From assembly GCA_040756475.1 (NCBI GenBank), contig JBFLZB010000015.1:1-43961 (forward strand): a stretch of 43,961 nt of DNA, given 5' to 3'. The position numbers were made by a program, and so were the translations under genes. Below are positions 1 through 43,961 of this stretch, piece by piece. The first letter of the stretch is position 1; every line of letters starts with the position of its first letter. The notes under the pieces were generated by a model, which saw only the letters and a list, made by a program, of their open reading frames with translations, had not been told where the DNA came from and made no database searches. The DNA is from Thermodesulfobacteriota bacterium (GTDB lineage: Bacteria; Desulfobacterota; Deferrisomatia; Deferrisomatales; JACRMM01).

Positions 1-3
1 GTC

Positions 4-137
4 CCCCTCCACCCCGTGGAGAGGTGGGGGAAAGCCCCGACCTACCCAGCTTCACGCCGGAGGGGATTCCCGTAAGGGCGTAGGGGCGCGTTCCGGGGGT
101 TCGGGGCCAAGTCCGCTCGTAGCACCCGGGAATCCCC
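4..137. repeat. Inverted repeats upstream of the first gene
   Basis: The 190 bases before the first gene hold no convincing coding region. Two structures are visible. A hairpin lies near positions 9-24 (CTCCAC, CCC loop, GTGGAG). An 11-base inverted repeat has one arm at 62-72 (GGGGATTCCCG) and its exact complement at 127-137 (CGGGAATCCCC), 54 bases apart. Each arm is itself nearly palindromic, so it could be a pair of protein-binding sites or one long hairpin. The function is unknown. Confidence 0.4.
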
Positions 138-190
138 GCAGGAGCGGCCTCGGCCGCGAACTTCGGCCCCCCCCACCGCAAGGAGAACCC

Positions 191-1054
191 ATGTTTCTCC
201 ATTCCCTGATCGCCACCGACCTCTCGGCCGGCTCCGGCCCCCTGCTGGAGTGCACGACCCAGCTCCAGGCCCTGGGCACCCAGCGCGTCACCCTGGCCCA
301 CGTGGCGGAGACGCGGCACTCGGTAGGCCTCGACGACGCCCTGGCCGAGGACCACCTCCCCGAGCTCGAAGCGCAGGCGCAGACCCTGCGCGAACAGGGC
401 TACGCGGTGGAGACCCGGCTCGCCAAGGGCGTGGCCTGGTACGAGGTAGTGGAGGCGGCCCGCCAATCTGGAGCCGACCTCGTGGTAACCGCCTCCCACG
501 GCCGGGGCGCCGTGCTGAGCTCGCTCTTAGGGGGTACTGCGGCGCGGATCGTGGAGTACGCTCCCTGCCCGGTGCTGGTGCTGCGGATGAGTCTCATGGC
601 GGAGGACGGCGGGCGCTACTGCCCGCTTCGCTTCTCCAAGGCGCTCGACCACGTGCTCTTCCCCACGGACTTCTCCGAGGCCGCACGGAAGGCCTTCGAG
701 GTGCTCCAGGGGCTGGCCGGCCGCATCGGGCGGATCTCGCTGGTCCACGTAAACCAGCGGGTGGCCTGGGAGCACCTGGCGCCCGAGATCGCCGCGAGCT
801 ACACGGAGGACGACGCCCGCAGGCTCGGGGACATGACCGAGGTCCTCCAGGGCGCGGGATGCAGGCGCGTCGCATCGCAGATCGCCCAGGGAGACCCCCG
901 CAAGGTCCTCCTGGAGCAGGCCGCCCAGGAGGACGTGAGCCTCGTCGTCATGGGGACTCGGGGCTGGGGCGAGCTGCCCGGCATGCTCCTCGGGAGCACG
1001 GCCTACAGCCTGGTGCGCCGGGCCCGGGCGCCGGTGCTCCTGGTGAGGGGTTGA
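191..1054 (+). CDS. Universal stress protein, tandem UspA domains
   Basis: This 287-residue protein consists of two UspA (alpha/beta, ATP-binding type) domains in tandem, roughly residues 1-137 and 150-287. The second domain ends with a clear nucleotide-binding signature, GTRG followed by nine residues and GS. The first has a related but less regular SHGRG...GGT version, so the two halves may differ in nucleotide binding. Tandem Usp proteins are cytoplasmic and act in stress or energy-limited survival; the ligand cannot be told from sequence. The start is ATG 191, preceded by AAGGAG at good spacing. The next gene begins about 80 bases downstream on the same strand, so cotranscription is possible but not shown. 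The family call is secure, the physiological role is not. Confidence 0.9.
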   Translation: MFLHSLIATDLSAGSGPLLECTTQLQALGTQRVTLAHVAETRHSVGLDDALAEDHLPELEAQAQTLREQGYAVETRLAKGVAWYEVVEAARQSGADLVVTASHGRGAVLSSLLGGTAARIVEYAPCPVLVLRMSLMAEDGGRYCPLRFSKALDHVLFPTDFSEAARKAFEVLQGLAGRIGRISLVHVNQRVAWEHLAPEIAASYTEDDARRLGDMTEVLQGAGCRRVASQIAQGDPRKVLLEQAAQEDVSLVVMGTRGWGELPGMLLGSTAYSLVRRARAPVLLVRG

Positions 1055-1134
1055 CCGGGGTCAAGGCGCGGAGTCCGCGGCACCTGTTTCCATGGGGGCG
1101 CCGCGCCCTGCGGTCTTCCTCCTCCGGAGTTGCC

Positions 1135-2493
1135 ATGAACGCCACCCCTTCCCTTCCCCGCTTCGAACGGCAGCCCAGTGCGGCCGCACCGGCTCAGGCC
1201 GAGCCGGCCCGCCTCCCCCACCCCTCCAAGCTCTTCGTCGAGACGACCACCCGGTGCAACCTGCGCTGCGCCATGTGCGTGAAGCAGACCCACGACCACG
1301 GCATGGAGGAGGGCGACCTCTCGCTTCGGACCTTCCGGGCACTGGAGCCCGCCTTTCCGCAATTGGACGCCCTGGTGCTCTCAGGCATCGGAGAGCCCCT
1401 CCTGCACCCGGGGCTCGAAGGCTTCATCCGGCTCGCGCGCCGCGCCATGCCCGCCTCCGGCTGGATCGGCTTCCAGTCCAACGCGCTGTTGCTCGACGAT
1501 GCCCGGGCGCTCTCCCTCCTCGACGCGGGCCTCGACCGGATCTGCCTCTCCCTGGACGCGGTCTCCCCGGCCACTTTCCGACGCCTCCGGGAAGGGGGCG
1601 AGGTGGGGGCCGTGGACCGCGGCCTTGCGGCCCTTGGCCGGGCCGAGGCCGCCACCGGCCGCCAGATCGCCAAGGGCATCGAGTTCGTGGCCGTGCGCGA
1701 CAACGTGGCCGAGCTCCCCGAAGTGGTCCGGTGGGCCGCCCGCCGGGGGGCGACCTTTGCCCTGGTCACCCAGGTTCTCCCCTACGACGAGCGCCTCGTG
1801 GAGCAGGCCGCCTACGATCCCAACACGGACGTGGCCGTGGGGTTCTTCGAGCCGTGGCGCAAGCGCGCCCGGGCCGAAGGGGTGGACCTGGCGCGCTACT
1901 TCGAGGTCCTGTGGAAGTACACCAAGACCCCGGAGGAAGAGCGCATCGTCGCCTTCATCGAGGCCGTGAAGGCCGACGCCCACGCCCGGGACGTGTTCGT
2001 CAACGTCCAGAAGATCCTCGAGCGAGACGAGACGTGGATCTCCTACGTGGAGGAGGTCTTCGGAGAAGCCGCGGCGGCTGCCCGGGAGGAAGGGCTGGAG
2101 CTGCGCCTGCCCGAGGTGGTTCCCCACGGCGACCGGCGCTGCGCGTTCGTGGAAGAGGGGGGTGCGTTCGTATCCTGGGATGGGAACGTCCACCCCTGCT
2201 ACTTCCTCTGGCACGGCTACCGGTGTCTCATCAACGGGCGGGAGAAGTTCGTACGCCCACGGGTCTTCGGAAACACGAAGGAAGGGGGCATCCTCGACAT
2301 CTGGAAAGACCCCGCCTACCGCGCCTTCCGGGAGGGCGTGACCCGCTACGACTACCCCTTCTGCTCGGATTGCAACCTGGCCAAGTGCTGCGACTACGTC
2401 ACGGCCGAGGAGTTCGAGCAGGACTGCTTCCTCAACGCCGAGCCCTGCGGCGACTGCCTGTGGTGCAAGGGGGTGTTCCACTGCCTGTCGTGA
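1135..2493 (+). CDS. Radical SAM/SPASM protein, possible metalloenzyme maturase
   Basis: This 452-residue radical SAM enzyme has the [4Fe-4S]/SAM-binding motif CNLRCAMC at about residues 42-49. It is followed by a TIM-barrel-like core with GxGEPLL-type and SLD motifs. The C-terminus is Cys-rich (WDGNVHPCYF, then CSDCNLAKCC and CGDCLWC), typical of a SPASM domain carrying auxiliary iron-sulfur clusters. Such proteins modify peptides or mature metalloenzymes; this one resembles the radical SAM/SPASM group described as putative metalloenzyme maturases, but the substrate is not visible. The start is ATG 1135 after CCGGAG; the reading frame stays open far upstream only because of high GC. The next gene, an ArsD-like fusion, starts 38 bases downstream, so the two probably share a transcript. 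A link to arsenic metabolism is inferred from position only. Confidence 0.8.
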   Translation: MNATPSLPRFERQPSAAAPAQAEPARLPHPSKLFVETTTRCNLRCAMCVKQTHDHGMEEGDLSLRTFRALEPAFPQLDALVLSGIGEPLLHPGLEGFIRLARRAMPASGWIGFQSNALLLDDARALSLLDAGLDRICLSLDAVSPATFRRLREGGEVGAVDRGLAALGRAEAATGRQIAKGIEFVAVRDNVAELPEVVRWAARRGATFALVTQVLPYDERLVEQAAYDPNTDVAVGFFEPWRKRARAEGVDLARYFEVLWKYTKTPEEERIVAFIEAVKADAHARDVFVNVQKILERDETWISYVEEVFGEAAAAAREEGLELRLPEVVPHGDRRCAFVEEGGAFVSWDGNVHPCYFLWHGYRCLINGREKFVRPRVFGNTKEGGILDIWKDPAYRAFREGVTRYDYPFCSDCNLAKCCDYVTAEEFEQDCFLNAEPCGDCLWCKGVFHCLS

Positions 2494-2531
2494 CACCCCG
2501 TCCCAGCCGACCCCCGAAAGGAGTACCCAAG

Positions 2532-3158
2532 ATGCCGGCTACCTTGCAGGTCTTCGATCCCCCCCTGTGCTGTTCCACCGGCGTGTGCGGTCCCGGCGTG
2601 GACCCGGGGCTGGCCCGCTTCGCCGCCGACCTCAAGCGCCTGCAAGAACAGGGAGTGCGCGTCGAACGGTTCAACCTGGCCCAGGACCCCGGGGCGTTTG
2701 CGCGAAGCTATGCGGTGAGCAAGGCGCTCGCCGAGGAGGGCCAGGCCTGCCTGCCCTTGGTCTTGGTGGATGGGAAGATCGTCAGCCGGTGCTCCTACCC
2801 CACCTGCGAGCAGTTGGACCGCCTGATCCTGGGCAGCTCGGGGGAAGAGCCGGGGCTCTATTCCGGCGCCGTGGAAGAGCTCGTGGCCATCGGCGCCGCC
2901 ATCGCGTCCAACTGCGAGCCGTGCTTCAAGCACCACTGCGGCCAGGCCCTCAAGCTGGGCGTGAGCCGGGAAGACATGGCACGCGCGGTGCGAACCGCCC
3001 AGATGTGCTGGGCACGCCACTGGGTTCCGCGCCCCGCGCAATTCCCGGCGCTTCGGGCATCGAGGCGCTCAACGTCGATCCCGAGGCCGCCGCCCTGGAG
3101 GCGGACCTGCGCCGGGCCGGGATCGAGCCCTATGCTTGGGTGGTCAACCAGAGTCTGA
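2532..3158 (+). pseudogene. ArsD-like metallochaperone fused to AhpD-like domain, 3' end broken
   Basis: Residues 1 to about 100 match ArsD, the arsenic metallochaperone that delivers As(III) to the ArsA ATPase: the vicinal Cys pair plus third Cys (LCCSTGVCG) stands at the N-terminus, followed by the thioredoxin-like fold and LVLVDGKI. Residues from about 112 onward match the carboxymuconolactone decarboxylase/AhpD fold, with the redox motif NCEPCFKHH (CxxC-x2-HH). After RTAQM, near position 3000, the AhpD-like sequence stops and the frame continues as Arg/Pro/Ser-rich out-of-frame sequence to a TGA at 3158. An ArsA C-terminal remnant follows in another frame. The ribosome site AAAGGAG before ATG 2532 is intact, so a protein may still be made. 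The ArsD part keeps its metal-binding cysteines; only the tail is lost. I infer a deletion that joined this gene to arsA. Confidence 0.75.
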
Positions 3159-3316
3159 CTCCCCTCACACTACGCGATCCCCTGCTTCGGGCCCGCCGCC
3201 GAGCTGAGGCCCGGTACCTGAAGGAAGTCGCCGAGAGCCATCCGCGGGTCGTGGTACTGCCATGGCATGCGGAACCCGGCTTGGGTCTGGAATCGAACGG
3301 AGGAAGGATCCCATGA
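3059..3316 (+). pseudogene. Remnant of ArsA arsenite-efflux ATPase C-terminus
   Basis: Translation in the frame beginning at 3059 gives DPEAAALEADLRRAGIEPYA, then WVVNQSL and DPLLRARRRAEARYL, ending near VVVLPWHAEPGL. This is the C-terminal end of an ArsA ATPase (the LQxDLRRAGIxPxAWVxNxSL block). No P-loop, switch or signature regions of ArsA precede it: upstream sequence in this window belongs to the ArsD-like fusion in a different frame. ArsA proteins have well over 500 residues, so more than 80 percent of the gene is missing. The arrangement arsD followed by arsA is standard in ars operons, which supports a deletion spanning the end of the first and most of the second. There is no start codon or ribosome site for this piece. 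Confidence 0.75.
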
Positions 3317-3348
3317 ACATCACGTCGCTGCTGCACTCCATCGGCTGA
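3313..3348 (+). other. Eleven-codon ORF with a strong ribosome binding site
   Basis: GGAGGAAGG lies five bases before ATG 3313, one of the strongest Shine-Dalgarno matches in the window, yet the frame closes after MNITSLLHSIG. It begins inside the tail of the ArsA remnant. It may be the surviving 5' end of a further ars-operon gene, or a leader peptide. I cannot tell which. Confidence 0.3.
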
Positions 3349-3393
3349 ACGACCTGAGGCGATGACGCGCCACCGGCAGTTAGCCGGCGTAGC

Positions 3394-3633
3394 TTGCGGT
3401 TTTTGGACGGAACCAAAGTAACGGTCAACGGTCTCAACGAGATCATGGCGGCCCTGCATGGTCTGGGAAGACCTGCGAACCACAGCGCCGCCGATGAAAT
3501 CCTGCACCTCTTGAAGGCTGCCAAGAACTACATTCCCGCTTCCGAAGTCGTCCGGAGGGAATACCAGCACCTCCTCATCGAGGAGTACAAGGCCTACCTT
3601 GCCGTCAAAGATCGGGCGGGAGATCGGCCGTGA
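3394..3633 (+). CDS. Small conserved-looking protein of unknown function
   Basis: This is a 79-residue hydrophilic, probably helical, cytoplasmic protein. It starts at TTG 3394 (MRFLDGTKVTVNGLNEIM) and contains the pattern AADEILHLLKAAKNYIPASE followed by REYQHLLIEEYKAYL. The combination of a short beta N-terminus, the KNYIP segment and a C-terminal EY-rich helix recalls small proteins found beside thioredoxin and permease genes in sulfate and iron reducers, sometimes annotated as NAC-family factors, but I do not recognise it with certainty. There is no good ribosome site before the TTG, which fits decay of this neighbourhood; a TTG at 3403 is another possible start. Codon use is less GC-biased than in the flanking genes. 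It lies just after ars-gene remnants and converges with the cytochrome gene downstream. Confidence 0.5.
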   Translation: MRFLDGTKVTVNGLNEIMAALHGLGRPANHSAADEILHLLKAAKNYIPASEVVRREYQHLLIEEYKAYLAVKDRAGDRP

Positions 3634-3738
3634 AAAGATGGACGGCTCGGGTGGTTGCCCACGGACCGAGGGCAGCGGCGGCCCGGGACTCCGGGGCGGA
3701 ATCCGGCATCCGAATGCCGCCCCGAAGCCCGCTGCAGC

Positions 3739-4569
3739 TTAGATCTTCTTGGGCGCAACGTCGTAGATGTTCGGCTTCTTCTCGTCGTGTCCGCTGTGGC
3801 AGGTGAGGCAATTCATCTTGCCTCGGGTGTTTTCCATCTCCCCCCCCATGTCGTGGCACGCCCGACACGCCGTCACTGCTTCCGGGGTCGGGAACTCACC
3901 CTTGAAGGAGCCCGCGAGTTGCGCGTTGAGGGCGATCACGGTCTCCCTCGTCACGCAGGCGGCGATATGGGCGCAACGTTCGGTTCGCTCCTTCGAAAAG
4001 GCCTTTGCCCCGGACGCCTTGGTCCAGTGAGAGATCGAGACGTGGCAGAGGGTGGAGTCCGCCCTCGAGGGCTTGATCTCCATCTGCGCCCGCTTGATCG
4101 GGACATCGGGGAGAGCCGTGTACTGGTAGTGGTTGAACACCTCGTCGATGATCGGCGCTGCGTTCGGCGAGACCAGGTAGATCGCCATGGCCGCCCCCTG
4201 AAGGGCGCCGCAGGTCGCTCCCCAGCCGACGATCCCGCCCGCGCCGACCCGGGTCACGGTGGTGGGGTAGGTGAGGTAGGGGCCGCCTACCTTGTCCGCG
4301 AGCATCTCCACGATCGTCGCGAAGACGCCGTAGAAGCAGTCACCCAGGAGCTTGTTCGTGTAGGCAAGCTCCAGGGCTTCTTCCGGGTCCAGGGCCACGT
4401 AGGGCAGGGGCTCGTGGTACACCTTGCCCTTCTTGTCCAGCTTGATCTCCGGCCGCTTGGTGGGGGCCTTGTCCTGGGCCCCCGCCAGCCGCAGCGCGCC
4501 GGCGCCGAGGACCCCGGCAGCCGCGAGCCCTCCTGCCATGCCGAGCACCCTTCGCCTGTCCTGGTTCAT
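3739..4569 (-). CDS. Split-Soret cytochrome c
   Basis: This 276-residue protein has a twin-arginine-like signal (NQDRRRVLGMAGG, then an Ala/Gly-rich stretch), indicating periplasmic export. The middle carries the C_GCAxxG_C_C-type block (CFYGVFATIVEMLA ... GGIVGWGATCGALQGAAMA), and the C-terminal part has two heme c sites, CRACH and CLTCH. This order and the size match the split-Soret cytochrome c known from Desulfovibrio, a dimeric diheme protein whose physiological partner is not settled. The start is ATG 4569 (minus strand), preceded by GAGAGGAG; upstream in-frame sequence is arginine-rich and implausible. The gene faces away from the sensor-kinase cluster and converges with the small gene at 3394. 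A role in electron supply to the nearby molybdoenzyme is possible but unsupported by operon structure. Confidence 0.85.
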   Translation of the reverse strand: MNQDRRRVLGMAGGLAAAGVLGAGALRLAGAQDKAPTKRPEIKLDKKGKVYHEPLPYVALDPEEALELAYTNKLLGDCFYGVFATIVEMLADKVGGPYLTYPTTVTRVGAGGIVGWGATCGALQGAAMAIYLVSPNAAPIIDEVFNHYQYTALPDVPIKRAQMEIKPSRADSTLCHVSISHWTKASGAKAFSKERTERCAHIAACVTRETVIALNAQLAGSFKGEFPTPEAVTACRACHDMGGEMENTRGKMNCLTCHSGHDEKKPNIYDVAPKKI

Positions 4570-5270
4570 GATTCTTTCTCCTCTCCCTCGCGGGGGAAAC
4601 GGGATGCGGCCGTCGATTCCCCCGGCCGCGTCGGGGACGTCATGGGGAAACCGGACCCGCCTCGGACGGGAGCGCCGATCGCGGCCGGGTCCCCACCGGC
4701 GGGCAGCATGGGACCGTTGGCGTCTCGACGATGAGCCCCAGCGGGCTCCCGGAAGCACGAGGGGGGAAGGCAACCCCCTGATGTATCGTTGCGAACGGCC
4801 GACTTGTCCGATACTTCACAAGAAGCGTCTACGAAGCGGAAGTCCTTGTCAATATGAATCGAATCCACAAAAGAAAAGGTATTGATTCCAGTTAGGTACA
4901 GCAGGCAAGTAGTGACTTGGCCAACACGCTCATAGCCAACACGTCAAGAACATGGCAGCTCATGCCCCGTACTGGAATGCGAGATCTCCGGGCGGCAGTG
5001 ACCGAGCAGAGCGCAGGGTGGAGACGGTACTGGCCGACGCGCATTCCTCGGGCTGTCCCCGAGACGCGCTTCTCCGGCAGGATCCCCCGCCTCGGGGGCG
5101 ACCCAGGCACCTCGCCCGGTCCTTGACCTGGACCGCGCGAGCGACGTAGCGTGAGAATCGTTACACCTGATCTGGAGTGGGTTTGGAGAGGGACACATGC
5201 GGCGTGGGTCTCGGGATCGGGTCGTGCCCGTCCACCCTCCGGGGCGGAGCCCCCTTGCGGTGATACGCAC
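4570..5270. other. Long divergent intergenic region
   Basis: About 700 bases separate the cytochrome gene (minus) from the binding-protein gene (plus). I see no convincing gene; ORFs on both strands here are Arg/Pro-rich and lack ribosome sites. Positions about 4790-4960 are clearly more AT-rich than the surroundings and are the likely promoter area for the minus-strand cytochrome gene. A TTGACA hexamer on the minus strand lies at 4847-4852 but has no good -10 partner. A GTG at 5151 could extend the binding protein, but ATG 5271 directly precedes its signal peptide. Confidence 0.5.
4803..4822. promoter_or_regulatory. Possible CRP/FNR-type operator
   Basis: The sequence CTTGT-N10-ACAAG is a dyad. 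On the minus strand it reads TTGTGA-N6-GGACAA, a partial match to the TGTGA-N6-TCACA CRP/FNR pattern, with one good and one poor half-site. It sits about 235 bases upstream of the split-Soret cytochrome start in the AT-rich stretch. An anaerobic or catabolite regulator could bind here, but the match is imperfect. Confidence 0.25.
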
Positions 5271-6185
5271 ATGAAAGAGCTACCCCACCGTGGGGCAAGG
5301 GTCCTCGCTGCGCTCGGAGTGGCGATGGGGCTTGGCTTCCCCGCCCTCTCCCTCTCGGGTGCAGCCGCCGAGCGGGCGCCCGGCGGTGGGACCGTGGTGC
5401 GCTTCACCGTGATCCCCCGGTACAACCCCCTGCTCATGGTCAAGTCCTACCAGCCCATCATGGACTACCTGAACGAGGTGACCCCGTACCGCTTCGAGCT
5501 CAAGCTCGCCAAGACTTACGAAGAGGCGGTCGCCCTGCTGCGGTCGGGAGAGGTGGAGTTCGCCTCCCTGGGGGACGTGACCTTCACCGAGGCCTACCTC
5601 TCCTTCCAGGCGGTTCCCCTGGTGCGACCGCGAAACGCCGGAGGGGAGCCCTGGTACCGGAGCATCATCGTCGTGCGGCGCGACAGCGACATCCAAGCGC
5701 TCTCGGACCTCAAGGGACGGAGCTTCGCCTTCGGCAACGTCCACTCCACCTCGGGCAACCTCAAGCCGCGGCTGATGCTGTTCCGCGGCGGCGTTCCCCT
5801 CTCGGACCTCGGCAGTTACGTCAACCTGGAGAAACACGACTCGGTGGCCAAGGCGGTGCTCAAGGGCCACGTGGACGCGGGGGCGGTGAAGGACGTGATC
5901 GCCCAGCGGTACCAAGAGCACGGCCTGCGGTTTCTCGCCGAGTCCGACCCCGTCCCCTCGGTCCCCATCGTATGCCGTCCCGAGACCCCGGCGGATCTGC
6001 GGGAAGCCGTCCGAAACGCGCTCCTGGGGATCGACCCCTCCGACCCGGCGCTCCGGGAGCAGCTCGCCGAGTGGGACCCGGAGTTCCGCCACGGTTTTGC
6101 CGAGGCCCGGGTCGAGGACTACGGCCAGATCTTTAGGGAGATGGAGTCCATCGGCCAGACCTGTGGAGAGGGGTGCCACCGGTGA
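5271..6185 (+). CDS. PhnD-like periplasmic binding protein, probable sensor partner
   Basis: This 304-residue protein has an N-terminal signal peptide (VLAALGVAMGLGFPALSLSG) followed by a phosphate/phosphonate-type periplasmic binding domain: FTVIPRYNPL, SYQPIMDYLNEV, FASLGDVTF, then DLKGRSFAFGN with STSGNLKPRLML. No ABC permease or ATPase genes are present. The gene overlaps a histidine kinase gene and belongs to a three-gene sensing unit. PhnD-like proteins are known beside, or fused to, the kinases of tetrathionate and arsenate respiratory systems, where they present the oxyanion to the sensor. I infer that it binds arsenate or a related oxyanion. The extreme C-terminus reads TCGEGCHR, a CX3CH pattern close to but not matching a heme c site. 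The start is ATG 5271; the ribosome site is weak, and GTG 5151 in frame is a less likely alternative. Confidence 0.8.
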   Translation: MKELPHRGARVLAALGVAMGLGFPALSLSGAAAERAPGGGTVVRFTVIPRYNPLLMVKSYQPIMDYLNEVTPYRFELKLAKTYEEAVALLRSGEVEFASLGDVTFTEAYLSFQAVPLVRPRNAGGEPWYRSIIVVRRDSDIQALSDLKGRSFAFGNVHSTSGNLKPRLMLFRGGVPLSDLGSYVNLEKHDSVAKAVLKGHVDAGAVKDVIAQRYQEHGLRFLAESDPVPSVPIVCRPETPADLREAVRNALLGIDPSDPALREQLAEWDPEFRHGFAEARVEDYGQIFREMESIGQTCGEGCHR

Positions 6186-7651
6186 GCAGCCCGCGGTTCG
6201 GGATCACGGCCAAGTTCACCGTGTTGGCCTCCGGGCTCGTGGTGCTCTCCGCCCTGCTCTGGGGGGGCTTCGCGTGGGCCAGGGAGAGGGCTCTCCTGCG
6301 GGAGCACACCGAGCGGGAGGGCCGCCTCCTCGTCTCCGCCATGGCCATCCCCATCATCAACGCCCTCCTCTACGAGGAGATCGGCGTCATCGAGGAGGGA
6401 GGGCTGCTGGACAACTTCGTAGCGGAGATCATGGCCCAGGAGGCTCTCGAACCCCTCTACGCCGTGGTGCTGGACCCCAGCGGGAAGGTACTGGCCCACA
6501 ACGTCTTCGCCGAGTACGGTCGGATCTACGCCGACCCCCTCACCGAGCGGGCCCTCTCCGCCCAGGCGTTCCTCCTCCAGGAGACCGCGGTGGGAGGCGT
6601 GGAGGCCTGGGACCTGGCCTACCCCCTGGCGATCCACGGCAAGCGCTGGGGCGTCCTTCGCGTCGGCATCTCGCTTCACCCCCTCCAGGAGCAGCTTCGG
6701 GCACTGGCGACCCGCATCACCCTGTTCGCAGGGTTGTTCTTCGCGGGCGGGGTGCTGGTCTTCCACGCCCTCGGCCGGGGCCTGGCCCGGCCGCTCCTGG
6801 CCCTGGTGGGGCGCATGGAGTCGGTGGGAAGCGCCCTGCCGGAGCTCCCGGCCCCCGCACTCCGCCGGGACGAGATCGGCGAGCTGGAGCGCAGCTTTCG
6901 CGGGATGCTCGAGCGGCTCCGGGCCAGCGAGGCCGAACGGGAACGCGCGACGCGACACCTGCTGGAGAACGAGCGCCTGGTGGCGGCCGGGCAGATCGTG
7001 GCCGGGGTGGCCCACGAGGTGAACAACCCCCTGGCGGCCCTGGAGGGAGCCCTCTTCCACGCCGAGCGGGCGCCGGAGAAAGACCGGGAGCGCTACCTCC
7101 GGGTGGCCCGTCAGGGGATGGAGCGGATCCGCACCGTGGTGGCTCAGCTCCTCGACCTTTCCCGCTCCGGCGAGGTGCGGCTCCAGCCCGAGCCCCTGGA
7201 GAAGCTCTTCCAGGAGGCCGCCCTCTTCGCCAAGATGGCCCTCAAGCGAAAGGCCGTACTCCTCGATGTCCGGGGTCCACCCCCGGCCGTCACCGTGCGG
7301 GCCGACCGCCACAAGGTCCAGCAGGCGCTCCTGAACCTTGTCCTCAATGCTGCCGACGCGGCCGGGGAGAGCGGCACCGTACGGATCACGGCGACTGCAG
7401 ACGTGGGCTGCGTCTCCTTCGAAGTAGAGGACGACGGACCGGGCGTCCCGCCCGAGCTCCGGGAGAGGATCTTTGAGCCGTTTTTCACCACCAAGCCCCC
7501 CGGCCGGGGCAGCGGCATGGGGCTGGCCATCTCGCGACGCATCGCCGAGGTCCACGGGGGGAGCCTCACCCTGGAGGACGCCCCCAGGGGCGGGGCACGG
7601 TTCGTGCTCCGGCTTCCAGCGCACCCCGAGGGAAAGGAGCGCCGCCCATGA
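6182..7651 (+). CDS. Membrane sensor histidine kinase
   Basis: This 489-residue kinase has two membrane segments (about residues 10-30 and 177-200) flanking a periplasmic region, then a HAMP-like linker (LARPLLALVGRM), a HisKA domain with the phosphoacceptor His at about residue 278 in VAHEVNNPLAAL, and a HATPase domain with NLVLNAADA (N box), EDDGPGVP and GSGMGLAI. GTG 6182 is chosen as start because it overlaps the stop of the binding-protein gene (GTGA) and sits about ten bases after GGAGAGG; GTG 6173 is possible. Its own stop overlaps the ATG of the response regulator gene. The three genes are therefore translationally coupled and likely form one signalling unit: binding protein, kinase, sigma-54 activator. 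The signal is inferred to be the substrate of the molybdoenzyme encoded next. Confidence 0.9.
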   Translation: MSSPRFGITAKFTVLASGLVVLSALLWGGFAWARERALLREHTEREGRLLVSAMAIPIINALLYEEIGVIEEGGLLDNFVAEIMAQEALEPLYAVVLDPSGKVLAHNVFAEYGRIYADPLTERALSAQAFLLQETAVGGVEAWDLAYPLAIHGKRWGVLRVGISLHPLQEQLRALATRITLFAGLFFAGGVLVFHALGRGLARPLLALVGRMESVGSALPELPAPALRRDEIGELERSFRGMLERLRASEAERERATRHLLENERLVAAGQIVAGVAHEVNNPLAALEGALFHAERAPEKDRERYLRVARQGMERIRTVVAQLLDLSRSGEVRLQPEPLEKLFQEAALFAKMALKRKAVLLDVRGPPPAVTVRADRHKVQQALLNLVLNAADAAGESGTVRITATADVGCVSFEVEDDGPGVPPELRERIFEPFFTTKPPGRGSGMGLAISRRIAEVHGGSLTLEDAPRGGARFVLRLPAHPEGKERRP

Positions 7652-8997
7652 CCTCGAGGCCCCGCATCCTGGTGGTGGAGGACGACCCCCTCTTCGCGGC
7701 CATGCTCCTGGAGGCCCTTGCGGGAAGCGCCTACGACACTACCCACGCAGAGACCGCCGCCGAGGCCCTCGCCACAGCCTCCCGCCGGGAGTACGACGCG
7801 GCGCTCCTGGACGTGCGGCTCCCCGACGCCGACGATCTGAGCCTGTTTCGGGCCCTGCGGGAGAGGCAACCCCGGTGCTCTGCCCTGGTCATGACCGGCC
7901 ACGCCTCGGTGGAGGCGGCGGTGGAGGCCATGCGGGAAGGGGCTTCGGACTACCTGGCCAAACCCTTCCCCACCGAGATGCTCCTTTTGAAGCTCGAGCG
8001 GCTCTTCCGGGCCCGGCGCACCGAAGAGGAGCTCGCGGCCCTGCGGGCCCGGGCGCCCGAAGAGGGGTTCGTGGGCCGCAGCCGCAAGGTGCTGCGGCTC
8101 CTGGAGACCGCCCGTTCCGTGGCCGCCACCGACGCCACGGTGCTCGTCCAGGGGGAGAGCGGCACGGGCAAGGAGCTCGTGGCGGAGCTCCTCCACCGGC
8201 ACAGCCCCCGGCAGGAGGGTCCCCTGGTCAAGGTCAACTGCGGCGCGGTGCCCGAGACCCTCATGGAGTCGGAGCTCTTCGGCCACGAGAAGGGGGCCTT
8301 CACGGGCGCGGAGCGCCGCCGCAAGGGGGTGCTGGAGCAGGCGTCCGGGGGGACCTTGTTCCTCGACGAGGTGGGCGAGATCTCCTCCGCCATGCAGGTC
8401 AAGCTCCTGCGGGCGCTCCAGGACCGGCGCATCCGCCGGCTGGGCGGCGAGGAGGAGATTTCCGTGGACTTCCGCCTGGTGGCGGCCACGAACCGGCACC
8501 CCCAGGAGCTGCTGCGCAGCGGAGACCTCCGGGAAGACTTCTACTTTCGCCTGAGCGTGGTGCCGATCTCGGTGCCGCCGCTGCGGGAGAGGGCGGACGA
8601 CATCCCGCTCCTCCTGGAGCACTTCGTGCGGCGGTACAGCCGGAGCCACGGCCTCGATCCGGTGCGCTTCTCGGCGGAGGCCGTCGAGGCGCTGCTGGCC
8701 CACCCCTGGCCCGGTAACGTGCGGGAGCTCCAGAACCTGGTGGAGCGGCTCCAGGTGCTCCACCCCGGGGCCGAGATCCGCCCGCGGGACCTCCCCGCCG
8801 AGCTCCGCGCCAAGCGGCCCGCCGCTGGCATGCTCTTCGCCGCCGTGCCCACCCGCCTCCTGCTTCGCGAGGCGGTGGGGCGCTTCGAGCGCCAGTTCAT
8901 CGACGCCGTCGTGGAAGAAGAGGGGGGCAACAAGGCCGCCGCCGCCCGCCGCCTCGGGGTCGCCCGAGAGACCCTCTGGAAGAAGGCCCAGGCGTAA
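7648..8997 (+). CDS. NtrC-family sigma-54-dependent response regulator
   Basis: This 449-residue regulator has the full NtrC architecture. The receiver domain (about 1-120) has an acidic pocket at E11-D12-D13, phosphoacceptor Asp55 (ALLDVRLPD) and Lys in YLAKPF. An AAA+ domain follows, with Walker A GESGTGKE and the sigma-54 contact loop GAFTGA intact, then Walker B LFLDEVGE. The C-terminal Fis-type helix-turn-helix is NKAAAARRLGVARETLWKK. The start ATG overlaps the kinase stop (ATGA). Because GAFTGA is present it should activate a sigma-54 promoter. One such promoter with two upstream inverted repeats lies in the intergenic region directly after this gene, so I infer that it activates the arrA operon. 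Confidence 0.93.
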   Translation: MTSRPRILVVEDDPLFAAMLLEALAGSAYDTTHAETAAEALATASRREYDAALLDVRLPDADDLSLFRALRERQPRCSALVMTGHASVEAAVEAMREGASDYLAKPFPTEMLLLKLERLFRARRTEEELAALRARAPEEGFVGRSRKVLRLLETARSVAATDATVLVQGESGTGKELVAELLHRHSPRQEGPLVKVNCGAVPETLMESELFGHEKGAFTGAERRRKGVLEQASGGTLFLDEVGEISSAMQVKLLRALQDRRIRRLGGEEEISVDFRLVAATNRHPQELLRSGDLREDFYFRLSVVPISVPPLRERADDIPLLLEHFVRRYSRSHGLDPVRFSAEAVEALLAHPWPGNVRELQNLVERLQVLHPGAEIRPRDLPAELRAKRPAAGMLFAAVPTRLLLREAVGRFERQFIDAVVEEEGGNKAAAARRLGVARETLWKKAQA

Positions 8998-9144
8998 GGA
9001 GACCGTACGCCCGGCTTTCTACGATCGGCCCTCAGCCCAGAAATCCGGGAAGCCCGGCAGGCTTGGGGCGAAGCCGAGCGAGCGTGCCCGCCCGTCCGCC
9101 ACCCCCGTCACGCCCCTCCAGCCAGCACACCGGCTTGACCCGGC

Positions 9145-9169
9145 CGACCGTTGCCGGCAGGCAACGCTT
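9145..9169 (+). promoter_or_regulatory. Upstream activator site 1
   Basis: CGACCGTTGCC-ggca-GGCAACGCTT contains a perfect 7-base inverted repeat (CGTTGCC/GGCAACG). A second copy of the same sequence lies 70 bases downstream, and a -24/-12 promoter further on. Position, symmetry and duplication are those expected of enhancer sites for the NtrC-type regulator encoded immediately upstream. Confidence 0.65.
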
Positions 9170-9214
9170 GGCTCTGAGCAACACCCCGCCCACACGCCCT
9201 TTGCCGCACAGACC

Positions 9215-9239
9215 CGACCGTTTCCATGGGGCAACGCTT
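9215..9239 (+). promoter_or_regulatory. Upstream activator site 2
   Basis: CGACCGTTTCC-atgg-GGCAACGCTT matches site 1 at 20 of 25 positions, and all differences fall in or beside the 4-base centre. The symmetry is slightly weaker because one arm has TTTCC in place of TTGCC. Its centre lies about 62 bases upstream of the -24 element, a usual distance for sigma-54 enhancer binding. Confidence 0.65.
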
Positions 9240-9287
9240 TTCGGGAACTCCCCGTACCGAATTGTCCTTCCCGAGCCCCTTCCTCGG

Positions 9288-9302
9288 TGGCCCCGCTCTT
9301 GC
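9288..9302 (+). promoter_or_regulatory. Sigma-54 (-24/-12) promoter
   Basis: TGGCCCCGCTCTTGC matches the sigma-54 consensus TGGCAC-N5-TTGC, with the invariant GG (9289-9290) and GC (9301-9302) at the required spacing. Transcription would start near 9314, about 100 bases before the arrA start codon. The upstream gene encodes an activator with an intact GAFTGA loop, and two enhancer-like sites precede the promoter. Confidence 0.75.
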
Positions 9303-9416
9303 TTATGGATTTCTTGTTGCGAGCGAAGGACCAAGGAGTAGGCTGGCGGCGACCTCGCGAAACATGGCAGGCAGCCGTCTCGATTTGTGCACCCCATCAC
9401 CAGCAGGGAGGTGGCC

Positions 9417-11951
9417 ATGGAGATCCGCAGACGTGAGTTCCTGAAGGCGGGCGCGGCGGCGACCGCGGCGGCGGCAGCGGGGCTTCCGGCCCTGAACGCC
9501 TTCGCCAAGGCGGAGGACCGGGGTCCCATGGGGGAAGACCCGGGGAAGTGGGTGGCGTCCACCTGCCAGGGGTGTACGGCCTGGTGCCCCATCCAGATCT
9601 TCGTGCAGGACGGCCGCGCGGTGAAGGTGCGCGGCAACGAGCGGAGCAAGGCCAACAACGGGTACTGCTGCGTTCGGGGCCACCTGATCCTGCAGCAGAT
9701 CTACGACCCGGACCGGATCAAGGTGCCGATGAAGCGCACCAACCCGAAGAAGGGGCGGGGCGTCGACCCCAAGTTCGTGCCCATCTCCTGGGACGAGGCC
9801 ATGGACACGGTGGCCGAGAAGGTCATGGAGCTGCGCCGGAGCGGCGAGACCCACAAGCTCATGGTCACCCGCGGCCGCTACACCGACCACAACGCCATCC
9901 TCTACGGCAGCGTGCCGAAGATCCTCGGCTCGCCCAACAACATCTCCCACAGCGCCATCTGCGCCGAGGTGGAGAAGATGGGCCGGTTCTACACCGAGGG
10001 CTTCTGGGGCTACCTGGACTACGACCTGGAGCACACCGACTACCTGGTGACGTGGGCGTGCGATCCCCTCTCCTCCAACCGGCAGGTCCCCAACACCATC
10101 CACAAGATGCACCGCCTCCTGGAGCGGGGCACCGTGGTGGCCATCGACCCCCGCATGAGCATCACGGCGGCCAAGGCCCACGAGTGGCTCCCGGTCAAGC
10201 CCGGCGAGGACGGGGCCCTGGCGTGCGCCTTCGCCCACGTGTTGCTCGCCGAAGGGTTGTGGAACAGGGAGTTCGTGGGTGACTTCGCCGACGGAGCCAA
10301 CCGCTTCAAGGCGGGCCAGGCGGTGGACGAGGCGGCCTTCCGGGAGGTCCACACCAACGGCCTCGTCAAGTGGTGGAACCTGGCGCTCAAGGACTGCACG
10401 CCGGAGTGGGCGGCCCAGGTGACCGGGGTGTCCCGGGAGCAGATCCTGCGGGTAGCCCGGGGCATGGGGAAGTTCGCCCCCCGGGTGGCGATCTGGTACG
10501 GGCCGAACATGCAACCCCGGGGTACCTACTCGGCCCTGGCGATGCACGCCCTGAACGGCCTGCTGGGCGCCACAGACAACGAGGGCGGGGTCTTCACCCA
10601 GCCCAGCGTGCCGAGCACGAGCTACCCCAAGTTCGACGACTACCTGGACGACGTCGCCAAGACCGGCAACAAGCAAAAGAAGATCGACCAGCGCGGGTAC
10701 AAGGACATCCCCGCCATGGCCAGCGGCAAGCCCGGCAGCGGCGTGGTGACCAACCAGGTGGCCACCGCCATCCTGGCCAAGGACCCCTACGACATCAAGG
10801 TGCACATCGGCTACTACAACAACTTCAACTTCTCCTGCACCGGCGCCGACCGCTGGGACGAGGCCATGGCCCAGGTGCCCTTCTTCGTCCACATCGTGCC
10901 CATGGCGTCGGAGATGACCCAGTTCGCCGACATCGTGCTCCCGTCCGCCCTGCACCACTCGGAACAGTGGGGCATCTCGCGCAACAAGGCCAACGGCTAC
11001 GCCCACATGTCGATCCACCAGCCGGCGATCGAGCGCATGTGGGACGTGAAGGACCCGGAGTGCGAGGTCGTCTGGCTCCTGGGCGAGAAGCTCAAGGCCA
11101 GGGGGTTTTCGAACCTCTACGACTGGCTGCACAAGGAGTTCAAGGACCCGGAGACCGGCAAGAACCCAGCCAATGCCCTGGAGCTCGCCCTGTTCGCCAC
11201 GAAGCTGCGCAGCAAGGCCGTGTGGGCCCCCGACCCCGAGAAGCCGCCCAAGGGCGACAAGCTGGCCGGCTGGGAGGACTTCCGGGAGAAGGGCCTCTAC
11301 AACTCCGAGCCCTTCGCCTTCAAGAAGAAGTGGGGGAACTTCCCGACCGAGACGAAGAAGTTCGAGCTCTACAGCGAGACCCTGAAGAAGGCGCTGACCG
11401 AGCACGCCGAGAAGCACAAGACAACGGTGGACGACATCCTCGCCGTGTGCAACTACACGGCCCGGGGTGAGTTGGCCTTCGTGCCCCACTACGAGCCGGT
11501 GCTCCGGCACGGGAGCGAGCAGGACTACCCCTTTGCCCTCATCGACTACAAGTCGCGGCTCAACCGGGAGGGGCGAAGCGCCAATCTCACCTGGTACCAC
11601 GCCTTCAAGAAAGTCGACCCGGGCAACGTCAACTACCAGGACGTGCTCCAGATGAACCCGGCGGACGCCGAGAGGCTGGGCCTCCGGGAGGGCGACACGG
11701 TCAAGGTCACCTCGGTGGTGAAGAGCCTCACCGCCCGGGTGCGCCTGTGGGAGGGCGTGCGCCCCGGCACGGTGGCCAAGTGCTTCGGTCAGGGCCACTG
11801 GGCCTACGGCCGCGTGGCCGCGGGCGACTACGCCAAGGCCGTACCCAACGGCTCCAACTTCAACGAGCTCATGCCCCACGACCTGGACCGCCTAAGCGGC
11901 TCGACGGCCCGCAACGGCGGCTTCACCGGCGTGCGCATCGAGAAGGTCTGA
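9417..11951 (+). CDS. Respiratory arsenate reductase, molybdopterin catalytic subunit
   Basis: This 844-residue protein of the DMSO reductase family has a twin-arginine signal (RRREFLKAG). A [4Fe-4S] site follows at Cys50, Cys53, Cys57 (CQGCTAWC) with Cys84/85. The motif RGRY at 152-155 separates arsenate reductases (ArrA) from arsenite-oxidising ArxA, which have GRGWG. The presumed Mo ligand is Cys182 in NNISHSAICAEVEK. As I recall the Shewanella ANA-3 ArrA structure, substrate residues Arg165, His189, Ser190, Cys193, Lys198 and Tyr210 correspond here to Arg154, His178, Ser179, Cys182, Lys187 and Tyr199, with identical spacing. Length also fits ArrA. It would reduce arsenate to arsenite in the periplasm. 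ATG 9417 follows AGGGAGG; an in-frame ATG 9387 lacks a ribosome site. A selenate- or tetrathionate-type relative is the main alternative. Confidence 0.85.
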   Translation: MEIRRREFLKAGAAATAAAAAGLPALNAFAKAEDRGPMGEDPGKWVASTCQGCTAWCPIQIFVQDGRAVKVRGNERSKANNGYCCVRGHLILQQIYDPDRIKVPMKRTNPKKGRGVDPKFVPISWDEAMDTVAEKVMELRRSGETHKLMVTRGRYTDHNAILYGSVPKILGSPNNISHSAICAEVEKMGRFYTEGFWGYLDYDLEHTDYLVTWACDPLSSNRQVPNTIHKMHRLLERGTVVAIDPRMSITAAKAHEWLPVKPGEDGALACAFAHVLLAEGLWNREFVGDFADGANRFKAGQAVDEAAFREVHTNGLVKWWNLALKDCTPEWAAQVTGVSREQILRVARGMGKFAPRVAIWYGPNMQPRGTYSALAMHALNGLLGATDNEGGVFTQPSVPSTSYPKFDDYLDDVAKTGNKQKKIDQRGYKDIPAMASGKPGSGVVTNQVATAILAKDPYDIKVHIGYYNNFNFSCTGADRWDEAMAQVPFFVHIVPMASEMTQFADIVLPSALHHSEQWGISRNKANGYAHMSIHQPAIERMWDVKDPECEVVWLLGEKLKARGFSNLYDWLHKEFKDPETGKNPANALELALFATKLRSKAVWAPDPEKPPKGDKLAGWEDFREKGLYNSEPFAFKKKWGNFPTETKKFELYSETLKKALTEHAEKHKTTVDDILAVCNYTARGELAFVPHYEPVLRHGSEQDYPFALIDYKSRLNREGRSANLTWYHAFKKVDPGNVNYQDVLQMNPADAERLGLREGDTVKVTSVVKSLTARVRLWEGVRPGTVAKCFGQGHWAYGRVAAGDYAKAVPNGSNFNELMPHDLDRLSGSTARNGGFTGVRIEKV

Positions 11952-11974
11952 CCTTCCTGTAGAGGAGACGATCC

Positions 11975-12766
11975 ATGCCCACATACGCGATGGTCATCGA
12001 CCTGCAAAAGTGCGTCGGCTGCGGGGCCTGCGGCATCGGCTGCAAGACCGAGAACAACACCCAGGACAAGGCCCACGGCCAGACCTTCAACTGGGCCGAC
12101 TTCTTCATCCAGCGGGAGGGCCGCTTCCCCGACGCCACGGTCACCAACCTGCCGGTGCTGTGCAACCACTGCACCGACGCCCCCTGCGTGGAGGCCTGCC
12201 CGGTGACCCCCAAGGCCATGTTCAAGACCGCCGGCGGCATCACCATGCACAACGACGAGCGCTGCATCGGGTGCCAGGCCTGCCAGGACGCCTGCCCCTA
12301 CAGCGCCATGGACGTGGACGAGGACAACGCCCAGTACAGCGTCATCAGCTTCAACGAGTCGGGCAAGGCCACCTACCCCGCCTTCCGAGACGCCACCGAG
12401 CTCATCCCCGGGTGCACGGCTTCGGGCGTCGAGATCGCCCGGCTGGGGCGGGACGTTCCGCCCTACCGCACCCGCTACCGGCACCCCGACTACGAGAGCG
12501 TGCGCCGGGCGGGAGTGGTGGAAAAGTGCATCTTCTGCGAGCATCGGGTCGCGAAGGCCCTCAAGCCCTGGTGCACCGAGGTCTGCCCCTCCAACGCCCG
12601 GATCTTCGGCGACCTGGACGACCCCGACAGCAACGTGAACCTGCTCCTCCAGACCTACAAGCCGATGCGGCTCAAGAACAACAACGGGGAGTTCCTGTCC
12701 GGCACCGAAAAGGGCTACCGCCCCAACGTCTATTACATCCGCAGCTACACCCGGCGCAAAGTCTGA
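11975..12766 (+). CDS. Arsenate reductase iron-sulfur subunit
   Basis: This 263-residue electron-transfer subunit has four ferredoxin-type [4Fe-4S] cysteine clusters: CVGCGACGIGC, CNHCTDAPCVEACP, CIGCQACQDACP and CIFCEHR with CTEVCP. It has no signal peptide, so it should be exported by hitch-hiking on the twin-arginine signal of the catalytic subunit. It starts 23 bases after arrA, preceded by AGAGGAG. The family (DmsB/PsrB/TtrB/ArrB type) passes electrons to the molybdenum subunit. No NrfD/PsrC-like membrane anchor gene follows, which matches the soluble ArrAB heterodimer; electrons would come from a periplasmic cytochrome or from a quinol dehydrogenase encoded elsewhere. The naming depends on the neighbouring ArrA call. 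Confidence 0.85.
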   Translation: MPTYAMVIDLQKCVGCGACGIGCKTENNTQDKAHGQTFNWADFFIQREGRFPDATVTNLPVLCNHCTDAPCVEACPVTPKAMFKTAGGITMHNDERCIGCQACQDACPYSAMDVDEDNAQYSVISFNESGKATYPAFRDATELIPGCTASGVEIARLGRDVPPYRTRYRHPDYESVRRAGVVEKCIFCEHRVAKALKPWCTEVCPSNARIFGDLDDPDSNVNLLLQTYKPMRLKNNNGEFLSGTEKGYRPNVYYIRSYTRRKV

Positions 12767-12776
12767 TCGGCCAGGG

Positions 12777-12804
12777 GGGGCCGGCGGCTCGATGCCCCGG
12801 CCCC
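12777..12804 (+). other. GC-rich hairpin between arrB and the chaperone gene
   Basis: GGGGCCGG (12777-12784) and CCGGCCCC (12797-12804) form an 8-base stem with a 12-base loop directly after the arrB stop. No T-run follows, so it is more likely an mRNA-processing or attenuating structure than a full terminator. It could lower expression of the maturation genes relative to arrAB. Confidence 0.4.
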
Positions 12805-12848
12805 TCCTCGCGCCTCTTCCCGACCCCACGAAACGGAGAGAGTGCCTC

Positions 12849-13517
12849 GTGACTCCTGCCCCCCTCCCGAAACGCTCCCTCCAAGCCGCCGCAGACGCGT
12901 TGCGCCTGCTCGCGGCGTGCTTTTATCCGCCCGACCCCGACCTCCTGCGGGAGGAGAGGGTATGCGAAAACCTGGGGGCTTCCCTGGAGGGCTTCTCCCC
13001 CGAGGCCTCGGAGTGTGCCCGCCGCCTGGGGGCTTCCCTGGCGGACACCCGCCCCGAAGACCTGCGGGTGGAGCACGCCCGCCTCTTCCTCGGCCCCTTC
13101 GAGGTCGCCGCACCGCCCTACGGGTCGGTCTACCGGGACGGCCCCAAGGTCCTCATGGGCCCCTCGACCCTGGCCGTGCAGCGCGCCTACCGCGAGGCCG
13201 GCCTCACCCTGGCCTCGGACTTCCACGAGGTTCCGGACCACGTGGCGGCCGAACTGGAGTTCGCCGCCTACCTCCTGGCCGGTGGCGCCGGGGACGAATC
13301 CGCGGCCGCCGAAGCCTTCCTCCGGGAGCACCTGCTCCCTTGGGCGCCTGCCTTCTGCGACCGCGTGGAGGCGGAGTCCCAGAGCGACTTCTACACGGCT
13401 CTGGCTCGCTGCCTTCGCGCGGGCCTCAGAGACTTGGCGGCCGCCCTTTCCGCCGCTCCCGCGGGGGAAGGCGCAGGCGGTGGCGCGACCGGGCCTCGAC
13501 CCCATGCGTCTCCCTGA
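12849..13517 (+). CDS. TorD/DmsD-like molybdoenzyme chaperone
   Basis: This 222-residue, all-helical cytoplasmic protein has the TorD-family landmarks: LRLLAACFYPPD near the N-terminus, LRVEHARLFLGP, then YGSVYRDG and VPDHVAAELEFAAYLL, with WAPAFCDRV near the end. Family members bind the twin-arginine signal of a specific molybdoenzyme and hold it until the cofactor is inserted. Its place right after arrAB suggests the substrate is ArrA, corresponding to the gene called arrD in some arr operons. GTG 12849 is chosen because GGAGAG lies at proper distance; an in-frame ATG at 12792 lies inside the hairpin region without a ribosome site. The 3' end overlaps the next gene by 14 bases. Confidence 0.85.
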   Translation: MTPAPLPKRSLQAAADALRLLAACFYPPDPDLLREERVCENLGASLEGFSPEASECARRLGASLADTRPEDLRVEHARLFLGPFEVAAPPYGSVYRDGPKVLMGPSTLAVQRAYREAGLTLASDFHEVPDHVAAELEFAAYLLAGGAGDESAAAEAFLREHLLPWAPAFCDRVEAESQSDFYTALARCLRAGLRDLAAALSAAPAGEGAGGGATGPRPHASP

Positions 13518-14499
13518 CGTCGATTCCAGCCGGTGCCTGCGCCTTCGGTGCCACACCTTCGCGTGCGGCCGATGCGCCGAGATCTGCCCCAGCGGCGCCC
13601 TAGGCTTCGAGGGCCGGATGCCCGCGGTGGACCCCCGGGCGTGCACCGGCTGCGGCCTGTGCGTCTCCGCCTGTCCGATGGACGGCCTCGCCGGCGCGAT
13701 GCCCGGCGTCGAGGCGTTGGCGGCCCGCCTCTCCTCCGTGCCCTCTCCGGTGCTGGGGTGCACCGGGGCAGACGGGGTGGAGGCCCACGCCCGGGTGCCC
13801 TGCCTCGGCTACCTGACCGAGGAGGAGCTGGCGGCGCTGGCGGTGCTCGTGCCCCAGGGCGTGCAGCTCAACGCCACCCGGTGCCCCGCCTGTCCGCGGA
13901 AGGGGGCCACGGAGACGGTTGCCGAGCGCGCCGCCCGGGTCGCGGAGCTCCGCCCGGGGGGCGAGGTGCGGATCGCCCGAAGCCCTCGCGACCTGTCCTT
14001 TCGAGAGCGATCCCTGGACCGGCGCACGTTCTTCCGGTCCCTGGGGTGGGGTACCACCGCCGGCGCCTCGGCCCTCCTGAAGTCCGCCGCTCCGGCCGAC
14101 CCCTGCGGCCGATCGGCCAAACAGCTTCCGCGCCGGCGCGCGGCGCTGCACCTCGCCCTGGAGCACGCCCAGCCCGGGGCTGCAGCCCGGCTGGCCGATG
14201 CCTTTTCCTTCACTCTGACCGTAGACGATCGCTGCACCGCGTGCCCGCGGTGCGCGGCCATGTGCCCCACCGGAGCCCTGGCGCGGGTGGGAGAAGGCCC
14301 GGATCGGCACATCGAGCTGGACCCGCAACGGTGCAGCGGGTGCCGGGTGTGCGAGGCCTTCTGCCCCTCGGGATCACTGAGGATCGACGGCAACGGCGCT
14401 TGCGGAGGAGAGCGGCCTGTTCCGTTCCGCCGGGACGTGTGCGAAACCGTGCCGCTGCATGCCCCGAAGGCAGTGGCCGCCACCCCTTCGGCGTGGTGA
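13504..14499 (+). CDS. Polyferredoxin, four predicted [4Fe-4S] clusters
   Basis: This 331-residue protein has paired ferredoxin modules at both ends. The N-terminal pair is CHTFACGRCAEICP and CTGCGLCVSACP (residues about 10-55); the C-terminal pair is CTACPRCAAMCP and CSGCRVCEAFCP (about 243-290). The middle has scattered cysteines (GCTGADG, VPCLGYL, RCPACP) that could bind another metal centre. At about residue 178 there is a twin-arginine-like stretch, DRRTFFRSLGWG followed by a small-residue run, but it is internal rather than N-terminal. The gene overlaps the TorD-like gene by 14 bases and is followed by molybdenum cofactor genes. Similar NapF-like or HycB-like ferredoxins supply electrons during cofactor insertion or to the reductase. 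The exact role is not identified. Confidence 0.7.
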   Translation: MRLPDVDSSRCLRLRCHTFACGRCAEICPSGALGFEGRMPAVDPRACTGCGLCVSACPMDGLAGAMPGVEALAARLSSVPSPVLGCTGADGVEAHARVPCLGYLTEEELAALAVLVPQGVQLNATRCPACPRKGATETVAERAARVAELRPGGEVRIARSPRDLSFRERSLDRRTFFRSLGWGTTAGASALLKSAAPADPCGRSAKQLPRRRAALHLALEHAQPGAAARLADAFSFTLTVDDRCTACPRCAAMCPTGALARVGEGPDRHIELDPQRCSGCRVCEAFCPSGSLRIDGNGACGGERPVPFRRDVCETVPLHAPKAVAATPSAW

Positions 14500-14512
14500 C
14501 CGGAGAAACCCC

Positions 14513-15619
14513 ATGAGAGACATCCGCACCGCCCTGCTCATCGCCGACGGCCGGGACGACCGCTGGAGCTGGGAGCTCCAGGGGGAGAGCCTCATCCACC
14601 GGACCCACCGAATCCTGGAGGGGTTCTTCGACGAGGTGGTGGTCGTGGCCGAGGACCCGGCGCCCTTCACCTCCGCCGGGCTGAGGGCGGTGGCCGACGA
14701 GTACCCCGGGGCGGCGCTCCTGGGGGCCATCGCCACCGGCCTCAAGCACGTGGGAAGCCGCTATGCCTTCGCGGTGGGCGCCGACATGCCCTTCCTCCAC
14801 CCCCGGGTGGTGCGGCACCTCTACGCCCAGCGCCAGGGGTGGGACGTGGTGGTGCCCCGCAGCCGCGCAGGGTTCGAGCCCCTGTGCGCCGTGTACTCCA
14901 AGGCCTGCGTGGCCCCCATGGAGGAGCGCATCCGGCGGGGGAACCTCAAGGTGCTCGACTTCATCTCCGACGTGCGCACCCGGATCGTCAACGGCGAGGA
15001 CCTCACCGCGCTCGACCCTTCGGGGCTCACCTTCCGCAACGTGCACTCCCACACGGACCTGGACGAGAGCCGGCTGCACCTGGCACGGCTGCGAAGCTAC
15101 GGTCCCCCCGCCGTGTCCTTCGTCGCCAAATCGGGCACCGGGAAGACCACCTTTCTCGAAAAGGCCATCGCCGAGCTCACCCGCCGGGGGTACCGGATCG
15201 GGACCATCAAGCACGACGCCCACCGGTTCGAGATCGACCACGAGGGCAAGGACTCCTGGCGGCTGACCCGGGCCGGGGCGTCCCCCATGGTCATCTCGTC
15301 GGCCGAGAAGCTCGCCGTGGTGCACCCCAACGCCCGCGGCGAGATGACGCTGGACGAGATCATCTACCGCTTCATGACCGACGTGGACCTGGTGGTCACC
15401 GAGGGGTACAAGACCGGAGGGCTCCCGAAGATCGAGCTCCACCGAGCCGAGCGAAGCCCGGAGCTCCTGTGCACGACCCGGGACGGCCAGATCCTGGATC
15501 ACCGCCTGGTCGGCGTCGTGAGCGATGAACCCCTGCCCCTGCCGGTGCCCCTCTTCCCCCTCGACCACCCGGGCCCGGTGTGCGACTTCCTGGAGGCGCA
15601 GTTCCTGGGCGGGGCGTGA
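14513..15619 (+). CDS. MobA-like / MobB fusion protein, MobA signature degenerate
   Basis: This 368-residue protein has two parts. Residues about 1-195 have the nucleotidyltransferase fold of MobA, which attaches GMP to molybdopterin: GADMPFLHP, VPRSRAGFEPLCAVY and LKVLDF are present. The N-terminal GTP-binding loop, normally LAGGxSxRMGxxK, reads IADGRDDRWSWELQG and lacks its key Gly, Arg and Lys residues. Residues about 200-368 are MobB, a GTP-binding adaptor: Walker A VAKSGTGKTT, IKHDAHRF and VTEGYKTGGLPKIE are intact. An intact MobA is encoded by the next, overlapping gene, so the first domain may have become a binding or scaffold module. ATG 14513 follows GGAGAAACC and lies 13 bases after the polyferredoxin. 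Confidence 0.85.
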   Translation: MRDIRTALLIADGRDDRWSWELQGESLIHRTHRILEGFFDEVVVVAEDPAPFTSAGLRAVADEYPGAALLGAIATGLKHVGSRYAFAVGADMPFLHPRVVRHLYAQRQGWDVVVPRSRAGFEPLCAVYSKACVAPMEERIRRGNLKVLDFISDVRTRIVNGEDLTALDPSGLTFRNVHSHTDLDESRLHLARLRSYGPPAVSFVAKSGTGKTTFLEKAIAELTRRGYRIGTIKHDAHRFEIDHEGKDSWRLTRAGASPMVISSAEKLAVVHPNARGEMTLDEIIYRFMTDVDLVVTEGYKTGGLPKIELHRAERSPELLCTTRDGQILDHRLVGVVSDEPLPLPVPLFPLDHPGPVCDFLEAQFLGGA

Positions 15620-16296
15620 CACCGATCCCCGTGCGCCGCTTGGGCCATCCCGACCACATCCCGTTTGCCGCCATCCTCGCGGGAGGCCGGGCCACCCGCA
15701 TGGGGCGCGACAAGGCCGCTCTGGAGCTCGAAGGCTTCCCGCTCATCGAGTGGGTTCTCGACCGGGTGCGCCAGGCAGCCGAGACCGTGTTCGCCGTGGG
15801 CGGGCCGCCGCGCCTGGACCACTGCGGCACCCCAACGGTTGCCGACCGCTTCCCCGGAGCCAACGCCATGGGCGGCGTGGCCACCGCCCTCGCGTACGCG
15901 GCGGAGCGGCTGGGGGCCGAGGCCTGGGTCCTGTGCGTGGCCTGCGACACGCCCTTCCTGGAACCCGGGCTGCTCTTGGAGCTCTTCGCCCGGCGCGCCG
16001 GTGCCGATGCCGTCGTCCCGCGGACTGCCGCAGGGTACGAACCCCTCTGCGCCCTCTATCGCGCGAGCTGCCTGCCCGTCTTCCAGAAGGCAATCGCCGC
16101 GGGAAACCTCTGCATCCTGGACGTCTTCCCGGCGGTGCACACCCGCGAGGTCCCCGAGACCGAGCTCCGGCGGACAGACCCCGACCTGCGCTCCTTCCTC
16201 AACCTCAACCGCCCCGACGACCTCGCCGTCGCACTGCGGCTGGCGCAAGCCTGCGCCCCGCCGCATTGGCCGCGGCTCCCTCAAACCGGGGGCTGA
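15616..16296 (+). CDS. Molybdenum cofactor guanylyltransferase MobA
   Basis: This 226-residue protein has the complete MobA signature: AAILAGGRATRMGRDKAALE for GTP binding, then VACDTPFLEP and PRTAAGYEPLCALYR. It transfers GMP from GTP to Mo-molybdopterin to make the guanine dinucleotide cofactor used by DMSO-reductase-family enzymes, including the ArrA encoded upstream. GTG 15616 overlaps the stop codon of the MobA-MobB fusion gene (GTGA), implying translational coupling. It ends the plus-strand run that begins with arrA, and a strong hairpin follows about 160 bases later. Confidence 0.92.
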   Translation: MTPIPVRRLGHPDHIPFAAILAGGRATRMGRDKAALELEGFPLIEWVLDRVRQAAETVFAVGGPPRLDHCGTPTVADRFPGANAMGGVATALAYAAERLGAEAWVLCVACDTPFLEPGLLLELFARRAGADAVVPRTAAGYEPLCALYRASCLPVFQKAIAAGNLCILDVFPAVHTREVPETELRRTDPDLRSFLNLNRPDDLAVALRLAQACAPPHWPRLPQTGG

Positions 16297-16362
16297 TCTG
16301 CGACTCTCCGCGCGCGTCAAGCCTCGGACGCTGCACCCGTGGGAGTCGCCGGGCCCGATCGG

Positions 16363-16386
16363 CGGCCGGCTTCCCGTGGCCGGCCG
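16363..16386. other. GC-rich hairpin downstream of mobA
   Basis: CGGCCGGC (16363-16370) and GCCGGCCG (16379-16386) form an 8-base stem with an 8-base loop. No T-run follows. It is one of two hairpins between the convergent mobA and glutaredoxin-like genes. Confidence 0.4.
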
Positions 16387-16454
16387 TCGGCCCGGATCGG
16401 GTTGCCGGACCGACTGGGCACTGCGGCGGCTCGCAGGCGGCCTCTCCTACGAGA

Positions 16455-16481
16455 ACCGGCGGCCTTCCTCGGGCCGCCGGT
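16455..16481. terminator. Candidate bidirectional terminator
   Basis: ACCGGCGGCC (16455-16464) and GGCCGCCGGT (16472-16481) make a perfect 10-base stem with a 7-base loop. It lies between the convergent mobA (plus) and glutaredoxin-like (minus) genes. The downstream stretch is pyrimidine-rich on the plus strand (TCGATCTCTCTCGGTCCTTC) rather than a pure T-run, so termination strength is uncertain. Confidence 0.55.
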
Positions 16482-16523
16482 CGATCTCTCTCGGTCCTTC
16501 ATCCCCCCGCCCCCACGCTCACC

Positions 16524-16775
16524 TCACGCGTTCCCCTGCAACCCCGAGAGGTAGTTCTTGATCGGGATGGCGCCGGTGATGTGGCTCGAGTCGTCGAGGA
16601 CGAGGATGGGCAGGGCCCGCTCGGCCACATCGACGAGGCCGTGCCAGGCGAGATGCGCCAGGGCATCGGCGTTGTCGGGGCCCAGGACCTCGACGGCGAC
16701 GTGGAGCCGGGGCAGGTCCACGTGCTGCTTCACGTAGTCGCACTTGCCGCAGTTTTCCTTGGTGAAGAGGGTCAT
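16524..16775 (-). CDS. Glutaredoxin-like / NrdH-like redoxin
   Basis: This 83-residue cytoplasmic protein begins MTLFTKENCGKCDYVKQH, with a CxxC redox motif (CGKC) in the thioredoxin-fold position and a later LPILVLDD strand, as in small glutaredoxins. The usual cis-Pro is present in LPIL. It lies downstream of nrdD on the same strand, so it may support the reductase, although class III enzymes normally use formate rather than a thiol redoxin. GGAGGCCTTCCC precedes the ATG. The 117 bases between nrdD and this gene hold short heptameric repeats, so cotranscription is plausible but not certain. Thioredoxin-family membership is secure; the partner is not. Confidence 0.75.
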   Translation of the reverse strand: MTLFTKENCGKCDYVKQHVDLPRLHVAVEVLGPDNADALAHLAWHGLVDVAERALPILVLDDSSHITGAIPIKNYLSGLQGNA

Positions 16776-16807
16776 GGGAAGGCCTCCTGGGAAAGCAGGA
16801 TCGGTTC

Positions 16808-16882
16808 AGGTTGCTTGTTGCGGGTTGCACGTTGAAGTGAGGACAACCTTCACGTTTCACATTTCACTTCTCACGCCTCACG
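16808..16882. repeat. Two arrays of degenerate 7-bp repeats
   Basis: Positions 16808-16835 hold four heptads of the form NNGTTGC (aggttgc, ttgttgc, gggttgc, acgttga). Positions 16848-16882 hold five heptads of the form YTTCACN (cttcacg, tttcaca, tttcact, tctcacg, cctcacg). Both have exact 7-base periodicity. They lie between nrdD and the glutaredoxin-like gene. Such short-unit arrays suggest slippage-prone intergenic DNA; no function is apparent. Confidence 0.6.
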
Positions 16883-16892
16883 TCCGACGCCT

Positions 16893-19028
16893 TCACTCCC
16901 CTGCCGCTCTTGCCTCGGGCGAGGCGGTGAAGAAGCCCCGGTTGCGCATGCGGTCGTGGAGCTCGCCGAGCTTGCCCTTGTTCCAGGAGCTGATCTTGGT
17001 GAAGTAGCCGGTGATGCGGGTGATGCCCTCGACCTCGTCGCTGCCGCACCGGGGGCACTCCGCATCGAGGCCGCGGGAGGTGCGGCCGCAGGCCTGGCAG
17101 GTGGTGAACTCGGGGCTGAAGGCGATCTGGTCGTTGTGGGTGTGGCGGAAGACCTTCTCCACGAAGTTCGCCAGGCTCTCGGGGGAGGGCTTCTCCTCGC
17201 CGAGCCAGACGTGGGTGATGGCCCCGGCCTCGATGAGGGGGTGGAAGAGTCCCTCGGCGTTGACCCGCTCCACGGCGTTCTGTGGGCTGCCCACGTGGAG
17301 CTGGGTGGAGTTGGTGTAGTAGACCTCGCCCCGGGAGACGTCGCCGCGCACGGTGCGGCCCGCCTGGGGGGAGTAGTACTTGAGGTCGAGCTTGGCAAAG
17401 CGGTACGCGGTGGATTCGGCCGGGGTCTGCTCCAGCACGAAGTGCATGCCGTGGTGCTTGCTCAGCTTCTCGGTCACGAGCTTCATGTGGGCGATCACCT
17501 TGAGGCCGAGCTTGAAGGCCGCGTCGCTCTCGTGGAGCTCCTGGCCGCAGTGGATCTTCACGAGCTCGTTCAATCCCACCATGCCCACCAGGTAGCTCAC
17601 CCGGTGCATGCGCAGGTAGGGCTGGCCGTCGCGGTTCATGCACAGGAGTCCCAGGGGGCCGCGGTCGCCCTGGCTCAGGAGCTTCTCGATGAAGGCCTTC
17701 TTCTGCAGGTGCGCCCGGCACGCGAGCTCGATGGCCTCGGTGATGTGGCCGAAGAGGCGGGCGTCTTCGCCCCCCGCCCGGTAGCCCAGGCGGGGCAGGT
17801 TCAGGGTCACGTTCTGGAGGGCCGAGTAGCGCATCTTCCAGGGCTGCTTGGCGTCGTCGAGATCGGACTTTTCGAGCTTGAAGGAGAGCCGGCAGCACTC
17901 GGAGATCTTCGCGGTCTCCCCCCGGTCGAAGACGAAGTAGGTGTTGCCCTTCTCGGCCGAGACCTCACAAATCTGGCGCAAAAACTCCCGATGCCCCTCC
18001 GTCTTGAAGAACTTCTCGGTGATGTGCACGAGGGGCTTGGGGAAGAAGAAGGGCCGCCCGGAGGCGTCGCCCTCCAGGTAGACCTCGAAGAGGAACTTGA
18101 CGAAGCGCTGGGCCTCCTTCTCATACTCTCCGTAGGTCTTGCCGGTGAACTCGCCTCCGGGGCCGATGGCGGGCACGTCCTCGAAGTGCTTGGGCACCTC
18201 CCAGTACAGGTTGATGTCGCTGAAGATGGCCTGGCCGCCCCGGGCCACCGCCTGCTGGGAATACTCGTAGATGAGCATCTGGGCGAGCTGCTTCACGTCG
18301 CGGTCGCTCATCTCCACCAGGTAGGGCGCGAAGAAGAGATTCACCGCGTCCCACCCGATGGCCCCCGCGAAGTTCGACTGGAGGGCGGCGGAGAACTTCA
18401 CCATGTGGGCCAGGAGCACCTCGGCGTGCTTCGCCGGGCGGGCGTTGGCCAGGCTGTTGGGGAGGTTCAACCCGAACTTCTTCAGAAACTCCAGGCTCTG
18501 CCCCGAGCAGTAGGGCCGGTCGATGAAGCCCAGGTCGTGCAGGTGCACGTCGCCGCGCATGTGGGCGTCGGCCACGTCCTGGCTGAAGACCGCCAAGAGC
18601 GCGTACTCTTTCTTGATGTTCTCCGCCAGGGTGAGGTTCGTCGCCTCGGGCCCGTGGGGGACGTTGGCGTTTTCCTTGTTGGGCTGGACGAGGAGCTCCT
18701 CCACGTCGAAGAGCGGCATGCCGAGCCGGGTGTGCATGCGGCGGGCGCTCTCCAGCCCGAACTCGATGAGCTTGGCGTCCACCAGCTCGCGGATGAGGGG
18801 AGCGGTGAGGACCTCGATCTTCGAGCGCTGGATCACGCCCTCGACGGCCAGGGCGACCTCCTGGGCCGTGCCCTCGTCGAGCAGCGTCTCGCGCATGAGC
18901 GCATCGACGATCCGCTGGCGATCCCAGCCCAGGATATCCATGTCGGAGGTGCGGACGAAGAGCACCTTGTCCGTGGCGTCGCTCGCCGGGGTGGCCGCCC
19001 GCCGACCGAAATCCATGACCTCACCCAT
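16893..19028 (-). CDS. Anaerobic (class III) ribonucleoside-triphosphate reductase
   Basis: This 711-residue glycyl radical enzyme reduces ribonucleoside triphosphates to deoxy forms without oxygen. An ATP-cone-like N-terminus (about residues 20-110) precedes the ten-stranded barrel, with HMRGDVHLHDL, PYCSGQSLEF and GLLCMN. Near the C-terminus are the zinc-binding cysteines CQACG and CPRCG, and the radical site RITGYF with Gly674. The length matches the family. ATG 19028 follows AAGGAGACC. No gene for the activating enzyme NrdG is adjacent on either side, so it must be encoded elsewhere. Two NrdR-box-like sequences 32 bases apart precede the gene, suggesting repression by NrdR when nucleotides suffice. 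The enzyme fits a strictly or facultatively anaerobic host. Confidence 0.95.
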   Translation of the reverse strand: MGEVMDFGRRAATPASDATDKVLFVRTSDMDILGWDRQRIVDALMRETLLDEGTAQEVALAVEGVIQRSKIEVLTAPLIRELVDAKLIEFGLESARRMHTRLGMPLFDVEELLVQPNKENANVPHGPEATNLTLAENIKKEYALLAVFSQDVADAHMRGDVHLHDLGFIDRPYCSGQSLEFLKKFGLNLPNSLANARPAKHAEVLLAHMVKFSAALQSNFAGAIGWDAVNLFFAPYLVEMSDRDVKQLAQMLIYEYSQQAVARGGQAIFSDINLYWEVPKHFEDVPAIGPGGEFTGKTYGEYEKEAQRFVKFLFEVYLEGDASGRPFFFPKPLVHITEKFFKTEGHREFLRQICEVSAEKGNTYFVFDRGETAKISECCRLSFKLEKSDLDDAKQPWKMRYSALQNVTLNLPRLGYRAGGEDARLFGHITEAIELACRAHLQKKAFIEKLLSQGDRGPLGLLCMNRDGQPYLRMHRVSYLVGMVGLNELVKIHCGQELHESDAAFKLGLKVIAHMKLVTEKLSKHHGMHFVLEQTPAESTAYRFAKLDLKYYSPQAGRTVRGDVSRGEVYYTNSTQLHVGSPQNAVERVNAEGLFHPLIEAGAITHVWLGEEKPSPESLANFVEKVFRHTHNDQIAFSPEFTTCQACGRTSRGLDAECPRCGSDEVEGITRITGYFTKISSWNKGKLGELHDRMRNRGFFTASPEARAAGE

Positions 19029-19075
19029 GCCGGTCTCCTTTTCGCAAGAGATATCGAGCCCTTAGACGGTGGGAA

Positions 19076-19091
19076 CAACTAGATTTGGTAG
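19076..19091. promoter_or_regulatory. Degenerate NrdR box (proximal)
   Basis: CAACTAGATTTGGTAG keeps the core of the NrdR consensus acaCwAtATmTwgtgt at 9 to 10 positions. By itself it would be weak. Its value is that it lies exactly 32 bases from a good box, the helical spacing at which paired NrdR boxes usually occur. Confidence 0.4.
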
Positions 19092-19107
19092 GATGGCCGG
19101 GAGGATA

Positions 19108-19123
19108 CCACAACATATAGTGC
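19108..19123. promoter_or_regulatory. NrdR box (distal)
   Basis: CCACAACATATAGTGC matches the NrdR consensus acaCwAtATmTwgtgt at about 13 of 16 positions, including the central ATAT-like core and the CA/TAGTG flanks. It lies about 80-95 bases upstream of the nrdD start. NrdR represses ribonucleotide reductase genes in many bacteria. Confidence 0.6.
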
Positions 19124-19171
19124 CCGGGAACCCCAGAAATCCTCCCAACCCGGAGTCGCCGGCGCTTTTCC

Positions 19172-19218
19172 TTGCACGCCTGTGGCCCCTTCATTATGCT
19201 GCGACTCCCGCAGCATAA
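19172..19218 (+). promoter_or_regulatory. Promoter with overlapping operator before the sigma factor gene
   Basis: TTGCAC (19172-19177) and TATGCT (19195-19200) are separated by 17 bases, a fair sigma-70-type pair. A perfect inverted repeat, TTATGCTGC (19194-19202) and GCAGCATAA (19210-19218), begins within the -10 hexamer and covers the likely start site. A protein bound there would block transcription; alternatively the transcript would start with a hairpin. The gene starts at 19266. Confidence 0.5.
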
Positions 19219-19265
19219 CGGAAAGCCTGTTACGTCTCTCCCCCGGAGAGCATCAGAGCCGTCGG

Positions 19266-19865
19266 ATGAACGAAGCGCAATTGGTGGGGCAGGCCCGCGA
19301 GGGGGACTTCCGCGCGTTCGAGGCACTGGTGAACGTATCGGAGGGGAAGGTGTACGGGCACCTTCTGCGCCTCATGGGCAACCCGGACGACGCCCGGGAC
19401 CTGTTGCAGGAGACGTATCTGAGCGCCTACCGCCACCTCGGTTCCTTCAAGGGAGATTCAGCGTTCACCACCTGGGTGTACCGCATCGCCACCAATCACG
19501 CCCTGATGCGGCTGCGCAAGAAGCAGCCGGAGAGCGTGGGGCTCGACGAGATTGCCGTGCCCAGCCACGAAGAGCTCAAGGGGCGCACCATCTCGGACTG
19601 GGCCATCAACCCCCGGGAAGCCGTACTGCGCAAGGAGGTTCGACGCGTGCTGGATCGGGCCATCCAGGCGCTTCCGCCCACGTACCGCGCCGTGGTGGTC
19701 CTGCGCGACATCCAGGACCTGGACACGCGCGAGACCGCAGAGATTCTCGGAATCTCGGAAGGCGCGGTGAAGACCCGGCTGCACCGGGCACGGATCTTCT
19801 TGCGAGAACTTCTCGGGCCCTACTTCGAAGAGGACGTGCCGGGGGGGGGGACGACAGCCGCATGA
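19266..19865 (+). CDS. ECF RNA polymerase sigma factor (RpoE-like)
   Basis: This 199-residue sigma-70-family protein lacks regions 1 and 3. Region 2 is at about residues 10-80 (DARDLLQETYLSAYRHLGSF, AFTTWVYRIATN); region 4, at about 130-185, has LPPTYRAVVVLRDIQ and the helix-turn-helix ETAEILGISEGAVKTRLHRAR. It directs RNA polymerase to stress promoters. ATG 19266 is chosen because homology begins there; the ribosome site is weak. Its stop overlaps the start of the zinc-finger anti-sigma gene (ATGA), the usual arrangement. Thioredoxin and TlpA-like genes downstream suggest a thiol or envelope redox stress regulon, which is inference from context. Confidence 0.92.
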   Translation: MNEAQLVGQAREGDFRAFEALVNVSEGKVYGHLLRLMGNPDDARDLLQETYLSAYRHLGSFKGDSAFTTWVYRIATNHALMRLRKKQPESVGLDEIAVPSHEELKGRTISDWAINPREAVLRKEVRRVLDRAIQALPPTYRAVVVLRDIQDLDTRETAEILGISEGAVKTRLHRARIFLRELLGPYFEEDVPGGGTTAA

Positions 19866-20119
19866 CCGGTTCGCTGAGCTGCAAAGAGATCCTGGACAAC
19901 CTCTCTGCGTACATCGACGCAGAGCTCGATCCGAGCCTGTGCGAGGAGATCCGCCGGCACATGGCGGGGTGCGACCCCTGCGTGGCATTCCTCAACACCC
20001 TGGAGAAGACGGTGGTGCTCTACCGCGGGTGCGCCGAGCAGGACGACCTGCCCCGGGAGGTACACATCGATCTGCACCGGTTCCTGCGCGAGCGTTGCCG
20101 CGCTTCCTCGGAGGAGTAG
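19862..20119 (+). CDS. Zinc-finger anti-sigma factor
   Basis: This 85-residue protein begins SCKEILDNLSAYIDAELDPS and has the zinc-binding HMAGCDPC motif (H-x3-C-x2-C), with an N-terminal Cys as possible further ligand. This is the ZAS-type anti-sigma domain that sequesters a cognate ECF sigma factor. It has no transmembrane segment, so it is a soluble cytoplasmic regulator; ZAS proteins of this type can release the sigma factor when thiols are oxidised. Its start overlaps the sigma gene stop by 4 bases, making the pairing very likely. Confidence 0.88.
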   Translation: MTGSLSCKEILDNLSAYIDAELDPSLCEEIRRHMAGCDPCVAFLNTLEKTVVLYRGCAEQDDLPREVHIDLHRFLRERCRASSEE

Positions 20120-20120
20120 C

Positions 20121-20189
20121 ATGGAGGCATTGCTCTGGATCGCCGTTCTCGTCGCCGCGGTAGTTTTCTTCGCCCGGGGCGGCGGGTGA
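20121..20189 (+). CDS. 22-residue single-span membrane peptide
   Basis: ATG 20121 begins one base after the anti-sigma stop. It encodes MEALLWIAVLVAAVVFFARG and two more glycines: one hydrophobic helix of about 15 residues with a positive C-terminal end. GGAGGAG sits seven bases before the ATG. No family is recognised. Immediate coupling to the sigma/anti-sigma pair suggests a membrane-linked accessory or a small stress peptide. Very short genes are easy to predict by chance, but ribosome site, spacing and hydrophobicity all agree. Confidence 0.55.
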   Translation: MEALLWIAVLVAAVVFFARGGG

Positions 20190-20267
20190 GGCAGTTGCTG
20201 AGCCGCCGGTCGGCGGCACCCGGGTCCCGGAATCCGGCCCCCTTTTCCCCCACGAGAGGAGAATCCC

Positions 20268-20597
20268 ATGGCGTCCGAAAAGGTCCTCACGATCACCGAT
20301 GCGGACTTCGATGAGAAGGTGCTCAAGGCTTCCCAGCCCGTGCTGGTGGACTTCTGGGCGGCGTGGTGCGGCCCCTGCCGCATGATGACCCCCGTGGTGG
20401 AAGAGTTGGCCGGCGCCTACGACGGCAAGGTGGTGGTGGCCAAGATGAACGTGGACGAGAATCCCCAGACGCCCGCCAAGTACGGCGTGCGGGGGATTCC
20501 CAACATCAAGCTTTTCCGGGGCGGCCAGGTGGTCGATGAGGTGGTCGGCGCCGTTCCCCGGCAGAAGCTCGAGGAACTGCTCAAGAAGGTGGCGTGA
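20268..20597 (+). CDS. Thioredoxin
   Basis: This 109-residue cytoplasmic thioredoxin has the active site WAAWCGPCRMM, the buried Asp in LVDFW, cis-Pro in GIPNIKLF and GGxVVDEVVG. It reduces protein disulfides using thioredoxin reductase, which is not in this window. GAGAGGAG precedes ATG 20268. It lies downstream of the ECF sigma cluster, with 78 bases after the 22-residue peptide, and its stop overlaps the start of the zinc-ribbon gene. Control by the neighbouring sigma factor is plausible but no second promoter was recognised. Confidence 0.95.
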   Translation: MASEKVLTITDADFDEKVLKASQPVLVDFWAAWCGPCRMMTPVVEELAGAYDGKVVVAKMNVDENPQTPAKYGVRGIPNIKLFRGGQVVDEVVGAVPRQKLEELLKKVA

Positions 20598-20788
20598 TGC
20601 CTCTGTACGAGTACAGGTGCTCCGCCTGCGGCGAGCGCCGCGAGGTGCTCGCCCGCTCTTCCGAAGCAGCCCAGCCCCCGGGGTGCCCCGTGTGCGGAGC
20701 CTCGATGGAGAAGCTCTTTGCGACCGTGGCCGCCCGCACCAAGAGCGGGGCGGCCGGCTGCGGGGCGCCCCGGGGAGCTTTCTCCTGA
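20597..20788 (+). CDS. FmdB-family zinc ribbon protein
   Basis: This 63-residue protein begins MPLYEYRCSACGERREVLAR and has a second knuckle CPVCG, together a four-Cys zinc ribbon of the FmdB/regulatory type; the remainder is Ala/Gly-rich. The function of the family is poorly known (several members are named after a formamidase regulator). ATG 20597 overlaps the thioredoxin stop; GTG 20594 is in frame but less likely. Coupling with thioredoxin suggests a redox-related role. Confidence 0.8.
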   Translation: MPLYEYRCSACGERREVLARSSEAAQPPGCPVCGASMEKLFATVAARTKSGAAGCGAPRGAFS

Positions 20789-20901
20789 CGGTGAACCCCG
20801 GGGCCGGTCGGCTTCGCGGAGGAATGAGCGGCGCGCCCGGAGCTTTCCGGCAGCGCACCCGCTGATCTATTTTGCGGCCCTTGCCGCGTTTGCATCGAGC
20901 G

Positions 20902-20918
20902 CTGCGGCGCAGCCGCAG
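20902..20918. other. Hairpin after the zinc-ribbon gene
   Basis: CTGCGGC and GCCGCAG form a perfect 7-base stem around a GCA loop, between the FmdB-like gene and the first TlpA-like gene. Flanking GCG/TGC extends the stem with one wobble pair. No T-run follows; it may reduce read-through or protect the mRNA end. Confidence 0.4.
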
Positions 20919-20956
20919 TGCTCATCGGGGCGAGAGATGGAGCTCAGAAACACGCC

Positions 20957-21502
20957 ATGAAGGTCTTCCTACGGGCGGTCGGCCTGGGGGCCGTTGCCCT
21001 CCTCCTGACCGCTTTCGCCATCGGCTGCGCCGACGAGGGCAGCACCCGGAAGCCCGATCCCCGGGAAGCGCCCGATTTCGCCCTGGCCACGGTCGAAGGC
21101 ACCCGGATCCGGCTCTCGGACTATCGCGGGCAGGTGGTGCTCCTGGACTTCTGGGCCACCTGGTGCCCGCCGTGCCGCGTCAGCATGGCCCACAACGTGA
21201 AGCTGCAAGACACGTACAGGTCGAAGGGCCTTGCCGTACTCGGGCTGAGTCTGGACAAGAACCCCGACGACGTGGCCGACTACCTCAGGCGCGAGACGAT
21301 CAACTTTCCCGTGGTGTTCCTGGACGACGTCACCCGTCAAGCATACGGGGGCATCGCCACCGTTCCGTACGCGGTGCTCATCGACCGCACGGGACGCATC
21401 CGGAAGAGGCAACTGGGTTTCAGCCACGACTTGGCCGGGAGTCTGGAGAAGACGATCATCCAGCTCCTCGGAGAAGGATCCGCCGTACCTTACGGCTCCT
21501 GA
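20957..21502 (+). CDS. TlpA/ResA-like thiol-disulfide oxidoreductase, exported
   Basis: This 181-residue protein has an N-terminal hydrophobic segment ending AFAIGC, a possible but imperfect lipobox, so it is membrane-attached or periplasmic. The thioredoxin-like domain has DFWATWCPPCR (active CxxC), LGLSLDKN and the cis-Pro segment TVPYAVLID. TlpA/ResA proteins keep cytochrome c heme-binding cysteines or other periplasmic thiols reduced, fitting a host rich in c-type cytochromes. The start ATG 20957 has a weak GGAGC ribosome site. A close paralogue follows 39 bases downstream. Confidence 0.88.
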   Translation: MKVFLRAVGLGAVALLLTAFAIGCADEGSTRKPDPREAPDFALATVEGTRIRLSDYRGQVVLLDFWATWCPPCRVSMAHNVKLQDTYRSKGLAVLGLSLDKNPDDVADYLRRETINFPVVFLDDVTRQAYGGIATVPYAVLIDRTGRIRKRQLGFSHDLAGSLEKTIIQLLGEGSAVPYGS

Positions 21503-21541
21503 GAAGCGCTTGCGTTTCTCGCCCCCAGCGAGGTCCGTCCG

Positions 21542-22060
21542 ATGAAACCGAGCCTGCGCGGCACCCTCGCGCCCCTCCTGGCCTTCCTGTTCCTTGCAGT
21601 CTGCGGCTGCTCGGAGGAGAAGAACACGGCGCCCCCCCAGGCAGCTCCGGACTTCGCCGCCACCTCCATCGACGGCCGGGTCGTGCGCCTGTCGGAGCAC
21701 CTCGGCCAGGTGGTGCTCCTGGACTTCTGGGCCACCTGGTGCCCCCCCTGCCGGGCCGCCCTCCCCCACCTGGTGGAGATGCAGAACGCCTACCGCGCAG
21801 ACGGCTTCTTGATCCTGGGGATGAACATGGACAAGGACCCCCAGGAAGTCGCCTCGTTTCTGGAACGAAACACCGTCAACTACCCGATCCTCCCGGTGGA
21901 GGACGACGTGCGCCGAGCCTACGGCGGCATCTCCACCATCCCCACCGCCTTCCTGGTGGACCGCCAGGGCCGCATCCGCCAGAAGTTCCTCGGCTACGAC
22001 CGGCGCATCGCCCAGGAAATGGAGAAGGCGATTCAGGCGCTGCTGAGCGAGGAGTCCTAG
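21542..22060 (+). CDS. TlpA/ResA-like thiol-disulfide oxidoreductase, lipoprotein
   Basis: This 172-residue paralogue of the preceding protein has a signal ending LAVCGC, a reasonable lipobox. The thioredoxin-like domain has the identical active-site string DFWATWCPPCR and the cis-Pro segment TIPTAFLVD. The two genes form a tandem pair and probably arose by duplication; they diverge most in the signal and the helix after the active site. The role is likely periplasmic disulfide reduction in cytochrome c maturation or stress. It converges with the lipocalin gene, only 30 bases away. Confidence 0.9.
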   Translation: MKPSLRGTLAPLLAFLFLAVCGCSEEKNTAPPQAAPDFAATSIDGRVVRLSEHLGQVVLLDFWATWCPPCRAALPHLVEMQNAYRADGFLILGMNMDKDPQEVASFLERNTVNYPILPVEDDVRRAYGGISTIPTAFLVDRQGRIRQKFLGYDRRIAQEMEKAIQALLSEES

Positions 22061-22090
22061 CCTTCTTCGGGGTTTCCGAACGCGGCGGGG

Positions 22091-22642
22091 TTACCGAGGA
22101 GGTCCGTGCTCCCGAATCAGGCGGGTCGTGTCATACCCGAGCGTCTCCAGGCGGGCCAGAATCTCCCGGTAGGTCGCCTCGTCCATCTGGGGAGTGCGGC
22201 TGAGGATCCAGAGATACCGCCTGGAGGGGTGTCCGACCACGGCGTACTCGTAGTCCGAGCCCAGGCCGATGATCCAGTAGTCCCCCCAGAAGGGCCGGAA
22301 GAAGCTCACCTTGAGCTTGGCGTTGGTGGCCGGGTCCACGACCTTGGCGACGCCGGTGGCGGTGCGGAGCGCGCCCTCCGGTCCGCCCTCCCGGCAGGCG
22401 TTGAGCACGTCGATCCGGCCGTCGTCCCGCAGCGCGTAGGTGGCGGTGCTCGCGGAACAGCCCTCCTGGAAGCGGTGGGGGTAGCGGGCGATCTCGTGCC
22501 AGACGCCGATGTACCGCTCCAGGTCCACCCGGGGAACCACCGGCAGGTCCGGCCCGGGGTGCCGGGCGTGGCAGCCGCCGAAGACCGCGCAGGCCGCCGC
22601 CAGCACCGCTGCCCGAACCCTCGCCATCGCTCCGGGGCCCAT
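22091..22642 (-). CDS. Bacterial lipocalin (Blc-like), outer-membrane lipoprotein
   Basis: This 183-residue protein has a signal with lipobox AVFGGC and the lipocalin signature YIGVWHEIARYPHRFQEGC, then the strand pattern TATYALRDDGRIDVLNAC, FFRPFWGDYWIIGL and YLWILSRTP. Bacterial lipocalins bind fatty acids or lysophospholipids at the outer membrane under envelope stress. ATG 22642 overlaps the stop of the stress-protein gene (TGATG), suggesting coupling; ATG 22627 is an alternative. Pairing of a lipocalin with a Usp protein suggests a starvation/stress unit. Confidence 0.88.
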   Translation of the reverse strand: MGPGAMARVRAAVLAAACAVFGGCHARHPGPDLPVVPRVDLERYIGVWHEIARYPHRFQEGCSASTATYALRDDGRIDVLNACREGGPEGALRTATGVAKVVDPATNAKLKVSFFRPFWGDYWIIGLGSDYEYAVVGHPSRRYLWILSRTPQMDEATYREILARLETLGYDTTRLIREHGPPR

Positions 22643-23073
22643 CAGCGCACCGCCAGCACGGGGCACGGTGCGCACACGAGCACCTTGTGGACGACGCTCC
22701 CCAGGAAGAGCCCTTCGAAGTCCGAGAGGCCCCGGGTCCCCATGGCGATGAGGTCGCACTCCTCCACCCGCGCGGCCTCGCACACCGCCCTGGCGGGGTC
22801 TCCCTCCAGCACCCGCTCTTCGAAGGAGACCCCCGCTTCCCGAAAGATGACCCGGTAGGGCTCCATCAGCTCCTCCACCTGGGCGAGCAGGCGGTCGAGC
22901 ATCCTCTGGTAGTAGGGCTCCCCCAGGTACTCGGGCACGCCCTTGCGGCAGTGGACCAAGAGCACCTGCGCCCCGCAGAGCTTCGCCAGGGAGGCGCCGC
23001 GCCGGGCGGCTTCCCGCGCGCCCCGGGAACCGTCCACCGCAACGAGGATCTTGCGGTACTCACTCCACGCCAT
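22642..23073 (-). CDS. Universal stress protein, single UspA domain
   Basis: This 143-residue protein starts YRKILVAVDGSRGAREAARR, and its C-terminal segment is MGTRGLSDFEGLFLGSVVHK. The nucleotide-binding pattern GTRG-N9-GS is intact, so ATP binding is likely. ATG 23073 follows AAGGAGGGGC. The gene is translationally coupled to the lipocalin gene and divergent from the 41-residue membrane protein gene. It is distinct from the tandem Usp at the left end of the window. Confidence 0.9.
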   Translation of the reverse strand: MAWSEYRKILVAVDGSRGAREAARRGASLAKLCGAQVLLVHCRKGVPEYLGEPYYQRMLDRLLAQVEELMEPYRVIFREAGVSFEERVLEGDPARAVCEAARVEECDLIAMGTRGLSDFEGLFLGSVVHKVLVCAPCPVLAVR

Positions 23074-23308
23074 CTGCCCCTCCTTGCGCCTCAGCTCACT
23101 CCCCCCGGCCGCCCAGTCCCCGACAACGTACCCTCGGCAAGGGGCCCGGGCAACCTGGCTCCCGGGGTAAGCCCCCTGGGTCGGCCCGACGCGACCGGTG
23201 GGCGCTTCTTCCCTCCGGGCAACCGCAGGTCTTGGGCAACTCAGGAATTCCCGCTCTGGTGCCGATGTGTAATCCCGTGTCCTGATCCACAGGCAGGGAG
23301 GCCCGGCC

Positions 23309-23434
23309 ATGTCCAGGGACGTCGTGATGCTCCTCGCGTTCGCCGTGCTCGTCTGGGTGGCAGCCCATCTGGGCAGTCGCCCCGGCGACCGCCCGGGGCG
23401 GGGCGGCGAAGGAGGGGGACCGGGGGAGGACTGA
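23309..23434 (+). CDS. 41-residue single-span membrane protein
   Basis: ATG 23309 follows AGGGAGG at seven bases. The product has a hydrophobic helix (VVMLLAFAVLVWVAAHLG) and then a Gly/Pro/Arg-rich tail ending GGPGED. No family is recognised. A TGTAAT hexamer at 23268-23273 may be its -10 element, though no -35 partner was found. It is isolated, divergent from the stress-protein gene and convergent with the hybrid kinase gene. Confidence 0.45.
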   Translation: MSRDVVMLLAFAVLVWVAAHLGSRPGDRPGRGGEGGGPGED

Positions 23435-23772
23435 TCCCCCTCGGCCAGGAGCCAGCACGCCCCCCGTCCTGGGGCAGGATCCGAGAGCCCTGGACCGCCT
23501 CTCGTCGCACCTCTCCGACCCAACCGCGCACCGGTTCTGTTTGACCCGTGTGGGTTCGTGTCACGGCGGAGAGTCCGCAACACGGCTGTGTCACCCGGAG
23601 CGGCGCACCGCTGTGCGCCTCGAGGGACGAGCGCCACCCCCGCGCGGGCGCACGCCGTGCGCCCCTACGCACCCCGCCACCAAATGCCGCTGCGCAGGAG
23701 CGCGACCCTGCGTGCACATCGGAGCCGGGCTCCCACGACTTGGCCTCCGGCCGAACGGACGGTCCGAGGCCC
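23435..23772. other. Convergent intergenic region with two matching hairpins
   Basis: These 338 bases hold no supported gene. Two perfect hairpins share a core: GGCGCAC-CGCT-GTGCGCC at 23602-23619 and GGGCGCAC-GCC-GTGCGCCC at 23646-23664. They look like members of a REP-type hairpin family and may act as a bidirectional terminator between the small membrane protein gene and the hybrid kinase gene. Confidence 0.5.
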
Positions 23773-26304
23773 TCACGCCCGGTGCAGCGCCCCCTGCACG
23801 GCTTCCAGGAGGCTGCTCAGCCGGAAGGGCTTGCGCAGAAAGCCCTGGACGGCTTCCTGAAGCGCCGTCCGCTCCGCCCCCATGGGAGAGACCCCGCTCG
23901 CGATGAGCACCGGCCCGCCAAACCCCAGAGCCCGCAGCTGGCGCAGGCACTCGGTACCCCCCATTCCGGGCATGTTGAGGTCGAGGATCACCAGGTCGAT
24001 ACTCGCCCCCCGGGCGCGCAACTCCTCCAAGGCGGCTTCTCCGCTGTCCGCGGTGAGCACGGTGTAGCCGGCTCCCGCCAGCAGGTCGTGGCCCAGGCTG
24101 CGCAGCAGCTCCTCGTCGTCGACCAGAAGCAGGGTCTCCGAACCGCGTCGCACCGGGGGCGGGGGCGCGGGCGGTTCGGGCACCGGTCCGGCCCCGTCGT
24201 GGGCGGGCAGGCAGATGCGAAACTTCGAGCCCTGCCCCGGCGCACTCTCGCAGGCCAGTGCCCCCCCGTGGGCCTTCACGATGCCGTACACCATGGCCAG
24301 GCCGAGCCCGGTGCCCTTTCCCACCTCCTTCGTCGTGAAGAAGGGCTCGTAGATGTGCTCCAGGGTGGCGGCGTCCATCCCGCAGCCGTTGTCGGCGAAG
24401 CACAGCTCCACGTAAGCGCCGGGCGCCAGGCCCGCGGCGGAAGCCGCGTCAGGCGCCAGCACCAGGTTGCGCGTCTCGATGCGGATGCTGCCGCCCGCCG
24501 GCATGGCGTCCCTTGCGTTCACCCCCAGATTGACGAGCACCTGCTCCATCTGGCCGGGGTCGGCCCACACCGGCCGCAGCTCCGGCTCGAGGGAGGTGCG
24601 GATCTCGATCATCCTGGGCAGCGCACGCTCCAGGAGCTCCACCGAGTGCCGCACCTCCTGGTTGAGGTCCACGTGCCGCGGGCGGCTCTCCAGACGCCGG
24701 CTGAACGCCAGGAGCTGCCGGGTCAGGTCGGCCGCCCGGTCTGCCGCGAGCTCGATCTTCTTGAGCCTTGCGTAGTCCGGGTGTTCCTCGGCCTTGCCCA
24801 GGAGGAGCATCTCCGTGTAGCCCGAGATGGACTGGAGCAGGTTGTTGAAGTCGTGGGCCACCCCTCCCGAGAGGGTGCCGATGGCTTCCATCTTCTGGGC
24901 CTGGATGAGCTGCTCCCGCAGCCTCCCCTTCTCCTCCTCGGCGTGGCGCCGCTCCGTCACGTCCCGGCTCACCCCCCGCAGACCGAGAAACTCGCCCTGT
25001 GCTCCGTAGACCGGCTGCCATCCCGACTCGATCGCCACCGGCCGGCCGTCCCGGTGGGCAAGCACCGCTTCGACGCTGTTCGCCGGGCGCCTCGCACCCA
25101 GCGCCTCGGCGTAGGGGCGCGCCACACGGGCCGCCTCGTGGGGGGGCAAGAGCTCCAGGAAGCCCTGTCCCAGGATCTCGGCGGGCCTCCAGCCGAGCAT
25201 CGTTTCCACCACGGGGCTCGAATAGGTGAACCGCCCGTCGGGATCGGTCTCCCAGACCCACTCGGCCAGGCTCTCCACCAGCCGCTTGTATTTTTCCTCG
25301 GACGCGATGAGCCGGGTGAGGGTCTCTCGGAGATTGCCGGAGAGATCCCGCAGGAAGACGGCCAGGTCCCCGAACTCGTCCTCGGGCACCCGTTCCAGCC
25401 CGTAGTCGTACTGGCCCGCCCGAATCGAGCCGATGGCGTAGCGGATGTCCGCCAGAAAGCGCCCCAGGTATCGGGTGACCCGGTGCCACAGGCCGAAGGT
25501 GAGGATCACGGCCAGGAGCACCAACCCCAGGATGGTGCCTCGCAGTCGCGCCTGGTGCGCCTGGCTCTCCCGGGAGATCGCCTGGATGGTGGCCGCCGCC
25601 ACCTGCGTGAAGCGCGCCCCGGTATCCCGGAGAAACCCTTCCCGATCCAGGATACCCAGGTAGTTCAGGTGGGCCGCCTCGGCGCCCTGCACCAGGGATC
25701 GCAGACCGGCGCCGAAATCGGGGGCGAGCCCCTGGCCGTCCAAGCCCTGCGCCAGCCGGCGAAGCTCTCCGATCGCAGCGAGATCGCGGCCGTGATACAC
25801 CTTGTCCGCTAGAATCTGTGCCCGCAGGAGCAGCCCCAGCGCCCGCAGCGTGTCGTCGTCTACCCGGGCATCCAGATCCGCGTGGAGCTTCGCCACCAAG
25901 GCTCGGCTCTCGGCCTCTCTCCTCCCGTCCTCCGCGTATCGGACGAAGAGCTCTTCATAGGCTGCCCGATAGTAGCCCAGGTAGGTGGGCACGCTCTCGA
26001 GCCCCGCCCGCAGCTCCTCGGGCAGATCTCGGCTGAGGCGCCCCACACGCTCCGCCAGGTGCAGGGCCTGTGCGAACTCCTCGCGGAACCGGCTCCCGCT
26101 CTCCTCCGAACCGTGCGGGCCCAGGCCGCGGTTGAAGGCTCCGAGCTTCTCCACCTGGAGCTGGAAATCCTGGAGCCACTGCACCTCCTCCGCCGCCCGG
26201 CGCAGGTCCCGAAGCCCTTCGTACACCACCAGCCCCAGCACGGCCGTGACCGCCATTAGACTGGAGAAGACGATGAAGACCTTTCGGGAGAGCGGAAGGC
26301 GCAT
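23773..26304 (-). CDS. Hybrid sensor histidine kinase with PAS and receiver domains
   Basis: This 843-residue membrane kinase has a membrane segment at about 8-28, a long helical periplasmic sensor (about 30-255) and a second membrane segment at about 257-277. A HAMP-like linker follows, then a PAS domain (about 345-455; [24 protein letters not shown]). The HisKA domain has the acceptor at His484 ([11 protein letters not shown]), the HATPase has [18 protein letters not shown] and GTGLGLAM, and the C-terminal receiver has Asp775 in [11 protein letters not shown]. It starts three bases after a lipoprotein solute-binding gene, so the binding protein probably feeds it. No separate output regulator gene lies nearby; the receiver may relay to a distant protein. 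Confidence 0.93.
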
Positions 26305-26307
26305 GGG

Positions 26308-27432
26308 CTAGAGTCGGCTCCGGGCGCGGCGAAACACGTGCAGGTCGTACAGGGTGGCTTCGAGCTCCCCGCGCCGATAGGCTTGGCCCACCCGCCCCCC
26401 CAGGAGCCCCCGGGCCGTCATGGCCCGCACCCAGGCCTGGGCGCCCTGGTCCCAGGCGGCGTCCAGCTCCGTGGTGAAGTGGATCGTGGACAGCGAGCGC
26501 TGCTCCACGGCGGCCGATCCGTCGAGCCACTGCGCCACCACGGGGGCTGCTTCCTCGGGCTCTTCGGCCAGGTACCGGGTAGCGCGCAGCAGCAGTGCCA
26601 AGAGATGCTCCACCGCGGGCCCCTGGGCCTGGAGCACCCCGGAGCGCGCCGCAACGGCACAGCAGGGATAGGGCCCCGCCTGCTCGAAGGGTGTTCCCTC
26701 GAGGAAGGTCACGAGCCTGCCTTTGCCCTGCTCCTCGGCCATGGCCACGTAGGGCTGCATGGCCACGAAGCCGTCCACCAGACCGTTTTCCAGCGCCGGA
26801 ATGAGATTGCCGGGCCCGTGGAGGTTGAGCAGGACGACCTGGGCATCGGTGTCATCGAGCTGGTCCGCGTACCGAAGGCCTTCCGCCTGAAGCCCCTCCC
26901 CGAACACGAGGCCCTGCACCGACACCGCCGCCGTGTAGCCGATCCGCACCGGCGAGCCGCGGCCGCGAGCCAGCGCGACGAACTCCCCCCAGCTCTCCAC
27001 GGCGAGCCCCGGGTGCACCACCAGGGCCGCCCCACCGGCCATCACCGGCGCGATGATCCGCAGGGGGGCGCCGCGGTCGATGGCCTCCACCAGAGCGGGG
27101 AAACCGCCGAAGGCCACGTCGAACTGGTCCTCCGCCAGGCGCCGGACGAGCTCCTGACCTCCGGTGCTCGAACCGACCCGAACGCGCGCCACCGCGCGCC
27201 CCTGGGCCACCAGCTCGTACTCGGCGCGGTCGACCACCTCCCGCAGGTACACGCCGCCGTGCTCGCGAAAGTAGGCGGCATTGCGGGCGGCCACATACAG
27301 GGGGGCGTGGTGGTCGTGAAGGGCGTGGCCCAGCCGGATTACCGGCAGATCGCCTCCCCCCTGCCGGCATGCGGCTGCGCCCAACAGCGCGCACAGGAGC
27401 ACGGCCCCACCCGGCCAACGGACCATCCCCAT
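26308..27432 (-). CDS. NMT1/SsuA-like solute-binding lipoprotein
   Basis: This 374-residue protein has a lipoprotein signal (LLCALLGAAAC) and a periplasmic binding domain of the nitrate/taurine/thiamine-precursor class: GHALHDHHAPLYVAAR, FDVAFGGFPALVEAI, GYTAAVSVQG and GLVDGFVAMQPYV. No transporter genes accompany it. It sits three bases upstream of a hybrid histidine kinase gene, so it more likely presents a ligand to that sensor than feeds a transporter. ATG 27432 follows GGAGGAG. The ligand cannot be told from sequence. Confidence 0.85.
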   Translation of the reverse strand: MGMVRWPGGAVLLCALLGAAACRQGGGDLPVIRLGHALHDHHAPLYVAARNAAYFREHGGVYLREVVDRAEYELVAQGRAVARVRVGSSTGGQELVRRLAEDQFDVAFGGFPALVEAIDRGAPLRIIAPVMAGGAALVVHPGLAVESWGEFVALARGRGSPVRIGYTAAVSVQGLVFGEGLQAEGLRYADQLDDTDAQVVLLNLHGPGNLIPALENGLVDGFVAMQPYVAMAEEQGKGRLVTFLEGTPFEQAGPYPCCAVAARSGVLQAQGPAVEHLLALLLRATRYLAEEPEEAAPVVAQWLDGSAAVEQRSLSTIHFTTELDAAWDQGAQAWVRAMTARGLLGGRVGQAYRRGELEATLYDLHVFRRARSRL

Positions 27433-27611
27433 CGGTCTCCTCCGTCCGACCCCTCACCCAAGCCCGGGAGGCTCGCGCCCGCAGCTTGAGCCCTGTTTCA
27501 CAGACATGGGGTAAGAATCGGCCAAAGAACGATTCATCTCAAGGGGGAAATGGGGGGTTCCCCTGCCCCCGCACAATTGCTCCTTGCCTTTTCCCGGGAA
27601 CCTGTAGTTTC
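27433..27611. other. Divergent intergenic region, lower GC
   Basis: This region separates the solute-binding gene (minus) from the acyltransferase gene (plus). It marks the left edge of a stretch of visibly lower GC. An imperfect palindrome, GGGGAA-N8-TTCCCC, lies at 27544-27563. I see no clear -35/-10 or -24/-12 pair. Confidence 0.4.
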
Positions 27612-28442
27612 ATGCCATGGGCCAAAAAAAACACAGACCCGGGATGCGGAGGGGACCCGGCGGTTGCAGTGGGAGCGAAGGGGTTGAGCGATCTCCTGAA
27701 CGCCTTCAACGACCACTTCGAGCTCGTCTTCGCCAACACGCCCGAACTGCTGGACGAGGTGTTTCGACTTCGGTACCGAACCATTTGCGAGGACATGCAG
27801 GTGCCGGGGTACGAACCCTGGCGCTATCCCGATGGGAGGGAGGTCGATACATACGACGCACGTTCCGCCCACTGCCTCATTCGTCACCGGAGCACGGGAC
27901 AGGCGGCAGGGTGTGTCCGCCTGATCCTGGCACCCATCGATGATCCGTCTCAACCGTTCCCCATCGAATCGGTTTCGGGAGGACGCTTCGACCCCGCCAA
28001 AGTGAATCCCGCCCTGCTCCCACGCGGCGACACGGCAGAGATTTCCCGCCTGATCGTACCAAGGCTCCTCAAGAACGCCGACGGGAAGGTATCTCCCCAC
28101 CGGAGTCCAGCTTTCCCGTTCCCTGTGCTGGGACTGCTCGCTGCGGTAATGCGTCTGTCCTCCGCTCACGGCGTGACCCACCTCTATGCCATCATGGAAC
28201 CCTTGCTCAACCGCTTACTTCGGCGGTTCTCTCTGCACTTCGAACCCATCGCCCCACCCATCGAGTATCATGGAGTCCGACAGGCTCACCTCGGGGTGGT
28301 GGCAGACGTGATGAGCCGCGCCTACCGGGAGCGGCGCGAGGTTTGGAACCTTCTGACGGACGCCGGCCGCTGCGCCCCGGAAGGAAACCACTGGTCGACG
28401 CCCGACGAACCCCGAGTCGCGGTCGCGGCCGGACAAAGGTAG
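27612..28442 (+). CDS. PEP-CTERM/exosortase-associated acyltransferase-like protein
   Basis: This protein of about 276 residues has the GNAT-like fold of the acyltransferase family found with PEP-CTERM/exosortase systems, related to autoinducer synthases: FELVFANTPELLDEVFRLRY, REVDTYDARSAHCLIRH, GCVRLIL and AEISRLIV. The C-terminal part has THLYAIMEPLLNRLLRR. No exosortase, PEP-CTERM protein or polysaccharide genes are in the window, so it is an orphan here. ATG 27612 is the likeliest start but lacks a good ribosome site; a TTG about 70 bases downstream before SDLLNAFN is possible. GC content is visibly lower than in the left half of the window. The substrate is unknown. Confidence 0.75.
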   Translation: MPWAKKNTDPGCGGDPAVAVGAKGLSDLLNAFNDHFELVFANTPELLDEVFRLRYRTICEDMQVPGYEPWRYPDGREVDTYDARSAHCLIRHRSTGQAAGCVRLILAPIDDPSQPFPIESVSGGRFDPAKVNPALLPRGDTAEISRLIVPRLLKNADGKVSPHRSPAFPFPVLGLLAAVMRLSSAHGVTHLYAIMEPLLNRLLRRFSLHFEPIAPPIEYHGVRQAHLGVVADVMSRAYRERREVWNLLTDAGRCAPEGNHWSTPDEPRVAVAAGQR

Positions 28443-28908
28443 CGGGGTGCGCCAAGATCCGTTCGGACGTAACCGGCCGGCCGCTCTCTATCCGAAGGAC
28501 AACGAGAAGCGAGTGTAGGAGCCTGCTCCCGCAGGCGACTTGCCGCGCTAACGGCAGGGGGAACGGTCGGCCTTCGGCCGAAATCGCCAGCAGGAGCTGG
28601 CTCCTACAGAGGAACCGGAACGGATCCGCGCTCGACCGGTTACGCCCAATCCGTTCCCGCACCGGAACGGGCCGGCATATCCGGACACCCGCCCTATCCC
28701 CTCCCCCCTCCCATGACCTCCCACATCCCTTGCGCGGCCGTGCCCCCGAGCCACAATGGCTCTAAAGTCATGGGGCGTTGCGGGCGAAGAGTAGGGTTGC
28801 CCCCCAACTCCATGGACTGCTGAGGCTTCCTGGCAGGCTTGCCCGACCCCACGCGAGCCGTAGCACCGGATTCCCGGCAGCGTCGCTTCCCGTCGGCGAG
28901 AACATGGC
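28443..28908. other. Intergenic region with a REP-like doublet
   Basis: About 465 bases without a supported gene. The main feature is the inverted repeat at 28514-28608. The remainder has mixed composition and some out-of-frame ORFs without ribosome sites. Confidence 0.5.
28514..28608. repeat. REP/REPIN-like inverted repeat
   Basis: TGTAGGAGCctGCTCCcGCAG starts at 28514, and its imperfect complement ends with GCAGGAGCtGGCTCCTACA at 28608. Between the arms is a small perfect hairpin (TCGGCCttcGGCCGA). This is the layout of two REP sequences in opposite orientation, mobilised elsewhere by REP-associated tyrosine transposases. The TGTAGGAGC-type end is common to many proteobacterial REP families. 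Confidence 0.65.
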
Positions 28909-29436
28909 ATGAAGGCAGTCTGCGGTACCGTGCCGAAAGCTGGTTGGACCCGCATCGTCCCGGAAGCAATCCTCCAGCTTCGGAGGCCGGACGCCGCGCG
29001 CCGCTCCCCTCGGTGGAACCGAAGTACCTTGCTGGCAATGGCGGTAGCGGGAATCCTCTGCCTAGCGTCCGCCAGTTTCGCGCAAGAGGTTGTAGTCCAT
29101 CCCACGGTGGCGGAAACCACGATTTCGCGCAACGTATTGCGGGCGATTTTCGGGATGCGACTGAGAACTTGGGGGGACGGCACGCCAATTGTGGTCTTTG
29201 TATTGGATGACCGGTCAAAGGTTCATGACTCGTTCAGCAAGATGAAACTCAACATATTTCCCCATCAACTTCGGCAGGCCTGGGATCGACTCGTCTATTC
29301 AGGAACAGGGCAGGCGCCAATTTCTCTGCAATCCGAGCTGGAAATGAGAGCCAGGGTTGCAGCAACTCCGGGAGGGATCGGCTACCTCTCGAATGAGTGG
29401 ATCGATGAAACGGTACGCGTACTCGATGTCCAATAG
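28909..29436 (+). CDS. PstS-like periplasmic substrate-binding domain protein
   Basis: This protein of about 175 residues has a hydrophobic signal (LLAMAVAGILCLASASFAQ) followed by a compact binding-protein-like domain: VVHPTVAETTISRNVLRAIF, TWGDGTPIVVFVL, NIFPHQLRQAWDRLVYSGTG and GGIGYLSNEW. Similar short PstS-like proteins occur beside porins and cyclic-di-GMP genes. ATG 28909 gives an unusually long region before the signal; a start nearer 29038 (ATG) or 29029 (TTG) may be real, but none has a good ribosome site. It overlaps the porin gene by 11 bases. Codon use is less GC-rich than in most of the window. It may bind phosphate or another anion; it lacks transporter partners. Confidence 0.7.
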   Translation: MKAVCGTVPKAGWTRIVPEAILQLRRPDAARRSPRWNRSTLLAMAVAGILCLASASFAQEVVVHPTVAETTISRNVLRAIFGMRLRTWGDGTPIVVFVLDDRSKVHDSFSKMKLNIFPHQLRQAWDRLVYSGTGQAPISLQSELEMRARVAATPGGIGYLSNEWIDETVRVLDVQ

Positions 29437-30652
29437 GCGGCGAGGGAGAGTTTCTGCCTTCCTCTCACCCATGATTGGGTTGGCCCTGCTGTTCGGTCCA
29501 GCCACATCGCGTGCCATCGAATTGCAGGGAATCCCGGGCACCTTTCAAATTCACGGATTCCTGTCTCAGGCATACGTTCTTACGACGGGAAACGACTTCT
29601 TTGGTCAGAGCGAGACGCGCGACGGTGGAAGCTTCGATTTTCGCGAGATCGGTATAAACGCATCATGGAGGACGAGTCCGTGGTTTCAGGTTTCCGCCCA
29701 AGGGCTGTCCCGTTGGGCGGGAGACGGGGACAACGGCCAGCCGAGGCTGGACCACGGCTTCCTGGACCTGAGCCCTGTCACAACCAAGTCCGATCTGTGG
29801 GGCATTCGGGTGGGTCGGGTCCCCACTCCCTTCGGTCTCTACAACGAGACGAGGGATGTTCCCATCACTCGCCCCAGCATCCTGCTACCACAGTCGATCT
29901 ATTTCGACAGGGTCAGGGACGTCCTGCTATCGGCCGACAGTGCCCACGTCTACGGCGAACGCCGGACTGATTTCGGTGACTTCTTCGTCCAGGCAGGGGC
30001 AGGTTGGCTGCGCTTGCGTGGCGACGAGAACGAGATCGCGCTCCTTGGGATGGCAGCCCCAGGGCACCTGGAAAGCGACATCTCCTATTTGGGCAGGCTC
30101 ATGTACGAGAAGGAAGGAGGTCGGCTGCGTCTGGCCTTTTCACTGGCTGAAGCAAACGTCGACTATGAACGGGGCGCACAGGATTTAATTCCTGACGGAT
30201 CCATCCGATTTCGCCCATATATCCTATCGGCCCAGTACAACGCCGAGCGATTGAGCCTGACCGGCGAATACGCGCTTCGCCAGTTCCAAAGCAGTGGTTT
30301 CGGCCAAAGCACCACCCGGGTCACCGGCGAAAGCTACTACCTCCAGGCGGCGTACCGCTTCGCACAGGGCTGGGAGGCGATGGCGCGGTATGACGTGTTG
30401 TACAGCGACCGGTCGGACCGGGATGGGAAGGACTTCGAAGCCCAGACCCGGGGGACGGTGCCGGCCCACACCCGCTTTGCGAAGGACCTTACGGTGGGGC
30501 TGCGCTGGGACATCACGCCCCACTGGATGGCCCGGGTCGAGTACCACCTGGTGGACGGCACCGCGTGGCTGCCGCGGCTCGACAACCGGGACACGGCGGA
30601 CCTGGAGCGCTACTGGAATCTCTTCTCGGCCCTCGTGTCGTTCCACTTCTGA
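29426..30652 (+). CDS. Outer-membrane beta-barrel porin
   Basis: This 408-residue protein has an N-terminal signal (SAFLSPMIGLALLFGPATSR), alternating hydrophobic/polar strands rich in Tyr, Trp and Arg, and a C-terminal Phe (LVSFHF), all typical of an outer-membrane barrel. Visible strands include FQIHGFLSQAYVL, GINASWRTSPWFQVSAQGL and LTGEYALRQFQ. It overlaps the PstS-like gene and precedes a membrane EAL protein. ATG 29426 gives the shorter overlap; ATG 29405 (MKRYAYSM) is possible. The first two thirds have lower GC than the last third, with the change near 30300. Function is inferred to be anion or organic solute passage. Confidence 0.8.
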   Translation: MSNRRRGRVSAFLSPMIGLALLFGPATSRAIELQGIPGTFQIHGFLSQAYVLTTGNDFFGQSETRDGGSFDFREIGINASWRTSPWFQVSAQGLSRWAGDGDNGQPRLDHGFLDLSPVTTKSDLWGIRVGRVPTPFGLYNETRDVPITRPSILLPQSIYFDRVRDVLLSADSAHVYGERRTDFGDFFVQAGAGWLRLRGDENEIALLGMAAPGHLESDISYLGRLMYEKEGGRLRLAFSLAEANVDYERGAQDLIPDGSIRFRPYILSAQYNAERLSLTGEYALRQFQSSGFGQSTTRVTGESYYLQAAYRFAQGWEAMARYDVLYSDRSDRDGKDFEAQTRGTVPAHTRFAKDLTVGLRWDITPHWMARVEYHLVDGTAWLPRLDNRDTADLERYWNLFSALVSFHF

Positions 30653-30672
30653 GAGAAAGGCCCCGGCCCCCT

Positions 30673-33585
30673 TTGCGCCTCCCGAGTCGCCGCCCCTTCC
30701 TGAGCCTCAAGTGGAAGGCCATCGTCCTCACCAGTCTCATCCTGGGGGGGCTCGCCTCGTGGTTCACGGTCAGGGGGTACCGGGACCAGTTGGCCCAGTT
30801 CGAGCGCGAGCGGCGCCTGGCCCACGCCCGGTACCAGACGGAGGTGGCGGGGCTGCTCGCCGAATCGCTCCAGCGGCTGCGGCAGGTGGGCGCCCTGGTT
30901 CCTACCCTGGCGGGGATGGGGCTCTCGCTGCGCTCCGAGGATCCGGCGCTGGTGCGCACGGCCTTCGACGAGCACTGGCCCCTCTTGCAGATCAACATGG
31001 GGTTGGAGGTCGCCCGCATCTACGACTCGGGGGCGCGGCTCCTGGGGGCATGGGGAAGGTCGGGCCTGCCGGACTCCCTTCCCGCACCGGTGCCGGCCTG
31101 GGTGCTCGACGCCAACTCCCGAGAGCAGCCCCGGTCCGGGGTGGAGTGCCGGGACGACTGCATGCAGTACGCCGCGGTGCCCTTGCTCGACCAGGGGCGC
31201 AATCGCGGGGTCGTGGTGCTGGGTGCGTCCCTGGCCGACATGGTCTTGAGCTTTCGCAAGGTCTCCGATGCCGACGTGGGAGTCTTGGCGGGGGCTTCGT
31301 GGGGCGGGGTTGGGGACCGAAGGGGCCGCATCCTGGAACCCTGGCGGGTCCGGGTGGCGGCTCTCAGCGGGGAGCCCAAGACTTGGGAGGTCTTGCGCCG
31401 CGCGAGCGAGCGCCACCCCTCCCTCGAGGCGCTGGCCGCGGGGGTGCGCGTCGAGCACGAATCCCAGACCTACGAGGTCCTGCTCCTCCCCCTGGAGGGC
31501 TTCCCCACCGGGGAGAAGGCCCACCTGGCCGTCATCACCAACGTCTCCCGTCCCTTGGCGGAGATTCTCGCCGCGGCCCGCACCCAGTTCCACGTGGGCC
31601 TGGCGGTGCTGGTGCTGGGAGAGGGGCTGCTGCTCGCGCTGCTGGGCCCTCCCATGGCCCGGCTGCGGCGCACCGCCGAGAACCTTCCCCTGCTCGCGGA
31701 GCGCCGCTTCTCCCAACTGAGGGAGATCCTGGGGAGCGGCCGCCGCCCCGCCCGGGTGCGCGACGAGATCGAGGTGCTCGACGACACCACCGTGACCCTG
31801 GCGGGCCGCCTGGAAACCCTCGAAGAGGAGCTCCGCACCCACGGAGTGGCCCTGCAAAGCCAGATGCAGGCGCTCTCCGCGGAGCGGGACTTCGTCACGA
31901 GCCTCCTGGAAACGGCCCAGGTGCTGGTTCTCACCCAAACCCGCGAGGGCCGCATCACCATGGTCAATCCCTTCGGCCGGGCGCTGCTCGGGGACCCGGC
32001 CCGGGGCGAGAGCGTTTCCTTCGACGCCGTCGCGGACCTAACCGACGACCTTCCGGACCTCAAGGGCCGGATCGCGGCGGTGGCAGACGGCAGGCCCCCC
32101 AAGTTCCAGCACGAAACCGAGCTCCGATGCCGCGACGGCTCGGTCCGGCACATCACCTGGATCCACTCGCGGCTGCTGCGGCACGGCGGGCAAGAGCCCC
32201 AGATTCTCTCGGTGGGGGTCGACGTGACGGCCCGAAAGAGCGCCGAGACGCGCTTGGCGTGGCTCGCCGACCACGACCCCCTCACGGGCCTGTGCAACCG
32301 GAAACGATTCGCCGAGGAGGTGGCTCGGGCCCTGGCCGTCTCCCAACGCTACCGCCGCACCGGCGCCGTGCTGGTGGTAGACCTGGACCAGTTCAAGTAC
32401 GTCAACGACACCGCCGGGCACCAGGCGGGCGATCTGCTCCTCAACGTGGTGGGGCATGCCCTGGCGCGGGTGGTGCGCAGCGTCGACACCCTGGCGCGGC
32501 TGAGCAGCGACGAGTTTGCCATCCTCGTCCCCGAGACCAGCGAAGCAGGGGCGGTCGAGCTCGCGAAGAAGATCTCGGCCGAGATCGAGGGCATCGCCTT
32601 TCCCGTCGACGGGGGCCGGCACCGCATCGGGGCAAGTATCGGGATCACCCTCTTTCCCCAGGAAGGCGCAGAGGCCGCCGAGGTCCTGGCGGCCGCCGAC
32701 CTGGCCATGAACCAGGCCAAGGAGGCCGGGCGCGGCCGCTGGCACCTATACTCGTCCAAGACCCAGGCCCGCCGCCTGATGCACGACAACGTGTACTGGA
32801 AGAACCGCGTCGAGCAGGCCCTGGCCCAGGACCGGCTGGTGATGTACTACCAGCCCATCCTGCACGTGGAGAGCGGAGAGGTCACGCACTACGAGGCGCT
32901 CCTGCGAATGCTGGAAGCCGACGGCACGCCCATCCCCCCCGGGAAGTTCATCCCGGCGTGTGAGCGCACGGGGCTCATCCACGCGGTGGACAACGCGGTG
33001 ATCGAGAAGGTGGTGGCCCAGTTGGGCCGCCTCACGCCTTCGCTCCCCGAAACCCGCATGCACATCAACGTGTCGGCCTACGCCTTCGGGAACCCGGAGT
33101 TCGTCCACAACCTGCGCCAGACCCTGGAAGACCATGCAGTCGCCCCCGACCGGGTCGTGCTGGAGGTGACGGAGACCGCCACGGTGGCGGACTTCGCCGC
33201 CGCCAGGGCGCTGATGGAGGAGATCCGCAAACTCGGATGCAGCCTGGCGCTGGACGACTTCGGGGTGGGCTTCTCCTCCCTCGGGTACCTGAAGGAGCTG
33301 CCGGTGGACTACGTGAAGATCGACGGTTCCTTCATCCGGCGGCTCCACGAGAACCGCGACGACCAGATCCTGGTGCGGGCCATGGGCGAGGTGGCCCGGG
33401 GCTTCGGCAAGAAGATCGTCGCGGAGTATGTGGAGAACGAGACCATCCTGGAGCTCCTGGGGAGCTACGGCATCGACTTCGCCCAGGGCTACGCCATCGG
33501 AAAGCCCCAGCCCGCCGAGGAGACCTTCCCGGAAACCCTCGCCGGCACCGCTTCGGGCGAGGGTTTCGAGCTGCTGATTCTCTAA
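30673..33585 (+). CDS. Membrane cyclic-di-GMP phosphodiesterase (PAS, degenerate GGDEF, EAL)
   Basis: This 970-residue protein begins at TTG 30673 (MRLPSRRPF), 20 bases after the porin. A membrane helix (about 13-33) is followed by a periplasmic double-Cache-like sensor (about 35-290, with CRDDCMQYAAVPLL), a second helix (about 300-325), a coiled coil, a PAS domain (about 415-525), GGDEF (about 535-695) and EAL (about 705-960). In the GGDEF domain the signature reads SSDEF, so cyclase activity is probably lost. The EAL domain keeps YEALLRM, HINVSA, EVTETAT, DDFGVGFSSL and DYVKIDGSFI, so it likely degrades c-di-GMP. A GTG at 30565 is in frame but inside the porin gene. The PstS-like protein and porin upstream may form one sensing unit with it. 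Confidence 0.9.
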   Translation: MRLPSRRPFLSLKWKAIVLTSLILGGLASWFTVRGYRDQLAQFERERRLAHARYQTEVAGLLAESLQRLRQVGALVPTLAGMGLSLRSEDPALVRTAFDEHWPLLQINMGLEVARIYDSGARLLGAWGRSGLPDSLPAPVPAWVLDANSREQPRSGVECRDDCMQYAAVPLLDQGRNRGVVVLGASLADMVLSFRKVSDADVGVLAGASWGGVGDRRGRILEPWRVRVAALSGEPKTWEVLRRASERHPSLEALAAGVRVEHESQTYEVLLLPLEGFPTGEKAHLAVITNVSRPLAEILAAARTQFHVGLAVLVLGEGLLLALLGPPMARLRRTAENLPLLAERRFSQLREILGSGRRPARVRDEIEVLDDTTVTLAGRLETLEEELRTHGVALQSQMQALSAERDFVTSLLETAQVLVLTQTREGRITMVNPFGRALLGDPARGESVSFDAVADLTDDLPDLKGRIAAVADGRPPKFQHETELRCRDGSVRHITWIHSRLLRHGGQEPQILSVGVDVTARKSAETRLAWLADHDPLTGLCNRKRFAEEVARALAVSQRYRRTGAVLVVDLDQFKYVNDTAGHQAGDLLLNVVGHALARVVRSVDTLARLSSDEFAILVPETSEAGAVELAKKISAEIEGIAFPVDGGRHRIGASIGITLFPQEGAEAAEVLAAADLAMNQAKEAGRGRWHLYSSKTQARRLMHDNVYWKNRVEQALAQDRLVMYYQPILHVESGEVTHYEALLRMLEADGTPIPPGKFIPACERTGLIHAVDNAVIEKVVAQLGRLTPSLPETRMHINVSAYAFGNPEFVHNLRQTLEDHAVAPDRVVLEVTETATVADFAAARALMEEIRKLGCSLALDDFGVGFSSLGYLKELPVDYVKIDGSFIRRLHENRDDQILVRAMGEVARGFGKKIVAEYVENETILELLGSYGIDFAQGYAIGKPQPAEETFPETLAGTASGEGFELLIL

Positions 33586-33614
33586 CGACCGGGCCGAAAC
33601 CGCCGAAACGACCC

Positions 33615-35462
33615 TCAGCGAGCCCGAAACCGCACGACCCCGCGGCCGTCGGTCCCTGCGGCCAGGCGGCCGTCGGCCGTCGGCAGGAGCGAGAGCACGC
33701 CGGCACCCGACCACACCCTGCGGGCGTCCCCGCCGGGCTCTCCCAGCGCCCAAAGCCCGCCGGAACCGCCGGCCCATATGGTTCCGGTGCCCTCCCCCCC
33801 CGAGTCCATCAGACACACCATCCGCTCCCCGGAGGGGGCCGTGAACACGGTCCTCGCCTGGGCGTCCGAGAGAAACGCGATGCGGTCGTCCTCCAAGACC
33901 CAGAGCCCTTCCTCCCGGCCATACCGCCCCGCCGCGAGAGCGTTCGACCGGGCCGAACCGGCGGGGTTCCAGGATTCCCCGCCGTCCTCCGACCGAAACA
34001 GACGCCCCCCGCCCCCGGCCCAAAGCACGCCCCCGCGCTCGGGACTTGCGGCCACCATCCACACGCTGGCGCTGGGCAGTCCCCGGTTTCGCTTCGTCCA
34101 GGTCTGCCCCCCGTCCTCCGAGGCGTAGACCCCCCCCTCGGTACCCACGTAGAGCCGGGGGGCGTCGGCGTCCTGCTCCAGCGAGAAGATGGTATTGCTC
34201 GTGCCCAGCCCCCCCGAGCGCGGCTCCCAGGCCCCCGCCTGGGGCTGCCAGCGAAACACGCCCTGTCCCCCCGAGCCCAGGTAGAGCTGGCCCCCGTGCC
34301 AGACCAGCGCGTTGACCGGCGCGCCCAGGAGGCCCGCGTCCCGCGCCTCCCAGGGCGCCCCGTCCCCGGGTGTGAAGGAGACGCCGTTGGTGTCTCCCGC
34401 CCAGAGGGCACCGTCCGACCCGGAGGCTTCCCCCGGGGCCCCGGGCGGCGCGCCGGGCGCCAGCGCCAGTACCCGTGTGGCGTCGAGGCCCTGGCTGCGA
34501 GACGCGCCCACCTCACCCTGGGGGCCGATCTCCACCACACCGTCGTGGGCGAGCCCGGCGAGCCAGCCGCCCCCGGAAAGCGCCTCCAGGGCAAGCACCC
34601 TCGCCTGCCCCAGACCCTCGGGCCTGCCTGCCTTTCCTTCCCGGGCCGTCACCAGCCCTTCTTCGGGAAAGTGGGCGAGCACCGTACCTCCCCCTGCGAT
34701 GGAGACGGCCCCCGCCACCCCGTAGGCGCCCTGCCGCAGCGGCGCCCACGTGGCTCCGCCGTCTCGGCTCTCCAGAAGCCCTGCGCCGCGCGTCCCCATG
34801 ACCACGTGGCCCGGGTCCCCGGGGGCGGCGGCCAGCGACGGGACCCGCAGCCCCTCCGGAAGCTTCTCGCCGTGGGGCCGCCACCGTTCCCCCTCCCACG
34901 CAAAGAGCCCCCGGCCGTCGGTCCCCATGAGGAGGGGCCGGCCGGGAGCAGGAGGGAGCACACAGAGGGGATGGAACGCCGGGGGCAGCTCCTCCTCCAG
35001 ACCCGCCAGCAGAAGCCTCCAGGTCTGCCCCCCGTCGCGGCTCTCGAACACTCCCTGCCCCGCGGCCCCGGCGTAGACCCGCCCGGGCTCGCCGGGGTGC
35101 GCGACCAGGGCACGCACGTCGTCGCCCCGGTGCCCGTACCGGCCCCGCAGCCCTCCCCCCACGTCCTGCCAGGAGGCGCCTTCGTCGGCGCTGCGCAGGA
35201 GACCTCGCCCCTGCTCGGCCACGAGCAGCACGCCCCCCGTCTCGGCAGCCGCCCGAAGCTCGCGCTGGGCCAGGGCGGAAACGCGCTGCCAGCGGCCGTC
35301 CCCGAAGCGAAAGAGCCCCCGCTCGGTGGCGGCCCACCGGGGAGCCGAGCCATCCTCGGCCAGCACCAGGGCCGTCACCGACCCCCCGTAGGGACCGGCG
35401 GCCAGCGCACCTTGCGTCACAGAGAAAACCGTCAGGAGCGCGAATCCGAAAAGACGACCCAT
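33615..35462 (-). CDS. Exported Asp-box (BNR) beta-propeller protein
   Basis: This 615-residue protein has a signal peptide (GFALLTVFSVTQGALA) and at least four Asp boxes (S-x-D-x-G-x-x-W): SADEGASW, SRDGGQTW, SRDGGATW, SEDGGQTW and SEDGGESW. They recur at blade-like intervals with GTDGRGLF- and GTEGGVY-type strands. This is a sortilin/VPS10- or photosystem-assembly-factor-like propeller; it has no sialidase catalytic arginines that I can identify. It lies two bases downstream of a larger relative and is likely cotranscribed. It is probably extracellular or periplasmic, binding a protein or polymer. The C-terminus ends RGVVRFRAR without an anchor motif. Confidence 0.8.
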   Translation of the reverse strand: MGRLFGFALLTVFSVTQGALAAGPYGGSVTALVLAEDGSAPRWAATERGLFRFGDGRWQRVSALAQRELRAAAETGGVLLVAEQGRGLLRSADEGASWQDVGGGLRGRYGHRGDDVRALVAHPGEPGRVYAGAAGQGVFESRDGGQTWRLLLAGLEEELPPAFHPLCVLPPAPGRPLLMGTDGRGLFAWEGERWRPHGEKLPEGLRVPSLAAAPGDPGHVVMGTRGAGLLESRDGGATWAPLRQGAYGVAGAVSIAGGGTVLAHFPEEGLVTAREGKAGRPEGLGQARVLALEALSGGGWLAGLAHDGVVEIGPQGEVGASRSQGLDATRVLALAPGAPPGAPGEASGSDGALWAGDTNGVSFTPGDGAPWEARDAGLLGAPVNALVWHGGQLYLGSGGQGVFRWQPQAGAWEPRSGGLGTSNTIFSLEQDADAPRLYVGTEGGVYASEDGGQTWTKRNRGLPSASVWMVAASPERGGVLWAGGGGRLFRSEDGGESWNPAGSARSNALAAGRYGREEGLWVLEDDRIAFLSDAQARTVFTAPSGERMVCLMDSGGEGTGTIWAGGSGGLWALGEPGGDARRVWSGAGVLSLLPTADGRLAAGTDGRGVVRFRAR

Positions 35463-35464
35463 CG

Positions 35465-38400
35465 TCACTTCCCCAGGGCGCTCAGAAAGCACCCTCCGCC
35501 CCCGCCCCCGCCACCGCCACCGCCGCCCCCGCCGGCCGGAGTGATCGTATAGGTCTGGGTGGTTACGGGGCTCGCGTTCCCCGCGGTGTCCACCGCAAGA
35601 TACTTGAGGACCGCGCTCTCCGCGATGACGATCGGTCCGACGTAGCGGGTCGACTGCGGAGTCGGCTCGGTGCCGTCGAGGGTGTAGTAGATCGAAGCCG
35701 CCTCGTTCACCGAGAGCGTCACGGTAACCTGGCCCGCGTACTGACCGCCGGGGTTCGCCACGGTCACCTGGGGAGGGGTCGCATCCGGTGGCGGAAGCGT
35801 TTGGATCACGTAGGCCTGGCTGGCCACGTCCCCCGCGTTGCCCGCCGCGTCCACGCCGAAGTAGCGCAGCGTGGCCGACTGGCTCACCGTCACCGTGACC
35901 GGCGAGGGCCCCGAGGGGGACGAGAGGCTCGGCGCAGTGCCGTCCAGAGTGTAGTAGATGGTGGCCGGCTCGTCGGCGGTCAGGACCACCGACTGGGGCG
36001 CGGTGTAGGTGCCCGCCGCCGGAGACGCCGTCACCACGGGGGGCGTGGTGTCGCCCGGTGCGGCTTGAATCTCGTAGGCCTGGCTGGCCACAAGCCCCGC
36101 GTTGCCCGCCGCGTCCACGCCGAAGTAGCGCAGCGTGGCCGACTGGCTCACCGTCACCGTCACCGGCGAAGCCCCGGAGGGGGAAGAGGTCGTGGGCACG
36201 CTCCCGTCCAGGGTGTAGTGGATCGTGGCCGGCTCGTTCGCCGTGAGCACCACCGCCTGGGGCCCGGTGTAGGCACCTCCGGCAGGAGACGCCGTCACGG
36301 AAGGCGGGGTGCCGTCGAGGACGATGGACGCGCTCACCACGGCCGACTCGTTGCCGGCCGCGTCGCGGAACTGGGCAGACACGGCCTTCACGCCGTCGCC
36401 CGCCGGAAGGGTCCACGGGAGGCCGGACGCGTAGGGAGACCAGGCCGCCGACGCCGGAGAGGCGCCGTTCGCCACCCGCATCTGCACCACCCCGCTGCCC
36501 CCGCTGCCGTCGGAGGCGAGGAGCCCGAGGGTGACGGCGGTAGCCGAGGTGAGTACCGCTCCCGCGTTGATCTGCACCGCCCCGGTAGGCGGCACCGTGT
36601 CCAGGAGGATGTCCTCGCTCGCCACCGCCGAAACATTGCCCGCCGCGTCCTGGAACTGAGCAAACACAGTCTTCGGCCCATCTCCCGGCGGGAGGACCCA
36701 GCTCCGCGTCGCCTGATAGACCTCCCAGACCCCCGTGGGCGTCGCCCCGTTGGCGACCCGGAGATGGGTCACGCCGCTTCCTGTTCCGTCGGCGGCGACA
36801 AGGCTCAGCGTGACGAGAACGCTCCCCGTGACGGCGGCCCCGGCCTCGATCGTGACGCTTCCCGTGGGGGGGACGGTGTCCACCCGCCACTCCGCCAGGG
36901 TTGCCGTCTCGAAGGGCTGCCACGCCCCCGCCCCGTTCCGGCCCACCACGGCGAGGCGGTGGACGCCGTCCGCAAGGCCCGACAGGGTCACCGCTTCCGA
37001 AACGGGCGCCTCGTCGGAGGAATAGGCGCTTCCGTCGAGCGACCACCGGTAGGCCTCGATCTCGTCTCCGCCGACCCACACGGTCGCGGTGCGGCTCGGT
37101 GTGAAGCTCGCGGGCACCCCGCTCAGCTCGGCCCGGGGAAACAGGTCCAGGTACCACAGGCCGCGCCCGTCCACCGCCGCCACCAGCCGGGGCGCTCCCG
37201 GCTGGAAACGCAGGGCGTAGATGAGGCTCATGCCGTTGCCCGGGACGGCAAGCCCCTGGTCCCGCTGTGCCCAGGAAGCCCCCCCGTCCAGGCTCAGGTA
37301 CACACTGCGGTTCACCACAGCAGCCATCCACGGATCCCCGGCCTGGTCGCCGATGGCCGCGGCGTCGACCGAGCCTAAACCGGGCAGTCCGCTTTCATCG
37401 CCACCTAGCGGCGTCCAGGAGCCTCCACCGTCCCAGGTCTCGAAGAGCCCAAACCACTGCTGGGCACCCGCCAGGAGGCGGCCCCCCACGGCCGAAGACG
37501 CCGCCAGCTGTCGCAGTTGCACCCCTTGGAAGGCGTTGAACGTGGTGTACCGGCCCAGCAGATCACCCGTGTTGACGACGCTGCCAACATCCCTGTGCGT
37601 GACCAGCATTCGGCCGGCCTCAGGTGCGGCGACATCCACGAGCTCAGCGAAGAGCCCGACAGCACTCCCTGGACTCACCGAAGTGCCAACGGGGGCACGA
37701 TAGCGCAATCTGCCGACTTGATCCGCGACGATATCGATGAACGTACCCGCAGACGAGTTCAACTCAAGCCTTGCCAACAGATCTCCCACGCCAAAAACAG
37801 ACCCAACAGAAACGAACCACTGGCGGACGGTGGCTGATTGAGAACCATGAAGTTGAATTTCAAACAATTCCTTGAACGATCCCAGCATCTCTCCCGCAAT
37901 CCCGAAACTGCCGGCAGGAAGATATATTTCCAAGAGGATACCGGGGTTCGGGGAAGGAACTGGAACGAGGCCGTCCACCGTCTGCATTTCCACGAGCGTC
38001 TCGCCCGCCAAGAAGATGTCACCGGGCGCCTTCCGCCACGCACCGACGGTCCCGCTTGCCGGAGCCGCCAGCGAGAGAGGAACCTCCAGCTCGATGCGAG
38101 CCAGAGCCTCGTCCGCCGAAAACCATTGGCCGGGAGGCTTCACCCACTGTGCAAAACGCGCCGTATCGACGGGCAACGCGTCGGGACAGGGGATCGGCAG
38201 CGGGGCAAGCCAGCCACCCCCCTGCGCCGGATCCACGGCGAAATTCCACGTCTGGCCTTGGTCGAAGCTCCGCAGCACCAGGCCATCATTCCCCTGTTTG
38301 CCCGCCACGACGACCCCCGGGGGGCTGCCGTCGTCCCGCGCCACGGCCCAGCCGATGGTCGGCGGGACCTCCGGGGCCGCCGTCCAGGTGGCTCCGGCAT

Positions 38401-39922
38401 CGGAGGTGGCGTAGACGCCGGCTTGGGTGCCGGCGATGGCCCGCTGCGGGTTCTCGGGCGAGAACTCCAGGCCCGTGATGCCCCGCTTGGCCTGGGTGCC
38501 CAGGCCGAAGTTGCGGTCTTCCCAGCTCAGTCCCCCGTCGCGGGTGCGGTAGAGGCCCCACCCGTCCACGCCGAGCCAGAGGTCCGCCCCTTGGTAGCGC
38601 ACCAGGAGCGTCGACGCGGCGGGGAACATACTGCCTGGGGGGTCCCCTGGCCTGGCCGCAAACCGCAGCCACTGGGCTGTCTGGGGCTCCCAGCGGTAGG
38701 CGCCGCCGTTACCCGAACCGAACGCCCCGCCCGCGACGGCAAGCCCCGCCGAGCCCGGAGCGAAGGCCACGTCGCGGGCCGTGTACGCCGCGAGCCCTCT
38801 GGAGGAGTGGGCGAAGCCGCCGGCGCGGCCCGTGCGCCGGAAGAGCCCGGCCTTGGCCTCCAGGAGCCACTCGGCGGCGGGCGAGACGAAGATCCCCTGA
38901 AGCTCCATGCCGAGCTCCGGCAGAGGCAGCGCGGTGCGCGTGCCCGCAAGGGGAAGCTCGTAGAGCGCAGTAGCGGCACCTGCCAGAGGGTCGTTCAGGC
39001 GGTAGAGCAGACGCGAGGGGTCCAGGGGATCCCAGCCCACCGCGTCCACCTCGTAGAACTCGGGGTTTCCGGTTCCAGCGAAGTGGCGCTCCGTCCAGGT
39101 GGAGCCTCCGTCCTGGCTCACCCACAGCCCCACTCCGCCCTGGGCTGCAGCGATTACCGAGCCGTCCCCTCCCGGCAGAGCGAAGTCGACGATCTCGGCG
39201 CTGGGGCTGCCGGGAAAAGCGGGGAGTGCCGCGGGATTGCCCACGAAGTTGTACCGAAAGATCCGTCCGCTCCGATTCGAAAAGTAGAGAAAGGCCCCAT
39301 CCCGCGTAAAACGCAGGCGCGACACGGCATAGGACGCGTCGGCCCCCCCAACCCGGGTCCAGGTGGCGCCGCCGTCGCGCGATTCGAGGAGGATGTCGGT
39401 GCTCGTGTTGAAGGTCGCCGCGAAGAGGTGCTGGGGATCGTCGGGGCTCACCGCTACCCGCCCAAACCTCTCCTGCGAGAGGGTGGCGCTCGCGGGTACC
39501 CGGCTCCAGGTTGCGCCGCCGTCGTTCGAGAGGTGGACACCCCGGGTGGCGGTGGAGGCGATCAGCCGCCCGGGAACTGCCGGGCTGGCGCAGATGTCGG
39601 TCACGTCGAGGGACTGGAGCCCTTCGTTGCGGCGCTCCCAGGTGAGCCCGCCGTCGGCGCTGGCGTACACGCCGCCCCCGGTGGCCGCGTAGAGTGTGCT
39701 CCACAGGGGGTCCGAAAGCTCGGCGGGATCTGCGGGGGAAACCAGTGCCCGCGCCCACCCGCCCCAGGGCCCCCCTACCCCCGGCGGGTAGGGCTCCCAG
39801 CGCTCGGTGGAAGCGAGGGTGGCGGAGCCTAGGGAGAGGGAGCCGAAAACAGCGCAGGACACGAGAACGAGCCACGTCCGGAACCAGCGTCTTCGGGTAC
39901 CCAACGAGGGCGCCACGGTCAT
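35465..39922 (-). CDS. Large surface Asp-box propeller protein with lipoyl-like and chitobiase-type repeats
   Basis: This 1485-residue protein has a signal peptide (TWLVLVSCAVFGSLSLGSAT). At least nine Asp boxes (SADGGLTW, SNDGGATW, SRDGGATW, SQDGGSTW, TRDGGLSW, TSDAGATW, SFDQGQTW, TWDGGGSW, SLDGGASW) form the propeller. Between the seventh and eighth, at residues about 590-792, are six hairpin units like halves of lipoyl domains (for example APASGTV then PGDIFLAGETLVEMQ). They are encoded by DNA of lower GC. Ig-like segments and three chitobiase C-terminal-type repeats (TIYYTLDGTAPS) follow; the last residues are 14 Gly and CFLSALGK. ATG 39922 follows GGAGACC. The protein is probably displayed outside the cell; its ligand is unknown. 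Confidence 0.8.
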   Translation of the reverse strand: MTVAPSLGTRRRWFRTWLVLVSCAVFGSLSLGSATLASTERWEPYPPGVGGPWGGWARALVSPADPAELSDPLWSTLYAATGGGVYASADGGLTWERRNEGLQSLDVTDICASPAVPGRLIASTATRGVHLSNDGGATWSRVPASATLSQERFGRVAVSPDDPQHLFAATFNTSTDILLESRDGGATWTRVGGADASYAVSRLRFTRDGAFLYFSNRSGRIFRYNFVGNPAALPAFPGSPSAEIVDFALPGGDGSVIAAAQGGVGLWVSQDGGSTWTERHFAGTGNPEFYEVDAVGWDPLDPSRLLYRLNDPLAGAATALYELPLAGTRTALPLPELGMELQGIFVSPAAEWLLEAKAGLFRRTGRAGGFAHSSRGLAAYTARDVAFAPGSAGLAVAGGAFGSGNGGAYRWEPQTAQWLRFAARPGDPPGSMFPAASTLLVRYQGADLWLGVDGWGLYRTRDGGLSWEDRNFGLGTQAKRGITGLEFSPENPQRAIAGTQAGVYATSDAGATWTAAPEVPPTIGWAVARDDGSPPGVVVAGKQGNDGLVLRSFDQGQTWNFAVDPAQGGGWLAPLPIPCPDALPVDTARFAQWVKPPGQWFSADEALARIELEVPLSLAAPASGTVGAWRKAPGDIFLAGETLVEMQTVDGLVPVPSPNPGILLEIYLPAGSFGIAGEMLGSFKELFEIQLHGSQSATVRQWFVSVGSVFGVGDLLARLELNSSAGTFIDIVADQVGRLRYRAPVGTSVSPGSAVGLFAELVDVAAPEAGRMLVTHRDVGSVVNTGDLLGRYTTFNAFQGVQLRQLAASSAVGGRLLAGAQQWFGLFETWDGGGSWTPLGGDESGLPGLGSVDAAAIGDQAGDPWMAAVVNRSVYLSLDGGASWAQRDQGLAVPGNGMSLIYALRFQPGAPRLVAAVDGRGLWYLDLFPRAELSGVPASFTPSRTATVWVGGDEIEAYRWSLDGSAYSSDEAPVSEAVTLSGLADGVHRLAVVGRNGAGAWQPFETATLAEWRVDTVPPTGSVTIEAGAAVTGSVLVTLSLVAADGTGSGVTHLRVANGATPTGVWEVYQATRSWVLPPGDGPKTVFAQFQDAAGNVSAVASEDILLDTVPPTGAVQINAGAVLTSATAVTLGLLASDGSGGSGVVQMRVANGASPASAAWSPYASGLPWTLPAGDGVKAVSAQFRDAAGNESAVVSASIVLDGTPPSVTASPAGGAYTGPQAVVLTANEPATIHYTLDGSVPTTSSPSGASPVTVTVSQSATLRYFGVDAAGNAGLVASQAYEIQAAPGDTTPPVVTASPAAGTYTAPQSVVLTADEPATIYYTLDGTAPSLSSPSGPSPVTVTVSQSATLRYFGVDAAGNAGDVASQAYVIQTLPPPDATPPQVTVANPGGQYAGQVTVTLSVNEAASIYYTLDGTEPTPQSTRYVGPIVIAESAVLKYLAVDTAGNASPVTTQTYTITPAGGGGGGGGGGGGGGCFLSALGK
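35492..35533 (-). repeat. Polyglycine-encoding GC microsatellite
   Basis: Fourteen consecutive Gly codons built from GGC, GGT, GGG and GGA precede the terminal CFLSALGK. This low-complexity tract can change length by slippage. It links the folded repeats to a Cys-containing tail. Confidence 0.8.
35811..36264 (-). repeat. Tandem 264-bp direct repeat inside the large propeller gene
   Basis: The sequence from 35811 recurs, nearly unchanged, from 36075, an offset of 264 bases or 88 codons. Each copy encodes one chitobiase-type module (VSQSATLRYFGVDAAGNAG). The near identity implies recent duplication or gene conversion and allows copy-number change by recombination. A third, more diverged module lies at about 35540-35760. 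Confidence 0.7.
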
Positions 39923-40056
39923 GAGGCGGTCTCCGGTATCGCTCGGCCCCCGAAGAACTCTTCCAGGAAGGGCGCCCATGATACGGCGGTGCCCCCTCTC
40001 GGTTCAACACAGAAGGGCCTTCTGGATTGGGTCGCCGACAAGGGTCGCCAAGGGAA

Positions 40057-40085
40057 ATGACGGGTGGGAGGCGAGATGCTATAGT
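40057..40085 (+). promoter_or_regulatory. Promoter of hicBA
   Basis: ATGACG (40057-40062) and TATAGT (40080-40085) are 17 bases apart. The -10 is preceded by TGC, giving an extended -10. HicB begins 51 bases downstream. The match is good for such GC-rich DNA. Confidence 0.5.
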
Positions 40086-40135
40086 GCCCGACAGCCCCTT
40101 CACTTCCCCGGGGAGAGACGCCGGAGACACCAGCC

Positions 40136-40375
40136 ATGCTCCACACCTACACGGGCAGATACACGAAAATCCCCTCCGGCTACCTCGGACAGGTGGTCGA
40201 GTGGCCGGAGGTCATTACGGAAGGCAGGAACCTTGAGGAATGCCGCGAGCTCTTGAGGGACGCGCTTCGGCAGATGGTCCTTGCCTACCGCCAACTCGAC
40301 AAGGAACTGCCCCCGGCGGGCGCCTTGCTCGAGCAAATCCCCACTGAAGTGGACGATGTCCGTCAAACGGCGTGA
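40136..40375 (+). CDS. HicB-family antitoxin
   Basis: This 79-residue protein has the HicB partial RNase-H-like fold: YTGRYTKIPSGYLGQVVEWP, then EVITEGRNLEECRELLRDAL. It is a short version without a C-terminal DNA-binding domain, so autoregulation may need another protein. It neutralises the HicA mRNA interferase encoded by the overlapping downstream gene. The gene order (antitoxin first) is the less common hicBA arrangement. ATG 40136 is preceded by CCGGAG at a slightly long distance. Confidence 0.85.
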   Translation: MLHTYTGRYTKIPSGYLGQVVEWPEVITEGRNLEECRELLRDALRQMVLAYRQLDKELPPAGALLEQIPTEVDDVRQTA

Positions 40376-40514
40376 GCTGGTTCGCTACCTGGAAGCCAAC
40401 GGGTTCCGTCTGCTCCGCGAAGGCGGCAAGCACTCCGTCTACACCGACGGAATCCGAACCCTGCCGGTCAAACGGCACAACACCCTCGACCGCATCACAG
40501 CAAACGAGCTCTGA
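40356..40514 (+). CDS. HicA-family toxin, possibly truncated at the C-terminus
   Basis: This 52-residue protein begins MSVKRRELVRYLEANGFRLL, with the HicA double-stranded-RNA-binding-like fold and the catalytic His in REGGKHSVYTDG; KRHNTLDRITANEL follows. The frame stops at a TGA (40512-40514). Codons directly after it read KQAGLPPLF and then stop, and HicA relatives commonly end ELCKQAGL or similar. A TGC or TGT Cys codon mutated to TGA would explain this, giving a protein shortened by about six residues. The gene overlaps hicB by 20 bases. Loss of the terminal helix could weaken toxicity; alternatively this is the natural end. Confidence 0.75.
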   Translation: MSVKRRELVRYLEANGFRLLREGGKHSVYTDGIRTLPVKRHNTLDRITANEL

Positions 40515-40610
40515 AAACAGGCGGGACTCCCGCCTCTCTTCTGACGCTGCCAAGTACGAGGCGGCCCCTCTTTGCTCTGCCTACTCTTACGTTCTTCCCG
40601 TACGTTCCTT

Positions 40611-40639
40611 CTTTGCGAGCTTTGCGCCTTTGCGTGAGG
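40611..40639. repeat. TTTGCG short repeats
   Basis: TTTGCG occurs at 40612, 40621 and 40629, spaced 9 and 8 bases, within CTTTGCGAGCTTTGCGCC and following bases. Similar CTTTGCGCCTTTGCG-type strings are scattered through many environmental bacterial genomes. They lie downstream of hicA in otherwise empty DNA. Confidence 0.5.
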
Positions 40640-40695
40640 CGAGCTCCACCGCGCCATAAAGAAACTCGGCTGACCTTGACAGCTCCGGGAGAGGC

Positions 40696-40761
40696 GTAGG
40701 GCGGGGCTTGCCCCGCCAAACCGGCGGGCGAACCCCGCTACGCGGGAACCGCCCGCCCTAC
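40696..40761. repeat. REP-like compound hairpin
   Basis: GTAGGGCGGG (40696-40705) pairs with CCCGCCCTAC (40752-40761). Inside are two smaller hairpins: GCGGGG-cttg-CCCCGC (40701-40716) and CCCGC-tac-GCGGG (40734-40746). It lies between convergent hicA and cytochrome genes and could end transcription from both sides. The GTAGGG end resembles a mobile REP-type family. Confidence 0.6.
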
Positions 40762-40799
40762 CGTTTCATCCCTCGAGGTGACCGAAGGTCATGGGCAAC

Positions 40800-41558
40800 T
40801 CAGTGGCACGCCTCGCACAGGGCATTGGTGTGGTCGCGCAGGCGCAGCAGGGCGTCGCCCGTGGGGCGGGCGACCTGCTCCTGGTTGAGCTGCTCTTCGC
40901 TTCCCACCTCCACGAGGTACCCGTAGTGGGGGTTGTGGCAGGTGGAGCAGGTGACGACGTGCTCGTGGACCACGGGTTGGCCCGCGGCATCGAGCTCGGT
41001 CACCGTGGTCAACGGCAGCACCACCTCGAGCCTCTTTGCGCCATCGGGCAACGCGGTCAGCACCAGGGAGTCGGGGTAGGTCGCCCAGGGCTCTCCCCGG
41101 ACGGCGGGGGAGAAATCGGTGTAGACCTCCTGCCCGGCGGCGGGCCGGATGATCGACTCGGGCACCCCGTCGCCGTCCCGGTCGGCCTTGTACGAGGGGT
41201 GGTGATTCCCCGGCTGGGTCTGGTCGGCGTGGCAGCGGGCGCAGAACACGTTGACCGGCTTGTCCGCGATGTCCACCACCAGAAGGCTCTTCCGGCCGTC
41301 CTCGGGCCGATGACAGCCCGAGAGGGAGCCGTCGGGCCTCACCTCTCCCGCACAAGACACCGACGGATGCCCCCCCATGGCCTTCTTCCCCGTCAGCCGG
41401 GCGAAGAACCCGGGAGGTTGAGGCATCACCTTGGGCGCCTTGGCGTCGCCCTTGCCCACCGTGTGGCAGGTCTCGCACTTGGCCCCGCTGCCCGGATGAG
41501 CAGCCAGCGCCGGGACGCCCAAGGCCAGGATCGCAGCCACCAGGACCGTCGTCTTCAC
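40800..41558 (-). CDS. Multiheme c-type cytochrome, about five hemes
   Basis: This 252-residue protein has a signal peptide (TTVLVAAILALGVPALAAHP) and four standard heme sites: CETCH, CARCH, CSTCH and CEACH. A fifth candidate is Cys-N12-Cys-His (SCAGEVRPDG ... SGCHR), a long-insert motif of a kind known in some multiheme cytochromes. The C-terminal half (NHHPSYK, AAGQEVY, CSTCHNPHYG, LLRLRDHTNALCEACH) parallels the end of the much larger cytochrome encoded just upstream. GTG 41558 follows AAGGAGATC. It probably acts in the periplasm or outer surface as an electron carrier. Confidence 0.88.
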   Translation of the reverse strand: MKTTVLVAAILALGVPALAAHPGSGAKCETCHTVGKGDAKAPKVMPQPPGFFARLTGKKAMGGHPSVSCAGEVRPDGSLSGCHRPEDGRKSLLVVDIADKPVNVFCARCHADQTQPGNHHPSYKADRDGDGVPESIIRPAAGQEVYTDFSPAVRGEPWATYPDSLVLTALPDGAKRLEVVLPLTTVTELDAAGQPVVHEHVVTCSTCHNPHYGYLVEVGSEEQLNQEQVARPTGDALLRLRDHTNALCEACH

Positions 41559-41625
41559 GTGAGATCTCCTTCGGGGCCGTTGCACGCTACGGCCGCATGG
41601 CTATTGGGTTGTAAAGCACTCCCCA

Positions 41626-43961
41626 TCAATGGCACGCGTTGCACAGCGTGTTGTCGGCGTCCCTCAGGCGCAGCATGTTGTTGTCGGGCACCTGCTGGTG
41701 GCCCCCCAGGGGATCGTGGGTGTAGAGGTCGGTCCCGTGGGGGTTGTGGCAGGTGGTGCACATCACCTGGTCGGTGCTCACCTGGTTTCCGACGTACCTC
41801 GCCAGCGGCAGGCTCGCCTTAGGCGGGGCGCTGGTCGCCTCCCCGTAGAAGACCGGCCGGGGCGGCGGATCCTGGTTCGCGTTTCCGTAGTTGCCGCCCC
41901 ACCAATTGATGAAGCCGTCCACGTTGGTCGTCCAGTCCAGCGCCCGGTAGCCGTCCTGCTCGTAGTGCCCGCCGCCCTGGTCGGTCCAGGTGCTGGGATC
42001 GGCGTAGATCTCCTGGCCGGCGGCCGCGACGATGTTGTGGTTCGCCGGGTTGCCCAGGGTCGAGCCGTAGAAGCTCGGGTGGTGGTTGGTGGGGTAGTCC
42101 GCAAACGGGTGACAGTCGTTGCACAGCCCCCCCGTGTTGGTCTGGATGGCCACCCCTCCGAGGCGGTTCAGGTCGCCCGCCGCCGCTGGGAAGTGGGCCG
42201 CTGCGTTGATGTGGCAGGCGGTGCAGTCGATGGGCGTGGCGTGGCTCGGCGCCGAGTCCACGAAGCTCGGATCGGTGCTGCCCGACCGGATATTCGCGTC
42301 CCCGTGCCCGCCCCGGGAGTAGCCGCTCAGGGTGCCGTAGTAGGCCACGGCGGCATTGCGGGCGTTGCCGGTGTACTGGAGGGTGCCGGCCGCGTTGTAG
42401 ACTCGCCACTGGGCCGGGGTCTGGTCGTGGCACCCCTTGCAGGCCTGGCTCTTCGCCAGGCCGTCCGAGTCCCCGGCGCCGTCGGTGATGGGCGAAAACC
42501 AGTTCAGGCTCTCCCCCGCCGCGGGCTGACCGTGGCAGTCGAGCGCCACGCACCGGCTGTTGGTGGCGTCCATGGCGACGTTTCCGGGGGTCGTGCCCGT
42601 GGCGTCCACGAGCGCTCCGCCGTAGGTGCCGGAGCCCCAGGAGCTCTGCCCTGCCGCCTTGGCCCGGATGTTGACCACGTCTCGGGCCGAGCTGGGCCAT
42701 GCGCCCGTGGACTGCCCGGACTCCGCGTGGTTCGTGCTCCCCGCCCCCTGCCCGTGGCAGGGCCCGCAGATCTCCCGGGCGTCGGTGGAGTTGGCGAGCT
42801 TGCCCTTCAAGGCCTCCACATGGGCCTTGTGGAACCCGCCGCCGCCCGAGTAGTTCTCGGCCAGGTAGTCGGGATTGCCGCCCTCCTCGCCCGGCCGCAC
42901 CGGCGGGTACCCGTGGCAGCCGTTGCAGCCCGAGGGCATGAAGCCGTCCTGGCTGGCGGTCGTGTAGGTGTCGTCGAAGTCGTGCTTGTGGCACGTGATG
43001 CAGTCGGTGTTGGGGTGAGTCCCGGCCCCCAGGGTGCGCCGGTAGAAGGCGGTCTGGGTGTGGCAGGTCTGGCAGATCTTCGAGGTGTCTCCCGCGCCCG
43101 CCAGGGCGTAGTCGGGGCCGTCGGGGTTGTTGTTCGTGAGCACCACCGTGCCCCCGAAAAGGAAGGTGGTCAGGTTCTCCACCCCACCGTAGTACCGCAC
43201 GGGAACGAGGGGCCCGTCGGAGTTCACCGCGTTGACCATGTAGACGTTGGCGGACCCGTGCACGTCGTGGCACTCCACGCAGTTGAGCTCGAAGGCGCTG
43301 CGCTTGGCGCTGTAGGACATGGTCGTGGAGCGGTTGCCGTGGGTCGAGACGCGCGTCTGCGCCCGGCCCCCCGTGCCGCTTCCGTCGTGGCACGAGTGGC
43401 ACAGGGCGTTGCCGGCCGTGACCAGGCGGTCGGAATCGGACAGGGCGCCCGACAGGTGGGCAGCCGTGGTGCTGTGGCACGCGGAGCAGGCCGCTCCGGC
43501 GCCGGTGCGGTTCGGGGTCCAGGGGTAGGTGGAGGCCGTGGCGAGCCCGTGGCCCCGGGTGGCCCAGTTGGCGTCCTTGGCCGGGGCGCGCACGCCGGTG
43601 GCGTTGCCGTTGGACCAGGCCGCGTACCCCTGGTTGTGGCAGGTGAGGCAGTCGAGCTTGTAGGCGCCGGTGCCCCAGTACTCCTTCGCGAGGATCGTCC
43701 CCACACCGACCCCCGAGATGTTGGTCGTGGAGTGGCAGTGGGTGCAGCGGTCGGTGCTCGCCGTGGTCGGGTCGGCGACGGGGGCCGTGGTCCCGAGCGC
43801 CGAGACCGGGTTCGGCGTGGTGTCCACGTTGGCAAAGTCCACGATGAGGCTCACGTGGGTCGCGGCGCCCGTGCCGTAGGCCGGGTGGCAGTTGGCGCAG
43901 GCCGTCTCGCTCGCCGTGCCGAACTGCGGCCCCCAGGCGTCGGCCAGGTGGGCCCGGTGGT
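41626..43961 (-). CDS. Large multiheme cytochrome with CxxCH and CxxxxCH motifs, 5' end outside window
   Basis: The visible part, 777 codons, contains fifteen CxxCH sites (CANCH, CTHCH, CLTCH, CSACH, CHSCH, CVECH, CQTCH, CITCH, CNGCH, CGPCH, CKGCH, CTACH, CNDCH, CTTCH, CNACH) and one CVALDCH (CX4CH). The frame is open to the right edge (HRAHLADAWGP), so the start lies beyond 43961. Mixed CxxxxCH/CxxCH repeats are the hallmark of the Geobacter-type outer-surface cytochrome family. It is followed after 67 bases by the smaller cytochrome gene, and their C-terminal modules are related. A role in extracellular or periplasmic electron transfer is likely; the terminal acceptor is unknown. Confidence 0.92.
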   Translation of the reverse strand, partial: HRAHLADAWGPQFGTASETACANCHPAYGTGAATHVSLIVDFANVDTTPNPVSALGTTAPVADPTTASTDRCTHCHSTTNISGVGVGTILAKEYWGTGAYKLDCLTCHNQGYAAWSNGNATGVRAPAKDANWATRGHGLATASTYPWTPNRTGAGAACSACHSTTAAHLSGALSDSDRLVTAGNALCHSCHDGSGTGGRAQTRVSTHGNRSTTMSYSAKRSAFELNCVECHDVHGSANVYMVNAVNSDGPLVPVRYYGGVENLTTFLFGGTVVLTNNNPDGPDYALAGAGDTSKICQTCHTQTAFYRRTLGAGTHPNTDCITCHKHDFDDTYTTASQDGFMPSGCNGCHGYPPVRPGEEGGNPDYLAENYSGGGGFHKAHVEALKGKLANSTDAREICGPCHGQGAGSTNHAESGQSTGAWPSSARDVVNIRAKAAGQSSWGSGTYGGALVDATGTTPGNVAMDATNSRCVALDCHGQPAAGESLNWFSPITDGAGDSDGLAKSQACKGCHDQTPAQWRVYNAAGTLQYTGNARNAAVAYYGTLSGYSRGGHGDANIRSGSTDPSFVDSAPSHATPIDCTACHINAAAHFPAAAGDLNRLGGVAIQTNTGGLCNDCHPFADYPTNHHPSFYGSTLGNPANHNIVAAAGQEIYADPSTWTDQGGGHYEQDGYRALDWTTNVDGFINWWGGNYGNANQDPPPRPVFYGEATSAPPKASLPLARYVGNQVSTDQVMCTTCHNPHGTDLYTHDPLGGHQQVPDNNMLRLRDADNTLCNACH

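Follow-up and report, generated by a model that had tools for sequence, protein, structure and literature searches.

Lipoyl domains are the swinging arms of cytoplasmic enzyme complexes, and cofactor-free ones occur in periplasmic adaptors. In membrane-fusion proteins of the HlyD/AcrA type, an inserted hairpin separates the two halves of the lipoyl domain. The integrin alpha-I domain is inserted between the blades of a propeller and gained a binding role (PMC12422189). Propeller proteins are found in the cytochrome clusters of electron-transferring bacteria and have been detected extracellularly (PMC8322314). At the locus analyzed here, a set of lipoyl-type half-units lies inside an Asp-box propeller protein encoded among multihaem cytochrome genes.

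The window, that is, the whole stretch of 43,961 nucleotides, is a contig from an uncultured genome, the metagenome-type assembly of which is fragmented into 369 contigs with 4% contamination. Its features are given in Table 1. The host protein carries the Pfam domains BNR, Sortilin-Vps10, CHB_HEX_C_1, and Fn3_assoc, with PF02012 (Asp-box/BNR) matching in five stretches. The Asp-box propeller (residues ~58-935) is followed by Ig-like and CHB_HEX_C repeats and a poly-Gly-CFLSALG tail at the C-terminus. AlphaFold2 modeled the propeller on both sides of the insert with a pLDDT of mostly 75-90, and a Foldseek search with the host propeller model returned GH74 tandem (double) propellers, a likeness of overall fold at 13-16% identity. 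With both Asp-box repeats and a predicted propeller fold found, the host is classed as a GH74-like Asp-box propeller protein, which would be secreted and located at the surface. Its C-terminal tail is conserved (window 35468-35542, - strand): a Gly run, then CF[LI] with a few more residues, resembling a short CFI-type C-terminal signal, also ends nine of the ten orthologue ORFs.

Both cytochrome genes lie upstream of the host gene on its strand, and the second propeller gene lies downstream. The arrangement is conserved: relatives have a giant cytochrome, a 4-haem cytochrome, propeller A, propeller B, and a cytochrome in this order, along with further giant cytochromes. The electron-transfer clusters of Desulfovibrio ferrophilus IS5 likewise hold propeller genes among multihaem cytochrome genes, but the accessible part of that report makes no mention of a lipoyl-like insert in those propellers (PMC8322314).

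Table 1 Features of the host gene, its insert, and the neighboring genes (window coordinates; residues are those of the host protein).
Feature	Position	Strand	Remarks
Second Asp-box propeller protein, 615 aa	33615..35462	-	Pfam BNR, PSII_BNR; conserved next gene in relatives
Host gene	35465..39979	-	One open frame, 4.5 kb, 1504 aa; N-terminal signal-like hydrophobic stretch
Propeller part after insert, residues 817-935	37175..37531	-	Orthologue match resumes at query 813-825 directly after query 579-585
Insert, residues ~580-816	37532..38242	-	Six lipoyl-type half-units; absent from ten orthologues; lipoyl HMM; low GC
H6, residues 780-813	37541..37642	-	Lipoyl HMM second half
H4+H5, residues 711-777	37649..37849	-	Weaker second lipoyl-like domain, lowest GC; hhalign 83.9%; HMM 13.3 bits joined
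H2+H3, residues 632-701	37877..38086	-	Best complete E2-type lipoyl domain; PF00364; hhalign 96.9%; 37% identity to E2 lipoyl domain L136
H1, residues 592-632	38084..38206	-	Lipoyl HMM first half; H1H2 aligned by C-terminal lipoyl-like family
Propeller part before insert, residues 58-579	38243..39808	-	33-47% identity to ten Deferrisomatales orthologues; ends in Asp box SFDQGQTW
4-haem cytochrome, 261 aa	40800..41585	-	Paired_CXXCH_1; ~266-aa 4-haem neighbor in relatives
Large multihaem cytochrome, 15 CxxCH, cut by contig end	41626..43959	-	Cytochrome_C7, MtrC/MtrF-like domain

All ten orthologues, from the same family and order, lack the insert and are continuous at the site (the named relatives are Deferrisomatales/Deltaproteobacteria MAGs). 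Their alignments mostly stop and resume at the limits given in Table 1, with little between; a small additional loop is present in the orthologues of G003, G005, G007, and G009. As none of the ten related propeller proteins carries a similar insertion, sequence comparison indicates that the insert is a derived one, in this lineage only. It runs in frame for 237 codons with no stop or frameshift and is placed directly after the Asp box, before the inner strand of the next blade, with strands taken from the AlphaFold2 model; the predicted insertion site is thus the inter-blade loop, which links a blade's outer strand to the inner strand of the blade that follows. The half-units H1-H6 span residues 592-813 (window 37541-38206). 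The original prediction, made from the letters alone, had placed six units at residues ~590-792, between Asp-box blades: the number stands, as does the position, with an Asp box just upstream and both propeller flanks conserved, while the end moves from 792 to ~813. No convincing target-site duplication or terminal repeat was seen at the insert junctions.

The sequence similarity of the insert to lipoyl domains was then assessed. A relaxed pattern, G..[VIFG]..[GD]..[LVI], has six matches in the insert (starting at residues 617, 653, 690, 726, 765, and 799 of the host protein), against a mean of 0.32 in shuffled sequences (0 of 20,000 shuffles reached six), and two in the remaining 1267 host residues. 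The stricter formula first proposed, G-x-x-V-x-x-G-x-x-L-x-x-x-E, does not occur. Since the relaxed pattern was chosen after the units had been seen, independent profile tests weigh more. PF00364 (Biotin_lipoyl) scored 27.0 bits in the whole host protein (cut-off 22.1) and 39.5 bits on the insert segment alone (E=4.9e-10). A phmmer search against the PDB matched the insert to 1ghj, an E2o lipoyl domain (5.4e-6), and NCBIfam E2 models aligned over host residues 629-704. A lipoyl HMM built from 41 domains gave 58.1 bits over four stretches of the insert, where the best of 2000 shuffles gave 8.9, although the outermost half-units scored weakly; hhalign matched H2H3 and H4H5 with the values in Table 1. 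The proposed likeness to lipoyl-type half-units is therefore borne out by PF00364, phmmer, the lipoyl HMM, and hhalign. An intein reading of the insert was dropped in view of the strong lipoyl signal; the expected terminal C/S start and HN-C/S/T end were absent by eye.

The lysine that carries the cofactor, already thought to be missing, is indeed absent at each aligned turn: the lipoyl-lysine site is D669 in H2H3, the turn N-S-S-A-G replaces D-K in H4H5 with Ser at the lysine-equivalent site, and the H1H2 turn has no K. The usual attachment of lipoate or biotin is hence impossible in the insert. Its sequence points to lipoyl-type half-units forming at least two complete E2-like lipoyl domains that lack the lysine.

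Of the described systems, the E2-type lipoyl domain (PF00364; 2-oxoglutarate/pyruvate dehydrogenase E2) is matched by H2H3 over nearly its whole length, at 30-40% identity and with equal spacing of the halves. However, the insert differs from it by D669 in place of the lipoyl-lysine, by its secreted host, and by the three domain-equivalents placed in tandem inside a propeller. The insert also resembles the adaptor barrel-sandwich domains of HlyD/AcrA (PF13533, HlyD_3; weak profile matches) in having lipoyl-like halves that are cofactor-free and outside the cytoplasm. Unlike them, it has no coiled-coil hairpin, with no sequence of helical-hairpin length between half-units; PF13533 and HlyD_3 remain below cut-off, and the neighboring genes examined encode cytochromes and a propeller protein, with no transporter genes. 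The integrin alpha-I domain is comparable in its setting, as in one lineage a domain of ~200 residues came to separate two blades of an extracellular propeller, but it is a vWFA fold of animals with a new binding function, where the binding role of our insert is putative (PMC12422189).

Most likely, an E2-type lipoyl domain was exapted to give the insert, which would act as a docking or spacer module with no catalytic role. We give a probability of about 0.5 to the fuller reading, in which lysine-less lipoyl-type half-units inserted in a propeller loop serve as a protein-binding or spacer module toward a partner in a cytochrome assembly. E2-type lipoyl half-units would have entered an inter-blade loop of the secreted Asp-box propeller in this lineage only. 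On the propeller rim, they would form a set of barrels, compact, rigid, and without cofactor, that binds or spaces a partner, and may thereby help the propeller attach to a component of the extracellular multihaem-cytochrome assembly encoded around the host gene. Both the binding role and the cytochrome partner are put forward as proposed rather than observed features.

How the half-units pair bears on the shape of such a module. In two AlphaFold2 models (one with propeller orthologues, one with an added E2 row), the insert had a pLDDT of about 25-50, low because it is without homologues; viral scans for lipoyl alignment rows yielded one E2 row for AlphaFold2. The strands of the weak model of the insert coincide with the expected E2 hairpins, but its quality is too low for this to carry weight, and the barrel-sandwich fold suggested for the insert is drawn from its sequence. 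A tentative refinement, compatible with the docking or spacer reading and possible though short of even odds, is that H2H3 and H4H5 are complete barrels and that H1 pairs with H6 as a third barrel closing the base of the insert, much like the split lipoyl domain of HlyD/AcrA proteins. It is consistent with the lipoyl HMM joining H2-H3 and H4-H5 but not H3-H4 or H5-H6, with H1 corresponding to the first half of a lipoyl domain and H6 to the second, and with the close termini that insertion in a loop requires. On the other hand, the profile of a cytochrome-associated family, described below, joins H1-H2, favoring three serial domains.

The insert has no second copy in its own genome, and no homologue with the whole six-unit array was found in the genomes, phages, and plasmids searched. 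Degenerate-peptide scans with the insert across the genome contigs and viral contigs gave no matches, nor did searches of a phage collection and of PHROGs. Plasmids gave short matches only, those named being ordinary E2/lpdA genes. Across the phylum (395 genomes) and a second one (247 genomes), matches were mainly to H2H3, and all inspected loci were ordinary lipoyl/biotinyl domains.

As predicted, the GC content of the insert is below that of both flanks (53-64%, with 53% in the core, vs 70-75%), and its GC3 is 0.67 vs 0.86. The core GC3, ~0.54, is lower than in any of the 1502 windows of 80 codons taken from ten other genes, where the minimum is 0.59. The dip is centered on H3-H5, and H1, H2, and H6 are almost at host level, which leaves transfer plausible but not proven; a foreign origin of the insert is plausible. 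Elsewhere in the window, two neighboring genes at 27.4-30.6 kb also have rather low GC3, and an acetyltransferase/autoinducer-synthase-like gene (27369-28442, + strand; GC3 0.70) lies beside a low-GC stretch at 28650-29850.

These data could also describe a neutral or passing event, in which a fragment of a foreign lipoyl gene landed in frame in a tolerant propeller loop and has been functionless so far. The evidence on the insert is limited to one metagenome-type assembly; its presence in one genome only, a GC content not yet adapted, the lack of conserved relatives, and the weakness of the outermost half-units all fit such an event. We nevertheless consider it rather unlikely, as the glycine/hydrophobic pattern is kept in all six units, the 237 codons are uninterrupted, the GC-rich ends suggest some residence time, and the loss of lysine at every lipoyl site needed divergence.

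A PF00364 search of the insert's own genome identified an Ig/invasin-like protein of 1063 aa that has a signal-like N-terminus and carries a lipoyl-like domain at its C-terminus; its gene directly follows a 37-haem cytochrome ORF. Of 12 Deferrisomatales genomes, 9 encode this domain, as do two genomes of another family. It occurs in Big_1/Invasin_D3 proteins (G000:C32:1909-5064, - strand, L090; relatives L122, L123, L124, L128, L129, and L130), and several such proteins immediately adjoin giant multihaem cytochromes. In G004 and G010, the gene is on the contig of the propeller gene, about 11-25 kb away, beside 46- and 52-haem cytochrome ORFs. The lysine site of the family varies (K, N, T, R, D, Q, V, M; K in 3 of 11), so cofactor carriage is not a trait of it. 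Two further contigs start within copies of the domain (G000:C135:3-275 and G000:C149:2-145), which share 80% and 96% identity with that of C32; the assembly is probably interrupted by such near-identical copies. The presence of these domains in such clusters means that lipoyl-like domains outside the cell are recurrent here. The original remark that no described protein joins these folds outside the cell agrees with the open-access papers searched, in which no description of a lipoyl-type insert in a secreted propeller was found. The insert appears to be a new combination of known folds, but it is not the sole extracellular lipoyl-like domain in this group.

The insert and the C-terminal domain are alike in being predicted as secreted, in having no conserved lysine, and in lying near multihaem cytochromes. 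They differ in that the latter is single, terminal, conserved in the order, GC-rich, and distantly similar. It could be supposed that the insert was shuffled from this domain, given the same genome, the same cluster type, the absence of a conserved lysine in either, and the match of the family profile to H1H2 at 92.5%. This origin is improbable: the family profile gives the insert 28.4 bits, below member level (over 110; 116-170 bits for full-length members), whereas the E2-type profile fits far better at 58.1 bits, and the DNA of the genome's own C-terminal domain has a GC3 of 0.93 vs 0.54 in the insert core. As its closer likeness is to cytoplasmic E2 lipoyl domains, the insert need not share the function of the cytochrome-associated family. 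Finally, an assembly chimera of two organisms, for which the 369 contigs, the 4% contamination, and the GC shift might speak, is hardly credible, since the frame is maintained at both junctions, with one half of a single conserved propeller on either side, and frame and homology would have had to be restored twice.

We therefore retain the docking or spacer module as the preferred reading. A broader and distinctly doubtful extension of it is that, in Deferrisomatales, giant multihaem-cytochrome assemblies generally use lipoyl-type barrels without cofactor as docking modules outside the cell, once terminal in Ig/invasin-like fibers and once, independently, inserted in a propeller. The recurrence of lipoyl-like domains in cytochrome clusters lifts the insert beyond a curiosity. 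If the preferred reading is true, extracellular electron-transfer machinery, the assembly of which is poorly understood, would have recruited the lipoyl fold for a structural or docking purpose, and the insert and the C-terminal domain would be concrete candidates for proteins that hold giant cytochromes at the surface.
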